IMG/VR virus record: IMGVR_UViG_3300008448_004691 | Span: 1 to 42,710 of that record | Reading direction: 5' to 3' (one strand) | DNA length: 42,710 nucleotides | Source: a virus | In this document: piece by piece, positions 1-42,710 of the stretch | Position numbering within the stretch: position 1 is the first letter of the stretch | Layout: every line of letters starts with the position of its first letter | Made by a program: the position numbers and the translations under genes | The notes under the pieces: model-generated | Database searches by the model: none | Told to the model about the DNA's origin: nothing | What the model saw: the letters and a program-made list of their open reading frames with translations, nothing else

Positions 1-19
1 TTACTTTTTTATCTGCCAT
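1..19 (-). CDS. 5' end of a downstream gene (partial)
   Basis: An ATG at 19-17 reading MADKKV runs off the window edge. A purine-rich AAGGAAAAG sits a few bases upstream, a good ribosome-binding site, and the start follows the terminator of the preceding gene by about 60 bases. Only six codons are visible, so no function can be assigned. It lies downstream of virion genes and may be another structural gene (inference only). Confidence 0.5.
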
Positions 20-79
20 TTCTTTTCCTTAATGTAAACCCAATTGAATGGGAATGCTACTTCCGGGACTCGGACCAAA

Positions 80-99
80 ATGGGGACCTAAGTCCCCAT
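80..99 (-). terminator. Rho-independent terminator after the Ig-domain virion gene
   Basis: A perfect 8-bp stem (ATGGGGAC/GTCCCCAT) closes a TTAG tetraloop on the minus strand and is followed by a short TTTT run. It starts a few bases after the stop of the gene at 106-879. The short U-run makes it a moderate-strength candidate. Confidence 0.75.
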
Positions 100-105
100 G
101 TATTA

Positions 106-879
106 TTAAGCAATCGTCAATACTGCGTTTGCAGATACTGTGTTTGCACCAGTACCGCCTGTAACAGACATTTGAACACGATAGATAGAACCGCTTACTG
201 CAACTGAAGAGTTTGCAAAGTTTAGAGTTGTTGTCGTTGTGTTTGTGAATGTACCTGTGTTTGTCAAATCTGCGAATGCTACGTTAGCATTAGCCGCACG
301 TTGCCAACGATAGTTAATCGTAGCACCAGTTGGTACAGATGTTGTAGCAATAGTGAATGTGTTTGCGCTACCAGCAGTAACAGTTTTGCTTGTTGGTTGT
401 GTACCAATAACAAGTCTGTAATCTGGATAAACTGTGTCTTCTGCATCAGTAGTAATTGTAGCAAGTGTGCAAAGAACTTCTGATTTTCTGCGAATGTTTC
501 CGTGCATGTCTGTATACACGTTTGTGTAAACCCATCCAGGAATTTCATTATTAGCTGTTGCTTCGCCTGCATCAACGCCATAAACGTTTCCGATGCTCTG
601 TACTGTTGCACCAGAACCAGCGGCAAGCCATTTCGGTGATTGTTCTAGCGTAGCACTAACACCTGTAGTATTAGCGATTGCCCAAGCTGGACTAATCGTC
701 AATGCAGTATTGCTAGTGATTCCGATAATTTTTGCGAAAGTGCTGTTAACGGTAATAACATCACCAACTTGTGCTTCTGTTGTAAAAACTGTGCTAGTGC
801 CAGTGACTGTAGCCGAACCGTTTGTTGTTGCTACTGTACCCGTCAATGCAAGTGCTTCTTTGTTTCCCCATAGTGCCAT
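106..879 (-). CDS. Putative virion protein with C-terminal Ig-like domain
   Basis: A 257-residue Thr/Ala/Ser-rich protein without a signal peptide. Residues 1-90 are beta-rich with many small residues. Residues from about 160 to the end look like a bacterial/phage Ig-like domain: alternating strands, a central YRWQR tryptophan strand and a closing VSANAVLTIA strand. Such domains decorate phage capsids and tails and are thought to bind surface glycans. The N-terminus MALWGNK recalls conserved structural proteins of marine T4-like phages (from memory). A strong AAGGAGAA site precedes the ATG, an exact late promoter lies about 57 bases upstream, and a terminator follows, so it is a late gene in its own unit. 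Whether it sits on capsid, neck or tail is not visible. Confidence 0.75.
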   Translation of the reverse strand: MALWGNKEALALTGTVATTNGSATVTGTSTVFTTEAQVGDVITVNSTFAKIIGITSNTALTISPAWAIANTTGVSATLEQSPKWLAAGSGATVQSIGNVYGVDAGEATANNEIPGWVYTNVYTDMHGNIRRKSEVLCTLATITTDAEDTVYPDYRLVIGTQPTSKTVTAGSANTFTIATTSVPTGATINYRWQRAANANVAFADLTNTGTFTNTTTTTLNFANSSVAVSGSIYRVQMSVTGGTGANTVSANAVLTIA

Positions 880-894
880 GGTGTTCTCCTTTTA

Positions 895-1389
895 TTAATA
901 TCCTAGTTTTCGTAATTGTGAAATAGTGTTCATACTATTTATATGTCGTATTCCAATTCCTCCAGCAGAAACCCATTCTTTGATGTTTTTTTCATAATCA
1001 TCAATTAATAGATTGCGGGTTCCGTCCTTATTTACTGCAAATTTCTGTTTATCCTCTCTCGGGACAAGATAAATGTGTTCTACATTACCCAAATGTTTGC
1101 GAACCCATTCAATCTTTTCAGGCTTACATGTCGCCATACGTTTGGATGGTGTAGATAACACAAATGGATTGTGCGGTCTGATATATCTCCATAGCGTCAT
1201 AGCGTCAGACATAGGCTCTAAGTTAGCCCAAAACTTTGGAACTTTACTTAGTGCTTCCCATTTGACATTCTTTTCTTCTTGCTGAAAAGGCTGTAGTCCT
1301 TGTGCAGTCAATACTTTATTTGCACCGCCCATAAAGTTGACTAACACTTGGTCCATGTCACAATATATTTGTGGCAATTCGTTATTCAT
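895..1389 (-). CDS. HAD-family 5'(3')-nucleotidase-like phosphatase
   Basis: About 164 residues. It has the HAD signatures in order: motif I CDMDQVLVNF near the N-terminus (nucleophile and acid/base Asp), motif II STPSKR (Ser/Thr), a Lys-rich middle and motif IV LIDDYEKN (metal-binding Asp pair). The layout matches 5'(3')-deoxyribonucleotidase-like phage proteins, which dephosphorylate nucleotides; the substrate here is not known. I chose the ATG at 1389, one base after the stop of the upstream gene, over an ATG at 1404 that overlaps that gene by 14 bases; neither has a strong ribosome-binding site. The 3' part contains the late promoter for the next gene. Confidence 0.75.
   Translation of the reverse strand: MNNELPQIYCDMDQVLVNFMGGANKVLTAQGLQPFQQEEKNVKWEALSKVPKFWANLEPMSDAMTLWRYIRPHNPFVLSTPSKRMATCKPEKIEWVRKHLGNVEHIYLVPREDKQKFAVNKDGTRNLLIDDYEKNIKEWVSAGGIGIRHINSMNTISQLRKLGY
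936..943 (-). promoter_or_regulatory. T4-type late promoter TATAAATA
   Basis: Exact match to the T4 late consensus read by gp55. It lies inside the 3' end of the HAD gene and predicts a start near 930, about 50 bases before the ATG of the Ig-domain virion gene at 879. Confidence 0.8.
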
Positions 1390-1390
1390 T

Positions 1391-2998
1391 TTATTTTGCC
1401 GCATCTTTCAATTCGGGATTGATTTCGATTGGTTCTTTTTTACCAGTCAATGCATCACCCTTTTGAACTGTAGACTTGTTAGGTACTTCTTCTTCTTTTA
1501 TTTTTTTCTTAATGTTTTTGAAAGATTTAGGTTTTTTAGCTTCAAGTACAACTTCTTCTTTGTTTAAAAGATTGTGATAGCGAACTGCTTTTTTCAAGTC
1601 TTTTCTTGCGTCTGGATTCTTTGGATCACCTGCTTTGTCAAAATGATCGTCTGATTTTGCCTTTGCTTCAATACCACGCTTGATAGCTTTAATCTTATTC
1701 ATTAAACCTTCAGACATTTTCTTTCTAGCGGCTAATGCGGCTAGCTTTGCACGTTTGTCGGCAGCCTCTTTATCATGTGGCTTGTCGCTTGGCTTAACGT
1801 TCTTGTCGTATGCGTCACTCTCTTCCATATCTTTTGGCTTCTTACCAGCCTTCTTCATTGCAATAGCAATGGCGGCTTGTTGTGCAGGGCTACCAGCTTC
1901 ATCCAATTGAACTTCTTCAATGTACATGTTCAACTCATACTTCTGATTGTCCATGTTGTACACTTGAAGATGCAATGCTTTCTTAGATTCTTTGCCGTCT
2001 TTCTTTAACTTAACAGAAAATGAATTTGTTTTGCCTGACGATGGCTTCTTAGGACCGGTCGCAACTTTGTCGTGCCAGTCATCCATGTCTACTTCAAAGC
2101 CACGCTTCTCTGCTTGCTTGATAGCTGTCTGTACTGCACCAGAATAATCTTTGTGATAAACTTCGTAGTCAGACTTCGCTTCATCCATACGCCCATTAGA
2201 TGCAAGTCTTTCTTTGCGTCTTTGTGCGGCAAAGTCTGCACCTTGTGGCTGTTTCTTTTTACTACGCAAATGCGCTAAGTCACTGCCATCAATTTTACCA
2301 TTCTTGTTCTTGTCTAATGCTTTTTGTTTTGGTGACAACTCCTCAGTCTTCTTACGTAAGTGTGCTAAATCAAATCCGTCAATCTTGCCGTTTTTGTTTT
2401 TATCAATTTCTTTTTGCTTCGGTGATAACTCTTCGGTTTTCTGCTTTGCATCATTGTCAAATTGTTTTCTAGTTGCTTTCATAATGCCAGAGAAACGCTT
2501 GTTACCTTTTTTTATATCGCCTGCTTTATCGGCAGCCGTTGCATCAGCGCCAGCTTTCTTTTTGTAGTCTGCTAGTTTATCTGTTGACAATTCGGCAAGT
2601 TGAATTTCTTCTTTCATGTTTTTTCTAGCAACACGATTCTGTGCAAGTTTAGATACGAACTTAACTTCAGCGCCAGCAAGAGATTGTAAAGATTTCAAAT
2701 CTAATCTATCAAGCATAGCAATCAATTTCTTGTATGTGTCACTTGATGGATCGATTGTATTAATCTTAGAGTACTCTGCTTTCAAAGCGGCGATCTGAGA
2801 TGGGCTAAAAGATTCTTCAATGCCTTCTTTGACTTGCAAAGATTTCTTTTGCTGTTGAAGTGCGGCACGTTCTTTCTCTTGCTTCAAACGTAACTGAATT
2901 GACTTCAATGTCAATTGGGCACGTTTCTCAGATTGCTTTGTATCTGCAACTTTTGTTCCAGAGCCAACTTCTGCTTCTTGAATATTTTTATCTGTCAT
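1391..2998 (-). CDS. Large charged protein with tandem EF-hand/dockerin-like repeats
   Basis: A 535-residue, very Lys/Glu/Ala-rich protein, mostly helical and coiled-coil-like. Two nearly identical 30-residue repeats (residues 188-217 and 218-247) each contain DKNKNGKIDGxD, a canonical calcium-binding EF-hand loop ending in Asp as in dockerins. Several L-x-E/I-x-E stretches (e.g. VQLDE|A near residue 362) resemble gp21 prohead-protease sites. A GSPAQQAAIAIAMKK segment recurs, from memory, in structural proteins of marine T4-like phages. The start has GGTGGAGA upstream. It lies between the NMNAT-domain protein and the HAD gene, probably on the late transcript that starts near 5846. A capsid-core or internal role is likely but inferred. 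Confidence 0.6.
   Translation of the reverse strand: MTDKNIQEAEVGSGTKVADTKQSEKRAQLTLKSIQLRLKQEKERAALQQQKKSLQVKEGIEESFSPSQIAALKAEYSKINTIDPSSDTYKKLIAMLDRLDLKSLQSLAGAEVKFVSKLAQNRVARKNMKEEIQLAELSTDKLADYKKKAGADATAADKAGDIKKGNKRFSGIMKATRKQFDNDAKQKTEELSPKQKEIDKNKNGKIDGFDLAHLRKKTEELSPKQKALDKNKNGKIDGSDLAHLRSKKKQPQGADFAAQRRKERLASNGRMDEAKSDYEVYHKDYSGAVQTAIKQAEKRGFEVDMDDWHDKVATGPKKPSSGKTNSFSVKLKKDGKESKKALHLQVYNMDNQKYELNMYIEEVQLDEAGSPAQQAAIAIAMKKAGKKPKDMEESDAYDKNVKPSDKPHDKEAADKRAKLAALAARKKMSEGLMNKIKAIKRGIEAKAKSDDHFDKAGDPKNPDARKDLKKAVRYHNLLNKEEVVLEAKKPKSFKNIKKKIKEEEVPNKSTVQKGDALTGKKEPIEINPELKDAAK
2258..2437 (-). repeat. 90-bp tandem repeat (two copies) encoding EF-hand units
   Basis: Copies at 2348-2437 and 2258-2347 each encode TEELSPKQK, then the EF-hand loop, then DLAHLR. 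The proteins differ at about five positions while the DNA differs at many synonymous sites, so the duplication is not brand-new and the protein sequence appears selected. Confidence 0.85.
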
Positions 2999-3012
2999 TT
3001 TTTATCTCCACC

Positions 3013-5787
3013 TTAATCTAAATCGCTTACGCTTTTGTCTGAACGCCACATTTGGCAAGACCAATAGTTTGCTTTCCACTTTGGTCCGGGATTGTCGCAA
3101 CCGTGTCTAGCACGATAACTCTTTAATCTCTCAGGATCGTCACGTTTGATTTCCATATTGGGATCACCAAAACGAACGACAACAACTTTACCATTTGGTC
3201 CCATAGTGTAGACACCAAACTTCTTCGGACCATCAGATGTTCTGAATGGATCGTTCAACTTAACAGACTTACCTTGATACTCTGCTTCGTTAACAACTTG
3301 TTCCCAATCAACTTCTTCTAGTACTTCTTCTACTTCTTCGTTTTTAGGGCGACAGTCGGGAACCATTCTGTTGCCTTTTTTCTTCATACCAACTTGTTTG
3401 TGTGTGTCCCAACATGCTTCGTCAACGACAGCATTTTCATCACAATCATCACAACATGTTTCTTCAGATTGTCCTGGCGTATCTTTTGCATACTTCTTAC
3501 GCATTGCATCTGTACCCCACTCTAATGCTTCAGCAAATCTAGAAAACTCTTCGTTACTTCTAACTTTGGAAGCTAAGTCTTTATCTGCTTTACCCCAAGT
3601 GCCAGGACCTTTTGTAATGAATGAATTCACTCTAGCAAATGCCCATTGCTGTGGTGTTGTTCCAGGACGATGGCCACCTTGCCATGCGGCCATACCTCTG
3701 TCGTAAACTGCTTTGAGAATGCTATAAGCAATACCAGACTTTTCTGATTTCTTTTTCAAGCCTTCGATTTCTTCTAAGATTGGCTTGAATTCTTCGTAAG
3801 CATCACCAAACTCATCTGGTTCCATTTGACTTGCGTACATATCTAACTCTGCGCCAGAAAACTCACCATCGTCTTCTTCCTCGCCACTATCTTCGTCATC
3901 ATCTTGATAATCAAAGTCGCCTTCGAATTCTAAGTAATCACGTACTGTTGAAACGTAATCGGCAGCCTTAGTGATCTTAGATAGAACCCAAGCATCTGGC
4001 TCTTCATCCATTTCATCCATCATTTCAAGCAATTCTTCTGCGTCTTGAATCATGTTAGAAACTTCAATCTGCGCCATTGACAGTCCATCAGTCTCATCAT
4101 AGTCATTGTCATCGTACTCATCGTCTTCGCCCATGAGTTTCATACCAGTAACGTCTTGAATCATTTTCCAAGCGGCTGATTGATTCTTATCGGCAATAAG
4201 TTTCTTGAGTTTTTCTTTTTCTTGTGGTGTTGCAACTTGGAAGAACTTCATCATCTCCATTGCACCAATGTTGCCTTTGTATGCGGCTTCATCAATAGAT
4301 TCTTTTTGCAACTGCGTCTTTGTCATTCTAAACAATGCATCGCTTGAAGTTACCATATCAAGTAGCGTTGTCAACAAATCATTTGTGACATTTCGTTCTG
4401 ACGGATTCAACATGTCGCCAGATTTTAATTTCTCAACGGAACGCTTAATGACTGTAAGAGATTTAGTGTCTGCCAATCCCAAACGAACCAATTGATCTAA
4501 TCTAGAAACTTCTTTTCTTTCTTCTGGTGTCTTTACTGCTTCACCATACATCTGTTTGAATTTGAGTGTATGCTTTGATTGTTGCATACCTTTTTCTCTT
4601 GCCTCTTTGTCACCAGGCGCATCTTTATATGCACTCTTGTCTGAATCTGATTTTGGTCCAGTTTTCTCAAAGTGTGATGCTCTAGCGTCTTTTGTATCTT
4701 TGTCTAAACCAACATAATACTTTTTCGGTTGTGTTCCATCTCTCTTTGCAATATCTTTGTCTTGCGGTATAGTTGGTTTCTCAACAATGAATTGCTCGAA
4801 CATATGATTCAAATCTTCTCTTTTCATCATCATGTTTTTACGTGCAACTTCTTTACTTCTAGCGGCTGGCACTAAACGTACTGCAAACTTTTTAATTGCA
4901 GGCAACATCTTTTGCAATCTAGTGTCGATTGCAATTTTCTCTCCAGTACCCAAGTCTGCATAGTTCTTACCACCAGCAAGGCGTCCTCTGAAGAATTGAT
5001 ATGCCATTTTAGCGGCTCTTCTTTTTAATCTCTTAGGGTCGGCAAAACGTTTTGCTTGTAATGCTCTTGCTCTGACTAAACGCTTTTGAATTCGTTTAAA
5101 TTGTTGCGCTCTTTGTCTACGTTGTTTGTAGCCAAGAACTGCTTCGTCTTGTTGTTCTATTTCTTCGTTCATGCCACCACCTATGTATTTGTCTAAAAGT
5201 TTTTTCACCTTAGCTTTACTTCTTGCTTTTGGATATAAATCACTGATGATTTTATCTCTGCCTTCTGAGTCTGCGTCCGAATACATTTTTCTAACTTGAC
5301 TACCAGAGAATGCTTCTTTGCCATTAACTTTAAAGTCGTGTTTCTTAGTCACAAAAATATATGCGTGTGTTTCGAATGATTCACATTTATCAATGCTGAC
5401 AAATGGCTGATAGTACGCTGGCGAACCATCTTTCTTTGTGTACTTCATTGGGTCACGTTCAGAACGAACAAGAATGAGAACATCTTTCTTTTCGTCATAC
5501 TTCTTCATAATCTCTTCTGGATTAATCGGCTGAACGACCTGAACGAAATCGTCTGTAACTCCTGCTTGCTGTGCTAGGAATTCTTTGTCTTTGAATGGGA
5601 TTGGGCGAACCTTTGTGTCGTTGCTAGATGCAACATAAAAGTCTGGAGTGCGAAATTTGGATTTGGCTTGAGTGTAACTACTCAAATGACCGGCGTGAAA
5701 TGGCTGAAAGCCACCGCCATATACGACAATTACTTTGCCTTTGGCTTTTGCTTCATCAAGCAATATTGATTCTTTAAACGATTTCAT
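3013..5787 (-). CDS. Giant NMNAT-domain (nucleotidyltransferase) protein, probable internal virion protein
   Basis: A 924-residue multidomain protein. Residues 18-170 form an NMN adenylyltransferase/cytidylyltransferase-type domain: GGGFQPFHAGH (H31 and H34 of the HxGH motif) and SGSQVR at 161-166, the pair seen in NadM/NadR enzymes that make NAD from NMN and ATP. A basic region, a DKD-to-PGD block, a strongly acidic stretch around 560-640, an RPGTTPQQWAFARVNSF block, a Cys-rich patch (ETCCDDC) and a C-terminal block with RARHGCDNPGPKW follow; the last blocks recur in marine T4-like phage proteins (from memory). The first residues MKSFKESILLDEA resemble the T4 capsid-targeting peptide with an L-x-E cleavage site. 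An exact late promoter lies upstream; no good ribosome-binding site is seen. Catalysis is inferred from motifs only. Confidence 0.7.
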   Translation of the reverse strand: MKSFKESILLDEAKAKGKVIVVYGGGFQPFHAGHLSSYTQAKSKFRTPDFYVASSNDTKVRPIPFKDKEFLAQQAGVTDDFVQVVQPINPEEIMKKYDEKKDVLILVRSERDPMKYTKKDGSPAYYQPFVSIDKCESFETHAYIFVTKKHDFKVNGKEAFSGSQVRKMYSDADSEGRDKIISDLYPKARSKAKVKKLLDKYIGGGMNEEIEQQDEAVLGYKQRRQRAQQFKRIQKRLVRARALQAKRFADPKRLKRRAAKMAYQFFRGRLAGGKNYADLGTGEKIAIDTRLQKMLPAIKKFAVRLVPAARSKEVARKNMMMKREDLNHMFEQFIVEKPTIPQDKDIAKRDGTQPKKYYVGLDKDTKDARASHFEKTGPKSDSDKSAYKDAPGDKEAREKGMQQSKHTLKFKQMYGEAVKTPEERKEVSRLDQLVRLGLADTKSLTVIKRSVEKLKSGDMLNPSERNVTNDLLTTLLDMVTSSDALFRMTKTQLQKESIDEAAYKGNIGAMEMMKFFQVATPQEKEKLKKLIADKNQSAAWKMIQDVTGMKLMGEDDEYDDNDYDETDGLSMAQIEVSNMIQDAEELLEMMDEMDEEPDAWVLSKITKAADYVSTVRDYLEFEGDFDYQDDDEDSGEEEDDGEFSGAELDMYASQMEPDEFGDAYEEFKPILEEIEGLKKKSEKSGIAYSILKAVYDRGMAAWQGGHRPGTTPQQWAFARVNSFITKGPGTWGKADKDLASKVRSNEEFSRFAEALEWGTDAMRKKYAKDTPGQSEETCCDDCDENAVVDEACWDTHKQVGMKKKGNRMVPDCRPKNEEVEEVLEEVDWEQVVNEAEYQGKSVKLNDPFRTSDGPKKFGVYTMGPNGKVVVVRFGDPNMEIKRDDPERLKSYRARHGCDNPGPKWKANYWSCQMWRSDKSVSDLD

Positions 5788-5851
5788 ATGTAATAGAGTT
5801 TTCCGTAGACTTATCTGTTCAGGTTTGCCGTAGCCTAACTGTGTTATAGTT

Positions 5852-5859
5852 TATTTATA
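5852..5859 (-). promoter_or_regulatory. T4-type late promoter TATAAATA
   Basis: Exact late consensus just downstream of the stop of the gene at 5862-6656. It predicts a start near 5846 and a leader of about 59 bases before the ATG at 5787. The leader holds no clear Shine-Dalgarno sequence. Confidence 0.8.
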
Positions 5860-5861
5860 AT

Positions 5862-6656
5862 TTACATGAATGCTAGAAGTATGGGGTCTGCCTTTAATGC
5901 TACTTCATCAATTGCCGCACTAGCGCCTTTTTTAAGGGGTGCAATGTTATATGGGGATTTTGATACTTTACCGAATTGTAACGTCATAACAAACTGATAG
6001 TCTCCACCACCCTTATATTGACAGCGAACACGAATAACCGCAGATGCATTCTTAGCAAAATCGGGAATCGGAGAATTCTTGTTTGCTTTGAGTTTTGGCT
6101 GTAGACCCAATAAGTCTTTGCCTGCTAATGTAAAGAATCCGTGAGTTCCCACATTGATATACGAACATTTTTTTGCAATGTAATAGTCACATATTGCTTT
6201 TGCTGGAATAGGCACATGCACTTCATTTTGCGCCCCAAACTTTTCTAAATCTGATTTGTATGCGGCCGCCTTATCTTTAGCACCAACTATGACTTTTTTA
6301 CCTCTTTCATCATTTTGCAAAGAAGGCACCTTACCACGCCAATCTTTACCGTGAGTTCCACTAGTGTTCATCTCTTTTAGCAAATTGAACTTCTTTGCTA
6401 ATTCAACTAAGAATTCTTTCTCAGGATCAGTTCCAATGTCACCGAATTGCCACTTACCATCGTAGTATTTCATAACTAAAGAACCAGCGGCAGTCGGTGA
6501 ATTTTTAAGTTCGCAACCAGTAGGCTTTTTACCTTTTGCTTGAATAGTCAAATCTGGTTTGTCGTGTGATGCGCCGGCAGTTCCACCCGTTGAAATCTTA
6601 TATTTGTTCAACGCCTTATATGCATTCTCTTCGTATAAAAAGCCTTCTTGTGCCAT
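5862..6656 (-). CDS. PD-(D/E)XK nuclease-like protein
   Basis: A 264-residue protein of unrecognised family. Near the N-terminus it shows a PD-(D/E)XK arrangement: KPDLTI with D35, then CELK with E49 and K51, preceded by a helix carrying E9. This spacing is typical of restriction-type and recombination nucleases that bind Mg2+ through these residues. The rest is mixed alpha/beta with four scattered cysteines and no clear Fe-S cluster pattern. It follows erpA by 19 bases, so it is probably co-transcribed with iscU-erpA. The nuclease call rests on the motif only; it could be an inactive fold or an assembly protein. Confidence 0.5.
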   Translation of the reverse strand: MAQEGFLYEENAYKALNKYKISTGGTAGASHDKPDLTIQAKGKKPTGCELKNSPTAAGSLVMKYYDGKWQFGDIGTDPEKEFLVELAKKFNLLKEMNTSGTHGKDWRGKVPSLQNDERGKKVIVGAKDKAAAYKSDLEKFGAQNEVHVPIPAKAICDYYIAKKCSYINVGTHGFFTLAGKDLLGLQPKLKANKNSPIPDFAKNASAVIRVRCQYKGGGDYQFVMTLQFGKVSKSPYNIAPLKKGASAAIDEVALKADPILLAFM

Positions 6657-6675
6657 TTTTTATTCCATTTAATTA

Positions 6676-6999
6676 TTATACTGTGAAACTACTACCACAC
6701 CCACACGTTTGTTTTGCGTTAGGATTGATAAACACAAACTCTTTACTCATCAACTTTTCTTGATAGTCTATTGTTGCACCTTGAAGATATTGCATACTCG
6801 TAGCATCTACAAGTACTTTAAATTCTCCAAGAGAAACTTCAAAATCATCTTCGTTCATTATTTCATCGAATGTAAATCCGTAGTTGAATCCCGAACATCC
6901 GCCACCTTGAATGAATGCTCTCAAAGATAGATTTGGATTATTTTCTTCCATCAACAAGTCTATGATTTTAGACTTTGCAACATCTGTTATTGTAATCAT
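6676..6999 (-). CDS. erpA: ErpA/IscA-type A-type Fe-S carrier
   Basis: A 107-residue HesB/IscA family protein. The three cluster-binding cysteines are present: C35 in GGGCSGF and C99/C101 in TCGCGSSF. The flanks ([26 protein letters not shown]) and C-terminal SSFTV resemble proteobacterial ErpA more than IscA or SufA. A-type carriers receive a 2Fe-2S or 4Fe-4S cluster from the scaffold and hand it to apo-enzymes. The start overlaps the end of iscU by 32 bases and has AAAGGCGG upstream, so the two are translated together. It is of full length for the family. Confidence 0.93.
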
Positions 7000-7351
7000 T
7001 TATAGCCGCCTTTATAGCATCTTCTGCAAGTATTGAACAATGAATTTTAACCGGTGGTAAGGCAAGTTCTTCAGCAATTTGTGAATTAGATATCTTTCCT
7101 GCTTCGTCAAGTGTTCTGCCCTTGACCCACTCTGTAACAAGACTGGAACTTGCAATTGCACTTCCACATCCGTATGTTTTGAATTTCGCATCTGTAATTA
7201 CTCCATCTTCTACTTTAATTTGAAGTTTCATAACATCGCCACACGCTGGCGCACCCACCATACCCGTACCTATGTTATCGGCATCTTTGTCGAATGATCC
7301 CACATTTCGTGGATTTTCGTAATGATCTAAAACTTTTTCAGAATATGACAT
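6968..7351 (-). CDS. iscU: IscU Fe-S cluster assembly scaffold
   Basis: A 127-residue, full-length IscU closely matching bacterial IscU. The catalytic residues are all there: C37 and D39 (APACGD), C62 (YGCGS) and C105 (KIHCS). LPPVK at 98-102, the recognition motif for the HscA chaperone, is intact. IscU takes sulfur from the cysteine desulfurase IscS and iron to build 2Fe-2S clusters. No iscS, hscA, hscB or fdx is in the window, so it must use the host's. The C-terminus is unusual in ending NNRCCKV with two extra cysteines. The start MSYSEK matches the usual family start. Confidence 0.95.
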
Positions 7352-7377
7352 ATTTACCGTTAAAAATAGTTACCCGA

Positions 7378-7404
7378 TGTATACATAAAGGTGTCCGGTT
7401 TCAA
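7378..7404 (-). promoter_or_regulatory. Weak candidate promoter for iscU-erpA
   Basis: TTGAAA at 7404-7399 and TATACA at 7383-7378 are 15 bases apart in the 61-base gap before iscU. The -10 lies in a perfect 10-bp palindrome (7377-7386). The spacing is short, so this is tentative; no IscR-type operator is visible. Confidence 0.3.
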
Positions 7405-7412
7405 ATTAAACC

Positions 7413-7862
7413 TTATTTAGATCCCCATACAATGTACCATGAAATCCAAGCGGCTACAAAGAAACACCAAAATTGAACCCATCTAACTTTTGACAACTCA
7501 GCATCAAAATACGCTTTGTCTGCTTGTTCTATCTTTTCAATTTCATTCTTAATCTGAATAACTTTATCCCACTCTTTAGTTCCGTACTTCTTTACAAACT
7601 CTACCCTTAATTTGTACTCTTCTTCCGATATTTGCTTGCGGTGTCGGTACTCTTCAAGGGCTTTAAATATTGCTTTTTCTTTTCTTAACTCTGCTTCTCT
7701 GCGTTCACGAATTTTTGCATTCGCTCTTTCTTTTGCAACATCTACCGCTTCCCTTTGAACATCTTCGATATTCTTGCCAATTTCTCTTCCGGCTTCTCTT
7801 CCAGTTTTAAAGCCTTCGCTTATACCCTTGGCACCAGCCAAGAACCCAAATTCATCTGGCAT
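7413..7862 (-). CDS. Coiled-coil protein with C-terminal membrane anchor
   Basis: A 149-residue protein of unknown function. Residues 1-30 are glycine-rich with repeated small residues (LAGAKG, EGFKTGREAGREIG). Residues 30-120 are a highly charged helix or coiled coil. Residues about 127-146 (VQFWCFFVAAWISWYIVW) form one Trp/aromatic-rich transmembrane segment, so it is probably tail-anchored in the inner membrane. It starts 9 bases after the stop of the ligase-like gene, with AGAGGTAAG upstream. A role in lysis or membrane remodelling is possible, but nothing in the sequence proves it. Confidence 0.6.
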   Translation of the reverse strand: MPDEFGFLAGAKGISEGFKTGREAGREIGKNIEDVQREAVDVAKERANAKIRERREAELRKEKAIFKALEEYRHRKQISEEEYKLRVEFVKKYGTKEWDKVIQIKNEIEKIEQADKAYFDAELSKVRWVQFWCFFVAAWISWYIVWGSK

Positions 7863-7870
7863 GTCTCAAC

Positions 7871-9097
7871 TTACCTCTGCCAACCTTTAATGATATCAGG
7901 CGAGAAGTTTGCGTAACTGAATTGCATTCTGTCAACTAACTTGACTGCATTGCCTTTGATCTTGTCGATTGCAACATAACCCTCAACACCAGTCACTTCG
8001 TAGCCTTTCTTAGTCAACAAGAAAGTGTTCAACGTTTTAACTTCATCCATCTTCTTAATCAAAATCAACTTCGCTTCTGCTAAGAGATTCATCATTGTGA
8101 AAATGTCTTCTAGATGTGATTTGTTTTTTGGCGAGAAGAATTTAAGCACTTTGCTTTTCTTTAGCATCTGAGTAGCACGACCACGTTCACCTTTGCCCTC
8201 GGCTTGTTTCTCGTAGTAATCTTCTATGTAGGTAATCAATTCTTTAACGTGCGCTTTGACGTTTGTGATTTTCAACTGTTGACGTACTTTTGAATTGTTG
8301 AATGTCTTAATGCGTTCAATCAAGTCTTCGTCTGTATTGATGTAGTTTAGTGTTGGTGCATCTAGCTTTTGGAATATCTTTCCAGCTTCAGATAGAATTG
8401 CAGTCACTTCATCATTTTCTGATTGTGTGAGTGTAGCTTTACCTGATACGTCTTGATAGACTGCACTTGTCATCCAAACGTTTGGTGTCTTTGTGAGTGT
8501 GCTTAGAATATCTTTACCAAAGACTGCGGACATTGTTTCGAATGTATCGCCTTCGTAAATTGTATGCCAGACAATGCCAATCTTTGCTCTTTTGATATCT
8601 TTAGCAAGTTCACTTTCTGACGGTACTGCATACACTAGCGTATTTGGATGAAACGTGACGTATGATTCGCCTTCAATTGTTTCTGTCTTCAAGTCTGACT
8701 GTGTGAATAGTAAGTCGCCTTGAATGACGCCTTTGATGTTGATCTTAGGCAAATACATCAAACATGCTTTGAGTTTGGTTGCTAAGTCGCCAGAAGTGTC
8801 TGCATCAATTTCTGCTGGAGTTTTGTATACTTTGGGATTTTTATTGAAGACGCCCTTCTTCGCAACAAAGAATTTGCCGTCTGTTGGATCTTGTCCTGCA
8901 AAGACTGCTGGCGCACCATCCCATTTGACTGAAATGTCAACTTTGCTTTTGGAATGTCCAGCAAGCATATCACGCACCGCTCTGAGTGCGTTTATGCTAT
9001 CTCTAGTTCCTTCAACACCCCCATTAAGAACATCGTCTTCCGCATGTTCCATGTGAGTGTTTTTCTTTTCAATAAGGTATTCTTTAAATTTAAACAT
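7871..9097 (-). CDS. RNA-ligase-like covalent nucleotidyltransferase, probable internal virion protein
   Basis: A 408-residue protein with the motifs of the ATP-dependent ligase superfamily: motif I KWDG (K58 as the adenylated lysine, with D60 and G61), a III-like IQGDLLF near 125-131, a IIIa-like IVWHTIYEG near 175-183, then VEGYVA (motif IV) and VKLVDR (motif V) close to the C-terminus. EGYV is typical of T4 Rnl1-type RNA ligases. Such enzymes seal RNA ends, for instance tRNAs cut by host nucleases. The N-terminus MFKFKEYLIEKK resembles the T4 capsid-targeting peptide with an L-I-E cleavage site. An exact late promoter is just upstream, and no Shine-Dalgarno is seen. Substrate (RNA or DNA) is unknown. 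Confidence 0.65.
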   Translation of the reverse strand: MFKFKEYLIEKKNTHMEHAEDDVLNGGVEGTRDSINALRAVRDMLAGHSKSKVDISVKWDGAPAVFAGQDPTDGKFFVAKKGVFNKNPKVYKTPAEIDADTSGDLATKLKACLMYLPKINIKGVIQGDLLFTQSDLKTETIEGESYVTFHPNTLVYAVPSESELAKDIKRAKIGIVWHTIYEGDTFETMSAVFGKDILSTLTKTPNVWMTSAVYQDVSGKATLTQSENDEVTAILSEAGKIFQKLDAPTLNYINTDEDLIERIKTFNNSKVRQQLKITNVKAHVKELITYIEDYYEKQAEGKGERGRATQMLKKSKVLKFFSPKNKSHLEDIFTMMNLLAEAKLILIKKMDEVKTLNTFLLTKKGYEVTGVEGYVAIDKIKGNAVKLVDRMQFSYANFSPDIIKGWQR

Positions 9098-9100
9098 GAT

Positions 9101-9123
9101 AGGTCTGTCGTTGCAATAGACCT
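9101..9123. repeat. Inverted repeat overlapping the late promoter of the ligase-like gene
   Basis: AGGTCT and AGACCT arms with an 11-base centre abut the late box at 9123-9130 and span the predicted start site. The arms would not both be in the RNA from that start, so a DNA operator is more likely than an RNA hairpin. Confidence 0.5.
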
Positions 9124-9130
9124 ATTTATA
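9123..9130 (-). promoter_or_regulatory. T4-type late promoter TATAAATA
   Basis: Exact late consensus. It predicts a start near 9117 and a leader of about 20 bases without a Shine-Dalgarno sequence before the ATG at 9097. Confidence 0.8.
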
Positions 9131-9131
9131 A

Positions 9132-9470
9132 TTACCTTCGCATTGATGCTTGATCCTTTGCATCATCACTAGAGAAAATAGGTACTGCATTGCTTTTGTG
9201 TAATGTGCCAATGCCAATCATCTTGTCGCCAGTGTAAACTTTGCCGTGAATTGGCTTAGTGCAACTGTCGCCAACTGTCGCTAAACTGGGATGACGTACA
9301 GTTTCACGAATATATGCTTTTGGAGGTTTGTATGCTTCGATTTCTTTAGACTTCTTGAAACCTTTAGAGAATGAAGTAGTTGGCAGATTGTCTAGCCATT
9401 GTTGATACTCTGCAACTTTCTTTGCAGGAGTTTTTTTCTTCTTCGATTTTTGATTTGTGTAAATTAACAT
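9132..9470 (-). CDS. Conserved phage protein, unknown function
   Basis: A 112-residue basic protein with a Lys-rich start (KSKKKKTPAKK), an HPSLATVGDSCTKP segment, and a C-terminal LHKSNAVPIFSSDDAKDQASMRR-like end (quoted in part). That end is a pattern I have seen in many aquatic tailed-phage proteins. No catalytic motif or membrane segment is visible. It overlaps the preceding gene by 7 bases and belongs to the operon from the promoter at 11096-11124. Confidence 0.6.
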   Translation of the reverse strand: MLIYTNQKSKKKKTPAKKVAEYQQWLDNLPTTSFSKGFKKSKEIEAYKPPKAYIRETVRHPSLATVGDSCTKPIHGKVYTGDKMIGIGTLHKSNAVPIFSSDDAKDQASMRR

Positions 9471-10102
9471 AATGTAAGTTCGTCAACAAAGTTTAACAAC
9501 AATTTATGGTTTTGTTCTTCGTGCCAATGTTCTGATATATAATTTTTATACCAATACTTTTGACTCTCAGGATGACAACCAATCACACCTACACGATTTT
9601 GAATGATTGCCATGGCGTCACCATTCGCATAAGTAGAGACTATTTTAGCACGTTCTAGATTGCCTGTCAATGCACACCCATCATAGAAGAACATTGTCTC
9701 AGGTTTGCCGTTCCAAGTAACGTTTGCAATGGTAGAATAAGACCTACGAATGTCTGCGGTATTTTGTTTAATATACTGAACAGGTTCAATGTCATCTAGT
9801 ATATCGAAATAGTGACTGCCAGCCCAATATGCACCCATACATATTCCAAGATAATATCCTTTAGACTCAACAAAGTCTGCTATCATATTAGCACGTTTGC
9901 GTCTAAAGAATTTATCATAAGAATCTGCATCTCCGATACCTCCAGGAAATGCAACAATATCTGCATTGTTTAATACTGTCACTAAATCACTATCAACATT
10001 GAATAAATTAATTTCATAGTTTGGCGATAGTGCTTTAATCATCCCATCACAACAATCTGTTGAACATTCGGGATGATTAACAAACAATGCTATCGATTTC
10101 AC
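9464..10102 (-). CDS. Class I glutamine amidotransferase-like (BPL_N-type) protein
   Basis: A 212-residue protein with a class I glutamine amidotransferase fold as in the N-terminal domain of biotin-protein ligase. It has FPGGIGDADSY at about 52-62, the nucleophile elbow GICMGAYWAG with C88, and CHPES with H177 and E179 completing a Cys-His-Glu triad. The residues fit an active hydrolase. The substrate is unknown; family members act as amidases or peptidases on small molecules. No synthetase partner is next to it. It follows the 65-residue gene by one base. Confidence 0.7.
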   Translation of the reverse strand: MKSIALFVNHPECSTDCCDGMIKALSPNYEINLFNVDSDLVTVLNNADIVAFPGGIGDADSYDKFFRRKRANMIADFVESKGYYLGICMGAYWAGSHYFDILDDIEPVQYIKQNTADIRRSYSTIANVTWNGKPETMFFYDGCALTGNLERAKIVSTYANGDAMAIIQNRVGVIGCHPESQKYWYKNYISEHWHEEQNHKLLLNFVDELTLC

Positions 10103-10103
10103 T

Positions 10104-10301
10104 CTATGCCATTCTATCTACATTCTGTCCAGGACGATTCATTCTACGATTCATTTCGATACGTGCTTCTTCACTAACTTCACGCAGATGTTTAATTCTA
10201 CGTTCTTCTAAACGCAATTCATCAATTCTTCTCTCCGTTTTGTTGAGAATAAGTTGTTCATACATCTTATTGTTGTATGCTCTAATACTATCTACACTCA
10301 T
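10104..10301 (-). CDS. Small charged helical protein
   Basis: A 65-residue, Arg/Glu-rich, almost entirely helical protein, likely a coiled coil, with no recognised motif. Its ATG overlaps the TGA of the upstream membrane gene (ATGA), showing translational coupling and supporting that it is real. Confidence 0.6.
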   Translation of the reverse strand: MSVDSIRAYNNKMYEQLILNKTERRIDELRLEERRIKHLREVSEEARIEMNRRMNRPGQNVDRMA

Positions 10302-10585
10302 TTTAACACCAAGAATGCCAACATGATACTTTGCATGAAGAATCCAATGCCGTTTGAGATCATGTAAAGTTTATCTTTTACAATTGCAGAACGAATAAAG
10401 AATAATAGCAAACCAGTCCAAATTAGTAACACCATGCTTAATGGGGGCAATACTGTAGGCTCACCTTGAATTGCTAAGTACGTTACTGGTACTGTAGACC
10501 CATGAATTAGAACTAATCCAATCCAACCACAAATCTCACCAAACTGACGTACAATCCAGTTATACCATTCTGTAACTTTAATCAT
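10298..10585 (-). CDS. Small membrane protein with about three transmembrane segments
   Basis: A 95-residue protein from the ATG at 10585, one base after the stop of the SprT-like gene, with AGGAAAG upstream. An in-frame start at 10693 would overlap that gene by over 100 bases and lacks support. Hydrophobic stretches at roughly residues 18-40, 48-63 and 77-95 suggest three membrane helices. Function unknown. Confidence 0.65.
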   Translation of the reverse strand: MIKVTEWYNWIVRQFGEICGWIGLVLIHGSTVPVTYLAIQGEPTVLPPLSMVLLIWTGLLLFFIRSAIVKDKLYMISNGIGFFMQSIMLAFLVLK

Positions 10586-10586
10586 T

Positions 10587-11069
10587 TCAAATTTCTTTCC
10601 TAAGAAGTTTAAGAGTTGGTCTAAATTTTTGATAGAGTCCGACTTCACGTCCATATGCTTCAATCTCCCATAATGATTCCCAATATTCATCACCTTGGTA
10701 TTGTTCTCGTTGAAACGTTACCAAGTTCCCTCTTTCATGGAATTTTAATTCACCTTTAGCATACTGCTTAACGTGAACCATTTCATGTGCAAGACATTGT
10801 AAAACACGCTTGCCAAGTTTATTATTCCATTCCAAATTTATTACAAACTGTTTATTGCTTGGTATTCCTAGAACATCATCTTTAGGAAACGCTTCACCAA
10901 GTATTTTGTTTTTCACATAAAAATCTTTTATGACGTTTATGCTAATTTCTAATGTATTCGACAACCTGTCACTCATCAAACGACTAGCATAAAAATGCGT
11001 AGCCATCTTTAAAATCTTTCTCTCCTTTGGTGTCAAGGTTGCCCCTTTTGCCCTGAGAATGAGTTTCAT
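10587..11069 (-). CDS. SprT-like zinc metallopeptidase
   Basis: About 160 residues from the ATG at 11069, which has an AAAGGGA site; an upstream in-frame TTG at 11090 is less likely. The zinc-peptidase motif HEMVH (H95, E96, H99) lies in a helix after LQCLA, as in SprT/SPRTN-like and related M-type peptidases. A later glutamate (EIEAYGREVG) may be the third ligand. SprT-like proteins process DNA-bound or cross-linked proteins in eukaryotes; the phage role is unknown. It is the first gene after a near-perfect sigma70 promoter, so it is probably early. Confidence 0.7.
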   Translation of the reverse strand: MKLILRAKGATLTPKERKILKMATHFYASRLMSDRLSNTLEISINVIKDFYVKNKILGEAFPKDDVLGIPSNKQFVINLEWNNKLGKRVLQCLAHEMVHVKQYAKGELKFHERGNLVTFQREQYQGDEYWESLWEIEAYGREVGLYQKFRPTLKLLRKEI

Positions 11070-11095
11070 GTCGTATCCCTTTCTTAACAATATCT

Positions 11096-11124
11096 ATTAT
11101 AGTACAGTTATGGTATCTTGTCAA
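11096..11124 (-). promoter_or_regulatory. Consensus sigma70 promoter
   Basis: TTGACA at 11124-11119, a 17-base spacer and TATAAT at 11101-11096: a 12/12 match. The predicted start near 11089 gives a 20-base leader to the SprT-like gene. This is the strongest host-type promoter in the window. Confidence 0.93.
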
Positions 11125-11163
11125 GGGATATTTAGGGAAAGGGATACATTTCACATTATGAAA

Positions 11164-12579
11164 TTAAACCTTTAGATTGCCGAAATCTCGGTTTTTCTGC
11201 ATTCGTTTGCCGAAACCAGACTTATCAAATACGGGTTTATCGTCTTCAATCTGCCCACTATCGGAAATGTTAGTCTGCGCTGACTCTTCTGCATCATACA
11301 GTTTCATTTTCGCTCTATCAACACCAATCACAAAACGTTTGTTTGTTGTTGGATCGCTGTATCGATTCTTTAACTGCTTGACCATAATCTGATTCAAGTC
11401 TGCAAGTTCTTCGGTTGAAATCAAAGCAAACATCAAGTCTGCTGTAGCAGGCAAACCAAATGATTCTGAAGTATCTTCAAGTCCAACGTCTGAGTTTGTA
11501 TAACCACTTCTCGTTGTTTGTGTAGCTGATACAATTGGTAATTTATGTTCAACTGCAAGCCCACGCAACTCTTCTGCAATTGCTTTGATGTATGTGTATG
11601 AGTTAATAGAAGAACCCATCTTCATACGTGCAGAGGAACAAATGTTCAGATAGTCAATGTAAATGATATCAGGAATGAATTGTCGTTTCAATTTCAACTC
11701 ATTCAACAAATGATTGAAGTGATTTACGTTTGCACTAGCGGTTGGATATTCTTTGATGATTAGCTTACCTTTAGTCTTCTCACGTAGAGTTTCGACTTTC
11801 TTCAAGTATACATCTTTAGGCATACCAATCAATCTATCAAGTTCAACGTTCATCAAGTTAGCATCGATACGTTCTGCAATACGTTCTTCAGCCATTTCCA
11901 TTGTGATGTACAAAACGTTTTTACCCATCGTCAGATTGGCTGCGGCACAATGACACATGAACAAAGATTTACCAACACCAGTACCAGCAAGAACAATGTT
12001 CAAAGATTTTTCTGCAAGCCCACCTTTAGTGATTCTGTTTAGATAGTCAAGGTCGAATGGGATTCGTCTTTCAACTTTATGATAGAAGTCATATCGTGTT
12101 TCTGCGTCATCAATAAAATCGTGACCAATGTGATTATCAAAAGAAACTGAAAGCGCATCTGCTAGAATTTTAGGGATCGAACCTTTATCAAGTTTTTCTG
12201 TGCTGTTCTTATTCTTGTCATCAAGAATTTGAATGCTCTGCATGATACCATTGTAGATTGCTTTTTCTTGACAGAAATTTTCTGTTGCATCAATCAACCA
12301 TTTGGTGTCGGACACTTCGGGATCGATTGTAATTTCTTTAACAAGCGCAATCGTTTTCTTGTGCTGGTCATCTGTTAGATTAACTCTCTTGTCAATCTCA
12401 ATAGCCAATGCCTCTTGCGTTGGCATTGTGTTATACTTATTTACATAACTTTCAATTTCAGAGAACAATAGTTTTTCTGAAGATTCCTGAAAATACTCGC
12501 CTTTAATGAATGGTAAAGTCTTTCGTGTATACTCTTCATCCAATATCAGGTGTTTCAGTATTTTTTGTTCCAAGTTCAT
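11164..12579 (-). CDS. 41: Replicative DNA helicase (T4 gp41, DnaB family)
   Basis: A 471-residue DnaB-like helicase. An N-terminal helical domain (1-160) is followed by a RecA-like motor with Walker A AGTGVGKS (about 198-205), ITMEMAEERI, a Walker-B region IIYIDYLN near 310, and a Gln-containing sensor SATQTTRSGY. It unwinds DNA ahead of the polymerase as a hexamer. The start has AAAAGG upstream and overlaps the preceding gene by 44 bases. The order uvsX, small gene, 41 matches marine T4-like phages. The partner primase (gp61) is not in the window. Confidence 0.95.
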   Translation of the reverse strand: MNLEQKILKHLILDEEYTRKTLPFIKGEYFQESSEKLLFSEIESYVNKYNTMPTQEALAIEIDKRVNLTDDQHKKTIALVKEITIDPEVSDTKWLIDATENFCQEKAIYNGIMQSIQILDDKNKNSTEKLDKGSIPKILADALSVSFDNHIGHDFIDDAETRYDFYHKVERRIPFDLDYLNRITKGGLAEKSLNIVLAGTGVGKSLFMCHCAAANLTMGKNVLYITMEMAEERIAERIDANLMNVELDRLIGMPKDVYLKKVETLREKTKGKLIIKEYPTASANVNHFNHLLNELKLKRQFIPDIIYIDYLNICSSARMKMGSSINSYTYIKAIAEELRGLAVEHKLPIVSATQTTRSGYTNSDVGLEDTSESFGLPATADLMFALISTEELADLNQIMVKQLKNRYSDPTTNKRFVIGVDRAKMKLYDAEESAQTNISDSGQIEDDKPVFDKSGFGKRMQKNRDFGNLKV

Positions 12580-12880
12580 TCTTATACCTTTTCTCTGCTT
12601 CGTTCAATGCGTGTTTCAGCAAGTCATTTAAAACCTCACCAAGATATGCTTCAAAGATATCATTACCTTGAAGTGCTTTGTGTTCTTCACTTATTATATC
12701 ATAGTTGAAGCCAATTGAATAGGTTCCGTCAGGATTTTCTTCTTCGGCAAAATTAATTTCACCAAAATGGAATACTGTGTCTTTAAAGTCGCCAGCAGTA
12801 ATTTTGATTGTTGCGACAACATCTTTATCTTTGTATTTGATATCGCTTTCGGCAATCTCATAAGTTTCTTCAATCTTCAT
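12536..12880 (-). CDS. Small acidic protein between uvsX and helicase
   Basis: A 114-residue acidic protein, beta-rich in the first 70 residues ([24 protein letters not shown]) and helical after that. No known motif. It overlaps uvsX by 11 bases and gene 41 by 44 bases, so it is part of the replication operon. Function unknown; a helicase or recombination accessory role is only suggested by position. Confidence 0.65.
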
Positions 12881-13940
12881 TGACTAACTCCAACTCTTCT
12901 TCATCAGTAACACCCTCAACACCATCTTGCCCATACAAGAATTCTTTCTTACATGCTTCGTCAATCAATGCTAAGATATCAGGTGTGAAATACTTCTCTG
13001 GCTCTTCGTTGATGTTCTTGCCGAATACTTTAGTACCATTAGCAAGTTCATATCGTGTAGATACTTTTTTGATGATACCATACTTCTCTGCAATTTCAAG
13101 CAAGCCAAAGTATCTGTCAAGCCCTGTGCTGTATGTAATCTTCACTTCGACTTGAGAGTTTTCTTTTGTCAAACGTGACTTCTGCAACTTGCAACGAACG
13201 ATGTTACCAACAACAGCAGTACCATCTTTATCTTTACGCTTAGACAAGTAAATGATTGTAGATGCGGTGTACTTTAAGCCAGAGCCACCAGACATTTCTT
13301 TAGTTGGGATGTATGCACCAACAACATCATAAACGTGATTCGTTACAAGCAAAGGCACACCAATCTTAGCAAGTTTCAAATTCAATACACGGAATGTTGC
13401 TTTGAGAATAGCAGACTTGGTCATGTCTTTAGTCTCTTTGCCTTCAGCAGTATCTTCCATTTCTTTAGTAGATGATAACTGACCAAGAGAATCAAGAACC
13501 ATAATCATTGGCTTGCGTTTCGCTTCTGGTTGTGCTTGATACTTCTCAATGATTTGCAATGCGGTGTGACGAAACTTTTGAATTGTATCTGGCTCAGAGA
13601 TAACAACCCGTTTAGTATCAACGCCACGAGATTCCATCATTTGTTTTGTAACTGCGGCTTCTGTATCAAAGTAGATAACACCGCCTTCGGGATTTGCATC
13701 GAGAAATTGTTTAACAATCCCAAGCACAAAGAATGTTTTACCAGTTGACGATTCACCAGCGAATGCAGTCACTTTGTTGTTAGGCACACCGCCATAGATG
13801 CTACCTGATAGAACAGCATTCAATGCATATGAACCCGTATCAATACATCCACTATACTCAGCAGATGCACCACCTTCAGATAAAATCTTTGTGTCTTCAT
13901 CTTTCAATTGGTCAACTAAATCTGTAAAAAAATTGCTCAT
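12870..13940 (-). CDS. uvsX: UvsX RecA-like recombinase
   Basis: A 356-residue RecA/RAD51-family strand-exchange protein. Walker A GESSTGKT at 62-69, [10 protein letters not shown] after it, Walker [11 protein letters not shown], and a loop region [14 protein letters not shown] follow in RecA order. The C-terminus is acidic ([10 protein letters not shown]), as in T4 UvsX, where it modulates DNA binding. It works with UvsY and UvsW encoded at 38.8-40.7 kb in recombination-dependent replication. The ATG overlaps the stop of the upstream gene. Confidence 0.95.
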
Positions 13941-14437
13941 TGTGTTTTTCCTTCATAATATTTGTTTAATAACTTTGGCGAATGCTGTTCATATTCACTA
14001 ACATCAGGTTCGCTTTTCTTTTGCACTTCTAAATCATGGGTACGCTGACGGAGTTCTGATGTACTGTAACTATGATTTCTCACATGATAGTATAACTCAA
14101 TTCCGTTCTCAATGCAATACTGTTTACCGGTAAAGTCTTTATTTTTGTATTCTTCGCCAAGAAATCTTATGTGCATTGTTTGCGTCATAATCAGATTAGC
14201 TAAGTCTTCTTCGGTATGGTAGACAAGAATTTCATCCACATACTTACACGCTTGCAATTGAACATATCTTTCATATACCGATTGTACAGGTTTATTTTTT
14301 GTACTAGGTCTATCTACAGTAGGATCAACTTGTAACGCAACAATCAAATAGTCACACAACTTTTTTTCCATCTTCAACATCGTCACATGACCAGCATGAA
14401 ATAAATCAAATGACGAACAATTAAAACCAATTTTCAT
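13937..14437 (-). CDS. Cytidylyltransferase-family nucleotidyltransferase
   Basis: A 166-residue HxGH-type nucleotidyltransferase: FDLFHAGH at about 11-18, [15 protein letters not shown] and a [10 protein letters not shown] motif near the C-terminus, as in TagD/GCT-like enzymes. These transfer CMP or AMP to a phosphorylated small molecule such as glycerol-3-phosphate or a sugar phosphate. Length and motifs are those of a complete single-domain enzyme. It is translationally coupled to uvsX and lies within the polymerase operon. The substrate is unknown; surface polysaccharide or lipid modification is possible. Confidence 0.8.
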
Positions 14438-14440
14438 AAA

Positions 14441-15427
14441 TTATCTTTCTGCAAACTCTGCAAATTTTGATCTGCCATCCCTAGTGTATTTACGTTTAAA
14501 ATCTTCCAGTTCTTCTTTCGTCATTGGTATAGGTTCAATGAGTGTCGCATTCAAATTTTCATCGCCAATAGATTGATCTGGCGTTCGTTTTCTTTGTCTT
14601 CTTTTTTGTTTTGGTTCAACTTCATTGGTTGGAATATCAACTTGATATCCACCAGACTTCTCTTCTTTCTCTTTTGCTATTTGTCTCAAAGAAAAGTTTC
14701 CTGCAATAACAAGCAAGACTGCCATTGGGTCAAACACAAGAACTAAAAGAATAATAACGAATCGTACAGACTTATCTAGTAAACTAGAATCGATGCTATC
14801 TCCGTAGATTAACGCCGCAATATATTTGATCGGACCAACCTCTGCTTCCACTTTACGAATTTCGGCGGCGATAGGAGCCCGTTCTTCATTAAGAGTCGCC
14901 ACCCGCTTGTTATATGTTTCGATTTCTTTAAGTAAGCGACCACGTTCAACCTGTTGGGCTTTGCGTAGACTTGCCGCTTTTTCTGCACCCTTTTCGTTTG
15001 TTGAACGAACCATAACTTGGTCCACAGCTTCATCCATCTGTTTGAGCGTTTTGCGATTAACATCAATATTATCCTTCTCAACTTTAATCTTCTCATCGAT
15101 CATTTCAATTTTTGCAGATACATCACCACTCACTAAACTTTGATCGTTATGTGCTTTAGAAAGATATCCAAAAATTCCCAATGATGTAATGAACATCAGA
15201 ATCATAACTGCTACTGTGAAATAGTATTTCAAAAATTTCGGAGCAACTTTCCAATTCTTATATGCCCATGATGCGGCAATGAGTTTAGAAAACTCTAGCG
15301 CACCACCCATGATTGCAATTGGTATTGGGCTAGCCGCAAAGATAGCCATCAAGCCAATGACTGAATAGTATGCGGCAATAGCAGAAAGAGATATCGCACT
15401 CAATAATGTAATCAAAGCGAATAGCAT
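14441..15427 (-). CDS. Membrane protein with four TM segments and a coiled-coil insert
   Basis: A 328-residue integral membrane protein. Hydrophobic segments lie near residues 3-22, 24-44, 68-90 and 222-245. Between the third and fourth is a charged coiled coil of about 120 residues, and the C-terminal tail is basic then acidic (KQKRRQRKR). I do not recognise a function. Its place between the polymerase and nucleotidyltransferase genes suggests that it is expressed with replication and might anchor a complex to the membrane (inference). Confidence 0.7.
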   Translation of the reverse strand: MLFALITLLSAISLSAIAAYYSVIGLMAIFAASPIPIAIMGGALEFSKLIAASWAYKNWKVAPKFLKYYFTVAVMILMFITSLGIFGYLSKAHNDQSLVSGDVSAKIEMIDEKIKVEKDNIDVNRKTLKQMDEAVDQVMVRSTNEKGAEKAASLRKAQQVERGRLLKEIETYNKRVATLNEERAPIAAEIRKVEAEVGPIKYIAALIYGDSIDSSLLDKSVRFVIILLVLVFDPMAVLLVIAGNFSLRQIAKEKEEKSGGYQVDIPTNEVEPKQKRRQRKRTPDQSIGDENLNATLIEPIPMTKEELEDFKRKYTRDGRSKFAEFAER

Positions 15428-15429
15428 AA

Positions 15430-15840
15430 TTATCCTCTAGTCAACGCCAACACCCTATCAATTTGATCTTGGATCTTTGAAGTTCGATTAGGCCAATAGA
15501 TATATTCTTTTTCTGGATTCTTCATCAAGTTAACTAGCAAAGGCATGATGAGTTGTTCTAACTCTTTTAGATTTGCTTGCACTTCTGATTTCATGTTTTG
15601 GCGTTCTGCATCAAGTCCTAGTTTACCTTGATTGTATAGTGCCAACATTGCGTCTAACTTCTCTTCTACTCGGTGTAGTGATTCTGAAGATTGTTCAACA
15701 GTTTCTCTAACGAGAATAGTATCTTCTAATGTATTTGGATCAGTGAGTCTAGTTAACGTTGATTCGTCAACTGCACTAAATCCAAAATCATCTTCTTTTC
15801 TAAACGCTAGGTATTCTGCGGGTATTGTTCTTGTTGTCAT
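15430..15840 (-). CDS. Conserved helical phage protein
   Basis: A 136-residue protein, mostly amphipathic helix or coiled coil (residues 45-100), ending with KNPEKEYIYWPNRTSKIQDQ, a pattern I associate with conserved aquatic T4-like phage proteins. Its ATG overlaps the stop of the polymerase gene and it ends 3 bases before the membrane gene, so it belongs to the polymerase operon. It may interact with the coiled coil of the next protein (inference). Confidence 0.65.
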   Translation of the reverse strand: MTTRTIPAEYLAFRKEDDFGFSAVDESTLTRLTDPNTLEDTILVRETVEQSSESLHRVEEKLDAMLALYNQGKLGLDAERQNMKSEVQANLKELEQLIMPLLVNLMKNPEKEYIYWPNRTSKIQDQIDRVLALTRG

Positions 15841-18329
15841 GCGAAAAAACTCTCCAATGAAGAAACACGTTCAGTCTTCCAACCAATTGTGTTTACGATT
15901 GTTTTTAATGGTTCAAGATATGCTTTATCAAACTGCGTATCGTAGTCGATATATTTTTCTACGCCAAACTCTTTTGGTAAGACTGTGAGAATAGAAAATA
16001 CATTTTCTTGAACGGGATTTGGAACTTTCATGTAACAGAATTTAGTCTTGTCACCATCCTGAATAAGTTGATACTTCTTAGTCAGTTTATACTTTTTCAG
16101 AAACGCATTAAACATTATCGCACCACGCACATGCATAGGTGTGCCTTTTGAATATAGTTCCGAACTGCTCACATATTTAGACAGGTCACTAACACCACGT
16201 GGAAATGCAATGTCTTCGAATGGAAGAGTTTTGAATTCTTGTTTGAATAATTCAACGAAAGATTGAAACTCTTGTTCATTGCCATTCATCACAATCTTCA
16301 AAGACTCTTTAATCTTCTCACGGCATGACATTGGTGTGGAAGACTTAACGGCTTCAATGCCCATCATCTTCAACTTTGGTTCTGCGAATCGAACACCTTC
16401 AGAATCGTACACGTTTAGAATGTAACGTTTTTTTGCAGTCCAGATGCCTTTGTTTGCGATAACTTCACGCTTCATCTGCATCTTCTGGTCGAATGCATTC
16501 ATGTAGTCTGCTAGTTCTTGGTATGACTTGTCGATGAATGGTTCGAATTTTTCGATACACGCTTTGTTGACGAAATCAACAATCGTTTCAACTTTCGTTT
16601 CACTCTTCGATCCGTAGACCATATGTACCAGCGGACCAAGATTGACGTATACAGAGTCCGTGTCCGATGCGATAACATAATCAATATCCTTAGTCTTCAA
16701 TAGTTTGTTTAGATAACTATTCAACTTCATTTCAATCCATCGAATAGCTAGTTGACCAGACAGAGTAATTGCCTCTGCTTGGCGAATGTCAAAGAACCTA
16801 AAGTATTGATTACCAAGTGCGCCATAAGCGGAGTTCAATTGTACTTTCTTTGCGAGTTGCAAGTTCTTGTACTTTGAAATCTGATTTGTTATTTCACGTT
16901 TACGTTCTTTATCAGTTTCTTTTTCGTAAGCCTTTTGTGCCTCGATCATTTTCTTTTTGTACAATGAACGATCATCATACATGCGTTGCATCATAGCAGG
17001 CAAGAAGCCTTGCTTGTCACGCTTGAAGTAATGGCCATTGGCTGCCATGCAATATTCACCTTGTGCTTGATACTCACCATCTAGCAAATTATCAATAGAG
17101 ATACTTGTGTGGCGACCTTCAACAATTGTTTCCGGTGAAACATTGTACTGCATAATCAAGTGTGGATACAATGAGTTCAAGTCAAATGACACAACCCATT
17201 CGTGCATACCAACGATTGGGTCTTTCACATAAGCGCCAGCATACTGTTCATCTTTTGCGGTATGAACATTCTGTGGCACAACAATATTTTGTTCAATCAA
17301 TTCGTTATGAATCAAAGTATCCCACATGCGTACTTGTGTGAACACATCGGTGTAATTAACTTTAGCATCGTATGCGAGGGCAAGCGCCATGTCAATCAAT
17401 TGCATCTTAGCATCAATACGATCCACAAGTTCAACGTCATGGATGTTGTACTCAATAAACTTTTGAAAGTTTGTTCGATATAACTGATGTAGACTTTCAA
17501 CTTCAGAGTAGTCAAGTTTCTTCTCACCAAGTTCTAGATACGCAATGTGATTGAGACTAAAACTTTCTTGCTGTGAGTATGTAAACTTCTTGTACAATTC
17601 AATGTAATCAAGAATAGCAATACCCACCAAATCGAATGCTACTTGTTGTTTGTTGTGAATCGTAGTTGTACGTTCACCGATTCTACGGAATGGTGATAGA
17701 CGCTTTGCAGTATTGTCGCCCATGAGTCTTGTGATACGATTGTTCAGATATGGAATATCAAAGAATTGAATGTTCCAACCAGTCACAATGTCTGGTGATG
17801 TTTCTTCCCACATGTCAAGAAAGCGCATGATGAGATTATTTTCATCACGACACTTCATGTATGTTACATCATCACGATAGTTATCATAGTCACCACAGCC
17901 AAACACATAGAAGTGTCCTGATATCTTAAATGTGATTGCAGTGATTGGCTCACTCGCAGATGCAGGTTCAGGAAAACCATTTTCAGAACCAACCTCAATG
18001 TCGATGTTCGCAATCTTAATTTGGTCTGGATCATAATCTAATTTGCCTGGATACGCTTCATTGATATAAACGTATGGAAAGTTTGTTGAGCCATACACTT
18101 TGAAGTTGTCAACATCTTCATAACGTTTCATAAACTCTGTTGCGTCACGCATTGTGCCTTGCGATACTGCCGCAAGCGATTGGCCATCTAATGTTCGATA
18201 ATCACCATCTTTAGATTGTAGATATAACGTTGGATTGTATTCGACCTTATCGGTAAATCGTTTGCCGTTGTTGTATCCACGAACAAGAATGTTGTTGCCG
18301 AGTTTAGAAAAATGCGTATAAAATTTCAT
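15837..18329 (-). CDS. 43: Family B DNA polymerase (T4 gp43)
   Basis: An 830-residue replicative polymerase with proofreading. Exonuclease motifs: Exo I NIDIE (D110, E112), Exo II GWNIQFFDIPYL and Exo III YNIHDVEL. Polymerase motifs: A DLNSLYPHL, B KKVQLNSAYGALGN and C ASDTDSVYV, with both catalytic aspartates. The motifs are complete and no inteins or frameshifts are seen. The C-terminus WKTERVSSLESFFA resembles the clamp-binding tail of T4-type polymerases. The start overlaps the stop of the Sm-like gene as TAATG. Confidence 0.97.
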   Translation of the reverse strand: MKFYTHFSKLGNNILVRGYNNGKRFTDKVEYNPTLYLQSKDGDYRTLDGQSLAAVSQGTMRDATEFMKRYEDVDNFKVYGSTNFPYVYINEAYPGKLDYDPDQIKIANIDIEVGSENGFPEPASASEPITAITFKISGHFYVFGCGDYDNYRDDVTYMKCRDENNLIMRFLDMWEETSPDIVTGWNIQFFDIPYLNNRITRLMGDNTAKRLSPFRRIGERTTTIHNKQQVAFDLVGIAILDYIELYKKFTYSQQESFSLNHIAYLELGEKKLDYSEVESLHQLYRTNFQKFIEYNIHDVELVDRIDAKMQLIDMALALAYDAKVNYTDVFTQVRMWDTLIHNELIEQNIVVPQNVHTAKDEQYAGAYVKDPIVGMHEWVVSFDLNSLYPHLIMQYNVSPETIVEGRHTSISIDNLLDGEYQAQGEYCMAANGHYFKRDKQGFLPAMMQRMYDDRSLYKKKMIEAQKAYEKETDKERKREITNQISKYKNLQLAKKVQLNSAYGALGNQYFRFFDIRQAEAITLSGQLAIRWIEMKLNSYLNKLLKTKDIDYVIASDTDSVYVNLGPLVHMVYGSKSETKVETIVDFVNKACIEKFEPFIDKSYQELADYMNAFDQKMQMKREVIANKGIWTAKKRYILNVYDSEGVRFAEPKLKMMGIEAVKSSTPMSCREKIKESLKIVMNGNEQEFQSFVELFKQEFKTLPFEDIAFPRGVSDLSKYVSSSELYSKGTPMHVRGAIMFNAFLKKYKLTKKYQLIQDGDKTKFCYMKVPNPVQENVFSILTVLPKEFGVEKYIDYDTQFDKAYLEPLKTIVNTIGWKTERVSSLESFFA

Positions 18330-18631
18330 TAAGTAATAATGCCTTGAGTCGGTGGCAGGACAATTCCTGATCCGTATATCTCATTATACTTGTTTTTTAT
18401 CTCTTGTGCAACTGATACGTTGTAAATTACATGGTTAGGATTAAACTCTACCACTTTTTGTTCGGAGAAGATTAAAAGAGGTTGCATTTGCAAAGCGGCT
18501 TTGCCAGCTTGATTCATACCAATAGCAAGAACACATGGGTTCTCTACACGATACTTATCCGCAGTCTCTTCTACAATATCACCAACAATTTCTTCACCTG
18601 TTGATAATTTCAAAATTCTTAAGTTTGCCAT
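18329..18631 (-). CDS. Sm-like (LSm) phage protein, copy 1
   Basis: A 100-residue protein from the ATG at 18631, preceded by AGGAT; longer in-frame starts run back through a terminator and are rejected. The first 35 residues (LRILKLSTGEEIVGDIVEE) fit an Sm1-type strand pattern, and the rest continues with short strands and a C-terminal helix. An Sm-like protein of putative cyanophage origin has been solved by crystallography (from memory), and this family looks the same. It is a paralogue of 38418-38810. It is coupled to DNA polymerase (TAATG). RNA binding is possible but not shown. Confidence 0.7.
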   Translation of the reverse strand: MANLRILKLSTGEEIVGDIVEETADKYRVENPCVLAIGMNQAGKAALQMQPLLIFSEQKVVEFNPNHVIYNVSVAQEIKNKYNEIYGSGIVLPPTQGIIT

Positions 18632-18649
18632 TTTATATCCTATAATAAA

Positions 18650-18670
18650 ATGGGGGCATTGCGCCCCCAT
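18650..18670 (-). terminator. Rho-independent terminator after the Hsp20 unit
   Basis: A perfect 8-bp stem (ATGGGGGC/GCCCCCAT) with a 5-base loop, followed by TTTATTAT on the minus strand. It closes the unit phasin-like, Hsp20, micro-ORF. No separate promoter is visible before the polymerase operon, so some readthrough is likely. Confidence 0.85.
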
Positions 18671-18674
18671 GTGT

Positions 18675-18758
18675 TTATTTAAAACGCTCTGCTTTATGTC
18701 TCTTTGCGTCTTGAATTGCTTCAAGTAAAGCAATAAAGAAGTTTTTTATTGATTTCAT
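18675..18758 (-). CDS. 27-residue micro-protein coupled to Hsp20
   Basis: An ORF of 27 codons begins MKSIKNFFIALLEAIQDAK and ends HKAERFK. Its ATG overlaps the TGA stop of hsp20 (ATGA at 18758-18755), a classic coupling signal, and its stop lies just before a terminator. The peptide would form a single amphipathic helix with a hydrophobic first half and a basic end. The function is unknown; a membrane-active or chaperone-associated peptide is possible. Confidence 0.6.
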   Translation of the reverse strand: MKSIKNFFIALLEAIQDAKRHKAERFK

Positions 18759-19264
18759 AATTCATCCTCAGTTAAATATTGCTGAGATGATTTTTTAGTT
18801 TTAGGCGCAGTATCAACTGTGTCTTTAACTTCAATCTTCTTTGGCTTCTTATGTTCTGGAATGATTCGTTCCAAAGCAATCTTCAACATACCATTAATCA
18901 AAGCGGCATCTTGAATTTCGATTTGGTCATCAAGTGCGAATGTGCGAGTGAACGCACGATTAGCAATACCCTTGAACAAGAAATTATCTCCATCATCTTT
19001 TGTGTTACCGGCAACAATTAGTTTGTTGTCTTCTAAAGTGATATCGATTTCCTGTTTACCAAAACCAGCAACCGCAATTTCAATGACGTATGTATTGTCA
19101 CCAGTCTTGCGAATGTTGTAAGGTGGGTAGTTAGGAATGTTCTTAGTCACATCATCATGTATTTTTGCTAGTCGATTGAATTGCTCATCGAAGCCAACAA
19201 AGAATTTATCAAAATCTTTGAAACCTTGTCCGCCAAAAAGTGCGGGAATTGGTGTGTGTCCCAT
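18755..19264 (-). CDS. hsp20: Small heat-shock protein (Hsp20/IbpA family)
   Basis: A 169-residue alpha-crystallin-type chaperone from the ATG at 19264 with AGGAG upstream; a longer start is not supported. The N-terminal region MGHTPIPALFGGQGFKDF is aromatic-rich, the alpha-crystallin domain runs from about PPYNIRKTGDNTYVIEIAV to MLKIALERIIPE, and the I-x-I-like tail is followed by a Lys-rich end. Small Hsps hold unfolding proteins and are common in aquatic T4-like phages. It is in a unit driven from a late promoter, so a virion-assembly role is plausible (inference). Confidence 0.92.
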   Translation of the reverse strand: MGHTPIPALFGGQGFKDFDKFFVGFDEQFNRLAKIHDDVTKNIPNYPPYNIRKTGDNTYVIEIAVAGFGKQEIDITLEDNKLIVAGNTKDDGDNFLFKGIANRAFTRTFALDDQIEIQDAALINGMLKIALERIIPEHKKPKKIEVKDTVDTAPKTKKSSQQYLTEDEL

Positions 19265-19277
19265 TTTGTATCTCCTC

Positions 19278-19505
19278 TTACTTATTTTTTGAAAACGCTT
19301 TTTTAGCGTCAAAAGTGTATGCAGACATGCCAAGAGTTGTAAAAAACTTATTGACTTCTACTGCAACAGCTTTTGCGTAAAGTGTTTGCGCTTCAATGAA
19401 AGTGTTGAGGGGTTTTGCAAGTTCTTCATTCTTGACGAATGTTTTGACGAATTGCGTTTTTGTGCCTTGAAAAGTATCGATAGCACTATTGATGTTTTGT
19501 AACAT
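19278..19505 (-). CDS. Phasin-like small helical protein
   Basis: A 75-residue protein with AGGAG before the ATG. It is almost all helix, with the pattern of phasins (QGTKTQFVKTFVKNEELAK, then AQTLYAKAVAVEVNKFF). Phasins coat polyhydroxyalkanoate granules in bacteria and can act as chaperones. The assignment is by pattern only. It lies between a structured leader RNA and hsp20, which suggests a shared proteostasis or membrane role. Confidence 0.45.
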   Translation of the reverse strand: MLQNINSAIDTFQGTKTQFVKTFVKNEELAKPLNTFIEAQTLYAKAVAVEVNKFFTTLGMSAYTFDAKKAFSKNK

Positions 19506-19527
19506 AGTTTCTCCTATTAAGCGAGTT

Positions 19528-19559
19528 AAAAAATAAAATTGATACCCCGAAGGCGTATC
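19528..19559 (-). terminator. UUCG-loop intrinsic terminator in the leader RNA
   Basis: GATAC-G-CC, a C(TTCG)G tetraloop and GG-GTATC form a stable stem with one bulged G, followed by AATTTTATTTTTT. C(UUCG)G loops are typical of T4-type terminators. It lies upstream of the phasin-like ATG, so it controls that unit or ends a small RNA. Confidence 0.85.
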
Positions 19560-19661
19560 ATTAAAGTCCTGCTTACTGGCTACAGGGGCACCATATCGTT
19601 GTGCCAGCTTTAGACGCTCCTAAGGTAGAAGAGCCATTTACGTTCCCATCCCTGAGATACG
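19528..19661 (-). ncRNA. Structured, switch-like RNA element
   Basis: A stretch richer in G+C than its flanks, lying between the winged-helix and phasin-like genes. On the minus strand it can fold as a closing helix P1 (CGTATC 19661-19656 with GATACG 19559-19554), a hairpin P2 (GCTCTT/AGGAGC, 19634-19616, 7-base loop) and a long P3 (TAAAG-CTGGC-ACA with TGT-A-GCCAG and CTTTA; 19612-19600 with 19584-19562). CAGGG (19655-19651) could also pair with CCCTG in the P3 loop. The 3' strand of P1 is also the 5' arm of the terminator, so the two are exclusive. I cannot match it to a known riboswitch class. It may be a leader switch or an independent small RNA. Confidence 0.6.
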
Positions 19662-19663
19662 TT

Positions 19664-19671
19664 TATTTATA
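19664..19671 (-). promoter_or_regulatory. T4-type late promoter TATAAATA
   Basis: Exact late consensus just after the stop of the winged-helix gene. The predicted start near 19658 would lie inside the 5' strand of P1 of the RNA element, so late transcripts may lack a complete P1 while readthrough transcripts keep it. Confidence 0.8.
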
Positions 19672-19676
19672 ACAGA

Positions 19677-19904
19677 TTAAGCCTGTCCAACCATTCTACG
19701 TGAAACAAAATATGTTGTATTACCTTCTGTGTTCATTGCTGTACGAACTTTGTAACCGCACTGGCGCAAGTCACTCATACGGGCACGAAGGTTTTTAACG
19801 CCAAACAAAGACCTTGCTTGGGGTGCAGAGATTCCACGACCTGTACCACGCAAGTACGATACCAAGAGTTCTGTCTGTGTTTTGCTAGAATTTACAAATG
19901 CCAT
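19677..19904 (-). CDS. Small winged-helix DNA-binding protein
   Basis: A 75-residue basic protein with GAGG before the ATG. The order QTELLVSYLRGTGRGIS, APQARSLFGVKNLRARMSDL, RQCGYKVRT and a final TYFVSRRM hairpin fits a winged helix-turn-helix in which NLRARMSDLR is the recognition helix. Similar small proteins occur in T4-like aquatic phages and bacteria (from memory). Probably a transcription regulator; its target is unknown. It ends just before a late promoter. Confidence 0.65.
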   Translation of the reverse strand: MAFVNSSKTQTELLVSYLRGTGRGISAPQARSLFGVKNLRARMSDLRQCGYKVRTAMNTEGNTTYFVSRRMVGQA

Positions 19905-19946
19905 TTTATATACCTCATCAATTAATGATAAAAAATTTACTAAGAA

Positions 19947-20198
19947 TTATTTCTTAGCTTCTGATTTAGCTTCCGCTTTATTAGCTTCTGCTTTTTTAGC
20001 CTCTGCTCGTTCGGCTTTCTCTTTTGGAGTAATCACTTTAGGACGTGGTTTCTCTTTAGAGTCTGCTTTAGCGGCAGGTGCTGATGCTGTTGTTGCAGGT
20101 TTGTCAGCAGGTTTCTTTTCTGCTGGTTTGTCTGCCGCAACGGCAACTAGGGAGAGAGTAGTCAATGCTACTGCTGTCAATACTGTCATGGATTTCAT
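19947..20198 (-). CDS. Small exported Lys/Ala/Pro-rich protein
   Basis: An 83-residue protein with a clear Sec signal peptide (MKSMTVLTAVALTTLSLVAVAA, cut after an AxA-like VAA near residue 22; quoted in parts). The mature part is almost only Lys, Ala, Pro and Glu, rather like the extended arms of TolA or histone-H1-like bacterial proteins. It would be an extended or helical basic peptide in the periplasm. AGGAG precedes the ATG and a host-type promoter drives it, suggesting early expression. Function unknown; envelope modification or superinfection control are possibilities. Composition is unlike its neighbours and suggests capture from a host. Confidence 0.6.
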   Translation of the reverse strand: MKSMTVLTAVALTTLSLVAVAADKPAEKKPADKPATTASAPAAKADSKEKPRPKVITPKEKAERAEAKKAEANKAEAKSEAKK

Positions 20199-20226
20199 AA
20201 AATCTCCTAATTTATTTCAAGATAAC

Positions 20227-20255
20227 ATTATCTCACATTATACAACGTTTGTCAA
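20227..20255 (-). promoter_or_regulatory. Sigma70 promoter for the exported small protein
   Basis: TTGACA at 20255-20250, 17 bases, GATAAT at 20232-20227 with a TG two bases upstream. The -35 box contains the TGA stop codon of dps. An alternative TATAAT lies in the spacer, only 7 bases from the -35. Confidence 0.75.
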
Positions 20256-20689
20256 GCCCTGATAGTTGACCTAATCATCCATGCATGTTTATTGAATGCA
20301 TCTTGACGCTCTGCCATAAAGTTACTTATGTTGTGGCAACGTTCTTGTTCTGCAAGTTCGTATGTACGTTGAATGCTTGTCAGCATTGTTGGAATATCAT
20401 CTAATAATCTTTGCATCATCACTTCTGCTGGTGGCACAGTTTCGTCACCTTGGATTTGTGATAACTGAATGAAGCGATTAAAACTTCCTGGTGCATATGA
20501 ATCCAATGTTCGAATCTCTTCTGCAATTTTATCCACAACACCATACACTTCAGTATAGATGTTTTCTAAAAAATCGTGATACTGAGGGAAGTTAGGACCA
20601 GTTACGTTCCAATGGTAGTAATGCGCCTTCAGATAAAATGCGTAGTGGTTCGCTAAAGACACTTTTAGTGATTGTACTAGTTCTTCCAT
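20252..20689 (-). CDS. dps: Dps-like ferritin (DNA-protection protein)
   Basis: A 145-residue Dps family protein with the complete ferroxidase site: H26, H38, D53 and E57, spaced exactly as H51, H63, D78 and E82 in E. coli Dps (HWNVTGPNF, YHDF, VDKIAEEIR). Dps dodecamers oxidise and store iron with H2O2 and shield DNA. The basic N-terminal tail of E. coli Dps is absent, so direct DNA binding is less certain. It begins one base after regA, the last gene of the clamp-loader operon, so it is expressed with the replisome. Confidence 0.9.
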   Translation of the reverse strand: MEELVQSLKVSLANHYAFYLKAHYYHWNVTGPNFPQYHDFLENIYTEVYGVVDKIAEEIRTLDSYAPGSFNRFIQLSQIQGDETVPPAEVMMQRLLDDIPTMLTSIQRTYELAEQERCHNISNFMAERQDAFNKHAWMIRSTIRA

Positions 20690-20690
20690 T

Positions 20691-21104
20691 TTATTCCATT
20701 TCCCTCTTTTTATTTCCGATATTATATTTAGCAGTTAAAAGCCATTCATTTTTTTCTTTATAAGATATGATTTTGATTTGAGACAATGGTGCTATAGGCT
20801 CTTCAACGTTTGTTGCCCTAGGAACAATTTCAATTAATCCCCATTCGGCTAATAGCTTTGCAATTGTGTTTCTTCTCGCTAAATCATTTTCTTCAAAGTC
20901 GGTTGGTTTACCATCTAATGCAAATAACTCTTTAAAATGTACAATATAATATTTACCTTTTTTGTGTAAAATATGACATGACTGGTATAGTGTTTTATCT
21001 TTACGTGACGCAACGCCAATACGGGTTAGTGTTTCTTTTACTTTTAAGAAATCGTCTTCTTGTTTTAATCTTATCTCAAGTAAGTCTTCAATGTTCACCG
21101 CCAT
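20691..21104 (-). CDS. regA: RegA translational repressor
   Basis: A 137-residue homologue of T4 RegA: EIRLKQEDDFLKVKETLTRIG, the YQSCHILHKKGKYYIVHFKE core (partly quoted) and AEWGLIEIV are strongly conserved. RegA binds start regions of many early mRNAs, including those of clamp, clamp loader and itself, and stops translation late. It sits downstream of gene 62 with a 17-base overlap, the same order as in T4. The N-terminus is about 6 residues longer than T4 RegA. Confidence 0.95.
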   Translation of the reverse strand: MAVNIEDLLEIRLKQEDDFLKVKETLTRIGVASRKDKTLYQSCHILHKKGKYYIVHFKELFALDGKPTDFEENDLARRNTIAKLLAEWGLIEIVPRATNVEEPIAPLSQIKIISYKEKNEWLLTAKYNIGNKKREME

Positions 21105-21507
21105 TCTTTTTCTCCTTGGACTTCACGCCACCTTTTTGTATTTTTTGTTTCATCATCTGGAGTTGATCTGACGTTATAAGATTCTGCACTTGTTTAGCTT
21201 TAGCATAACTATAGCCAAAATATTCAGAAATCACATTAATGTCTTCAACTACTTCATTCTTAAACCACTTGCTAAAGCGTTTTCGTGGCCTGATGGTATT
21301 TAGTAAATACAAAAATTGAGGTTTGTTGTCGAGGAGATGACGGCTGTTCATCTCATTTGCATATAAGATTGTGTCTGAGAAGTAGGATAGTCCTTTATTT
21401 ACGATGTACGCATTGTACGATTTTTCGGCAAGTTCATCATTATCAGTGCCAACCATCATATTTTCTTTTGATTGGTTGATGGCGTTTAGGTAGTCAAATG
21501 GTGTCAT
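21088..21507 (-). CDS. 62: Clamp-loader small subunit (T4 gp62)
   Basis: A 139-residue protein matching gp62 by pattern (TPFDYLNAIN, KSYNAYIVNKGLSYF, LYLLNTIRPRKRFSKW) and position between gene 44 and regA. In the T4 clamp loader one gp62 joins four gp44 subunits to open the gp45 ring. It is shorter than T4 gp62 (187 residues), as in other aquatic T4-like phages. Its start overlaps the stop of the upstream gene (ATGA). Confidence 0.9.
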   Translation of the reverse strand: MTPFDYLNAINQSKENMMVGTDNDELAEKSYNAYIVNKGLSYFSDTILYANEMNSRHLLDNKPQFLYLLNTIRPRKRFSKWFKNEVVEDINVISEYFGYSYAKAKQVQNLITSDQLQMMKQKIQKGGVKSKEKKNGGEH

Positions 21508-21935
21508 AATGTAATCAATTTCAATGTGTTTACCGGAACTTTATAGAAATATTCTCCATCTTTTACATACTTGTTTTTATTTTCTACAAGAGGACATTGT
21601 AACACAATTTCGGCTTTACAGCAAAACATTCTAGTCAAAATTTTATTTACGGAAAAGAAAAAAGTTGGCAATTCATTTTCAAGTAATTTCTTTTTTCTAC
21701 TAGGAACATTTAATGTGTCAAAAGGAAAATTATCTTTATCCCAATTATTTCTAACTTCTACTTCTGCATATCCAACAACAGTATTGTTTTTTGTTAAAAT
21801 TAAATCTACCCCATATAAATCTGAATTGTCTATGGCATCTATATTTAATTTGGACTTGAAATAATTTTTTACTACAGTTCTGCCAACATCATCATACTTG
21901 TCGTATAGTGAAGGATCAAATTTTTTATTAATCAT
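21504..21935 (-). CDS. Nuclease-fold-like protein inserted between clamp-loader genes
   Basis: A 143-residue protein of unrecognised family. YGVDLIL (D44), then GYAEVEVRNNW (E58, E60) and VPSRKKKLL resemble a PD-(D/E)XK nuclease core, but ExE replaces ExK. It is joined by ATGA overlaps to gene 44 upstream and gene 62 downstream, genes that are adjacent in T4. The sequence is AT-rich even for this genome. A recent insertion that kept the coupling is likely; function unknown. Confidence 0.55.
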   Translation of the reverse strand: MINKKFDPSLYDKYDDVGRTVVKNYFKSKLNIDAIDNSDLYGVDLILTKNNTVVGYAEVEVRNNWDKDNFPFDTLNVPSRKKKLLENELPTFFFSVNKILTRMFCCKAEIVLQCPLVENKNKYVKDGEYFYKVPVNTLKLITL

Positions 21936-22870
21936 TTGAATTCGCAGTCAACCATCACTTCTGTCAAGAAAGCGACAAAGTTAATTTCTTGGTCAACGAC
22001 AAATGCAGACTTGTATTGATAGTCGGCAAGCAATAGAACCATACGTGGAACAGAATCAGGCTTCAAGCATTCGTTGCTGTTATCAAAGATTCGTTTGAAT
22101 AGTACATAAGGTTCATTGTCTAGATTCTCTGCAACCCACTTACGCATACCCGTGAAGTCTTTTGCTTTTAATCTTTCGACTAATGACTTGAAATTGTCAC
22201 TTGAGATATTTGCAAGAATTCCAGTATCGATCTTACCTGTAGCAGAGTAACGTTGCAGTTCATTGAGAACACGCCTCCAATCAGGAAAGTGTTTCATAAT
22301 AAGTTCAGCAACAACCTTCTCTTCAAATTCTACATTTTCTTTTTGCAGAATGCCAGTCATACGTTTCATAAAACGACCAGCAAGTTTTGGCTTGTCTGAT
22401 GCGTTTATCTTAAAATGTACAACGGAGCACCTACTGTGGAGAGGGGCGATGATACGATTAAGAAAGTTGCAAGTAAGGATAAAACCACAATTAGCAGAAA
22501 ACTCTTCCATGAAGTTTCGTAATGCGGGTTGAGTAGATTGCGGATTAAGGTAATCAGCCTCGTCAAGAATAACATATTTACGACCACCAGAGAATGATAC
22601 GGTTGAGGCAAAGTTTTTAATTTCATTTCGCAAGGTATCGATGTTGCCATTCATCGATCCGTTAATAACAATATAAGTACATCCAAGTTCTTCAAGCATA
22701 GCCTTTGCGATAGTAGTTTTACCAACGCCAGGACCGCCCGTAAGAATTAGATTGGGAACGTTCTTTTGCTCAACGAATTGTTGGAACGTAGCCTTTAAGT
22801 CTGCTGGAAGAATTGTCTCTTCAACAGTTTTTGGTCGATACTTTTCGACCCACAAGAAATCTTGTAGCAT
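21932..22870 (-). CDS. 44: Clamp-loader AAA+ subunit (T4 gp44)
   Basis: A 312-residue AAA+ ATPase. Walker A GGPGVGKT at 45-52, Walker B VILDEADYL near 100-107, sensor TCNFLNRI and the SRC arginine finger in PLHSRCS mark a clamp-loader motor. The N-terminus LWVEKYRPKTVEE is the family hallmark. It loads gp45 on primer ends using ATP. It lies downstream of the DsbA-like gene and a hairpin, and begins the 44, nuclease-like, 62, regA, dps operon. Confidence 0.96.
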   Translation of the reverse strand: MLQDFLWVEKYRPKTVEETILPADLKATFQQFVEQKNVPNLILTGGPGVGKTTIAKAMLEELGCTYIVINGSMNGNIDTLRNEIKNFASTVSFSGGRKYVILDEADYLNPQSTQPALRNFMEEFSANCGFILTCNFLNRIIAPLHSRCSVVHFKINASDKPKLAGRFMKRMTGILQKENVEFEEKVVAELIMKHFPDWRRVLNELQRYSATGKIDTGILANISSDNFKSLVERLKAKDFTGMRKWVAENLDNEPYVLFKRIFDNSNECLKPDSVPRMVLLLADYQYKSAFVVDQEINFVAFLTEVMVDCEFK

Positions 22871-22899
22871 GTGTTCACCTTATCATAACATAAAAATAT

Positions 22900-22924
22900 A
22901 TTCTAACACATTGCATGTTAGAAT
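22900..22924 (-). terminator. AT-rich hairpin between DsbA-like gene and gene 44
   Basis: A perfect 9-bp inverted repeat (ATTCTAACA/TGTTAGAAT) with a 7-base loop, followed by ATATTTTTAT on the minus strand. Probably a weak or partial terminator, or an operator; a -10-like TAGAAT lies in the distal arm. Confidence 0.55.
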
Positions 22925-22936
22925 GCAAACTGAGTG

Positions 22937-23197
22937 TTACTTAGCCACACTCTCATATAAAGTCTCAACATCATCTTGCTCTTGTTGAACTTCGGTGAAG
23001 TTTTGTTTGTGATAAATCTTTGCAAGTTTGCGAGTGTACTTTTTAGGCAACTCAAATTTATCTTCCACAGTAGTGAGAATATCTTTAATCAAATCACGCT
23101 CGGCTTCAATTCGAGTGAGTGAGTTTGAAATTTCGACAAGTGCATCCAGAATCTTTTTACGGTCCTCTGGAGAGGACGGAACAATCACATTACTCAT
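22937..23197 (-). CDS. dsbA: DsbA-like dsDNA-binding protein (late transcription)
   Basis: An 86-residue helical protein from the ATG at 23197 (GAAGG upstream, 4 bases after the clamp gene); longer starts reach into the clamp gene. Its C-terminal part, LAKIYHKQNFTEV followed by DDVETLYESV, lines up with the C-terminus of T4 DsbA as I remember it (LALYHKDN, VVELYDTV). T4 DsbA binds double-stranded DNA near late promoters and modestly aids late transcription. Here it lies between the clamp and clamp loader, which also serve late transcription. Confidence 0.65.
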   Translation of the reverse strand: MSNVIVPSSPEDRKKILDALVEISNSLTRIEAERDLIKDILTTVEDKFELPKKYTRKLAKIYHKQNFTEVQQEQDDVETLYESVAK

Positions 23198-23201
23198 AAT
23201 A

Positions 23202-23873
23202 TTAACCTTCGTACTTAGAGCCAGCTTCAGTAGCAATCCAATATTCAATTGGGTCTGTCGCATGTTTGAAATGCGAAATACCTTTAGATGAAATCGATAC
23301 ATCATATGTACCAGCAACCATCTTAAGATTTTCTGTATTGAAAATTAATTTAAAGGTTGCACTAGTCTCACCGACTTTGATTGAGAAATTATCTGAATCT
23401 GCATTCTTAACGTCAAGTGCAGAGATAGAGATTTCACTGCCATCACCAACAACCGCAATGTTTGGAAGACCCAAGATGCCAGACAATTTCAATACTTGAT
23501 TCATATCGTCTTTTGTCAGACGAAAATTCACTTCGGCATTGTCGATCTTAATTTCTTTTGCAGGCGGTGCGACAATCATAGACTCATCGGCAAGTCCATA
23601 AGTTGTCTTGGACGTTCCAGACTTGATTGTGATATTATTGTTATCTGTATTGACAACAATCTCAGGGTCTGTCAAAGAACCACACAGAGACAAGAAACGA
23701 TTCAAGTCATAGATGACAAAATCTTTCTCAAAGTTTTCTGTTACTGTAGCTTTGCCGAGTACGTTCTGTCCTTTGGAGATAGTTCGCACGACAGAGCCTT
23801 CTTTAAATTGCATACCAGCATTAATGGTTGCAAAGTTTTTTAGAACATTGATTGTTGATTCACTTAATTTCAT
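23202..23873 (-). CDS. 45: Sliding clamp (T4 gp45)
   Basis: A 223-residue sliding clamp from the ATG at 23873, preceded by AAGGAA; an ATG 15 bases upstream lacks its own site. Patterns such as LSESTINVLKNFATIN, FVIYDLNRFLSLC and the C-terminal ISHFKHATDPIEYWIA are those of gp45. The trimeric ring holds the polymerase on DNA and, bound by gp55, activates late promoters. A host-type promoter lies inside the preceding gene. Confidence 0.95.
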   Translation of the reverse strand: MKLSESTINVLKNFATINAGMQFKEGSVVRTISKGQNVLGKATVTENFEKDFVIYDLNRFLSLCGSLTDPEIVVNTDNNNITIKSGTSKTTYGLADESMIVAPPAKEIKIDNAEVNFRLTKDDMNQVLKLSGILGLPNIAVVGDGSEISISALDVKNADSDNFSIKVGETSATFKLIFNTENLKMVAGTYDVSISSKGISHFKHATDPIEYWIATEAGSKYEG

Positions 23874-24147
23874 TTTGTTTTCCTTCATTCAAGTCATGTA
23901 CGTGTAACATGATTATAGCATAGTGTAAAATTTTTAGCAAGTCTTTACGATTCCGTCCATCCTTCTTGCCATACCTTTGTGCATATTTCAGCACATTCCC
24001 AATACAGAATCCTTCACCGTGGCCACCATCGATGATGAATTCTGTTGCTTGAAATTTATCACGGGAATAATGTTGCCCGTATGTTGCATCAATATAAGAC
24101 TTCAGTTCTTCCAAAGTCTTATCTTCATTATATCGATAGTCTATCAT
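23860..24147 (-). CDS. DUF3310 family protein
   Basis: A 95-residue protein with the DUF3310 pattern: FIIDGGHGEGFCIGNVLKY then AQRYGKKDGRNRKDLLK and a final hydrophobic helix. The family is widespread in phages and sometimes labelled nucleotide-kinase-like, but its biochemical role is unknown to me. It overlaps the glycosyltransferase gene by ATGA and the clamp gene by 14 bases, and its 3' third holds the clamp promoter. Confidence 0.8.
   Translation of the reverse strand: MIDYRYNEDKTLEELKSYIDATYGQHYSRDKFQATEFIIDGGHGEGFCIGNVLKYAQRYGKKDGRNRKDLLKILHYAIIMLHVHDLNEGKQNEIK
23912..23940 (-). promoter_or_regulatory. Sigma70 promoter for the sliding clamp, inside the DUF3310 gene
   Basis: TTGCTA at 23940-23935, 17 bases, TATAAT at 23917-23912 with an extended TGC before the -10. 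The predicted start near 23905 gives a 32-base leader to the clamp ATG. The -35 is weak but the extended -10 compensates. Confidence 0.7.
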
Positions 24148-25004
24148 TTCAAATTTTCAGCCACAGTTCGTTGCATAACATCATTACCAGCAGTAGGTGA
24201 CGCATTAATTGCCGCAAGTGCTTGTAAAGAACCACCAAAGATATAACTGCCAGCATGTTTCAAACGCATCCATGGAAGCAACCACACCTTACCACCAGCT
24301 TTACGCATCCACTGACAGAACATATAATCTTCTGAGAGATAACGTTTTGTATCTGGACAAATAACGCAATCAAAGTAAGCCATGATTTCTCTGCTACCAT
24401 CAAAGTTTGCAGTACGCAAATGATCTGGTTTATAGCTTTGCATTGGGAATGCTTTGTCATATTTTTGAAGTGCTTCACGGGTAATCAACATGAAACCTGT
24501 GCCGCTTTCTTTCACTTCAACTGGCTCATCGATTCGAAACTCAGTTACGCCATCTGCTGGATTGAAAACATAGTCACCAACAAACTCTTCCAATTGATTT
24601 GGATTCTTGTCTGCATATCCTTTGTCAACTGCGATTTTAATCTTCTCCCAAGAAATTGCTTTCTTTGGATATGGACCACAAACAACATCCATGTCATCAC
24701 GGCTTGACGCAAAGTGCATCATCACTAAAACGTCTTGTGGCTCAAAGTGAATATCGCTATCAATAAAAATCATATGGTCATAACCACTACGAACAAACTC
24801 ATCTGTCAAATAATTTCTAGCACGTTGCACTAGTGATTCGTTAAAGATGAAAAACAGTTTAGCCTCGATACCATATTTGGTACAGAGGATCATAAGGTCT
24901 GTAATTGCTTTAGTGTATGCTCCGTGGCATTGTCCACCATACATTGGTGTTGCGACAAAAAGTTTCTTGGTTCTTAGTTTTTGGATATCAAGTTCAAATT
25001 GCAT
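24144..25004 (-). CDS. GT-A family glycosyltransferase
   Basis: A 286-residue glycosyltransferase-like protein. It starts KKLFVATPMYGGQCHGAY, has a DxD-type metal and nucleotide-sugar motif IFIDSDIHF (D82, D84), a CGPYPKK segment and an SEDYMFCQWMRKAGG acceptor-side motif. Without membrane segments it is cytosolic. It may modify phage DNA or host surface sugars; the target is not visible. A strong promoter and AGAG site lie just upstream. Confidence 0.8.
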   Translation of the reverse strand: MQFELDIQKLRTKKLFVATPMYGGQCHGAYTKAITDLMILCTKYGIEAKLFFIFNESLVQRARNYLTDEFVRSGYDHMIFIDSDIHFEPQDVLVMMHFASSRDDMDVVCGPYPKKAISWEKIKIAVDKGYADKNPNQLEEFVGDYVFNPADGVTEFRIDEPVEVKESGTGFMLITREALQKYDKAFPMQSYKPDHLRTANFDGSREIMAYFDCVICPDTKRYLSEDYMFCQWMRKAGGKVWLLPWMRLKHAGSYIFGGSLQALAAINASPTAGNDVMQRTVAENLK

Positions 25005-25036
25005 AATCTCTCCATGTTAATAAAAATTATCTCACT

Positions 25037-25065
25037 ATTATATATAAAAAAAGAGGCTACGTCAA
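25037..25065 (-). promoter_or_regulatory. Sigma70 promoter with its -35 box in a terminator loop
   Basis: TTGACG at 25065-25060, 17 bases, TATAAT at 25042-25037. The TTGAC of the -35 is exactly the loop of the terminator at 25046-25074, and the spacer holds its descending stem and U-run. It drives the glycosyltransferase gene, start near 25030. Confidence 0.8.
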
Positions 25066-25074
25066 GTAGCCTCT
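25046..25074 (-). terminator. Rho-independent terminator of the CobS-like gene
   Basis: AGAGGCTAC, loop TTGAC, GTAGCCTCT, then a run of T on the minus strand: a 9-bp perfect stem with strong U-tract, 22 bases after the stop of the CobS-like gene. Confidence 0.92.
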
Positions 25075-25095
25075 AAGGCATTACTGCCAGGAGAT

Positions 25096-26283
25096 TTAGA
25101 ACGGTACTTCATCAACTGCTGGCGCAGGAGTCACTTCCGCAGTAGGGTCGATGCCAGCATCAATCTTGGTATACAAATCAAGGAATGATGTTTTGGTTTC
25201 TGCATCAAAGCGGTTGATACAGTACTTGATTGCTTCCATCTTATCATTGAAGATAGTGTATGCTTCGGCAATGTGAGACAAACGGCGAGTGGAAATCAAT
25301 TCATCGATAGCGCCTTCTTCGAAAGTCTTACGGATGATATCAGCCCACTTCACAAGATTTTCTGCAAATGCTTTGTCATCGATACCGAGACTGGTAAACA
25401 ACTTAGTCAAAATCTTTGTTTCAACTTTAGTGTCAGGATATTCCTGTTCAACCGTAATTGGAAAACGCTCAAGGAACGCATCATCAAGAATCGTAGCGGC
25501 CATGTAGCGACCAGACTCATCACCTTTACCTTTAGTATTGGCAGTAGCGATAACGTTGAAACCCGTAACTGGTTCAACAAATTCACCAGTCTTCTTAACG
25601 AACAAACCTTTGCCTTCAAGTACACCTTGCAAGCACATTAGTTTATTTGAACCACGATCAATTTCATCAAGAATCAAAACGGCACCAGACTTCATTGCTT
25701 GAACAACTGGACCATCAAACCACTTTGTCTCTCCGTCAATCAAACGGAAGCCACCAATCAAATCGTCTTCATCAGTCTCAGGTGAAATATTCACACGGAG
25801 ACATTCCGTTTTCAATTGGGCACAGGCTTGTTCGACCATGAAAGTCTTGCCGTTACCAGAGAGACCAGAAACGAATACTGGATAAAATTTCTTTGATGCA
25901 ACAATGCGTTTCATGTTGTCAAAGAATCCAAAAGGAACATACAATGAATTCACTTTAGGAATAATTGCACCTTCTTGCATACGTGCAACGGAGGACATTT
26001 TTGCTACTGCCTTTGCAACAGGAGCCATGATAGGTTGTGTAATTGGCATAGCAGAAACTGGATCGGATTTGACTAGTGCAAGACCAGCCATGTTAACATT
26101 AAATTCTTGGAGGGGCAATTCGTATTTGCCACGACCACAACGGTACTGGTCGGCTTCGAGCCAGAAGTGGCGCTTGCTACCAAGTTCTTCAGAAAGTGTC
26201 ACCAATTGCTGGCGGGTCACAACGGCACCGAAACGTTTAGCGGCTTCGGTAACGAATGTAGCCTTTTCACTTTGCGTAATCAT
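25096..26283 (-). CDS. cobS: CobS-like MoxR-type AAA+ ATPase
   Basis: A 395-residue AAA+ protein. An N-terminal domain (1-110) precedes the motor with Walker A GLSGNGKT (140-147), Walker B LILDEIDRG and sensor VIATANTKGKGD, with the layout of CobS/MoxR ATPases. It is annotated as cobaltochelatase subunit CobS in cyanophages, but no CobN or other B12 gene is here. Its neighbour at 26386-28578 carries a vWA domain, the usual MoxR partner. Together they may remodel protein complexes. It has its own promoter and terminator. Confidence 0.88.
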   Translation of the reverse strand: MITQSEKATFVTEAAKRFGAVVTRQQLVTLSEELGSKRHFWLEADQYRCGRGKYELPLQEFNVNMAGLALVKSDPVSAMPITQPIMAPVAKAVAKMSSVARMQEGAIIPKVNSLYVPFGFFDNMKRIVASKKFYPVFVSGLSGNGKTFMVEQACAQLKTECLRVNISPETDEDDLIGGFRLIDGETKWFDGPVVQAMKSGAVLILDEIDRGSNKLMCLQGVLEGKGLFVKKTGEFVEPVTGFNVIATANTKGKGDESGRYMAATILDDAFLERFPITVEQEYPDTKVETKILTKLFTSLGIDDKAFAENLVKWADIIRKTFEEGAIDELISTRRLSHIAEAYTIFNDKMEAIKYCINRFDAETKTSFLDLYTKIDAGIDPTAEVTPAPAVDEVPF

Positions 26284-26317
26284 AATATAATTGCCTTTCA
26301 GTTAAAAATCAATTTCA

Positions 26318-26330
26318 ATACTAGTAGTAT
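26318..26330. promoter_or_regulatory. Operator-like inverted repeat at the CobS promoter
   Basis: ATACTA-x-TAGTAT, a perfect 6-bp inverted repeat around one base, overlaps the -10 box and the start region of the promoter. A regulator dimer here would block transcription. The short arms in AT-rich DNA keep this tentative. Confidence 0.45.
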
Positions 26331-26354
26331 AACAGAGTATTTATGGTAAGTCAA
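26326..26354 (-). promoter_or_regulatory. Sigma70 promoter for the CobS-like gene
   Basis: TTGACT at 26354-26349, 17 bases, TATACT at 26331-26326: one mismatch in each box. The predicted start near 26319 gives a leader of about 36 bases. Confidence 0.8.
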
Positions 26355-26362
26355 GGGATGTT

Positions 26363-26389
26363 TTGATTGTTGTTTTTATACAACATCAA
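26363..26389 (-). other. Hairpin at the end of the vWA gene
   Basis: TTGAT-GTTGT, loop ATAAAA, ACAAC-A-ATCAA forms a 10-bp stem with one bulged A, overlapping the stop codon. No U-run follows on the minus strand, so it is an mRNA 3' stabiliser or a weak terminator at best. Confidence 0.4.
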
Positions 26390-28578
26390 GCAATTTCCTT
26401 GATTACCTTAGAGAGAAGAACACGGTTTGTCAAACGGTTTTGGTTCATTTTCATAAATGCGCCTTTCAACTTACGTGCGGAAACATCTTTAGCTTCACCA
26501 AGAATGTCACTTAGCGAATCATCATCGGTAGACAAATCTTCACCACCAGGGATCAGGAAGTACTCAGAGTATCCATATCCATTGACAGAGAAAAACTTTT
26601 CATTACGAAATTGTTTGTATCCATCATCAGTCATTATCATATTGAAACGTGACATTGCATTTTGGAAGTAACGTCTGCTTTTTGGCAAGATATAGAATCC
26701 AATCAAATTGCAACCAGTACGATCCTTTAGAATTTGCAATAACGTTGGCGTTACACCTTTGTCACTCACACGATAATTCTTTGCGGAATCTTTGTCTTCA
26801 ATATAAGATACTGAACGATAGTCAGACGGTCCGATACGGGTTGAACGATTATCACCAGATGAAGTCCACATTGTACTGCTGTCTTCTCCGTCTGTTAAAA
26901 AGATAACATTCACAATTTCAGACCGAGTACGTTTACGAAAATCATTCACTACATTAGATGCGACTTGAATTGTTGCATTCAATGGAGTACCACCAAGACC
27001 CATACCTTCTTTGATATAACTTGATTTGTAATTTCTACGATAACTTGTGTAAGGCTTGTATGCATCGGCAACGTTCAACAAATCATTTGCAAATTTGCGA
27101 TACGTTTGATTTTTCATACTGCTAGACAAAATATTCATCAAAGAAAAATAGTCAATGTCTAATTGATTAGGTTCCATATCAATAGATTGATTTGGTCTGT
27201 CTATCAAATTCTTTCTATACTCAGTACTGAATGCATAAACATCAAAAGGAATATTCACTTTGCGGCAGAAGGTTGTCATTGTAATCAACTGTTCGATTGT
27301 GCCAGACATATTGTCTACCATAGAACCAGACCAGTCAATGAACATCACAATGCCGTGATTCTTACCTTGTGCAACTGCACCGATCTTGCGGAAGATATCA
27401 TCATTGAATTTGTAAGTGTGCAATTTGTTGGTGTCAAGTGTACCAGTATCGGAGACTGTTACACGGCGCAACTCGGCCGCTTTCTTTTTCATTTCGAATT
27501 CTTTTACAAGATAAGCAATTGGATTCTTATTCTTGGCTTCAAATTTCATTAGCAAAGTAGAATCATAACGCTCATGCGCTTCCAATTCTTCATTATCAAA
27601 GAATGATTCATCAAAGAATTTCAACTCTTTAAAAGGAATAATATAATTCTTTAAATCGATTTTCTTTTGACTAGCAATCTTACCAACATTAATTTCTTTT
27701 GTTTCTGCAAGACCTTTTAATGCTTGCTGAAATTTTTCATCCGTTACAGATTTAACTTCATCACCATACACCTTTAATTCGTTAGGCATTGCCTGTTCGA
27801 ATGTTGGCGTATTAGAATAGCCATTGTCGAATTGATCTTCAGATTCGAAATCTTCATCACCGTCATCGGAGCCATTGGAATCATAATCATTTGGATTTTT
27901 GTCTTCATAGTCTTCAGTATCATCACCACCGAAAATATCATCACCAAAATCTTCATCATCGAATTCGCCATTCTCTTTGCGCTTTTCGAATTCTTCTTTA
28001 GCCTCTTGACGTTTTTGGTCTAACTCTGCTTTGCAAAATGCATACAAACGTTCGGTGATATCTTTCACTTGTTCAAACGAATCTGCTTTTTCAACTTCGT
28101 TGACGTATGACATTTCTTCGGCATTGAATTTGATACCTGCAATAGCACCAAGTTTAAAATGCAAATTGATTCTATCAATCAACATCATTGCATTTACATC
28201 TTGACCTTTGATGCCAAAGAAATCACGTTCAGTAAATTGACGATAAGCAATAGCCATTGGTTTACGCAAACCAGGATATCTGTCTTTCATTCTACGTTCG
28301 ACCCTTGCATCTTCAACCACATTCAGGAATGTAGAAAATGCAGAACCGCCAGCCTTTGCAGACTCAACGTATGATTGTGGTGTGTCTAATGCGTGACCCA
28401 CTTCATGCCCGACCAAAAGGTCTGTCATTTCAGGTGTGGTGTCATTCATAATGGGAAGAGTAAGACGGCGATTAACGATATCGAATGATGCAGTTTGCAC
28501 CTTGCGATACTCTACCGAAATATTCTCTGTAGCAAGTAACTTTGCTAGAGTGGATTTTGAAATTTGTGTATTAAGCAT
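26386..28578 (-). CDS. HExxH metallopeptidase fused to a CobT-like vWA domain
   Basis: A 730-residue protein in three parts. Residues 1-190: peptidase-like domain with GHEVGH (H58, E59, H62) and a downstream VVEDARVERR in which E89 could be the third zinc ligand. Residues 200-260: very acidic linker. Residues about 390-640: vWA domain with complete MIDAS DWSGS (D415, S417, S419) and FLTDGED later. vWA proteins of this kind work with MoxR/CobS ATPases such as the next gene. The start lies at or just after the predicted transcription start, and no ribosome-binding site is seen. The annotation CobT is possible, but the peptidase motif argues for protein processing. Confidence 0.8.
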   Translation of the reverse strand: MLNTQISKSTLAKLLATENISVEYRKVQTASFDIVNRRLTLPIMNDTTPEMTDLLVGHEVGHALDTPQSYVESAKAGGSAFSTFLNVVEDARVERRMKDRYPGLRKPMAIAYRQFTERDFFGIKGQDVNAMMLIDRINLHFKLGAIAGIKFNAEEMSYVNEVEKADSFEQVKDITERLYAFCKAELDQKRQEAKEEFEKRKENGEFDDEDFGDDIFGGDDTEDYEDKNPNDYDSNGSDDGDEDFESEDQFDNGYSNTPTFEQAMPNELKVYGDEVKSVTDEKFQQALKGLAETKEINVGKIASQKKIDLKNYIIPFKELKFFDESFFDNEELEAHERYDSTLLMKFEAKNKNPIAYLVKEFEMKKKAAELRRVTVSDTGTLDTNKLHTYKFNDDIFRKIGAVAQGKNHGIVMFIDWSGSMVDNMSGTIEQLITMTTFCRKVNIPFDVYAFSTEYRKNLIDRPNQSIDMEPNQLDIDYFSLMNILSSSMKNQTYRKFANDLLNVADAYKPYTSYRRNYKSSYIKEGMGLGGTPLNATIQVASNVVNDFRKRTRSEIVNVIFLTDGEDSSTMWTSSGDNRSTRIGPSDYRSVSYIEDKDSAKNYRVSDKGVTPTLLQILKDRTGCNLIGFYILPKSRRYFQNAMSRFNMIMTDDGYKQFRNEKFFSVNGYGYSEYFLIPGGEDLSTDDDSLSDILGEAKDVSARKLKGAFMKMNQNRLTNRVLLSKVIKEIA

Positions 28579-28584
28579 GTATGT

Positions 28585-28613
28585 ATCTTAACTCAGTCTC
28601 GAATAAATGTCAA
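28585..28613 (-). promoter_or_regulatory. Sigma70 promoter for the vWA gene
   Basis: TTGACA at 28613-28608, 17 bases, TAAGAT at 28590-28585. The -35 box contains the TGA stop of the upstream gene. The start would fall at about 28578, the A of the ATG, so the mRNA may be leaderless. Confidence 0.65.
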
Positions 28614-29212
28614 GCGGTTTCTGCAACAGGTTGTTGTACCATGGCAACAGTCTTGGGACGGATGATAACTGTCTGTGGCACTTCAATGTCGTTTTGTTTA
28701 TAGTAGCGGTGCATTTTTACTGTAGCGGTAATGGTTGCTGTTTCACCTTCGGCAGGGAAATCTGCATTGCCGCTGAATACAATTACATTGCCGTCGGCAT
28801 CTTCACAGATACGGAGAAGACTAGTGCCAGAATCAGCCCAGTAAAATTTAGGGCGATCAACGACAATTGCTTTTTTAACTGTTAGAGTAACAGTAATCTT
28901 TTTCTTTTCGGTGCCAACGAATGTACGGGTTGCGTTTTTCTCTGCCGCTTGTGCAATCCATTGTGCTTTACGTTCTGCCATGGTGGCAATTGATTTGCGT
29001 ACAGCAAGGACTTGTTTTTCTGTTAACTTGCCGTAACTGTTTAACGAACCAAGAAGGTTTGCATAGAATGAATTCTTTTCAGAATTAGAAATGAGGAATT
29101 GAACGATATCGCCTGCATCGGGATACGTTTTGTAAAACGTTTTGGTGGCATTGTTTATGATGTTCCGCTTGATAGCGGCTTCATATGCGGCAGGATGTTC
29201 AACGTATGACAT
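28610..29212 (-). CDS. Putative OB-fold nucleic-acid-binding protein
   Basis: A 200-residue protein with AGAGG before its ATG. Residues 1-95 are helical. Residues about 100-190 form a beta-rich domain (KKKITVTLTVKKAIVV, GNVIVFSGN, EGETATITATVKMH) ending in PQTVIIRPK. The pattern G-T-ATVK-H, then QT-I-RPK, recurs in phage helicase/primase-linked OB-fold domains (from memory). It may bind single-stranded DNA or RNA. It has its own strong promoter. Confidence 0.55.
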   Translation of the reverse strand: MSYVEHPAAYEAAIKRNIINNATKTFYKTYPDAGDIVQFLISNSEKNSFYANLLGSLNSYGKLTEKQVLAVRKSIATMAERKAQWIAQAAEKNATRTFVGTEKKKITVTLTVKKAIVVDRPKFYWADSGTSLLRICEDADGNVIVFSGNADFPAEGETATITATVKMHRYYKQNDIEVPQTVIIRPKTVAMVQQPVAETA

Positions 29213-29369
29213 AAATTCCTCTGTAATCTCAATCTATATATAGAGTATAGCATAGTAGGAATGAATGTCAACGATTATTTGACGTACTGTTGCATCAAAA
29301 CAACATATTTGTGCAAAATAAAGGGCTTTTCCTTAAAAACACAGCAAAAAACCCTTTAAAATCAACAAG
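29213..29369 (-). other. Intergenic region with promoter and AT-rich hairpin
   Basis: This 157-base gap contains the promoter at 29244-29271, a 5-bp hairpin (TGTTG/CAACA) near 29290-29308, and an imperfect inverted repeat just after the methyltransferase stop (AAAGGG near 29354 with CCCTTT near 29325 and inner T/A runs) that may end transcription. No further gene is seen. Confidence 0.5.
29244..29271 (-). promoter_or_regulatory. Strong extended -10 sigma70 promoter
   Basis: TTGACA at 29271-29266, 16 bases, TATACT at 29249-29244 with TGC directly before the -10. It drives the OB-fold-like gene. A CTATATATAG palindrome covers the predicted start. Confidence 0.85.
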
Positions 29370-30944
29370 TTACGGCTTGTAAAAAACAAAAATCGGTTCA
29401 TACTTCAACCACATCCCGTTTACTTTGCAGAAATTCTTTGCTTTTGGCAAACCAGTGTCAGGGTCGATACGATTGCCGCCTGGCATTTGTGCTAGTGCCA
29501 TCTTAACCACACCTTTGAATTGCATACCGAGTGATTCCAAAATGTCTTTGCTATCTTTTTCAAGTGGCAACATGTCAGCACCAAACTTAGCATCAGCAAT
29601 ATTCCAAAGTAAGTATCTGTCATTACGCAAATACTCAACAGCAGTCTCTAGCGTTGGACGCAAGAAACCTTCACGCCATGCATCATAGCCAGTAAACTTT
29701 TTATATGATTGCGTTGGGTCTTCACTATACGCTTCCTTAGCAAAGTAAGGAGGGCTAGTGAACACCATATCTAATTCGCCCTTGTACTTTTGGAACGAAC
29801 TATCATCTCGGACAACTTCAGAACCAAGTTGAAAAACTTCGTAAGTGTTTGACTGTTCGAACAAAACTCCTTCGTTCTTTGCGGAGTTATAGAACTCAGC
29901 CAAGTCGGCATATTTAGTACTAGGACTGCCGCTATCGCTAACAATGCTGTGATCGGTATTAGGATCAGTACCCACATAGTGTAAAGGAAGAGAAGTGCGA
30001 GAAGCCATAGCACCCAAAATACGCCCACCCCAACCAGAAGAGGGATCGTAAACAACAATTCTGTCTTGGTTCTTAACGTGTCTAGTAAATTTTTCATAAA
30101 GAAGTTTTGCAGTCAAAGGTGGGAAGTTAACAGCATATTGGCACCACGATACACGAAATGCTTTCAAGCCAACAGGAAAAATCTTTTGTCCGTACTTGTA
30201 CATACGCAGACGATACTTCTTCTGGTCATGCGACTTTATGTTCATTGTAGACTTAGATGGAATTGTCTCTAGAATTTCTTGCGTCACTTCAAGATACTTT
30301 ACGCCCTTGAGTTGTTCATTGTAACCACTATACTCTTCATCATCATCACGACTCTCTACCCAATAGTCATAACCATACTGACGAATGTTGTTCTCTTCAA
30401 ACCAACGAACAAAATCATCGCCATTCTTAAACTTCACATTATAAGAACCAACGTTGATAATCTCATTGACTTTAACAGTATTTGAATATGCATAGAACGA
30501 ATCACGTTTGAAGTGTCGCTTAGAATACTTCAAAGTCTTCTCAAGCAATTCATCTTTCAGAAAGTGGTCATAGATTGAAAGCCCATCGTCATTCTTAGTG
30601 TAGTTGATACGTGTCTTCATCATGGTTGGAAACCATTGATTAGCGGCATTGCCAACTACGCTAGTGTTTCGAATTACATCTTTCTCACCAGTTAATTCGT
30701 CAACGTGTTCAAACTCATGCACAGAGAATCCATACATCTCTTTGAATTGTTTTTTGATTGCATCTTCACTCCAACCAACTCTTGGTGGTTGACCCATAGT
30801 GTCCCATGAGTGTACAACTGCTTTACGCAAATCAATAAACCATTGACGAAATTCGTCTTCAGTCATCCATTGCACTTCTTCAAATGTCTTGTTTGTTTCG
30901 TGGTTCAATAACCAATCGTTACGTTCATAAAAATGTTTTGTCAT
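29370..30944 (-). CDS. DNA methyltransferase-like protein (N4/N6 type)
   Basis: A 524-residue protein from the ATG at 30944, which overlaps the stop of the deaminase gene (ATGA); a start at 30971 is less likely. Residues about 300-307 DPSSGWGG form the AdoMet-binding motif I, and TSPPYF at 396-401 is the catalytic (D/S)PPY motif of amino-methyltransferases. A large N-terminal part (1-290) without known motifs may recognise the DNA. It probably methylates adenine or cytosine amino groups for self-protection; there is no restriction partner nearby. Confidence 0.75.
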   Translation of the reverse strand: MTKHFYERNDWLLNHETNKTFEEVQWMTEDEFRQWFIDLRKAVVHSWDTMGQPPRVGWSEDAIKKQFKEMYGFSVHEFEHVDELTGEKDVIRNTSVVGNAANQWFPTMMKTRINYTKNDDGLSIYDHFLKDELLEKTLKYSKRHFKRDSFYAYSNTVKVNEIINVGSYNVKFKNGDDFVRWFEENNIRQYGYDYWVESRDDDEEYSGYNEQLKGVKYLEVTQEILETIPSKSTMNIKSHDQKKYRLRMYKYGQKIFPVGLKAFRVSWCQYAVNFPPLTAKLLYEKFTRHVKNQDRIVVYDPSSGWGGRILGAMASRTSLPLHYVGTDPNTDHSIVSDSGSPSTKYADLAEFYNSAKNEGVLFEQSNTYEVFQLGSEVVRDDSSFQKYKGELDMVFTSPPYFAKEAYSEDPTQSYKKFTGYDAWREGFLRPTLETAVEYLRNDRYLLWNIADAKFGADMLPLEKDSKDILESLGMQFKGVVKMALAQMPGGNRIDPDTGLPKAKNFCKVNGMWLKYEPIFVFYKP

Positions 30945-31396
30945 GTTATCTGTTTTACTGTTATTCCACATTTATTTAGGAAATTGATTCCTGCATCATC
31001 ACGATAATCTTCGGCATAGAAGACTTCTTTAATACCTGTTTGAAATATCATTTTAGCACAGTCCATGCATGGAGCGCAAGTGATAAACATACTTGCACCA
31101 TCACCACTCTCGGTAGACTTAGCAAGTTTGGCAATTGCATTAGACTCGGCATGGAGAACTTCGGGTTTTGTTTTTAATTGTTTAATCTCTCTTTGTGGCA
31201 CTCCGTCAACTACTGCAACCACTACTTCTTCTTCACAATTGTTATCCCATCCACTTGGCATACCATTGTAACCGATTGAAATGATTCTGTCATCTTTAAC
31301 GACAACAGCACCAACTTGTTTGCGTCTAGCAGTACTCAATTCGGCAAAGACTCTTGCAGTCTTCATGTATGCGCCAAGATATTTTTCTTTAATCAT
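30941..31396 (-). CDS. cd: dCMP deaminase
   Basis: A 151-residue zinc-dependent deaminase from the ATG at 31396; the longer start would overlap the upstream gene by over 80 bases. Zinc ligands and catalytic Glu: HAE (H82, E84) and PCMDC (C110, C113). ARRKQVGAVVV and GYNGMPSGW are typical of dCMP deaminases, which make dUMP for thymidylate synthesis. Its stop overlaps the methyltransferase start. Matches T4 gene cd in role. Confidence 0.93.
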   Translation of the reverse strand: MIKEKYLGAYMKTARVFAELSTARRKQVGAVVVKDDRIISIGYNGMPSGWDNNCEEEVVVAVVDGVPQREIKQLKTKPEVLHAESNAIAKLAKSTESGDGASMFITCAPCMDCAKMIFQTGIKEVFYAEDYRDDAGINFLNKCGITVKQIT

Positions 31397-31640
31397 TATC
31401 AAATTTTTCTGTCTGTTCAAAACGTCTTTCTTGAATCGTTTTTTCTTTCCATACTTTTCTAGGATTTGCACACATCACGCAATTTGGATTCCCACAATCT
31501 AAGACATGATGTTTAGCTAATTGATGCGGAGACTCAACTGGTATATTATACGCTTTTGCAATTTTCAATTGCTTTCGTATTGCGTTTTCGTCTTCAAGGA
31601 TTCGTTTAGATTTTTTAAATTTATCTTCTTCGTTACTCAT
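31389..31640 (-). CDS. Small Cys-rich conserved protein
   Basis: An 83-residue basic protein with HHVLDCGNPNCVMCANPRK, a CxxxxCxxC cluster plus His that could bind zinc. Similar CGNPxCVMCxNPRK segments recur in T4-like aquatic phages (from memory). Function unknown; overlaps the deaminase gene by 8 bases. Confidence 0.65.
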   Translation of the reverse strand: MSNEEDKFKKSKRILEDENAIRKQLKIAKAYNIPVESPHQLAKHHVLDCGNPNCVMCANPRKVWKEKTIQERRFEQTEKFDND

Positions 31641-31662
31641 GTTCGACTCCTTTGAATATTAA

Positions 31663-32427
31663 TTAAGCTACATTCCAGATTAGTGCGCCTGGTTTCCCAC
31701 TACTCACTACAAACTGCCAAAGTTTAGCATCGTAGTATTTCTCAGATGGATATGGAGGTGCTTGACTCTCTTCCACTACTTGGTCATACTTGTAAGGTGA
31801 ACGCATAGTGATAGCACGACCTTTTTCATAATCACTCATCTTGTGTCCAATCTCTACTGCATATGCAGGCACATCAGGAAATGCTAATTGCAGTCCACGA
31901 TTTAACGTTCCGCTTGATGCAACAGTCCAAATCTCTGTTGGCTTGATATTTAAATCTCTAGCAACTTTAACAATCGATGCAAGCACAGATGGATGTTCTA
32001 ACCCCAAAGGCAAACATTGTCTGCGCTTTGTATCTTCTTCTTGATAACGTCTTGCTCTTGCTTTTGTCACAGTAAGCATACCATTGTCAACCCAATGAAT
32101 AGTGCCGCCAAGGTCCAATACTCTTTGCTGATGCCATGTAGGCTCTTTGCGTTTAGCCATAAAGAACGTTGCTTTTTTTCCATAGAGATTACATACATAG
32201 GTTAATGATATAGGACCCCAACCAACTTTGTTTGCACCACCAAAGACCCATTCGTCACATTCGGTAGTCTTCACAAGATGGTCGATGAATCGACTCTTAC
32301 TTCCATACTCTAATAAGTCATCACGCACAACATGAAAGCCATGGTGCATCTCGACTATCGGTGCAGGGTTTGGGTCTTTCCAATCTTTAATTATATCAGA
32401 AACTTCTTCAGGATACAAGCGACTCAT
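31663..32427 (-). CDS. Putative PLP-dependent (fold-type II) enzyme
   Basis: A 254-residue protein with features of the ACC deaminase/cysteine synthase superfamily: YGSKSRFID near residue 40, where the Lys could bind PLP, GKKATFFMAKRKEPTWHQQR, PLGLEHPSVL and WTVASSGTLNRGLQLAFPD, comparable to the phosphate-binding SGGT loop. It is shorter than typical family members (about 320-340), so it may be degenerate or have a different substrate. It overlaps the oxygenase gene by 20 bases. Confidence 0.55.
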   Translation of the reverse strand: MSRLYPEEVSDIIKDWKDPNPAPIVEMHHGFHVVRDDLLEYGSKSRFIDHLVKTTECDEWVFGGANKVGWGPISLTYVCNLYGKKATFFMAKRKEPTWHQQRVLDLGGTIHWVDNGMLTVTKARARRYQEEDTKRRQCLPLGLEHPSVLASIVKVARDLNIKPTEIWTVASSGTLNRGLQLAFPDVPAYAVEIGHKMSDYEKGRAITMRSPYKYDQVVEESQAPPYPSEKYYDAKLWQFVVSSGKPGALIWNVA

Positions 32428-33508
32428 ACAGTTCTCCTTCAGAAATTGCGTCTATGACTAAGTGAATTCTATTATCTGTTCCATTGTTGATTGCTTGATG
32501 TGGCTTACGTGTATCTAAGAACCACAAGTCTCCAACGTCCATATGTATCTTCTGTGGAGTACCTTTAGTGTCCCACACAGTAAAAATCATGTTTGGATTA
32601 GTAATGATTGGTATGTGTAGTCTTGCAAGTTTGCCTTTAGAACCACCAGAGTCTTTATCAACTTGATCGGTATGTCTTTCAAGTTCTCCACCGCCAGGTT
32701 TCAATTGCATGAAACGAACACGATGCACTTCTTTGTATTTACTTAACAACTCACGCACCTCAGGAAACATATCGTAGAGTGGTGTGTCTTGCAATTCAAA
32801 TTTCACATCTTTGTTTTTTTCTTTCCAGTCATCACTCATCTCTGAAGGCTTTGTGATGAAGTCTGATTCTGGACGATAACCACGTAGTGACAATGCAGAC
32901 CATGCTTTATCTTTGTTGTAGTTACTATAATGATTTGTGAATGCAGGTAATGTTGCTAACTTAGCAGAAACAGATTGAATAAACTCTGGCATGATTGCAC
33001 CAATCTTTTTGATACTCAAATATTCTGTTGATTCTACTTTAGGAAACGAACGTGGAAAAGGACTATTGCTCTTAAAGTAAATTGCATGTACTTCTCCGTA
33101 TGTTGTGATCTTAGGACCAACATAACAGAAACCTAACTCTTCAGCTAAGTCGCAATGTGCTTTGTTCTCTGCCCATACAGTTAGCCAAAAATCTCTACCC
33201 GACAATACAGAAATTTGTTGTTTGATAGTATTGATGTTGCCCGAAAGTTTTCCAATCGAAACATCACCCTTTACTTTTGTTGCAATAACTGTGTCGCCAT
33301 GCATCGTAATGTCTGATGCAACTTTGTTTACTGTTACGTCAATCATTGCATCACCAAGCAAAACAAGAGTTCCTTTTTTCAAAGACTCTGCAATATTGTT
33401 CTTCTTATACTTTGCAAAAGGCGATAACGTATATGCATTGTAGTCTGCATACTGCGTTTCAAGTCCCTTGAGATAATCTATGTCATACCCATGTTGCCAA
33501 GGTTTCAT
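32408..33508 (-). CDS. GNAT-like domain fused to aspartyl/asparaginyl-hydroxylase-type 2OG-Fe(II) oxygenase
   Basis: A 366-residue two-domain protein. Residues about 95-150 (FWLTVWAENKAHCDLAEELGF, then YGEVHAIYFK) resemble the end of a GNAT acetyltransferase, but a full acetyl-CoA loop is not evident. Residues 255-360 are an oxygenase with ERHTDQ (H279, D281), KPHQAINN (H337) and NRIHLVID (R347 for 2-oxoglutarate). Aspartyl/asparaginyl hydroxylase-like proteins occur in cyanophages. They hydroxylate protein side chains using Fe(II), O2 and 2OG. Its start overlaps the deformylase stop (ATGA). Confidence 0.8.
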   Translation of the reverse strand: MKPWQHGYDIDYLKGLETQYADYNAYTLSPFAKYKKNNIAESLKKGTLVLLGDAMIDVTVNKVASDITMHGDTVIATKVKGDVSIGKLSGNINTIKQQISVLSGRDFWLTVWAENKAHCDLAEELGFCYVGPKITTYGEVHAIYFKSNSPFPRSFPKVESTEYLSIKKIGAIMPEFIQSVSAKLATLPAFTNHYSNYNKDKAWSALSLRGYRPESDFITKPSEMSDDWKEKNKDVKFELQDTPLYDMFPEVRELLSKYKEVHRVRFMQLKPGGGELERHTDQVDKDSGGSKGKLARLHIPIITNPNMIFTVWDTKGTPQKIHMDVGDLWFLDTRKPHQAINNGTDNRIHLVIDAISEGELYESLVS

Positions 33509-34008
33509 TTTTTTACCTTACGTTTTAGAATCATACGTTTACGCATTGCACGTTGTGCTTCAAATGCTGAAGCCTTTTGAGTATACACTTTTCCAAGCAT
33601 ATGGTCAAACTCATGCAATGCAATTCTGGCAGTCATGCCAATAAACCTTTCAGTTCTTGTTTCACCATTTTCATCTTGAAAACGAATACGTATCGAATCT
33701 GGACGTTTAACATTCAAGTACAACAAAGGAAAACTTAAGCAACCTTCTTTCATTGTAAGTTCTTTATCTGATACATCAACAACTCTTGGATTGAACACTG
33801 CGTATGGTTCATTAGCCGTTCTCATAACAAAAACACGATATGGGTGTCCGACTTGATTTGCTGACAAGCCAAGCCCATCACTCTTCACCATCTTGTCGTG
33901 TAGTGCTTGTGCAAACTCTTTTGGGTCGAATGGTGGATTTGAGAAATCAAACTCTTTGCATTCTTGCAAAAGAATGGGTGATGTTTCTGAAACAAATTCA
34001 AGGTTCAT
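33505..34008 (-). CDS. def: Peptide deformylase
   Basis: A 167-residue deformylase with all three motifs: GLGLSANQ (45-52), EGCLSFP with C90, and HEFDH with H132, E133 and H136. It removes the formyl group from new proteins using Fe2+ or Zn2+. Phage versions lack the C-terminal helix of the bacterial enzyme, and this one is of that short type. Known cyanophage deformylases are thought to keep late protein synthesis going. AGGAG precedes the ATG. Confidence 0.95.
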   Translation of the reverse strand: MNLEFVSETSPILLQECKEFDFSNPPFDPKEFAQALHDKMVKSDGLGLSANQVGHPYRVFVMRTANEPYAVFNPRVVDVSDKELTMKEGCLSFPLLYLNVKRPDSIRIRFQDENGETRTERFIGMTARIALHEFDHMLGKVYTQKASAFEAQRAMRKRMILKRKVKK

Positions 34009-34186
34009 GGGATTCTCCTAATACATAATTTTCTGCGAAATTTTCAGCTTCATCTATATTATTAAAGAATGCTACAAAGTATGAGCCAAATTCATTTCGC
34101 ATTCTAACTTTATAGAATCCTTCATCGTAATGAACGTGCGCTTCTCTATCGATATCTGTTCCATAATGTTCACTGAGTATTTTCAT
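33998..34186 (-). CDS. Small protein of unknown function
   Basis: A 62-residue protein from the ATG at 34186 (AAGGAAC upstream); an in-frame start at 34234 lies further inside the preceding gene. Alternating aromatic strands (HVHYDEGFYKVRMRNEFGSYFVAFFNN) and a final helix suggest a small alpha/beta fold. It overlaps both neighbours by 11-17 bases. Confidence 0.6.
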   Translation of the reverse strand: MKILSEHYGTDIDREAHVHYDEGFYKVRMRNEFGSYFVAFFNNIDEAENFAENYVLGESHEP

Positions 34187-34802
34187 TTTTATGTTCCTTT
34201 CCAGTATTAAATGATATTGAAATTCTGTCTTCATTTATATTTGAATTTCTATCAACTGAGTGTTCCATCCATGATGGAAATATAATTATCATATTTTCTT
34301 TACAAGGAAACATTGCACCACTACTAAACCAAGGATAGTAACTCACTTCATTCTCTTTAAAATTCCAAAAATGCAAATAAGAGTCCATCAAAGGTGCCAT
34401 TGGATTTTCAAATCTAATATTTCCACAATTTTCAGGAGTTTTAACGTAAAAAGTTCCCGATAAAATTGATCCAGTATGACGATGTGAATTATTATAATTT
34501 CCATATTGATTTATGTTAATCCACAAATTACCAATATCCAATTTAGGAACAATACCAATATTAGAAGAAACTTTGTTTATTCCAACACGAATTTCATTGA
34601 GAAGTTTTTTGAATTCTATATTTTTAATCGACTCTATATCAACATTACCACTCTGCCAACCTCCACAATTACTTTTTTCATTTTTAACGGTCGTGTTGTT
34701 TTTTAAATCATAACAAAAATCTGCAATTTGATTAACATCAAGCGTTAAATCTTCGACAGAAAATGGTTGAGGAAATACTGCTTCTACATTATATAAGTTC
34801 AT
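34170..34802 (-). CDS. 2OG-Fe(II) oxygenase-like protein (TIGR02466 type)
   Basis: A 210-residue protein with the pattern of a phage 2OG-Fe(II) oxygenase family: HRHTGSILSGTFYV (H107, H109), GNIRFENP, IIIFPSWMEHSV (H181) and DRISISFN (R193). The final His and Arg bind iron and 2OG. The substrate is unknown; family members occur in many T4-like cyanophages. It is more AT-rich than its neighbours and coupled to gene 46 by ATGA. Confidence 0.78.
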   Translation of the reverse strand: MNLYNVEAVFPQPFSVEDLTLDVNQIADFCYDLKNNTTVKNEKSNCGGWQSGNVDIESIKNIEFKKLLNEIRVGINKVSSNIGIVPKLDIGNLWININQYGNYNNSHRHTGSILSGTFYVKTPENCGNIRFENPMAPLMDSYLHFWNFKENEVSYYPWFSSGAMFPCKENMIIIFPSWMEHSVDRNSNINEDRISISFNTGKEHKNENTQ

Positions 34803-36511
34803 TTTGCAATCCTTGAAAAATTATTTACCTTCTCGAATCTAATCACGTTGGCAAACTTGTCTTGTAGAATATCACCTTTGTGTGATATGACAAATAGGTT
34901 AGAACCTTCAAGCATGTTTAGAATCTTCATCAAATCTTCTGTACCATTTGTGTCTAATGATGAATCAAAGATTTCATCAAGTATTAATATGTTTGTGCTG
35001 GCGCTGTTCTTCAGTTTGGCAACTGCTCTCCATGTCAACATCAATGCCATATCGATGCGTTGTTTCTCACCTTCACTGAATGATGCATATGTGAAATCAT
35101 CACGATGGCGAGACTTGATTGTTTCTTTGAATGATTCATCCAAATTGAAGTTCACAAAGAAATCTAATGATGCAAGATACTTGTTAACTAGCTTGTTGAT
35201 GACTGGTATGTATTGACGAATGATTTTCGTTTTGATGCCTGTGTCTTTCAATAAGTTCGTTGCAATCTCAAAATACAAACGCTCTTCAGCAATAACTTTA
35301 ATTTCAGATTCTAGTTCTGCTAGTTCTGTAGTCAACGTTGCAAGTTTCTCTTGTTCTGCATTAACATCATCCTTAACGGAATTCAATCGCACAATCTCTT
35401 TATTAATATTGTCAATGTGTCTTTGATTTACTCTGACCTCACTCTGTTCAAATGTCAACTGAGAATTCAATGTTTGAATTTGTTCAGCAATCGTTTCAAT
35501 CTCAACAAGTCTACCATTGACAAGATCAAGTTCAGTTTTAACTTTTGACAATGCATCATCGACTTCAACTAATTTTTTGTTTCGTTCTTCTACAATGTGT
35601 GTCTTATATTCATTACCAATAGCTTGTTTGCATGTTGGGCAATCATCATTGTTATGATAAAACTCAATGTCAGTATCAATTTTTTTATGAGTCTTTATTA
35701 AATTCTGACGAATCGTTGTAAATTTAGATAGCTTTGCATCGACTTTAGACTTGTCTGAAATTTGTGTACATATTTCTGACAAAGTTGTTTGTAGTGCTAT
35801 GCATCTAGTTTCACTCTCTGCAATCAACAATTGTGTGTTAGCAATGTCTTGTTGCTTAGATAAAATCTGAGTTGCGTTGTTCTTATTCAATGAATCGATA
35901 AACTGAATTTGATATTGAATCTTTTCACTCTTCAGATCAACAGCATACTTCGACTGCGAATGTTTTTCTTTCAACAAAAGAAACTTATCTTTGAGAACAC
36001 TATTCATGCGTGAGAAGATTTGAATATCTAACAAGTCTTCAATGATAGAACGTCTATCGCTTGCAGACAATTGCATGAATGGAGTAAACGATGCTGAACC
36101 CAACAAAACAATTTGAGTAAAAGATTTGTAGTTGAGTTTGAGGATGAATTTCTCTAGGTGTTCTTGATAGTCTTTGACTGCGGCATCTTGATTGACTAGA
36201 TGCCCATTGCAGTAAATTTCAAACACATTTGGTTTGATACCACGAACGATTTTGTATGACTTATTGCCTGTGTCGAATTCAATTTCAACAGTACAATCTT
36301 TTTGATTGATCGTATTGACAAGTTGTCCTTTGTTGATATTACGAAATGGTTTGCCAAACAGCACAAAGCACAATGCGTCAAGCATAGTAGACTTACCCGA
36401 ACCATTAGAGCCAACAATCAACGTGGTGTTGTTGCCATCTAAGTTCAGTTCAGTAAAGAAGTTACCAGTTGATAGAAAGTTCTTCCATCTCAAATTACGA
36501 AAAATAATCAT
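34799..36511 (-). CDS. 46: Recombination endonuclease subunit (T4 gp46, Rad50/SbcC-like)
   Basis: A 570-residue SMC-type ATPase. Walker A GSNGSGKS at 34-41, two coiled-coil arms flanking a zinc hook CPTC (C291, C294), a signature SFSEGEKQRIDMAL and Walker B ILILDEIFDSSLD near 510. With gp47 it resects DNA ends for recombination-dependent replication. Length and motifs are complete. Confidence 0.96.
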   Translation of the reverse strand: MIIFRNLRWKNFLSTGNFFTELNLDGNNTTLIVGSNGSGKSTMLDALCFVLFGKPFRNINKGQLVNTINQKDCTVEIEFDTGNKSYKIVRGIKPNVFEIYCNGHLVNQDAAVKDYQEHLEKFILKLNYKSFTQIVLLGSASFTPFMQLSASDRRSIIEDLLDIQIFSRMNSVLKDKFLLLKEKHSQSKYAVDLKSEKIQYQIQFIDSLNKNNATQILSKQQDIANTQLLIAESETRCIALQTTLSEICTQISDKSKVDAKLSKFTTIRQNLIKTHKKIDTDIEFYHNNDDCPTCKQAIGNEYKTHIVEERNKKLVEVDDALSKVKTELDLVNGRLVEIETIAEQIQTLNSQLTFEQSEVRVNQRHIDNINKEIVRLNSVKDDVNAEQEKLATLTTELAELESEIKVIAEERLYFEIATNLLKDTGIKTKIIRQYIPVINKLVNKYLASLDFFVNFNLDESFKETIKSRHRDDFTYASFSEGEKQRIDMALMLTWRAVAKLKNSASTNILILDEIFDSSLDTNGTEDLMKILNMLEGSNLFVISHKGDILQDKFANVIRFEKVNNFSRIAK

Positions 36512-37581
36512 TCTATATTTTCTTTGGATAGTGCCTCAACGTAAAGTTCACGCATCAATGTTTTAAGTTTATTAGTGTCTGAAATATTTAGGCTTTGCGT
36601 ATCGATAAATGAAGAAAGAATTGTCATGGTGTCTTGCGCTTGGTCAATAATATCACTATCAGTTTCTTCATTCGATATAGTAAAGTCTTCAACAATCGTA
36701 ACGTCTACAGGACCAAATTTATAAATTTCATCTATCAACTTTTCAAATAGATAAGGATCCTGTTTATTCAAAACAACAACTTTCACATAAGCATTTGCAT
36801 ACTTAGAAAAGTTTATGTCTTTCAAGTCTTCAATCTTTAATTGATTGTCATCATAATTTACCTTATAAAACATTCGGTGAGGATTCTCTACGAATGTAGT
36901 CTGCATTGTTTCAGTGTCTAAAATACCAAACTGTTTTTTGTCTTTGTAATCATTCCAAAACAATTCATAGGGCGCACCAACATACGTGATGTTGTCGTGC
37001 TGTGATGGTGTATGATAGTGTCCGCTGTATACATGATTATAGTTGCTTAGAAACTTATAGTCAAGTCCTTCATGGCTATCTACACCACGGAACAATGGAA
37101 AGCCAGCAAGTTCAAAGTGCCCCATGCACAATGAAGAAGATGTGTTCTTCACAAACTCAAAAACTTCCGCTTCATTGCTTTTGCAAATCCATGGTATCAT
37201 ATCGATTTTGATCCCATCAACTTCAAGTGTACCAGGTTTCTGCCATAGCACAATGTTATGATAGTCTCTCAGCAACAAGTCAGGAGAATTAACTTCAAGA
37301 CTTTCTTTCCAAAAGATATCGTGATTACCAATCAATGCGTGAAGAGTAATGCCTTCTTCAACGCATCTGTCAAAGAAGTATCTACGACTTTCCATCAGCG
37401 AATGAAAGTTGATGTACTTGCGTCTATCGAACAAGTCACCAAGCTGAATGATTGTTCTTACACCACGATGTTTCAGTTCTGGAAAGAATGTCTCATCATA
37501 AAATTTTTCATAGTAAGCATGAAACGCTTTGGAGTCATTTCTAACACCAAAGTGAGTATCACCTAGTAAACATATTCTCAT
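36508..37581 (-). CDS. 47: Recombination endonuclease subunit (T4 gp47, Mre11/SbcD-like)
   Basis: A 357-residue metallophosphoesterase. Motifs I GDTHFG (D8, H10), II GDLFDRR, III GNHD and later GHFELAG and SGHYHTP are all present, so it is an intact two-metal nuclease. It forms the complex with gp46 encoded directly downstream (ATGA overlap). Confidence 0.96.
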   Translation of the reverse strand: MRICLLGDTHFGVRNDSKAFHAYYEKFYDETFFPELKHRGVRTIIQLGDLFDRRKYINFHSLMESRRYFFDRCVEEGITLHALIGNHDIFWKESLEVNSPDLLLRDYHNIVLWQKPGTLEVDGIKIDMIPWICKSNEAEVFEFVKNTSSSLCMGHFELAGFPLFRGVDSHEGLDYKFLSNYNHVYSGHYHTPSQHDNITYVGAPYELFWNDYKDKKQFGILDTETMQTTFVENPHRMFYKVNYDDNQLKIEDLKDINFSKYANAYVKVVVLNKQDPYLFEKLIDEIYKFGPVDVTIVEDFTISNEETDSDIIDQAQDTMTILSSFIDTQSLNISDTNKLKTLMRELYVEALSKENIE

Positions 37582-37747
37582 ACTTTCGTTGCCCTTGCTT
37601 CTTCATTGTTGTACCTAAAGACTTGTCGATTATAGCACGAATCTCAGTCAAATGCAAGACGGCAGTTTCTCTGAGATTTTGTGGCGATCTTTTGTCGTTA
37701 ACAATTTTTAGCCAGTTTTCAAGTTGGGCTGGTATTGGTGTCTGCAT
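37559..37747 (-). CDS. Small protein between gene 55 and 47
   Basis: A 62-residue basic helical protein from the ATG at 37747, which has GGAGAAAG upstream; a longer in-frame start lies further inside gene 55. Sequence such as IPAQLENWLKIVNDKRSPQ gives no family. It overlaps gene 55 by 29 bases and gene 47 by 23 bases, so it is translated between them. Confidence 0.6.
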   Translation of the reverse strand: MQTPIPAQLENWLKIVNDKRSPQNLRETAVLHLTEIRAIIDKSLGTTMKKQGQRKYENMFTR

Positions 37748-38348
37748 TGTCTTTCTCCAGAAATTCATCGAATGCGGTAGCAGTATCTGCCTTTTTCTTT
37801 CTAGGCTTTGCACTTGCGATCTTCTTCTCTTTATTCACTTCAAATGCTTTGATAAAGTCACTAATGAATTCTTCGCTATACGAATCGTGCATCACACCAT
37901 TTAGACTTGAAGAAACGTATTCTTCGCCATTGTTTTCAATGAGAGAGGTAATGATTAAATTGTCCATGCTCTTGTACTTGATGTACAGATGCTTTTTCTC
38001 TTTTTGAATTCTTCGCAAGAATGCATAGTAGATAATTTGGGTAAAGTATGCAAATGGATTCTTAGACTTCTCAGGGTCAAAGTTATCAATGTACAACAGA
38101 CAGTTTTCAATACCATCCGATACCATATCTTCTTTGAATGTGTAGTTTGCAAAGTTTGGTTTACGTGCCAAGTGCGTTGCAATCTTAAACAAGCATTCGC
38201 CGATGTACTCAGGTACTCTTGGGCGCTCTCCGTTTGTTGCTTCTGCTTCTTTGACGCCGGCACGAAAGACAACCATCTCTTCTAGGAAATGTTCGTTGTT
38301 GACGTAGTGTTTTTGTTTTGGTTTTACGGTAGCGGTAGTAATAGTCAT
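37719..38348 (-). CDS. 55: Late-promoter sigma factor (T4 gp55)
   Basis: A 209-residue sigma-70-related protein matching gp55: ECLFKIATHLARKPNF, EDMVSDGIENCLLYIDNFDP and NPFAYFTQIIYYAFLRRIQKE correspond to a sigma region-2-like core that reads the TATAAATA box. The C-terminus TAFDEFLEKD resembles the sliding-clamp-binding tail of T4 gp55. It explains the late boxes found in this window. Confidence 0.93.
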   Translation of the reverse strand: MTITTATVKPKQKHYVNNEHFLEEMVVFRAGVKEAEATNGERPRVPEYIGECLFKIATHLARKPNFANYTFKEDMVSDGIENCLLYIDNFDPEKSKNPFAYFTQIIYYAFLRRIQKEKKHLYIKYKSMDNLIITSLIENNGEEYVSSSLNGVMHDSYSEEFISDFIKAFEVNKEKKIASAKPRKKKADTATAFDEFLEKDNADTNTSPT

Positions 38349-38364
38349 GTTTCACCTCAGTTAG

Positions 38365-38393
38365 TTGACAAACACTTGACAATGAGTTATTAT
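38365..38393 (+). promoter_or_regulatory. Candidate plus-strand promoter or repeated operator upstream of gene 55
   Basis: TTGACA at 38365-38370, 17 bases, TATTAT at 38388-38393, facing away from gene 55 into the 3' end of the Sm-like gene. TTGACAA occurs twice here, 11 bases apart, so it may instead be a helically phased operator. No plus-strand gene follows. Confidence 0.4.
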
Positions 38394-38417
38394 TGCAGTG
38401 TCCTGTTTGATAAAGAC

Positions 38418-38810
38418 TTAATGTAATATATGATTGTTAGATGAAGCCATTGCTTCTCTCATCTTATCAATCTCTTCTTTGATTTCAGACATTCTATCGT
38501 CTGCTTGAATTTCAATTTCATCTTCTTCATTCGAATCGAATTCTTGATATGCTTCGCCATAGATTCTTATAATTTCTGATGTTGCTTCAGATACGGAAAC
38601 AATACTTTGTTTAAATATTCTAGAAGGCAAATCAAAATTTGTAAGTGGATCCCATTTCATCATCGACAAGCTAAACATATGATCTTCAGACATTCTAGGA
38701 ACAAGAACAACTTTCATAGGACGATGCACTTCAATGTATCCTCTACTTTCTTCAACAACATTTCCGATGAGAGTATCACCGTTTGTTAATTTTAGTACTT
38801 TGCAAAGCAT
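38418..38810 (-). CDS. Sm-like (LSm) phage protein, copy 2
   Basis: A 130-residue paralogue of 18329-18631. LCKVLKLTNGDTLIGNVVEE aligns with LRILKLSTGEEIVGDIVEE, and both end the core with a V-x-x-A-x-x-x-I-x-x-Y-x-x-x-Y helix. This copy has an extra acidic coiled tail (EEDEIEIQADDRMSEIKEE). Its ATG overlaps the UvsW stop (TAATG). A ring-forming RNA-binding role is possible but unproven. Confidence 0.7.
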   Translation of the reverse strand: MLCKVLKLTNGDTLIGNVVEESRGYIEVHRPMKVVLVPRMSEDHMFSLSMMKWDPLTNFDLPSRIFKQSIVSVSEATSEIIRIYGEAYQEFDSNEEDEIEIQADDRMSEIKEEIDKMREAMASSNNHILH

Positions 38811-40270
38811 TATTCTTCCTTTAAATTTAACGTGTAAATTTTATATTCAAACTTTTCATCGTTATAAATTTTCATTCGTTCGATAAAATGTTCTAATGTA
38901 AAATTCTTTCTACTCTTATAAGTCATGTCATCCGATATGTCATACAGAATAGCTTCTTTCTTGTTATCTCCCAAACGCAATCCTCGACCAATAGACTGTA
39001 GTGTTCTAATTTTACTCTTGCTTGGTGAAGCAAAAATAACATTATGTAGATTACGAATGTTGATACCAGTAGAGAATGTTCCATATGATGCTACGATAAT
39101 TGCATTCTCTTCATCTTCAGTAATTCTACGAACTTCTTCTCTTTCATCTACGCCAACCGCACCATGAATAAAGAATACAGGTCTATTTTCTTCTACTGCG
39201 TCCTTAAGCATATTATACAATATTCTGCCGTGCTTGTCAACGAACTGATATAGTAGAAGAGTGTTACCTTCTAAACTCATAGTCAAATTTCTAATGAATC
39301 TATTACGTGACGGCTTACCTATAATATAATTTATCTCATCTTGATATTTAAAATTCTTACCTAGCTTACATGATTCTTCGTTATGCTTAAGCACCAATGC
39401 TTTAATTCTAAACTTAGCTAATCGTCCAGAGTCAATCAATTCTTTTGTTGTTGTTATCTGTTTGACTTTACCGAACAAACCTTCTAAGACTAATCTATGT
39501 GTCTGTGTTCCATCTAGTGTACCTGTGAGTCCAAATCTATACTTGCACTTTGTTAGTTTTGTTAGAATTGATATCAACGACTTTGCTTTAAACAAATGCG
39601 CTTCATCTCCAACAACTAATTCAAATTCTTCGAACCATTCTTTTGGCATCTTGTAAATTGACTGCCATGTAGATATGACAATGGGGCAATCAGTTTGTTT
39701 GCTTGCACCTGACATAATCTGGTGTATGTATTTATCACTCTCAAACCCATAGTCTTCAAAGTCTTTGTATAACTGTGCGACAAGTGAGATAGTGGGAACA
39801 ATGATAAGAGTCTTGCAATTTAAATATCTCGCAATGAGATATATGATAAGCGACTTGCCTGATGCTGTGGGTGATACTAATAAGTTTCTTCTACTGCGTA
39901 CTGCATGAATGAATGCTTGAATCTGATAGTCTCTAACTTCAAATGGTATACCTAGAGTATCGATGAAGTCTGTTGCTTCTGCTACAGAGAATTCATCATA
40001 AGTTTCTACTGATTCGTCAAATTCAATTACGTAGTCACGTTCTTTAGCAAACTTTTCTAAGTATGGAATCAAACCATAATAGATTTGTCTGTTCTGAGAA
40101 TTGAATAGGCGTATTTTTCCATCCCACACTTTGTTTCTAAATGCGGGCATGAATTTATAACCGGGAACGTAGAACGTAAAGTATTCATTCAACTCCATTG
40201 CATCGGAGTTCTCACACTTGATGTGTGCGTAGACTTCATCTACTTTTGAAATATAGAGTTTATTGTACAC
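38810..40270 (-). CDS. uvsW: UvsW helicase
   Basis: A 486-residue SF2 helicase: N-terminal domain, motif I SPTASGKS at 133-140, DEAH box VVGDEAH near 220, motif III GLTGTLDG, and C-terminal motifs V/VI TGINIRNLHN and QSIGRGLRLG. UvsW unwinds branched DNA and R-loops and switches T4 from origin- to recombination-driven replication. Overlaps uvsY by 11 bases. Confidence 0.95.
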   Translation of the reverse strand: MYNKLYISKVDEVYAHIKCENSDAMELNEYFTFYVPGYKFMPAFRNKVWDGKIRLFNSQNRQIYYGLIPYLEKFAKERDYVIEFDESVETYDEFSVAEATDFIDTLGIPFEVRDYQIQAFIHAVRSRRNLLVSPTASGKSLIIYLIARYLNCKTLIIVPTISLVAQLYKDFEDYGFESDKYIHQIMSGASKQTDCPIVISTWQSIYKMPKEWFEEFELVVGDEAHLFKAKSLISILTKLTKCKYRFGLTGTLDGTQTHRLVLEGLFGKVKQITTTKELIDSGRLAKFRIKALVLKHNEESCKLGKNFKYQDEINYIIGKPSRNRFIRNLTMSLEGNTLLLYQFVDKHGRILYNMLKDAVEENRPVFFIHGAVGVDEREEVRRITEDEENAIIVASYGTFSTGINIRNLHNVIFASPSKSKIRTLQSIGRGLRLGDNKKEAILYDISDDMTYKSRKNFTLEHFIERMKIYNDEKFEYKIYTLNLKEE

Positions 40271-40697
40271 CTTGCGTAAACTTCTTCCATTCTATAGCGT
40301 TCTTAATCTGAAAATTGCGTTGGTTGACGTTCTTAAGTACTTCTTCCAAAAACGCTAACTTTTCTTTTTGATTGATTATGCGAACATTGTTGTGTATAAT
40401 ATCTTTATCAGAATCAAGGTACATATCAACTTCATTCTTCATTAGACGTTTAACGAAAGGCTCCCAATTGAGTTCGTCAAGTTCTTCTTGTGAAAGTTTT
40501 CCATTGTAATATTCATACTTCTTCAAAGATAAATCTTTGCTTTGAAACTCAAGTGCTTTGAGTTTGCGTCTTTCATCAAAATAAATTTTGAGATATTTAC
40601 TGTGTAATTCTGGTATCTTTAAAGATGCGATACCCAACTCTGTGGAGTCAACTGTAGCATCTAGTCTCCACTCTTCCATCATCTGATCTAACGTCAT
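40260..40697 (-). CDS. uvsY: UvsY recombination mediator
   Basis: A 145-residue helical protein resembling UvsY: LDQMMEEWRLDATVD, HSKYLKIYFDERRKLK, then LDSDKDIIHNNVRI and a final NVNQRNFQIKNAIEWKKF helix. UvsY loads UvsX onto ssDNA. It is next to uvsW as in marine T4-like phages and has its own promoter. Confidence 0.92.
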   Translation of the reverse strand: MTLDQMMEEWRLDATVDSTELGIASLKIPELHSKYLKIYFDERRKLKALEFQSKDLSLKKYEYYNGKLSQEELDELNWEPFVKRLMKNEVDMYLDSDKDIIHNNVRIINQKEKLAFLEEVLKNVNQRNFQIKNAIEWKKFTQGVQ

Positions 40698-40729
40698 AAT
40701 AATTCCTCAAGTCAATATTCGTACTCATC

Positions 40730-40758
40730 ATAATAACACATTCCTAGGCAAATGTCAA
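40730..40758 (-). promoter_or_regulatory. Sigma70 promoter for uvsY-uvsW
   Basis: TTGACA at 40758-40753, 17 bases, TATTAT at 40735-40730. The -35 box contains the TGA stop of the tail gene. The predicted start near 40723 gives a 26-base leader. Confidence 0.8.
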
Positions 40759-41270
40759 ATGTTTATTGCTTCGTAATAACCATAATTGAATGTTACTGTT
40801 GATGTAACAAATTCTTGATTATCGGTAGTTGTGAAACTCATCTCTCCGAGATCGGTTGGGTACACATCAACAAAATCAAATCTTAAATTTGGATTGTTTG
40901 CATTTGATTTTATAAACAATGTTGCATCAGATGTTGTGCTAGTAACAGAGCCTGGTCTGCCTGTGAGTGTTCCGACTTTATTGTATCCTTTTGGATTGCC
41001 TAGCTGTGCGATCCAATTGTACAACTCCAACCATGATTGCATGTCTTCATCAACTAAGAATGTTAGCGTGAGTGAACTAAAAGTAATTTGATTTCCTGGA
41101 ATACTAACAGCAGAAAATGGCGTGTTAATTGAACTAGACTGCAATGTGAGTCCAGGTAAATTTACACTCTGCACTAAGTATGTGAAATTGGGAATTCTCT
41201 TAAGAACAAAATCAAACTTGTTGTTCGAAAGAAAACTTCTATTTACGGGTGTTGTTATTAGGGTAGCCAT
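40755..41270 (-). CDS. Tail-tube-family structural protein (gp3/gp19-like)
   Basis: A 171-residue structural protein. NRSFLSNNKFDFVLKRIPN, SVNLPGLTLQ, PGNQITFSSLTLTFLVDED and WLELYNWIAQLGNP follow the pattern of T4-like tail-tube-fold proteins. In aquatic T4-like phages this position, between the capsid gene and uvsY, usually holds a protein labelled gp3 (tail completion); a gp19-type tube is the alternative. AGGAG precedes the ATG, and a late-type promoter and terminator lie upstream. Confidence 0.75.
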   Translation of the reverse strand: MATLITTPVNRSFLSNNKFDFVLKRIPNFTYLVQSVNLPGLTLQSSSINTPFSAVSIPGNQITFSSLTLTFLVDEDMQSWLELYNWIAQLGNPKGYNKVGTLTGRPGSVTSTTSDATLFIKSNANNPNLRFDFVDVYPTDLGEMSFTTTDNQEFVTSTVTFNYGYYEAINI

Positions 41271-41289
41271 GTTATCTCCTCTTGTCTTC

Positions 41290-41297
41290 TATTTATG
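41290..41297 (-). promoter_or_regulatory. Variant late promoter CATAAATA
   Basis: One mismatch (first base) to the late consensus, placed between the capsid terminator and the tail gene. The predicted start near 41284 leaves a 14-base leader that just includes the AGGAG site. Confidence 0.6.
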
Positions 41298-41301
41298 CAG
41301 A

Positions 41302-41328
41302 CAAAAAAAGAGGACCCTAAGGTCCTCT
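41302..41328 (-). terminator. Strong Rho-independent terminator of the capsid gene
   Basis: AGAGGACC, loop TTAG, GGTCCTCT, then seven T on the minus strand. A perfect 8-bp stem, same loop as the terminator at 80-99. Confidence 0.95.
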
Positions 41329-41359
41329 TTTAAATACCGATGTGTCTCGGTTTAATCAA

Positions 41360-42688
41360 TTACATCAAGTTAGTAATTGCAATTCTACGATAGTAGATGT
41401 TCTTATTAGCGAATGCTAATGTACCGTCAGCGGCTGATGTTGCGAATGGGTTTGCGACCATACCATAACGTGTCTTAAATCCAATTTTTGGTTGGAAAGA
41501 ATCTTGACCAACTGCACGAACCATTTGCAACGGAACGTATGGGCAATAGAACAAGCCAGCGTCAAAAGCTGAAGTGCCTTTGTAACCGATTGTTGCATAG
41601 TGTGTACCAGATGTTGCGGCGAAATATGGATCGATGTAAACCTTGATACGACCATTCAATACACCAGCGAATGTGTTACCAGAGTCATCAACTTGCAAGT
41701 TGTTTGCAAGTGCTGGAGTGTAATCAAGAACACCAGCCATTTGCAATGCAGATGCTACGTCTGAAGAACAGATAAGCACGTTACCTTTACCACGGCGAGT
41801 TGCTTTAGCGATTGCGTTGGACTCACGCTCCAATTGGAACATCAAGCCTTTGAACTTCTCAACAGACCAACGACCGTTAGCATCAACGTCAAGGTTGAAT
41901 GTACCAGCAGTTGTAACGTTTTCTTGTGCGCCAACAGTAGCTGTGATGTTGATTGTACGAACAACTTCACGGTTAATTTCAGCTAAAATTTCTGTAGAAA
42001 GAATGTTAGCCAATTCTTGTTCAGCATCCAAACCATGGACTGCTTTCAAGTCTTGTGCTAATTCCATTGTGTATTCTGCTTTCAAAGCACGGCTACGTGC
42101 AGTAACAGCAACTTTCTCAATAGAGAATGCCATCTCTTGGAAACCTTGACCAGAACCATCACCCAATGCTTCAGCTTGTGCTGTAGTGAAACCAGTACCA
42201 CGTGTGTACTCTGTACCACTAGACAAGTCAGCAGGTGATGCACCTGTCTGTGATTGTGCTGTAGATGGGAATGCTGTGTTAGCTTCGTTGAACAATGCTT
42301 CAGTACCACTTTGTGATGTGTAACGTGAACGCATTGCAAAGATCAAGCCTGTTGGACCTGTCATTGGTTGAACACCGCAAATGTCGTATGCGATCAAGTT
42401 AGGTGCGGCACGGCGAACCAAGCTGATTAAGACTGGATCGTAAAGGTCGATTGAACCATCGCCTGCTGTAGATGAAGATGCGCCCATGTTGTTAGCAGGT
42501 GCGGCTTCAGACAACAACGATGTTTGGTTGCGATAACCACCAGAACCCTGTGCATCACCACGGCAAGCAATTTCTTGGTTCTCAAGAAGCTGTGCCGTTA
42601 CGGAACGCTTGTGGGAATCCTTGATTGCGGCTAAATCGCCATGGTCAAGAACTGGTGCCCATTTTTTTAAAAGATTTTCTACGCTCAT
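41360..42688 (-). CDS. 23: Major capsid protein (T4 gp23)
   Basis: A 442-residue HK97-fold capsid precursor matching gp23: LLKKWAPVLDHGDLAAI start, LISLVRRAAPNLIAYDICG, QPMTGPTGLIFAMRSRY, and FKTRYGMVANPFATS near the end. The N-terminal 60 residues should be removed by the prohead protease; VTAQLLENQE (L-E-N/Q-E context) and the following residues are candidate sites. AAGGAG precedes the ATG. Promoter lies outside the window. Confidence 0.97.
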   Translation of the reverse strand: MSVENLLKKWAPVLDHGDLAAIKDSHKRSVTAQLLENQEIACRGDAQGSGGYRNQTSLLSEAAPANNMGASSSTAGDGSIDLYDPVLISLVRRAAPNLIAYDICGVQPMTGPTGLIFAMRSRYTSQSGTEALFNEANTAFPSTAQSQTGASPADLSSGTEYTRGTGFTTAQAEALGDGSGQGFQEMAFSIEKVAVTARSRALKAEYTMELAQDLKAVHGLDAEQELANILSTEILAEINREVVRTINITATVGAQENVTTAGTFNLDVDANGRWSVEKFKGLMFQLERESNAIAKATRRGKGNVLICSSDVASALQMAGVLDYTPALANNLQVDDSGNTFAGVLNGRIKVYIDPYFAATSGTHYATIGYKGTSAFDAGLFYCPYVPLQMVRAVGQDSFQPKIGFKTRYGMVANPFATSAADGTLAFANKNIYYRRIAITNLM

Positions 42689-42710
42689 GTTTTTCTCCTT
42701 TGAGTATTGT

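Follow-up and report, generated by a model that had tools for sequence, protein, structure and literature searches.

The DNA that we examined (the window) is an IMG/VR virus record of 42,710 bases that carries T4-type replication genes (DNA polymerase, 15840-18329; clamp loader, 21935-22870). On its minus strand, positions 19503-19671 are the 5' leader of a T4-like phage operon in which a 75-aa 'phasin-like' gene is followed by the gene for the small heat-shock protein Hsp20. 'Phasin-like' is the label of an earlier note on this DNA and is used here only as a label, neither Pfam nor PHROG confirming it. The leader is intergenic, lying between a winged-helix ORF (19677-19904; HTH_39) and the 75-aa ORF; a ferritin-like gene (20252-20689; PF00210, 3.9e-20) is situated upstream of the winged-helix ORF. 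Read from its 5' side, the leader consists of a late-type promoter, a hairpin with a GNRA loop, a hairpin with an ACCUUA loop, a pseudoknot domain and two hairpins directly before the start codon:

19664-19671, minus strand: T4-type late promoter TATAAATA, by motif match, with transcription probably starting near 19658
19644-19657, minus strand: hairpin A, UCUCA-GGGA-UGGGA, with a GNRA-type loop, from the MFE structure; presumptive 5' end of the late transcript
19616-19634, minus strand: hairpin B, GCUC..GAGC, with CUACCUUA in the loop; 19634-19631 pairs with 19619-19616
19568-19608, minus strand: pseudoknot domain, with stems S1 (19605-19601 with 19591-19587) and S2 (19586-19583 with 19571-19568)
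19608-19606 (GCU) with 19577-19575 (AGU), minus strand: crossing pairing X:X' of the pseudoknot domain
19540-19560, minus strand: hairpin I of a ROSE-like element, with bulged G19554 and a UUCG loop, supported by covariation
19511-19525, minus strand: hairpin II of the ROSE-like element, CUCGCU-UAAU-AGGAG, with U(C)GCU opposite the Shine-Dalgarno (SD) sequence and bulged G19522
19278-19505, minus strand: first operon gene, 75 aa, 'phasin-like'; no match in Pfam or PHROG
18755-19264, minus strand: second gene, small heat-shock protein Hsp20 (PF00011, 6.3e-17; phrog_432, 2.7e-42)

Both the late motif and the minus-strand intergenic leader are as the earlier note described them. We take TATAAATA to be a probable T4-type late promoter with its start a few bases downstream. 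Its count in the window is by itself not significant (4 found against 2.63 expected). Of 118 non-redundant leaders, 88 have a late-type motif no further than 260 nt away, compared with 71 of 635 control genes, and in 23 of the 118 it lies no more than 45 nt before hairpin II.

The folding energy of the stretch to which the earlier note had drawn attention (19528-19671) is unremarkable (z = -1.70; 8 of 200 shuffles fold equally well) and alone says little; we judge the RNA to be real because its relatives conserve the structure. Searches for homologues with the two flanking proteins (80 loci retained per protein) gave alignments in which the core is strongly kept and many substitutions inside helices preserve pairing, hairpin A (UCYY..GGGA..GGGA) and hairpin B being conserved by eye. 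The exact core pattern of the stretch matches 107 stretches of viral contigs, blastn of the stretch against phages gave no match and an Rfam scan of the window at gathering score returned no family. A coding remnant, one of the outcomes that the earlier note had named as refuting its RNA, was rejected, as the frame reads MALLP-stop and the homologues lack that ATG and carry small indels.

What has held up from the earlier note is therefore a conserved, cis-acting structured RNA between the late-type promoter and the phasin-like/Hsp20 genes, whereas the fold and the switch that it proposed were mostly wrong. Its helix P2 is our hairpin B, and is both present and conserved. Its helix P1 and its CAGGG:CCCTG pseudoknot were scored in the 23 distinct combinations found among 80 homologues carrying GGGATGGGA. 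All six pairs of P1 form in only 3 combinations, and four or fewer in 16; CAGGG:CCCTG is complete in 5, its GGG:CCC core being kept but drifting in context (CCGGG:CCCAG, TCGGG:CCCTG). In the same set all five pairs of hairpin I form in 21 combinations, the other two (L078, L154) being mis-anchored. Helix P3 gives way to S1, S2 and a different pseudoknot, and the MFE structure of the stretch includes S1 and S2 and excludes P1 and P3. Thus, of the helices for which compensatory changes had been anticipated, P2 is kept while P1 and P3 are unsupported.

The pseudoknot domain that takes the place of P3 has comparative support of its own, its covariation being strong. S1 changes through several standard pairs among homologues. 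When elements were picked by S1 and S2 only (44 non-redundant), the variable position of X:X' proved to be Watson-Crick in 39 (UA 24, CG 8, GC 4, AU 3) and failed in 5, compared with a mean of 18.2 and a maximum of 26 in shuffles and with 6-12 in slid controls. The domain matches no Rfam family in the window or in the other loci scanned. Its signature occurs within the last 130 nt of 46 of 118 non-redundant leaders, and the same pseudoknot (CCUGUA..AGUAAGCAGGA) is found in phage contigs away from hsp20, also before unrelated genes (by eye in L372, L388, L389, L405, L407, L413, L415, L418, L420, L429 and L441); in L372, L388 and L405 it directly follows a predicted tRNA gene. It is this position after tRNA ends that suggests to us a shield for 5' ends, and we think that the upstream hairpins and the pseudoknot are optional modules that may protect the 5' end of the mRNA or make it accessible to a protein. 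Additional probable pseudoknots were seen by eye in other leaders (CCGUUUGAUGCUACGG..GGCGUC; AAGG-loop-CCUU crossed by GUAGU:ACUAC). We also observed that the AGGA of the pseudoknot's last stem and an ATG in hairpin I together resemble a start, in frame with the phasin-like gene in L161, L165, L175, L206, L252, L255 and L259; the corresponding ATG in the window (19561) is out of frame, and so the resemblance is probably an accident.

Hairpin II adjoins the stretch treated in the earlier note, just beyond its edge, and covers the SD of the first operon gene. With as many as 3 mismatches allowed, its motif matches the window once only. Both the anti-SD and the SD are nearly invariant among relatives, and hairpin II consequently offers little covariation. 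The window has the features expected of a ROSE-like element: (i) the 3'-proximal hairpin pairs U(U/C)GCU imperfectly with the SD and contains a bulged G; (ii) there are two to four hairpins, with a stable one (hairpin I) before the sensor; and (iii) the motif precedes an hsp20 operon, hsp20 being the second gene in the window. Short ROSE elements of two hairpins are marked by U(U/C)GCU opposite the SD, according to the accessible part of PMC3669281. Comparison of relatives shows that the leader ends in such a two-hairpin element, whose hairpin II contains a bulged G and a U(C/U)GCU anti-SD that can hide the SD, and that this element is kept at phage hsp20 operons.

Hairpin I was evaluated in 113 non-redundant leaders picked by hairpin II only, with YGCY-loop-GG as the anchor. 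All four flanking pairs form in 89 of the 105 anchored leaders, compared with 0-4 in slid controls; 8 of the 113 were not anchored, but in three of these 8 (L380, L410, L537) the hairpin can be recognised by eye, its loop being longer. In alignment A2 (54 of 67 pieces, which were preselected for pairing) the covariation score was 0.650, compared with 0.200 when shuffled and at most 0.164 when slid. The earlier note had read this hairpin (19560-19540) as a C(UUCG)G terminator, and the hairpin and a T-rich run after it are indeed present in the window. However, a U-tract (5 or more T among the first 8 nt past the stem) follows hairpin I in only 37 of 105 leaders, and a conserved intrinsic terminator was rejected on this ground. 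A terminator scan of the window did not list hairpin I, possibly on account of the bulge. Where the late motif lies within 45 nt of hairpin II, a terminator at this place would leave almost no transcript. As its pairing is kept together with hairpin II, U-tracts are scarce and leaders can be this short, we consider hairpin I to be part of the SD device rather than a conserved terminator. It would then safeguard folding or stability, the role proposed for its counterpart in Pseudomonas ibpA; the available text of PMC3669281 states that hairpin I of a ROSE element may stabilise the transcript.

The best relaxed Rfam match for the leader was ROSE_3 (RF02523; 16.4 bits, E 0.32), covering 19500-19562. 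No phage scanned reached the ROSE_3 gathering score of 43 bits, the best being Methylophilales phage Melnitz (34.1 bits, E 4e-4), followed by Agrobacterium phage Atu_ph07 (28.0 bits, E 0.014) and P-RSM1 (21.8 bits), whereas a Pseudomonas ibpA-type control scored 69.2 bits. In relaxed ROSE_3 scans no more than 3 of 10 hsp20 loci from public phages gave a line (E up to 5 or 3) and none of 13 IMG/VR loci did (E up to 2); among 94 genomes of one class there were 4 weak matches, none above the cut-off. A covariance model built from 24 IMG/VR elements (R1) found the element in 19 of 21 public records outside its training set (E 2e-11 to 0.046). Two more matches had E values of 0.3 and 0.45. The model did not detect Atu_ph07, Callisto or the Pseudomonas ibpA control. 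Across 17 whole phage genomes or long contigs R1 gave one main match each and one weak extra (G113, E 0.039). For the 12 of these that are named phages, the other five being IMG/VR contigs, coordinates place the match at the hsp20 start in all 12 (within 20 nt in Mosig). On the 94 genomes of one class R1 gave 2 matches, one of them at the phage-type place of L532.

The hairpin precedes the heat-shock genes in nearly all of the related aquatic phages examined. How general the element is can be judged from loci that were fetched by Hsp20 alignment alone. Among the best 80 of 595 such IMG/VR loci, 78 have the wider motif ahead of the operon's first gene; of the two misses, L466 has the motif but its search region was clipped, and L479 is a truncated contig. 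The strict motif precedes the hsp20 or phasin start in 75 of these best 80 of 595, in some cases inside the end of the phasin gene. All 21 public phage records, hand-picked from 502 matches with bacterial-ibpA-like records left out, have the motif, Callisto and Atu_ph07 requiring its wider form. S-PM2, syn9 and P-SSM5 are cultured phages with the element. Control SD-bearing starts in the same loci have it in 16 of 1658 cases (8 of 665 when ORFs are limited to 150 aa or longer). The exact hairpin II pattern with a start codon matches at least 120 viral stretches and none in genome_contigs, and the gene behind 99 distinct exact-pattern leaders is by eye nearly always Hsp20 or a short phasin-like gene (exceptions include L300 and L343). 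Altogether the fetched DNA contains 232 distinct leaders with 300 nt upstream, many of which were fetched by the motif itself.

Counted by start, the strict motif is present at 98 of 110 phasin starts and 147 of 240 hsp20 starts. The 12 phasin starts without it comprise 8 start-calling errors inside the leader and 4 that truly lack it (L365, L380, L410, L438); in L380, L410 and L438 the hsp20-type start has a hairpin of its own. Among the 93 hsp20 starts without it, 57 are second genes by coordinates, 2 have the wider motif and 34 are others. On inspection by eye almost all of the 34 are second genes, the distance rule having missed the phasin in front of them; these 34 also include one start-calling error (L212) and one locus with another first gene (L300). 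In Prochlorococcus phage P-HM1 (L539, 342-395) the annotated hsp20 start, a GTG, falls inside hairpin I, and the true start is probably the ATG that follows hairpin II. The last codons of the phasin-like gene can themselves spell UUYGCU..AAGGAG before hsp20 (L472, L473, L475, L483, L486, L508-L510), a possible second ROSE-like pairing that is not seen in the window.

A looser motif gave 12 matches in genome_contigs. By eye, 5 of them precede a phage-type hsp20 (L526, L528, L529, L532, L534), two of these sites (L526 and L532, there numbered L552 and L565) having been covered by an Hsp20 profile search, and the other 7 resemble chance matches. The five loci are filed as bacterial or archaeal genomes and are probably phage contigs that were binned or co-assembled. 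Conversely, some 'phage' records look like bacterial ibpA and are probably host DNA (L563; in INPHARED, Salmonella, Campylobacter A11a/A18a and Pseudomonas Y7).

Folding models predict very little temperature response. In the window the MFE structure keeps hairpin II from 4 to 50 C, and mean SD openness is approximately 0.14, 0.18 and 0.29 at 25, 37 and 50 C; the same model gives 0.05, 0.12 and 0.26 for the Pseudomonas control. Hairpin II is in the MFE structure of 72, 71, 73 and 73 of 115 non-redundant leaders at 15, 25, 37 and 42 C, near-constant counts that predict no melting, and at 37 C it is absent from that of 42 of the 115. Among five other leaders folded singly, S-CRM01 has a largely open SD and P-RSM1 forms another hairpin. 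Mean SD openness at 37 C is 0.35 in leaders compared with 0.45 in control genes (120 each), and it rises no more steeply in leaders. Since the non-canonical pairs reported for ROSE hairpins are outside such models, these predictions neither prove nor refute sensing.

Taking these findings together, we think it likely that the leader of this late phage small heat-shock operon acts as a ROSE-like RNA thermometer. The architecture is established by comparison, and it is the sensing of temperature that we infer. At normal temperature hairpin II would keep translation of the phasin-like/Hsp20 operon low, and warming would free the ribosome site, so that synthesis of the chaperone would fall late in infection, at the time when phage proteins would need it. 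A more elaborate scheme, which we offer only tentatively, is that two devices are joined in the leader: a ROSE-type thermometer that is phage-wide and, upstream of it, the CCUGUA..AGUAAGCAGG pseudoknot domain, which would be a new class of phage RNA. The pseudoknot would protect mRNA 5' ends against host RNases or be bound by a factor from host or phage, and the late chaperone mRNA would be both stabilised and temperature-gated.

An unlikely competitor is that hairpin II is a translational operator and not a thermometer, with phage Hsp20 (like E. coli IbpA) or another protein binding the leader and repressing translation. The rich structure of the leader and the slight predicted response to temperature are consistent with this, as is the statement, in the accessible part of PMC10474464, that E. 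coli IbpA binds the 5' UTR of its own mRNA, with an apparent preference for structured RNA, thermometers included. On the other hand, the arrangement of U(Y)GCU and a bulged G is the thermometer signature in the parts of the published work that we draw on, and the same portion of PMC10474464 describes IbpA feedback and ROSE elements as coexisting, so an operator may add to a thermometer and not replace it. We regard as improbable that the leader is a separate small RNA of about 120 nt that begins at the late promoter and ends at the U-tract, with transcription also reading through into the operon. Its 5' end and the U-tract are well placed for this in the window and the pseudoknot module also occurs away from hsp20, but the U-tract is not conserved, an SD inside hairpin II follows directly behind and the terminator scan is without hairpin I, for which the bulge may be responsible. 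Least probable of all is the riboswitch or attenuator of the earlier note, in which P1 and the terminator exclude each other and termination depends on which promoter was used. GATACG can indeed pair with CGTATC in the window, and a T-rich run does follow the hairpin; against this are the rarity of complete P1 and of the U-tract among relatives, the retention of hairpin I with hairpin II and the nearness of the late motif to hairpin I in minimal leaders.

The closest known relative of the thermometer that we favor is the short ROSE element of Pseudomonas ibpA (RF02523). That element shares with ours the limitation to two hairpins, the AUGCC..GGGU sequence and bulged G of hairpin I, the U(U/C)GCU facing the SD in hairpin II and the small heat-shock gene that follows. 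The phage element differs in being phage-borne, in having a shorter hairpin II and in scoring below the Rfam cut-off; it is often behind a late-type promoter, sometimes has extra upstream RNA modules and is sometimes followed first by a phasin-like gene. The manA RNA (RF01745) is described, in the portion of PMC2864571 at hand, as a structured RNA of T4-like cyanophages reported near ibpA genes. It was rejected as an identity for our leader, which has no manA line at E up to 10, and it was found in 0 of 9 IMG/VR records; 5 of 11 named phages have one manA each, that of P-SSM5 lying before purL and not directly before hsp20.

There is precedent for thermometers in phage 5' UTRs. Those of lambda cIII, SP-beta blyA (a fourU element) and a sigma-70 gene are treated in the accessible parts of PMC11182007, PMC10586365 and PMC4166951; they control other genes, and they differ in kind, blyA being fourU and cIII a two-conformation switch. 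Few phage thermometers have been reported: the available text of PMC11182007 calls blyA only the second, to which the sigma-70 thermometer is added. Cyanophage Hsp20 genes, the same gene as behind our element, are the subject of PMC3827213, which does not contain the words 'thermometer', 'ROSE' or 'untranslated'. No report of a ROSE element at phage hsp20 was found in the open-access PMC literature, as far as its texts were accessible, most subscription papers being outside the search. As far as these searches reach, a ROSE-like thermometer leader is new in phages.

The element explains the constancy of the few bases before phage hsp20 genes and suggests a corrected gene start in P-HM1, and the comparison that revealed it has also exposed a covarying pseudoknot that matches no Rfam family in the places scanned. 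If the thermometer works, phages named for Synechococcus, Prochlorococcus, Pelagibacter, Methylophilales and Agrobacterium, together with many uncultured ones, would gate a chaperone by temperature in the manner of bacteria, and a link between water temperature and phage production would become testable by reporter.
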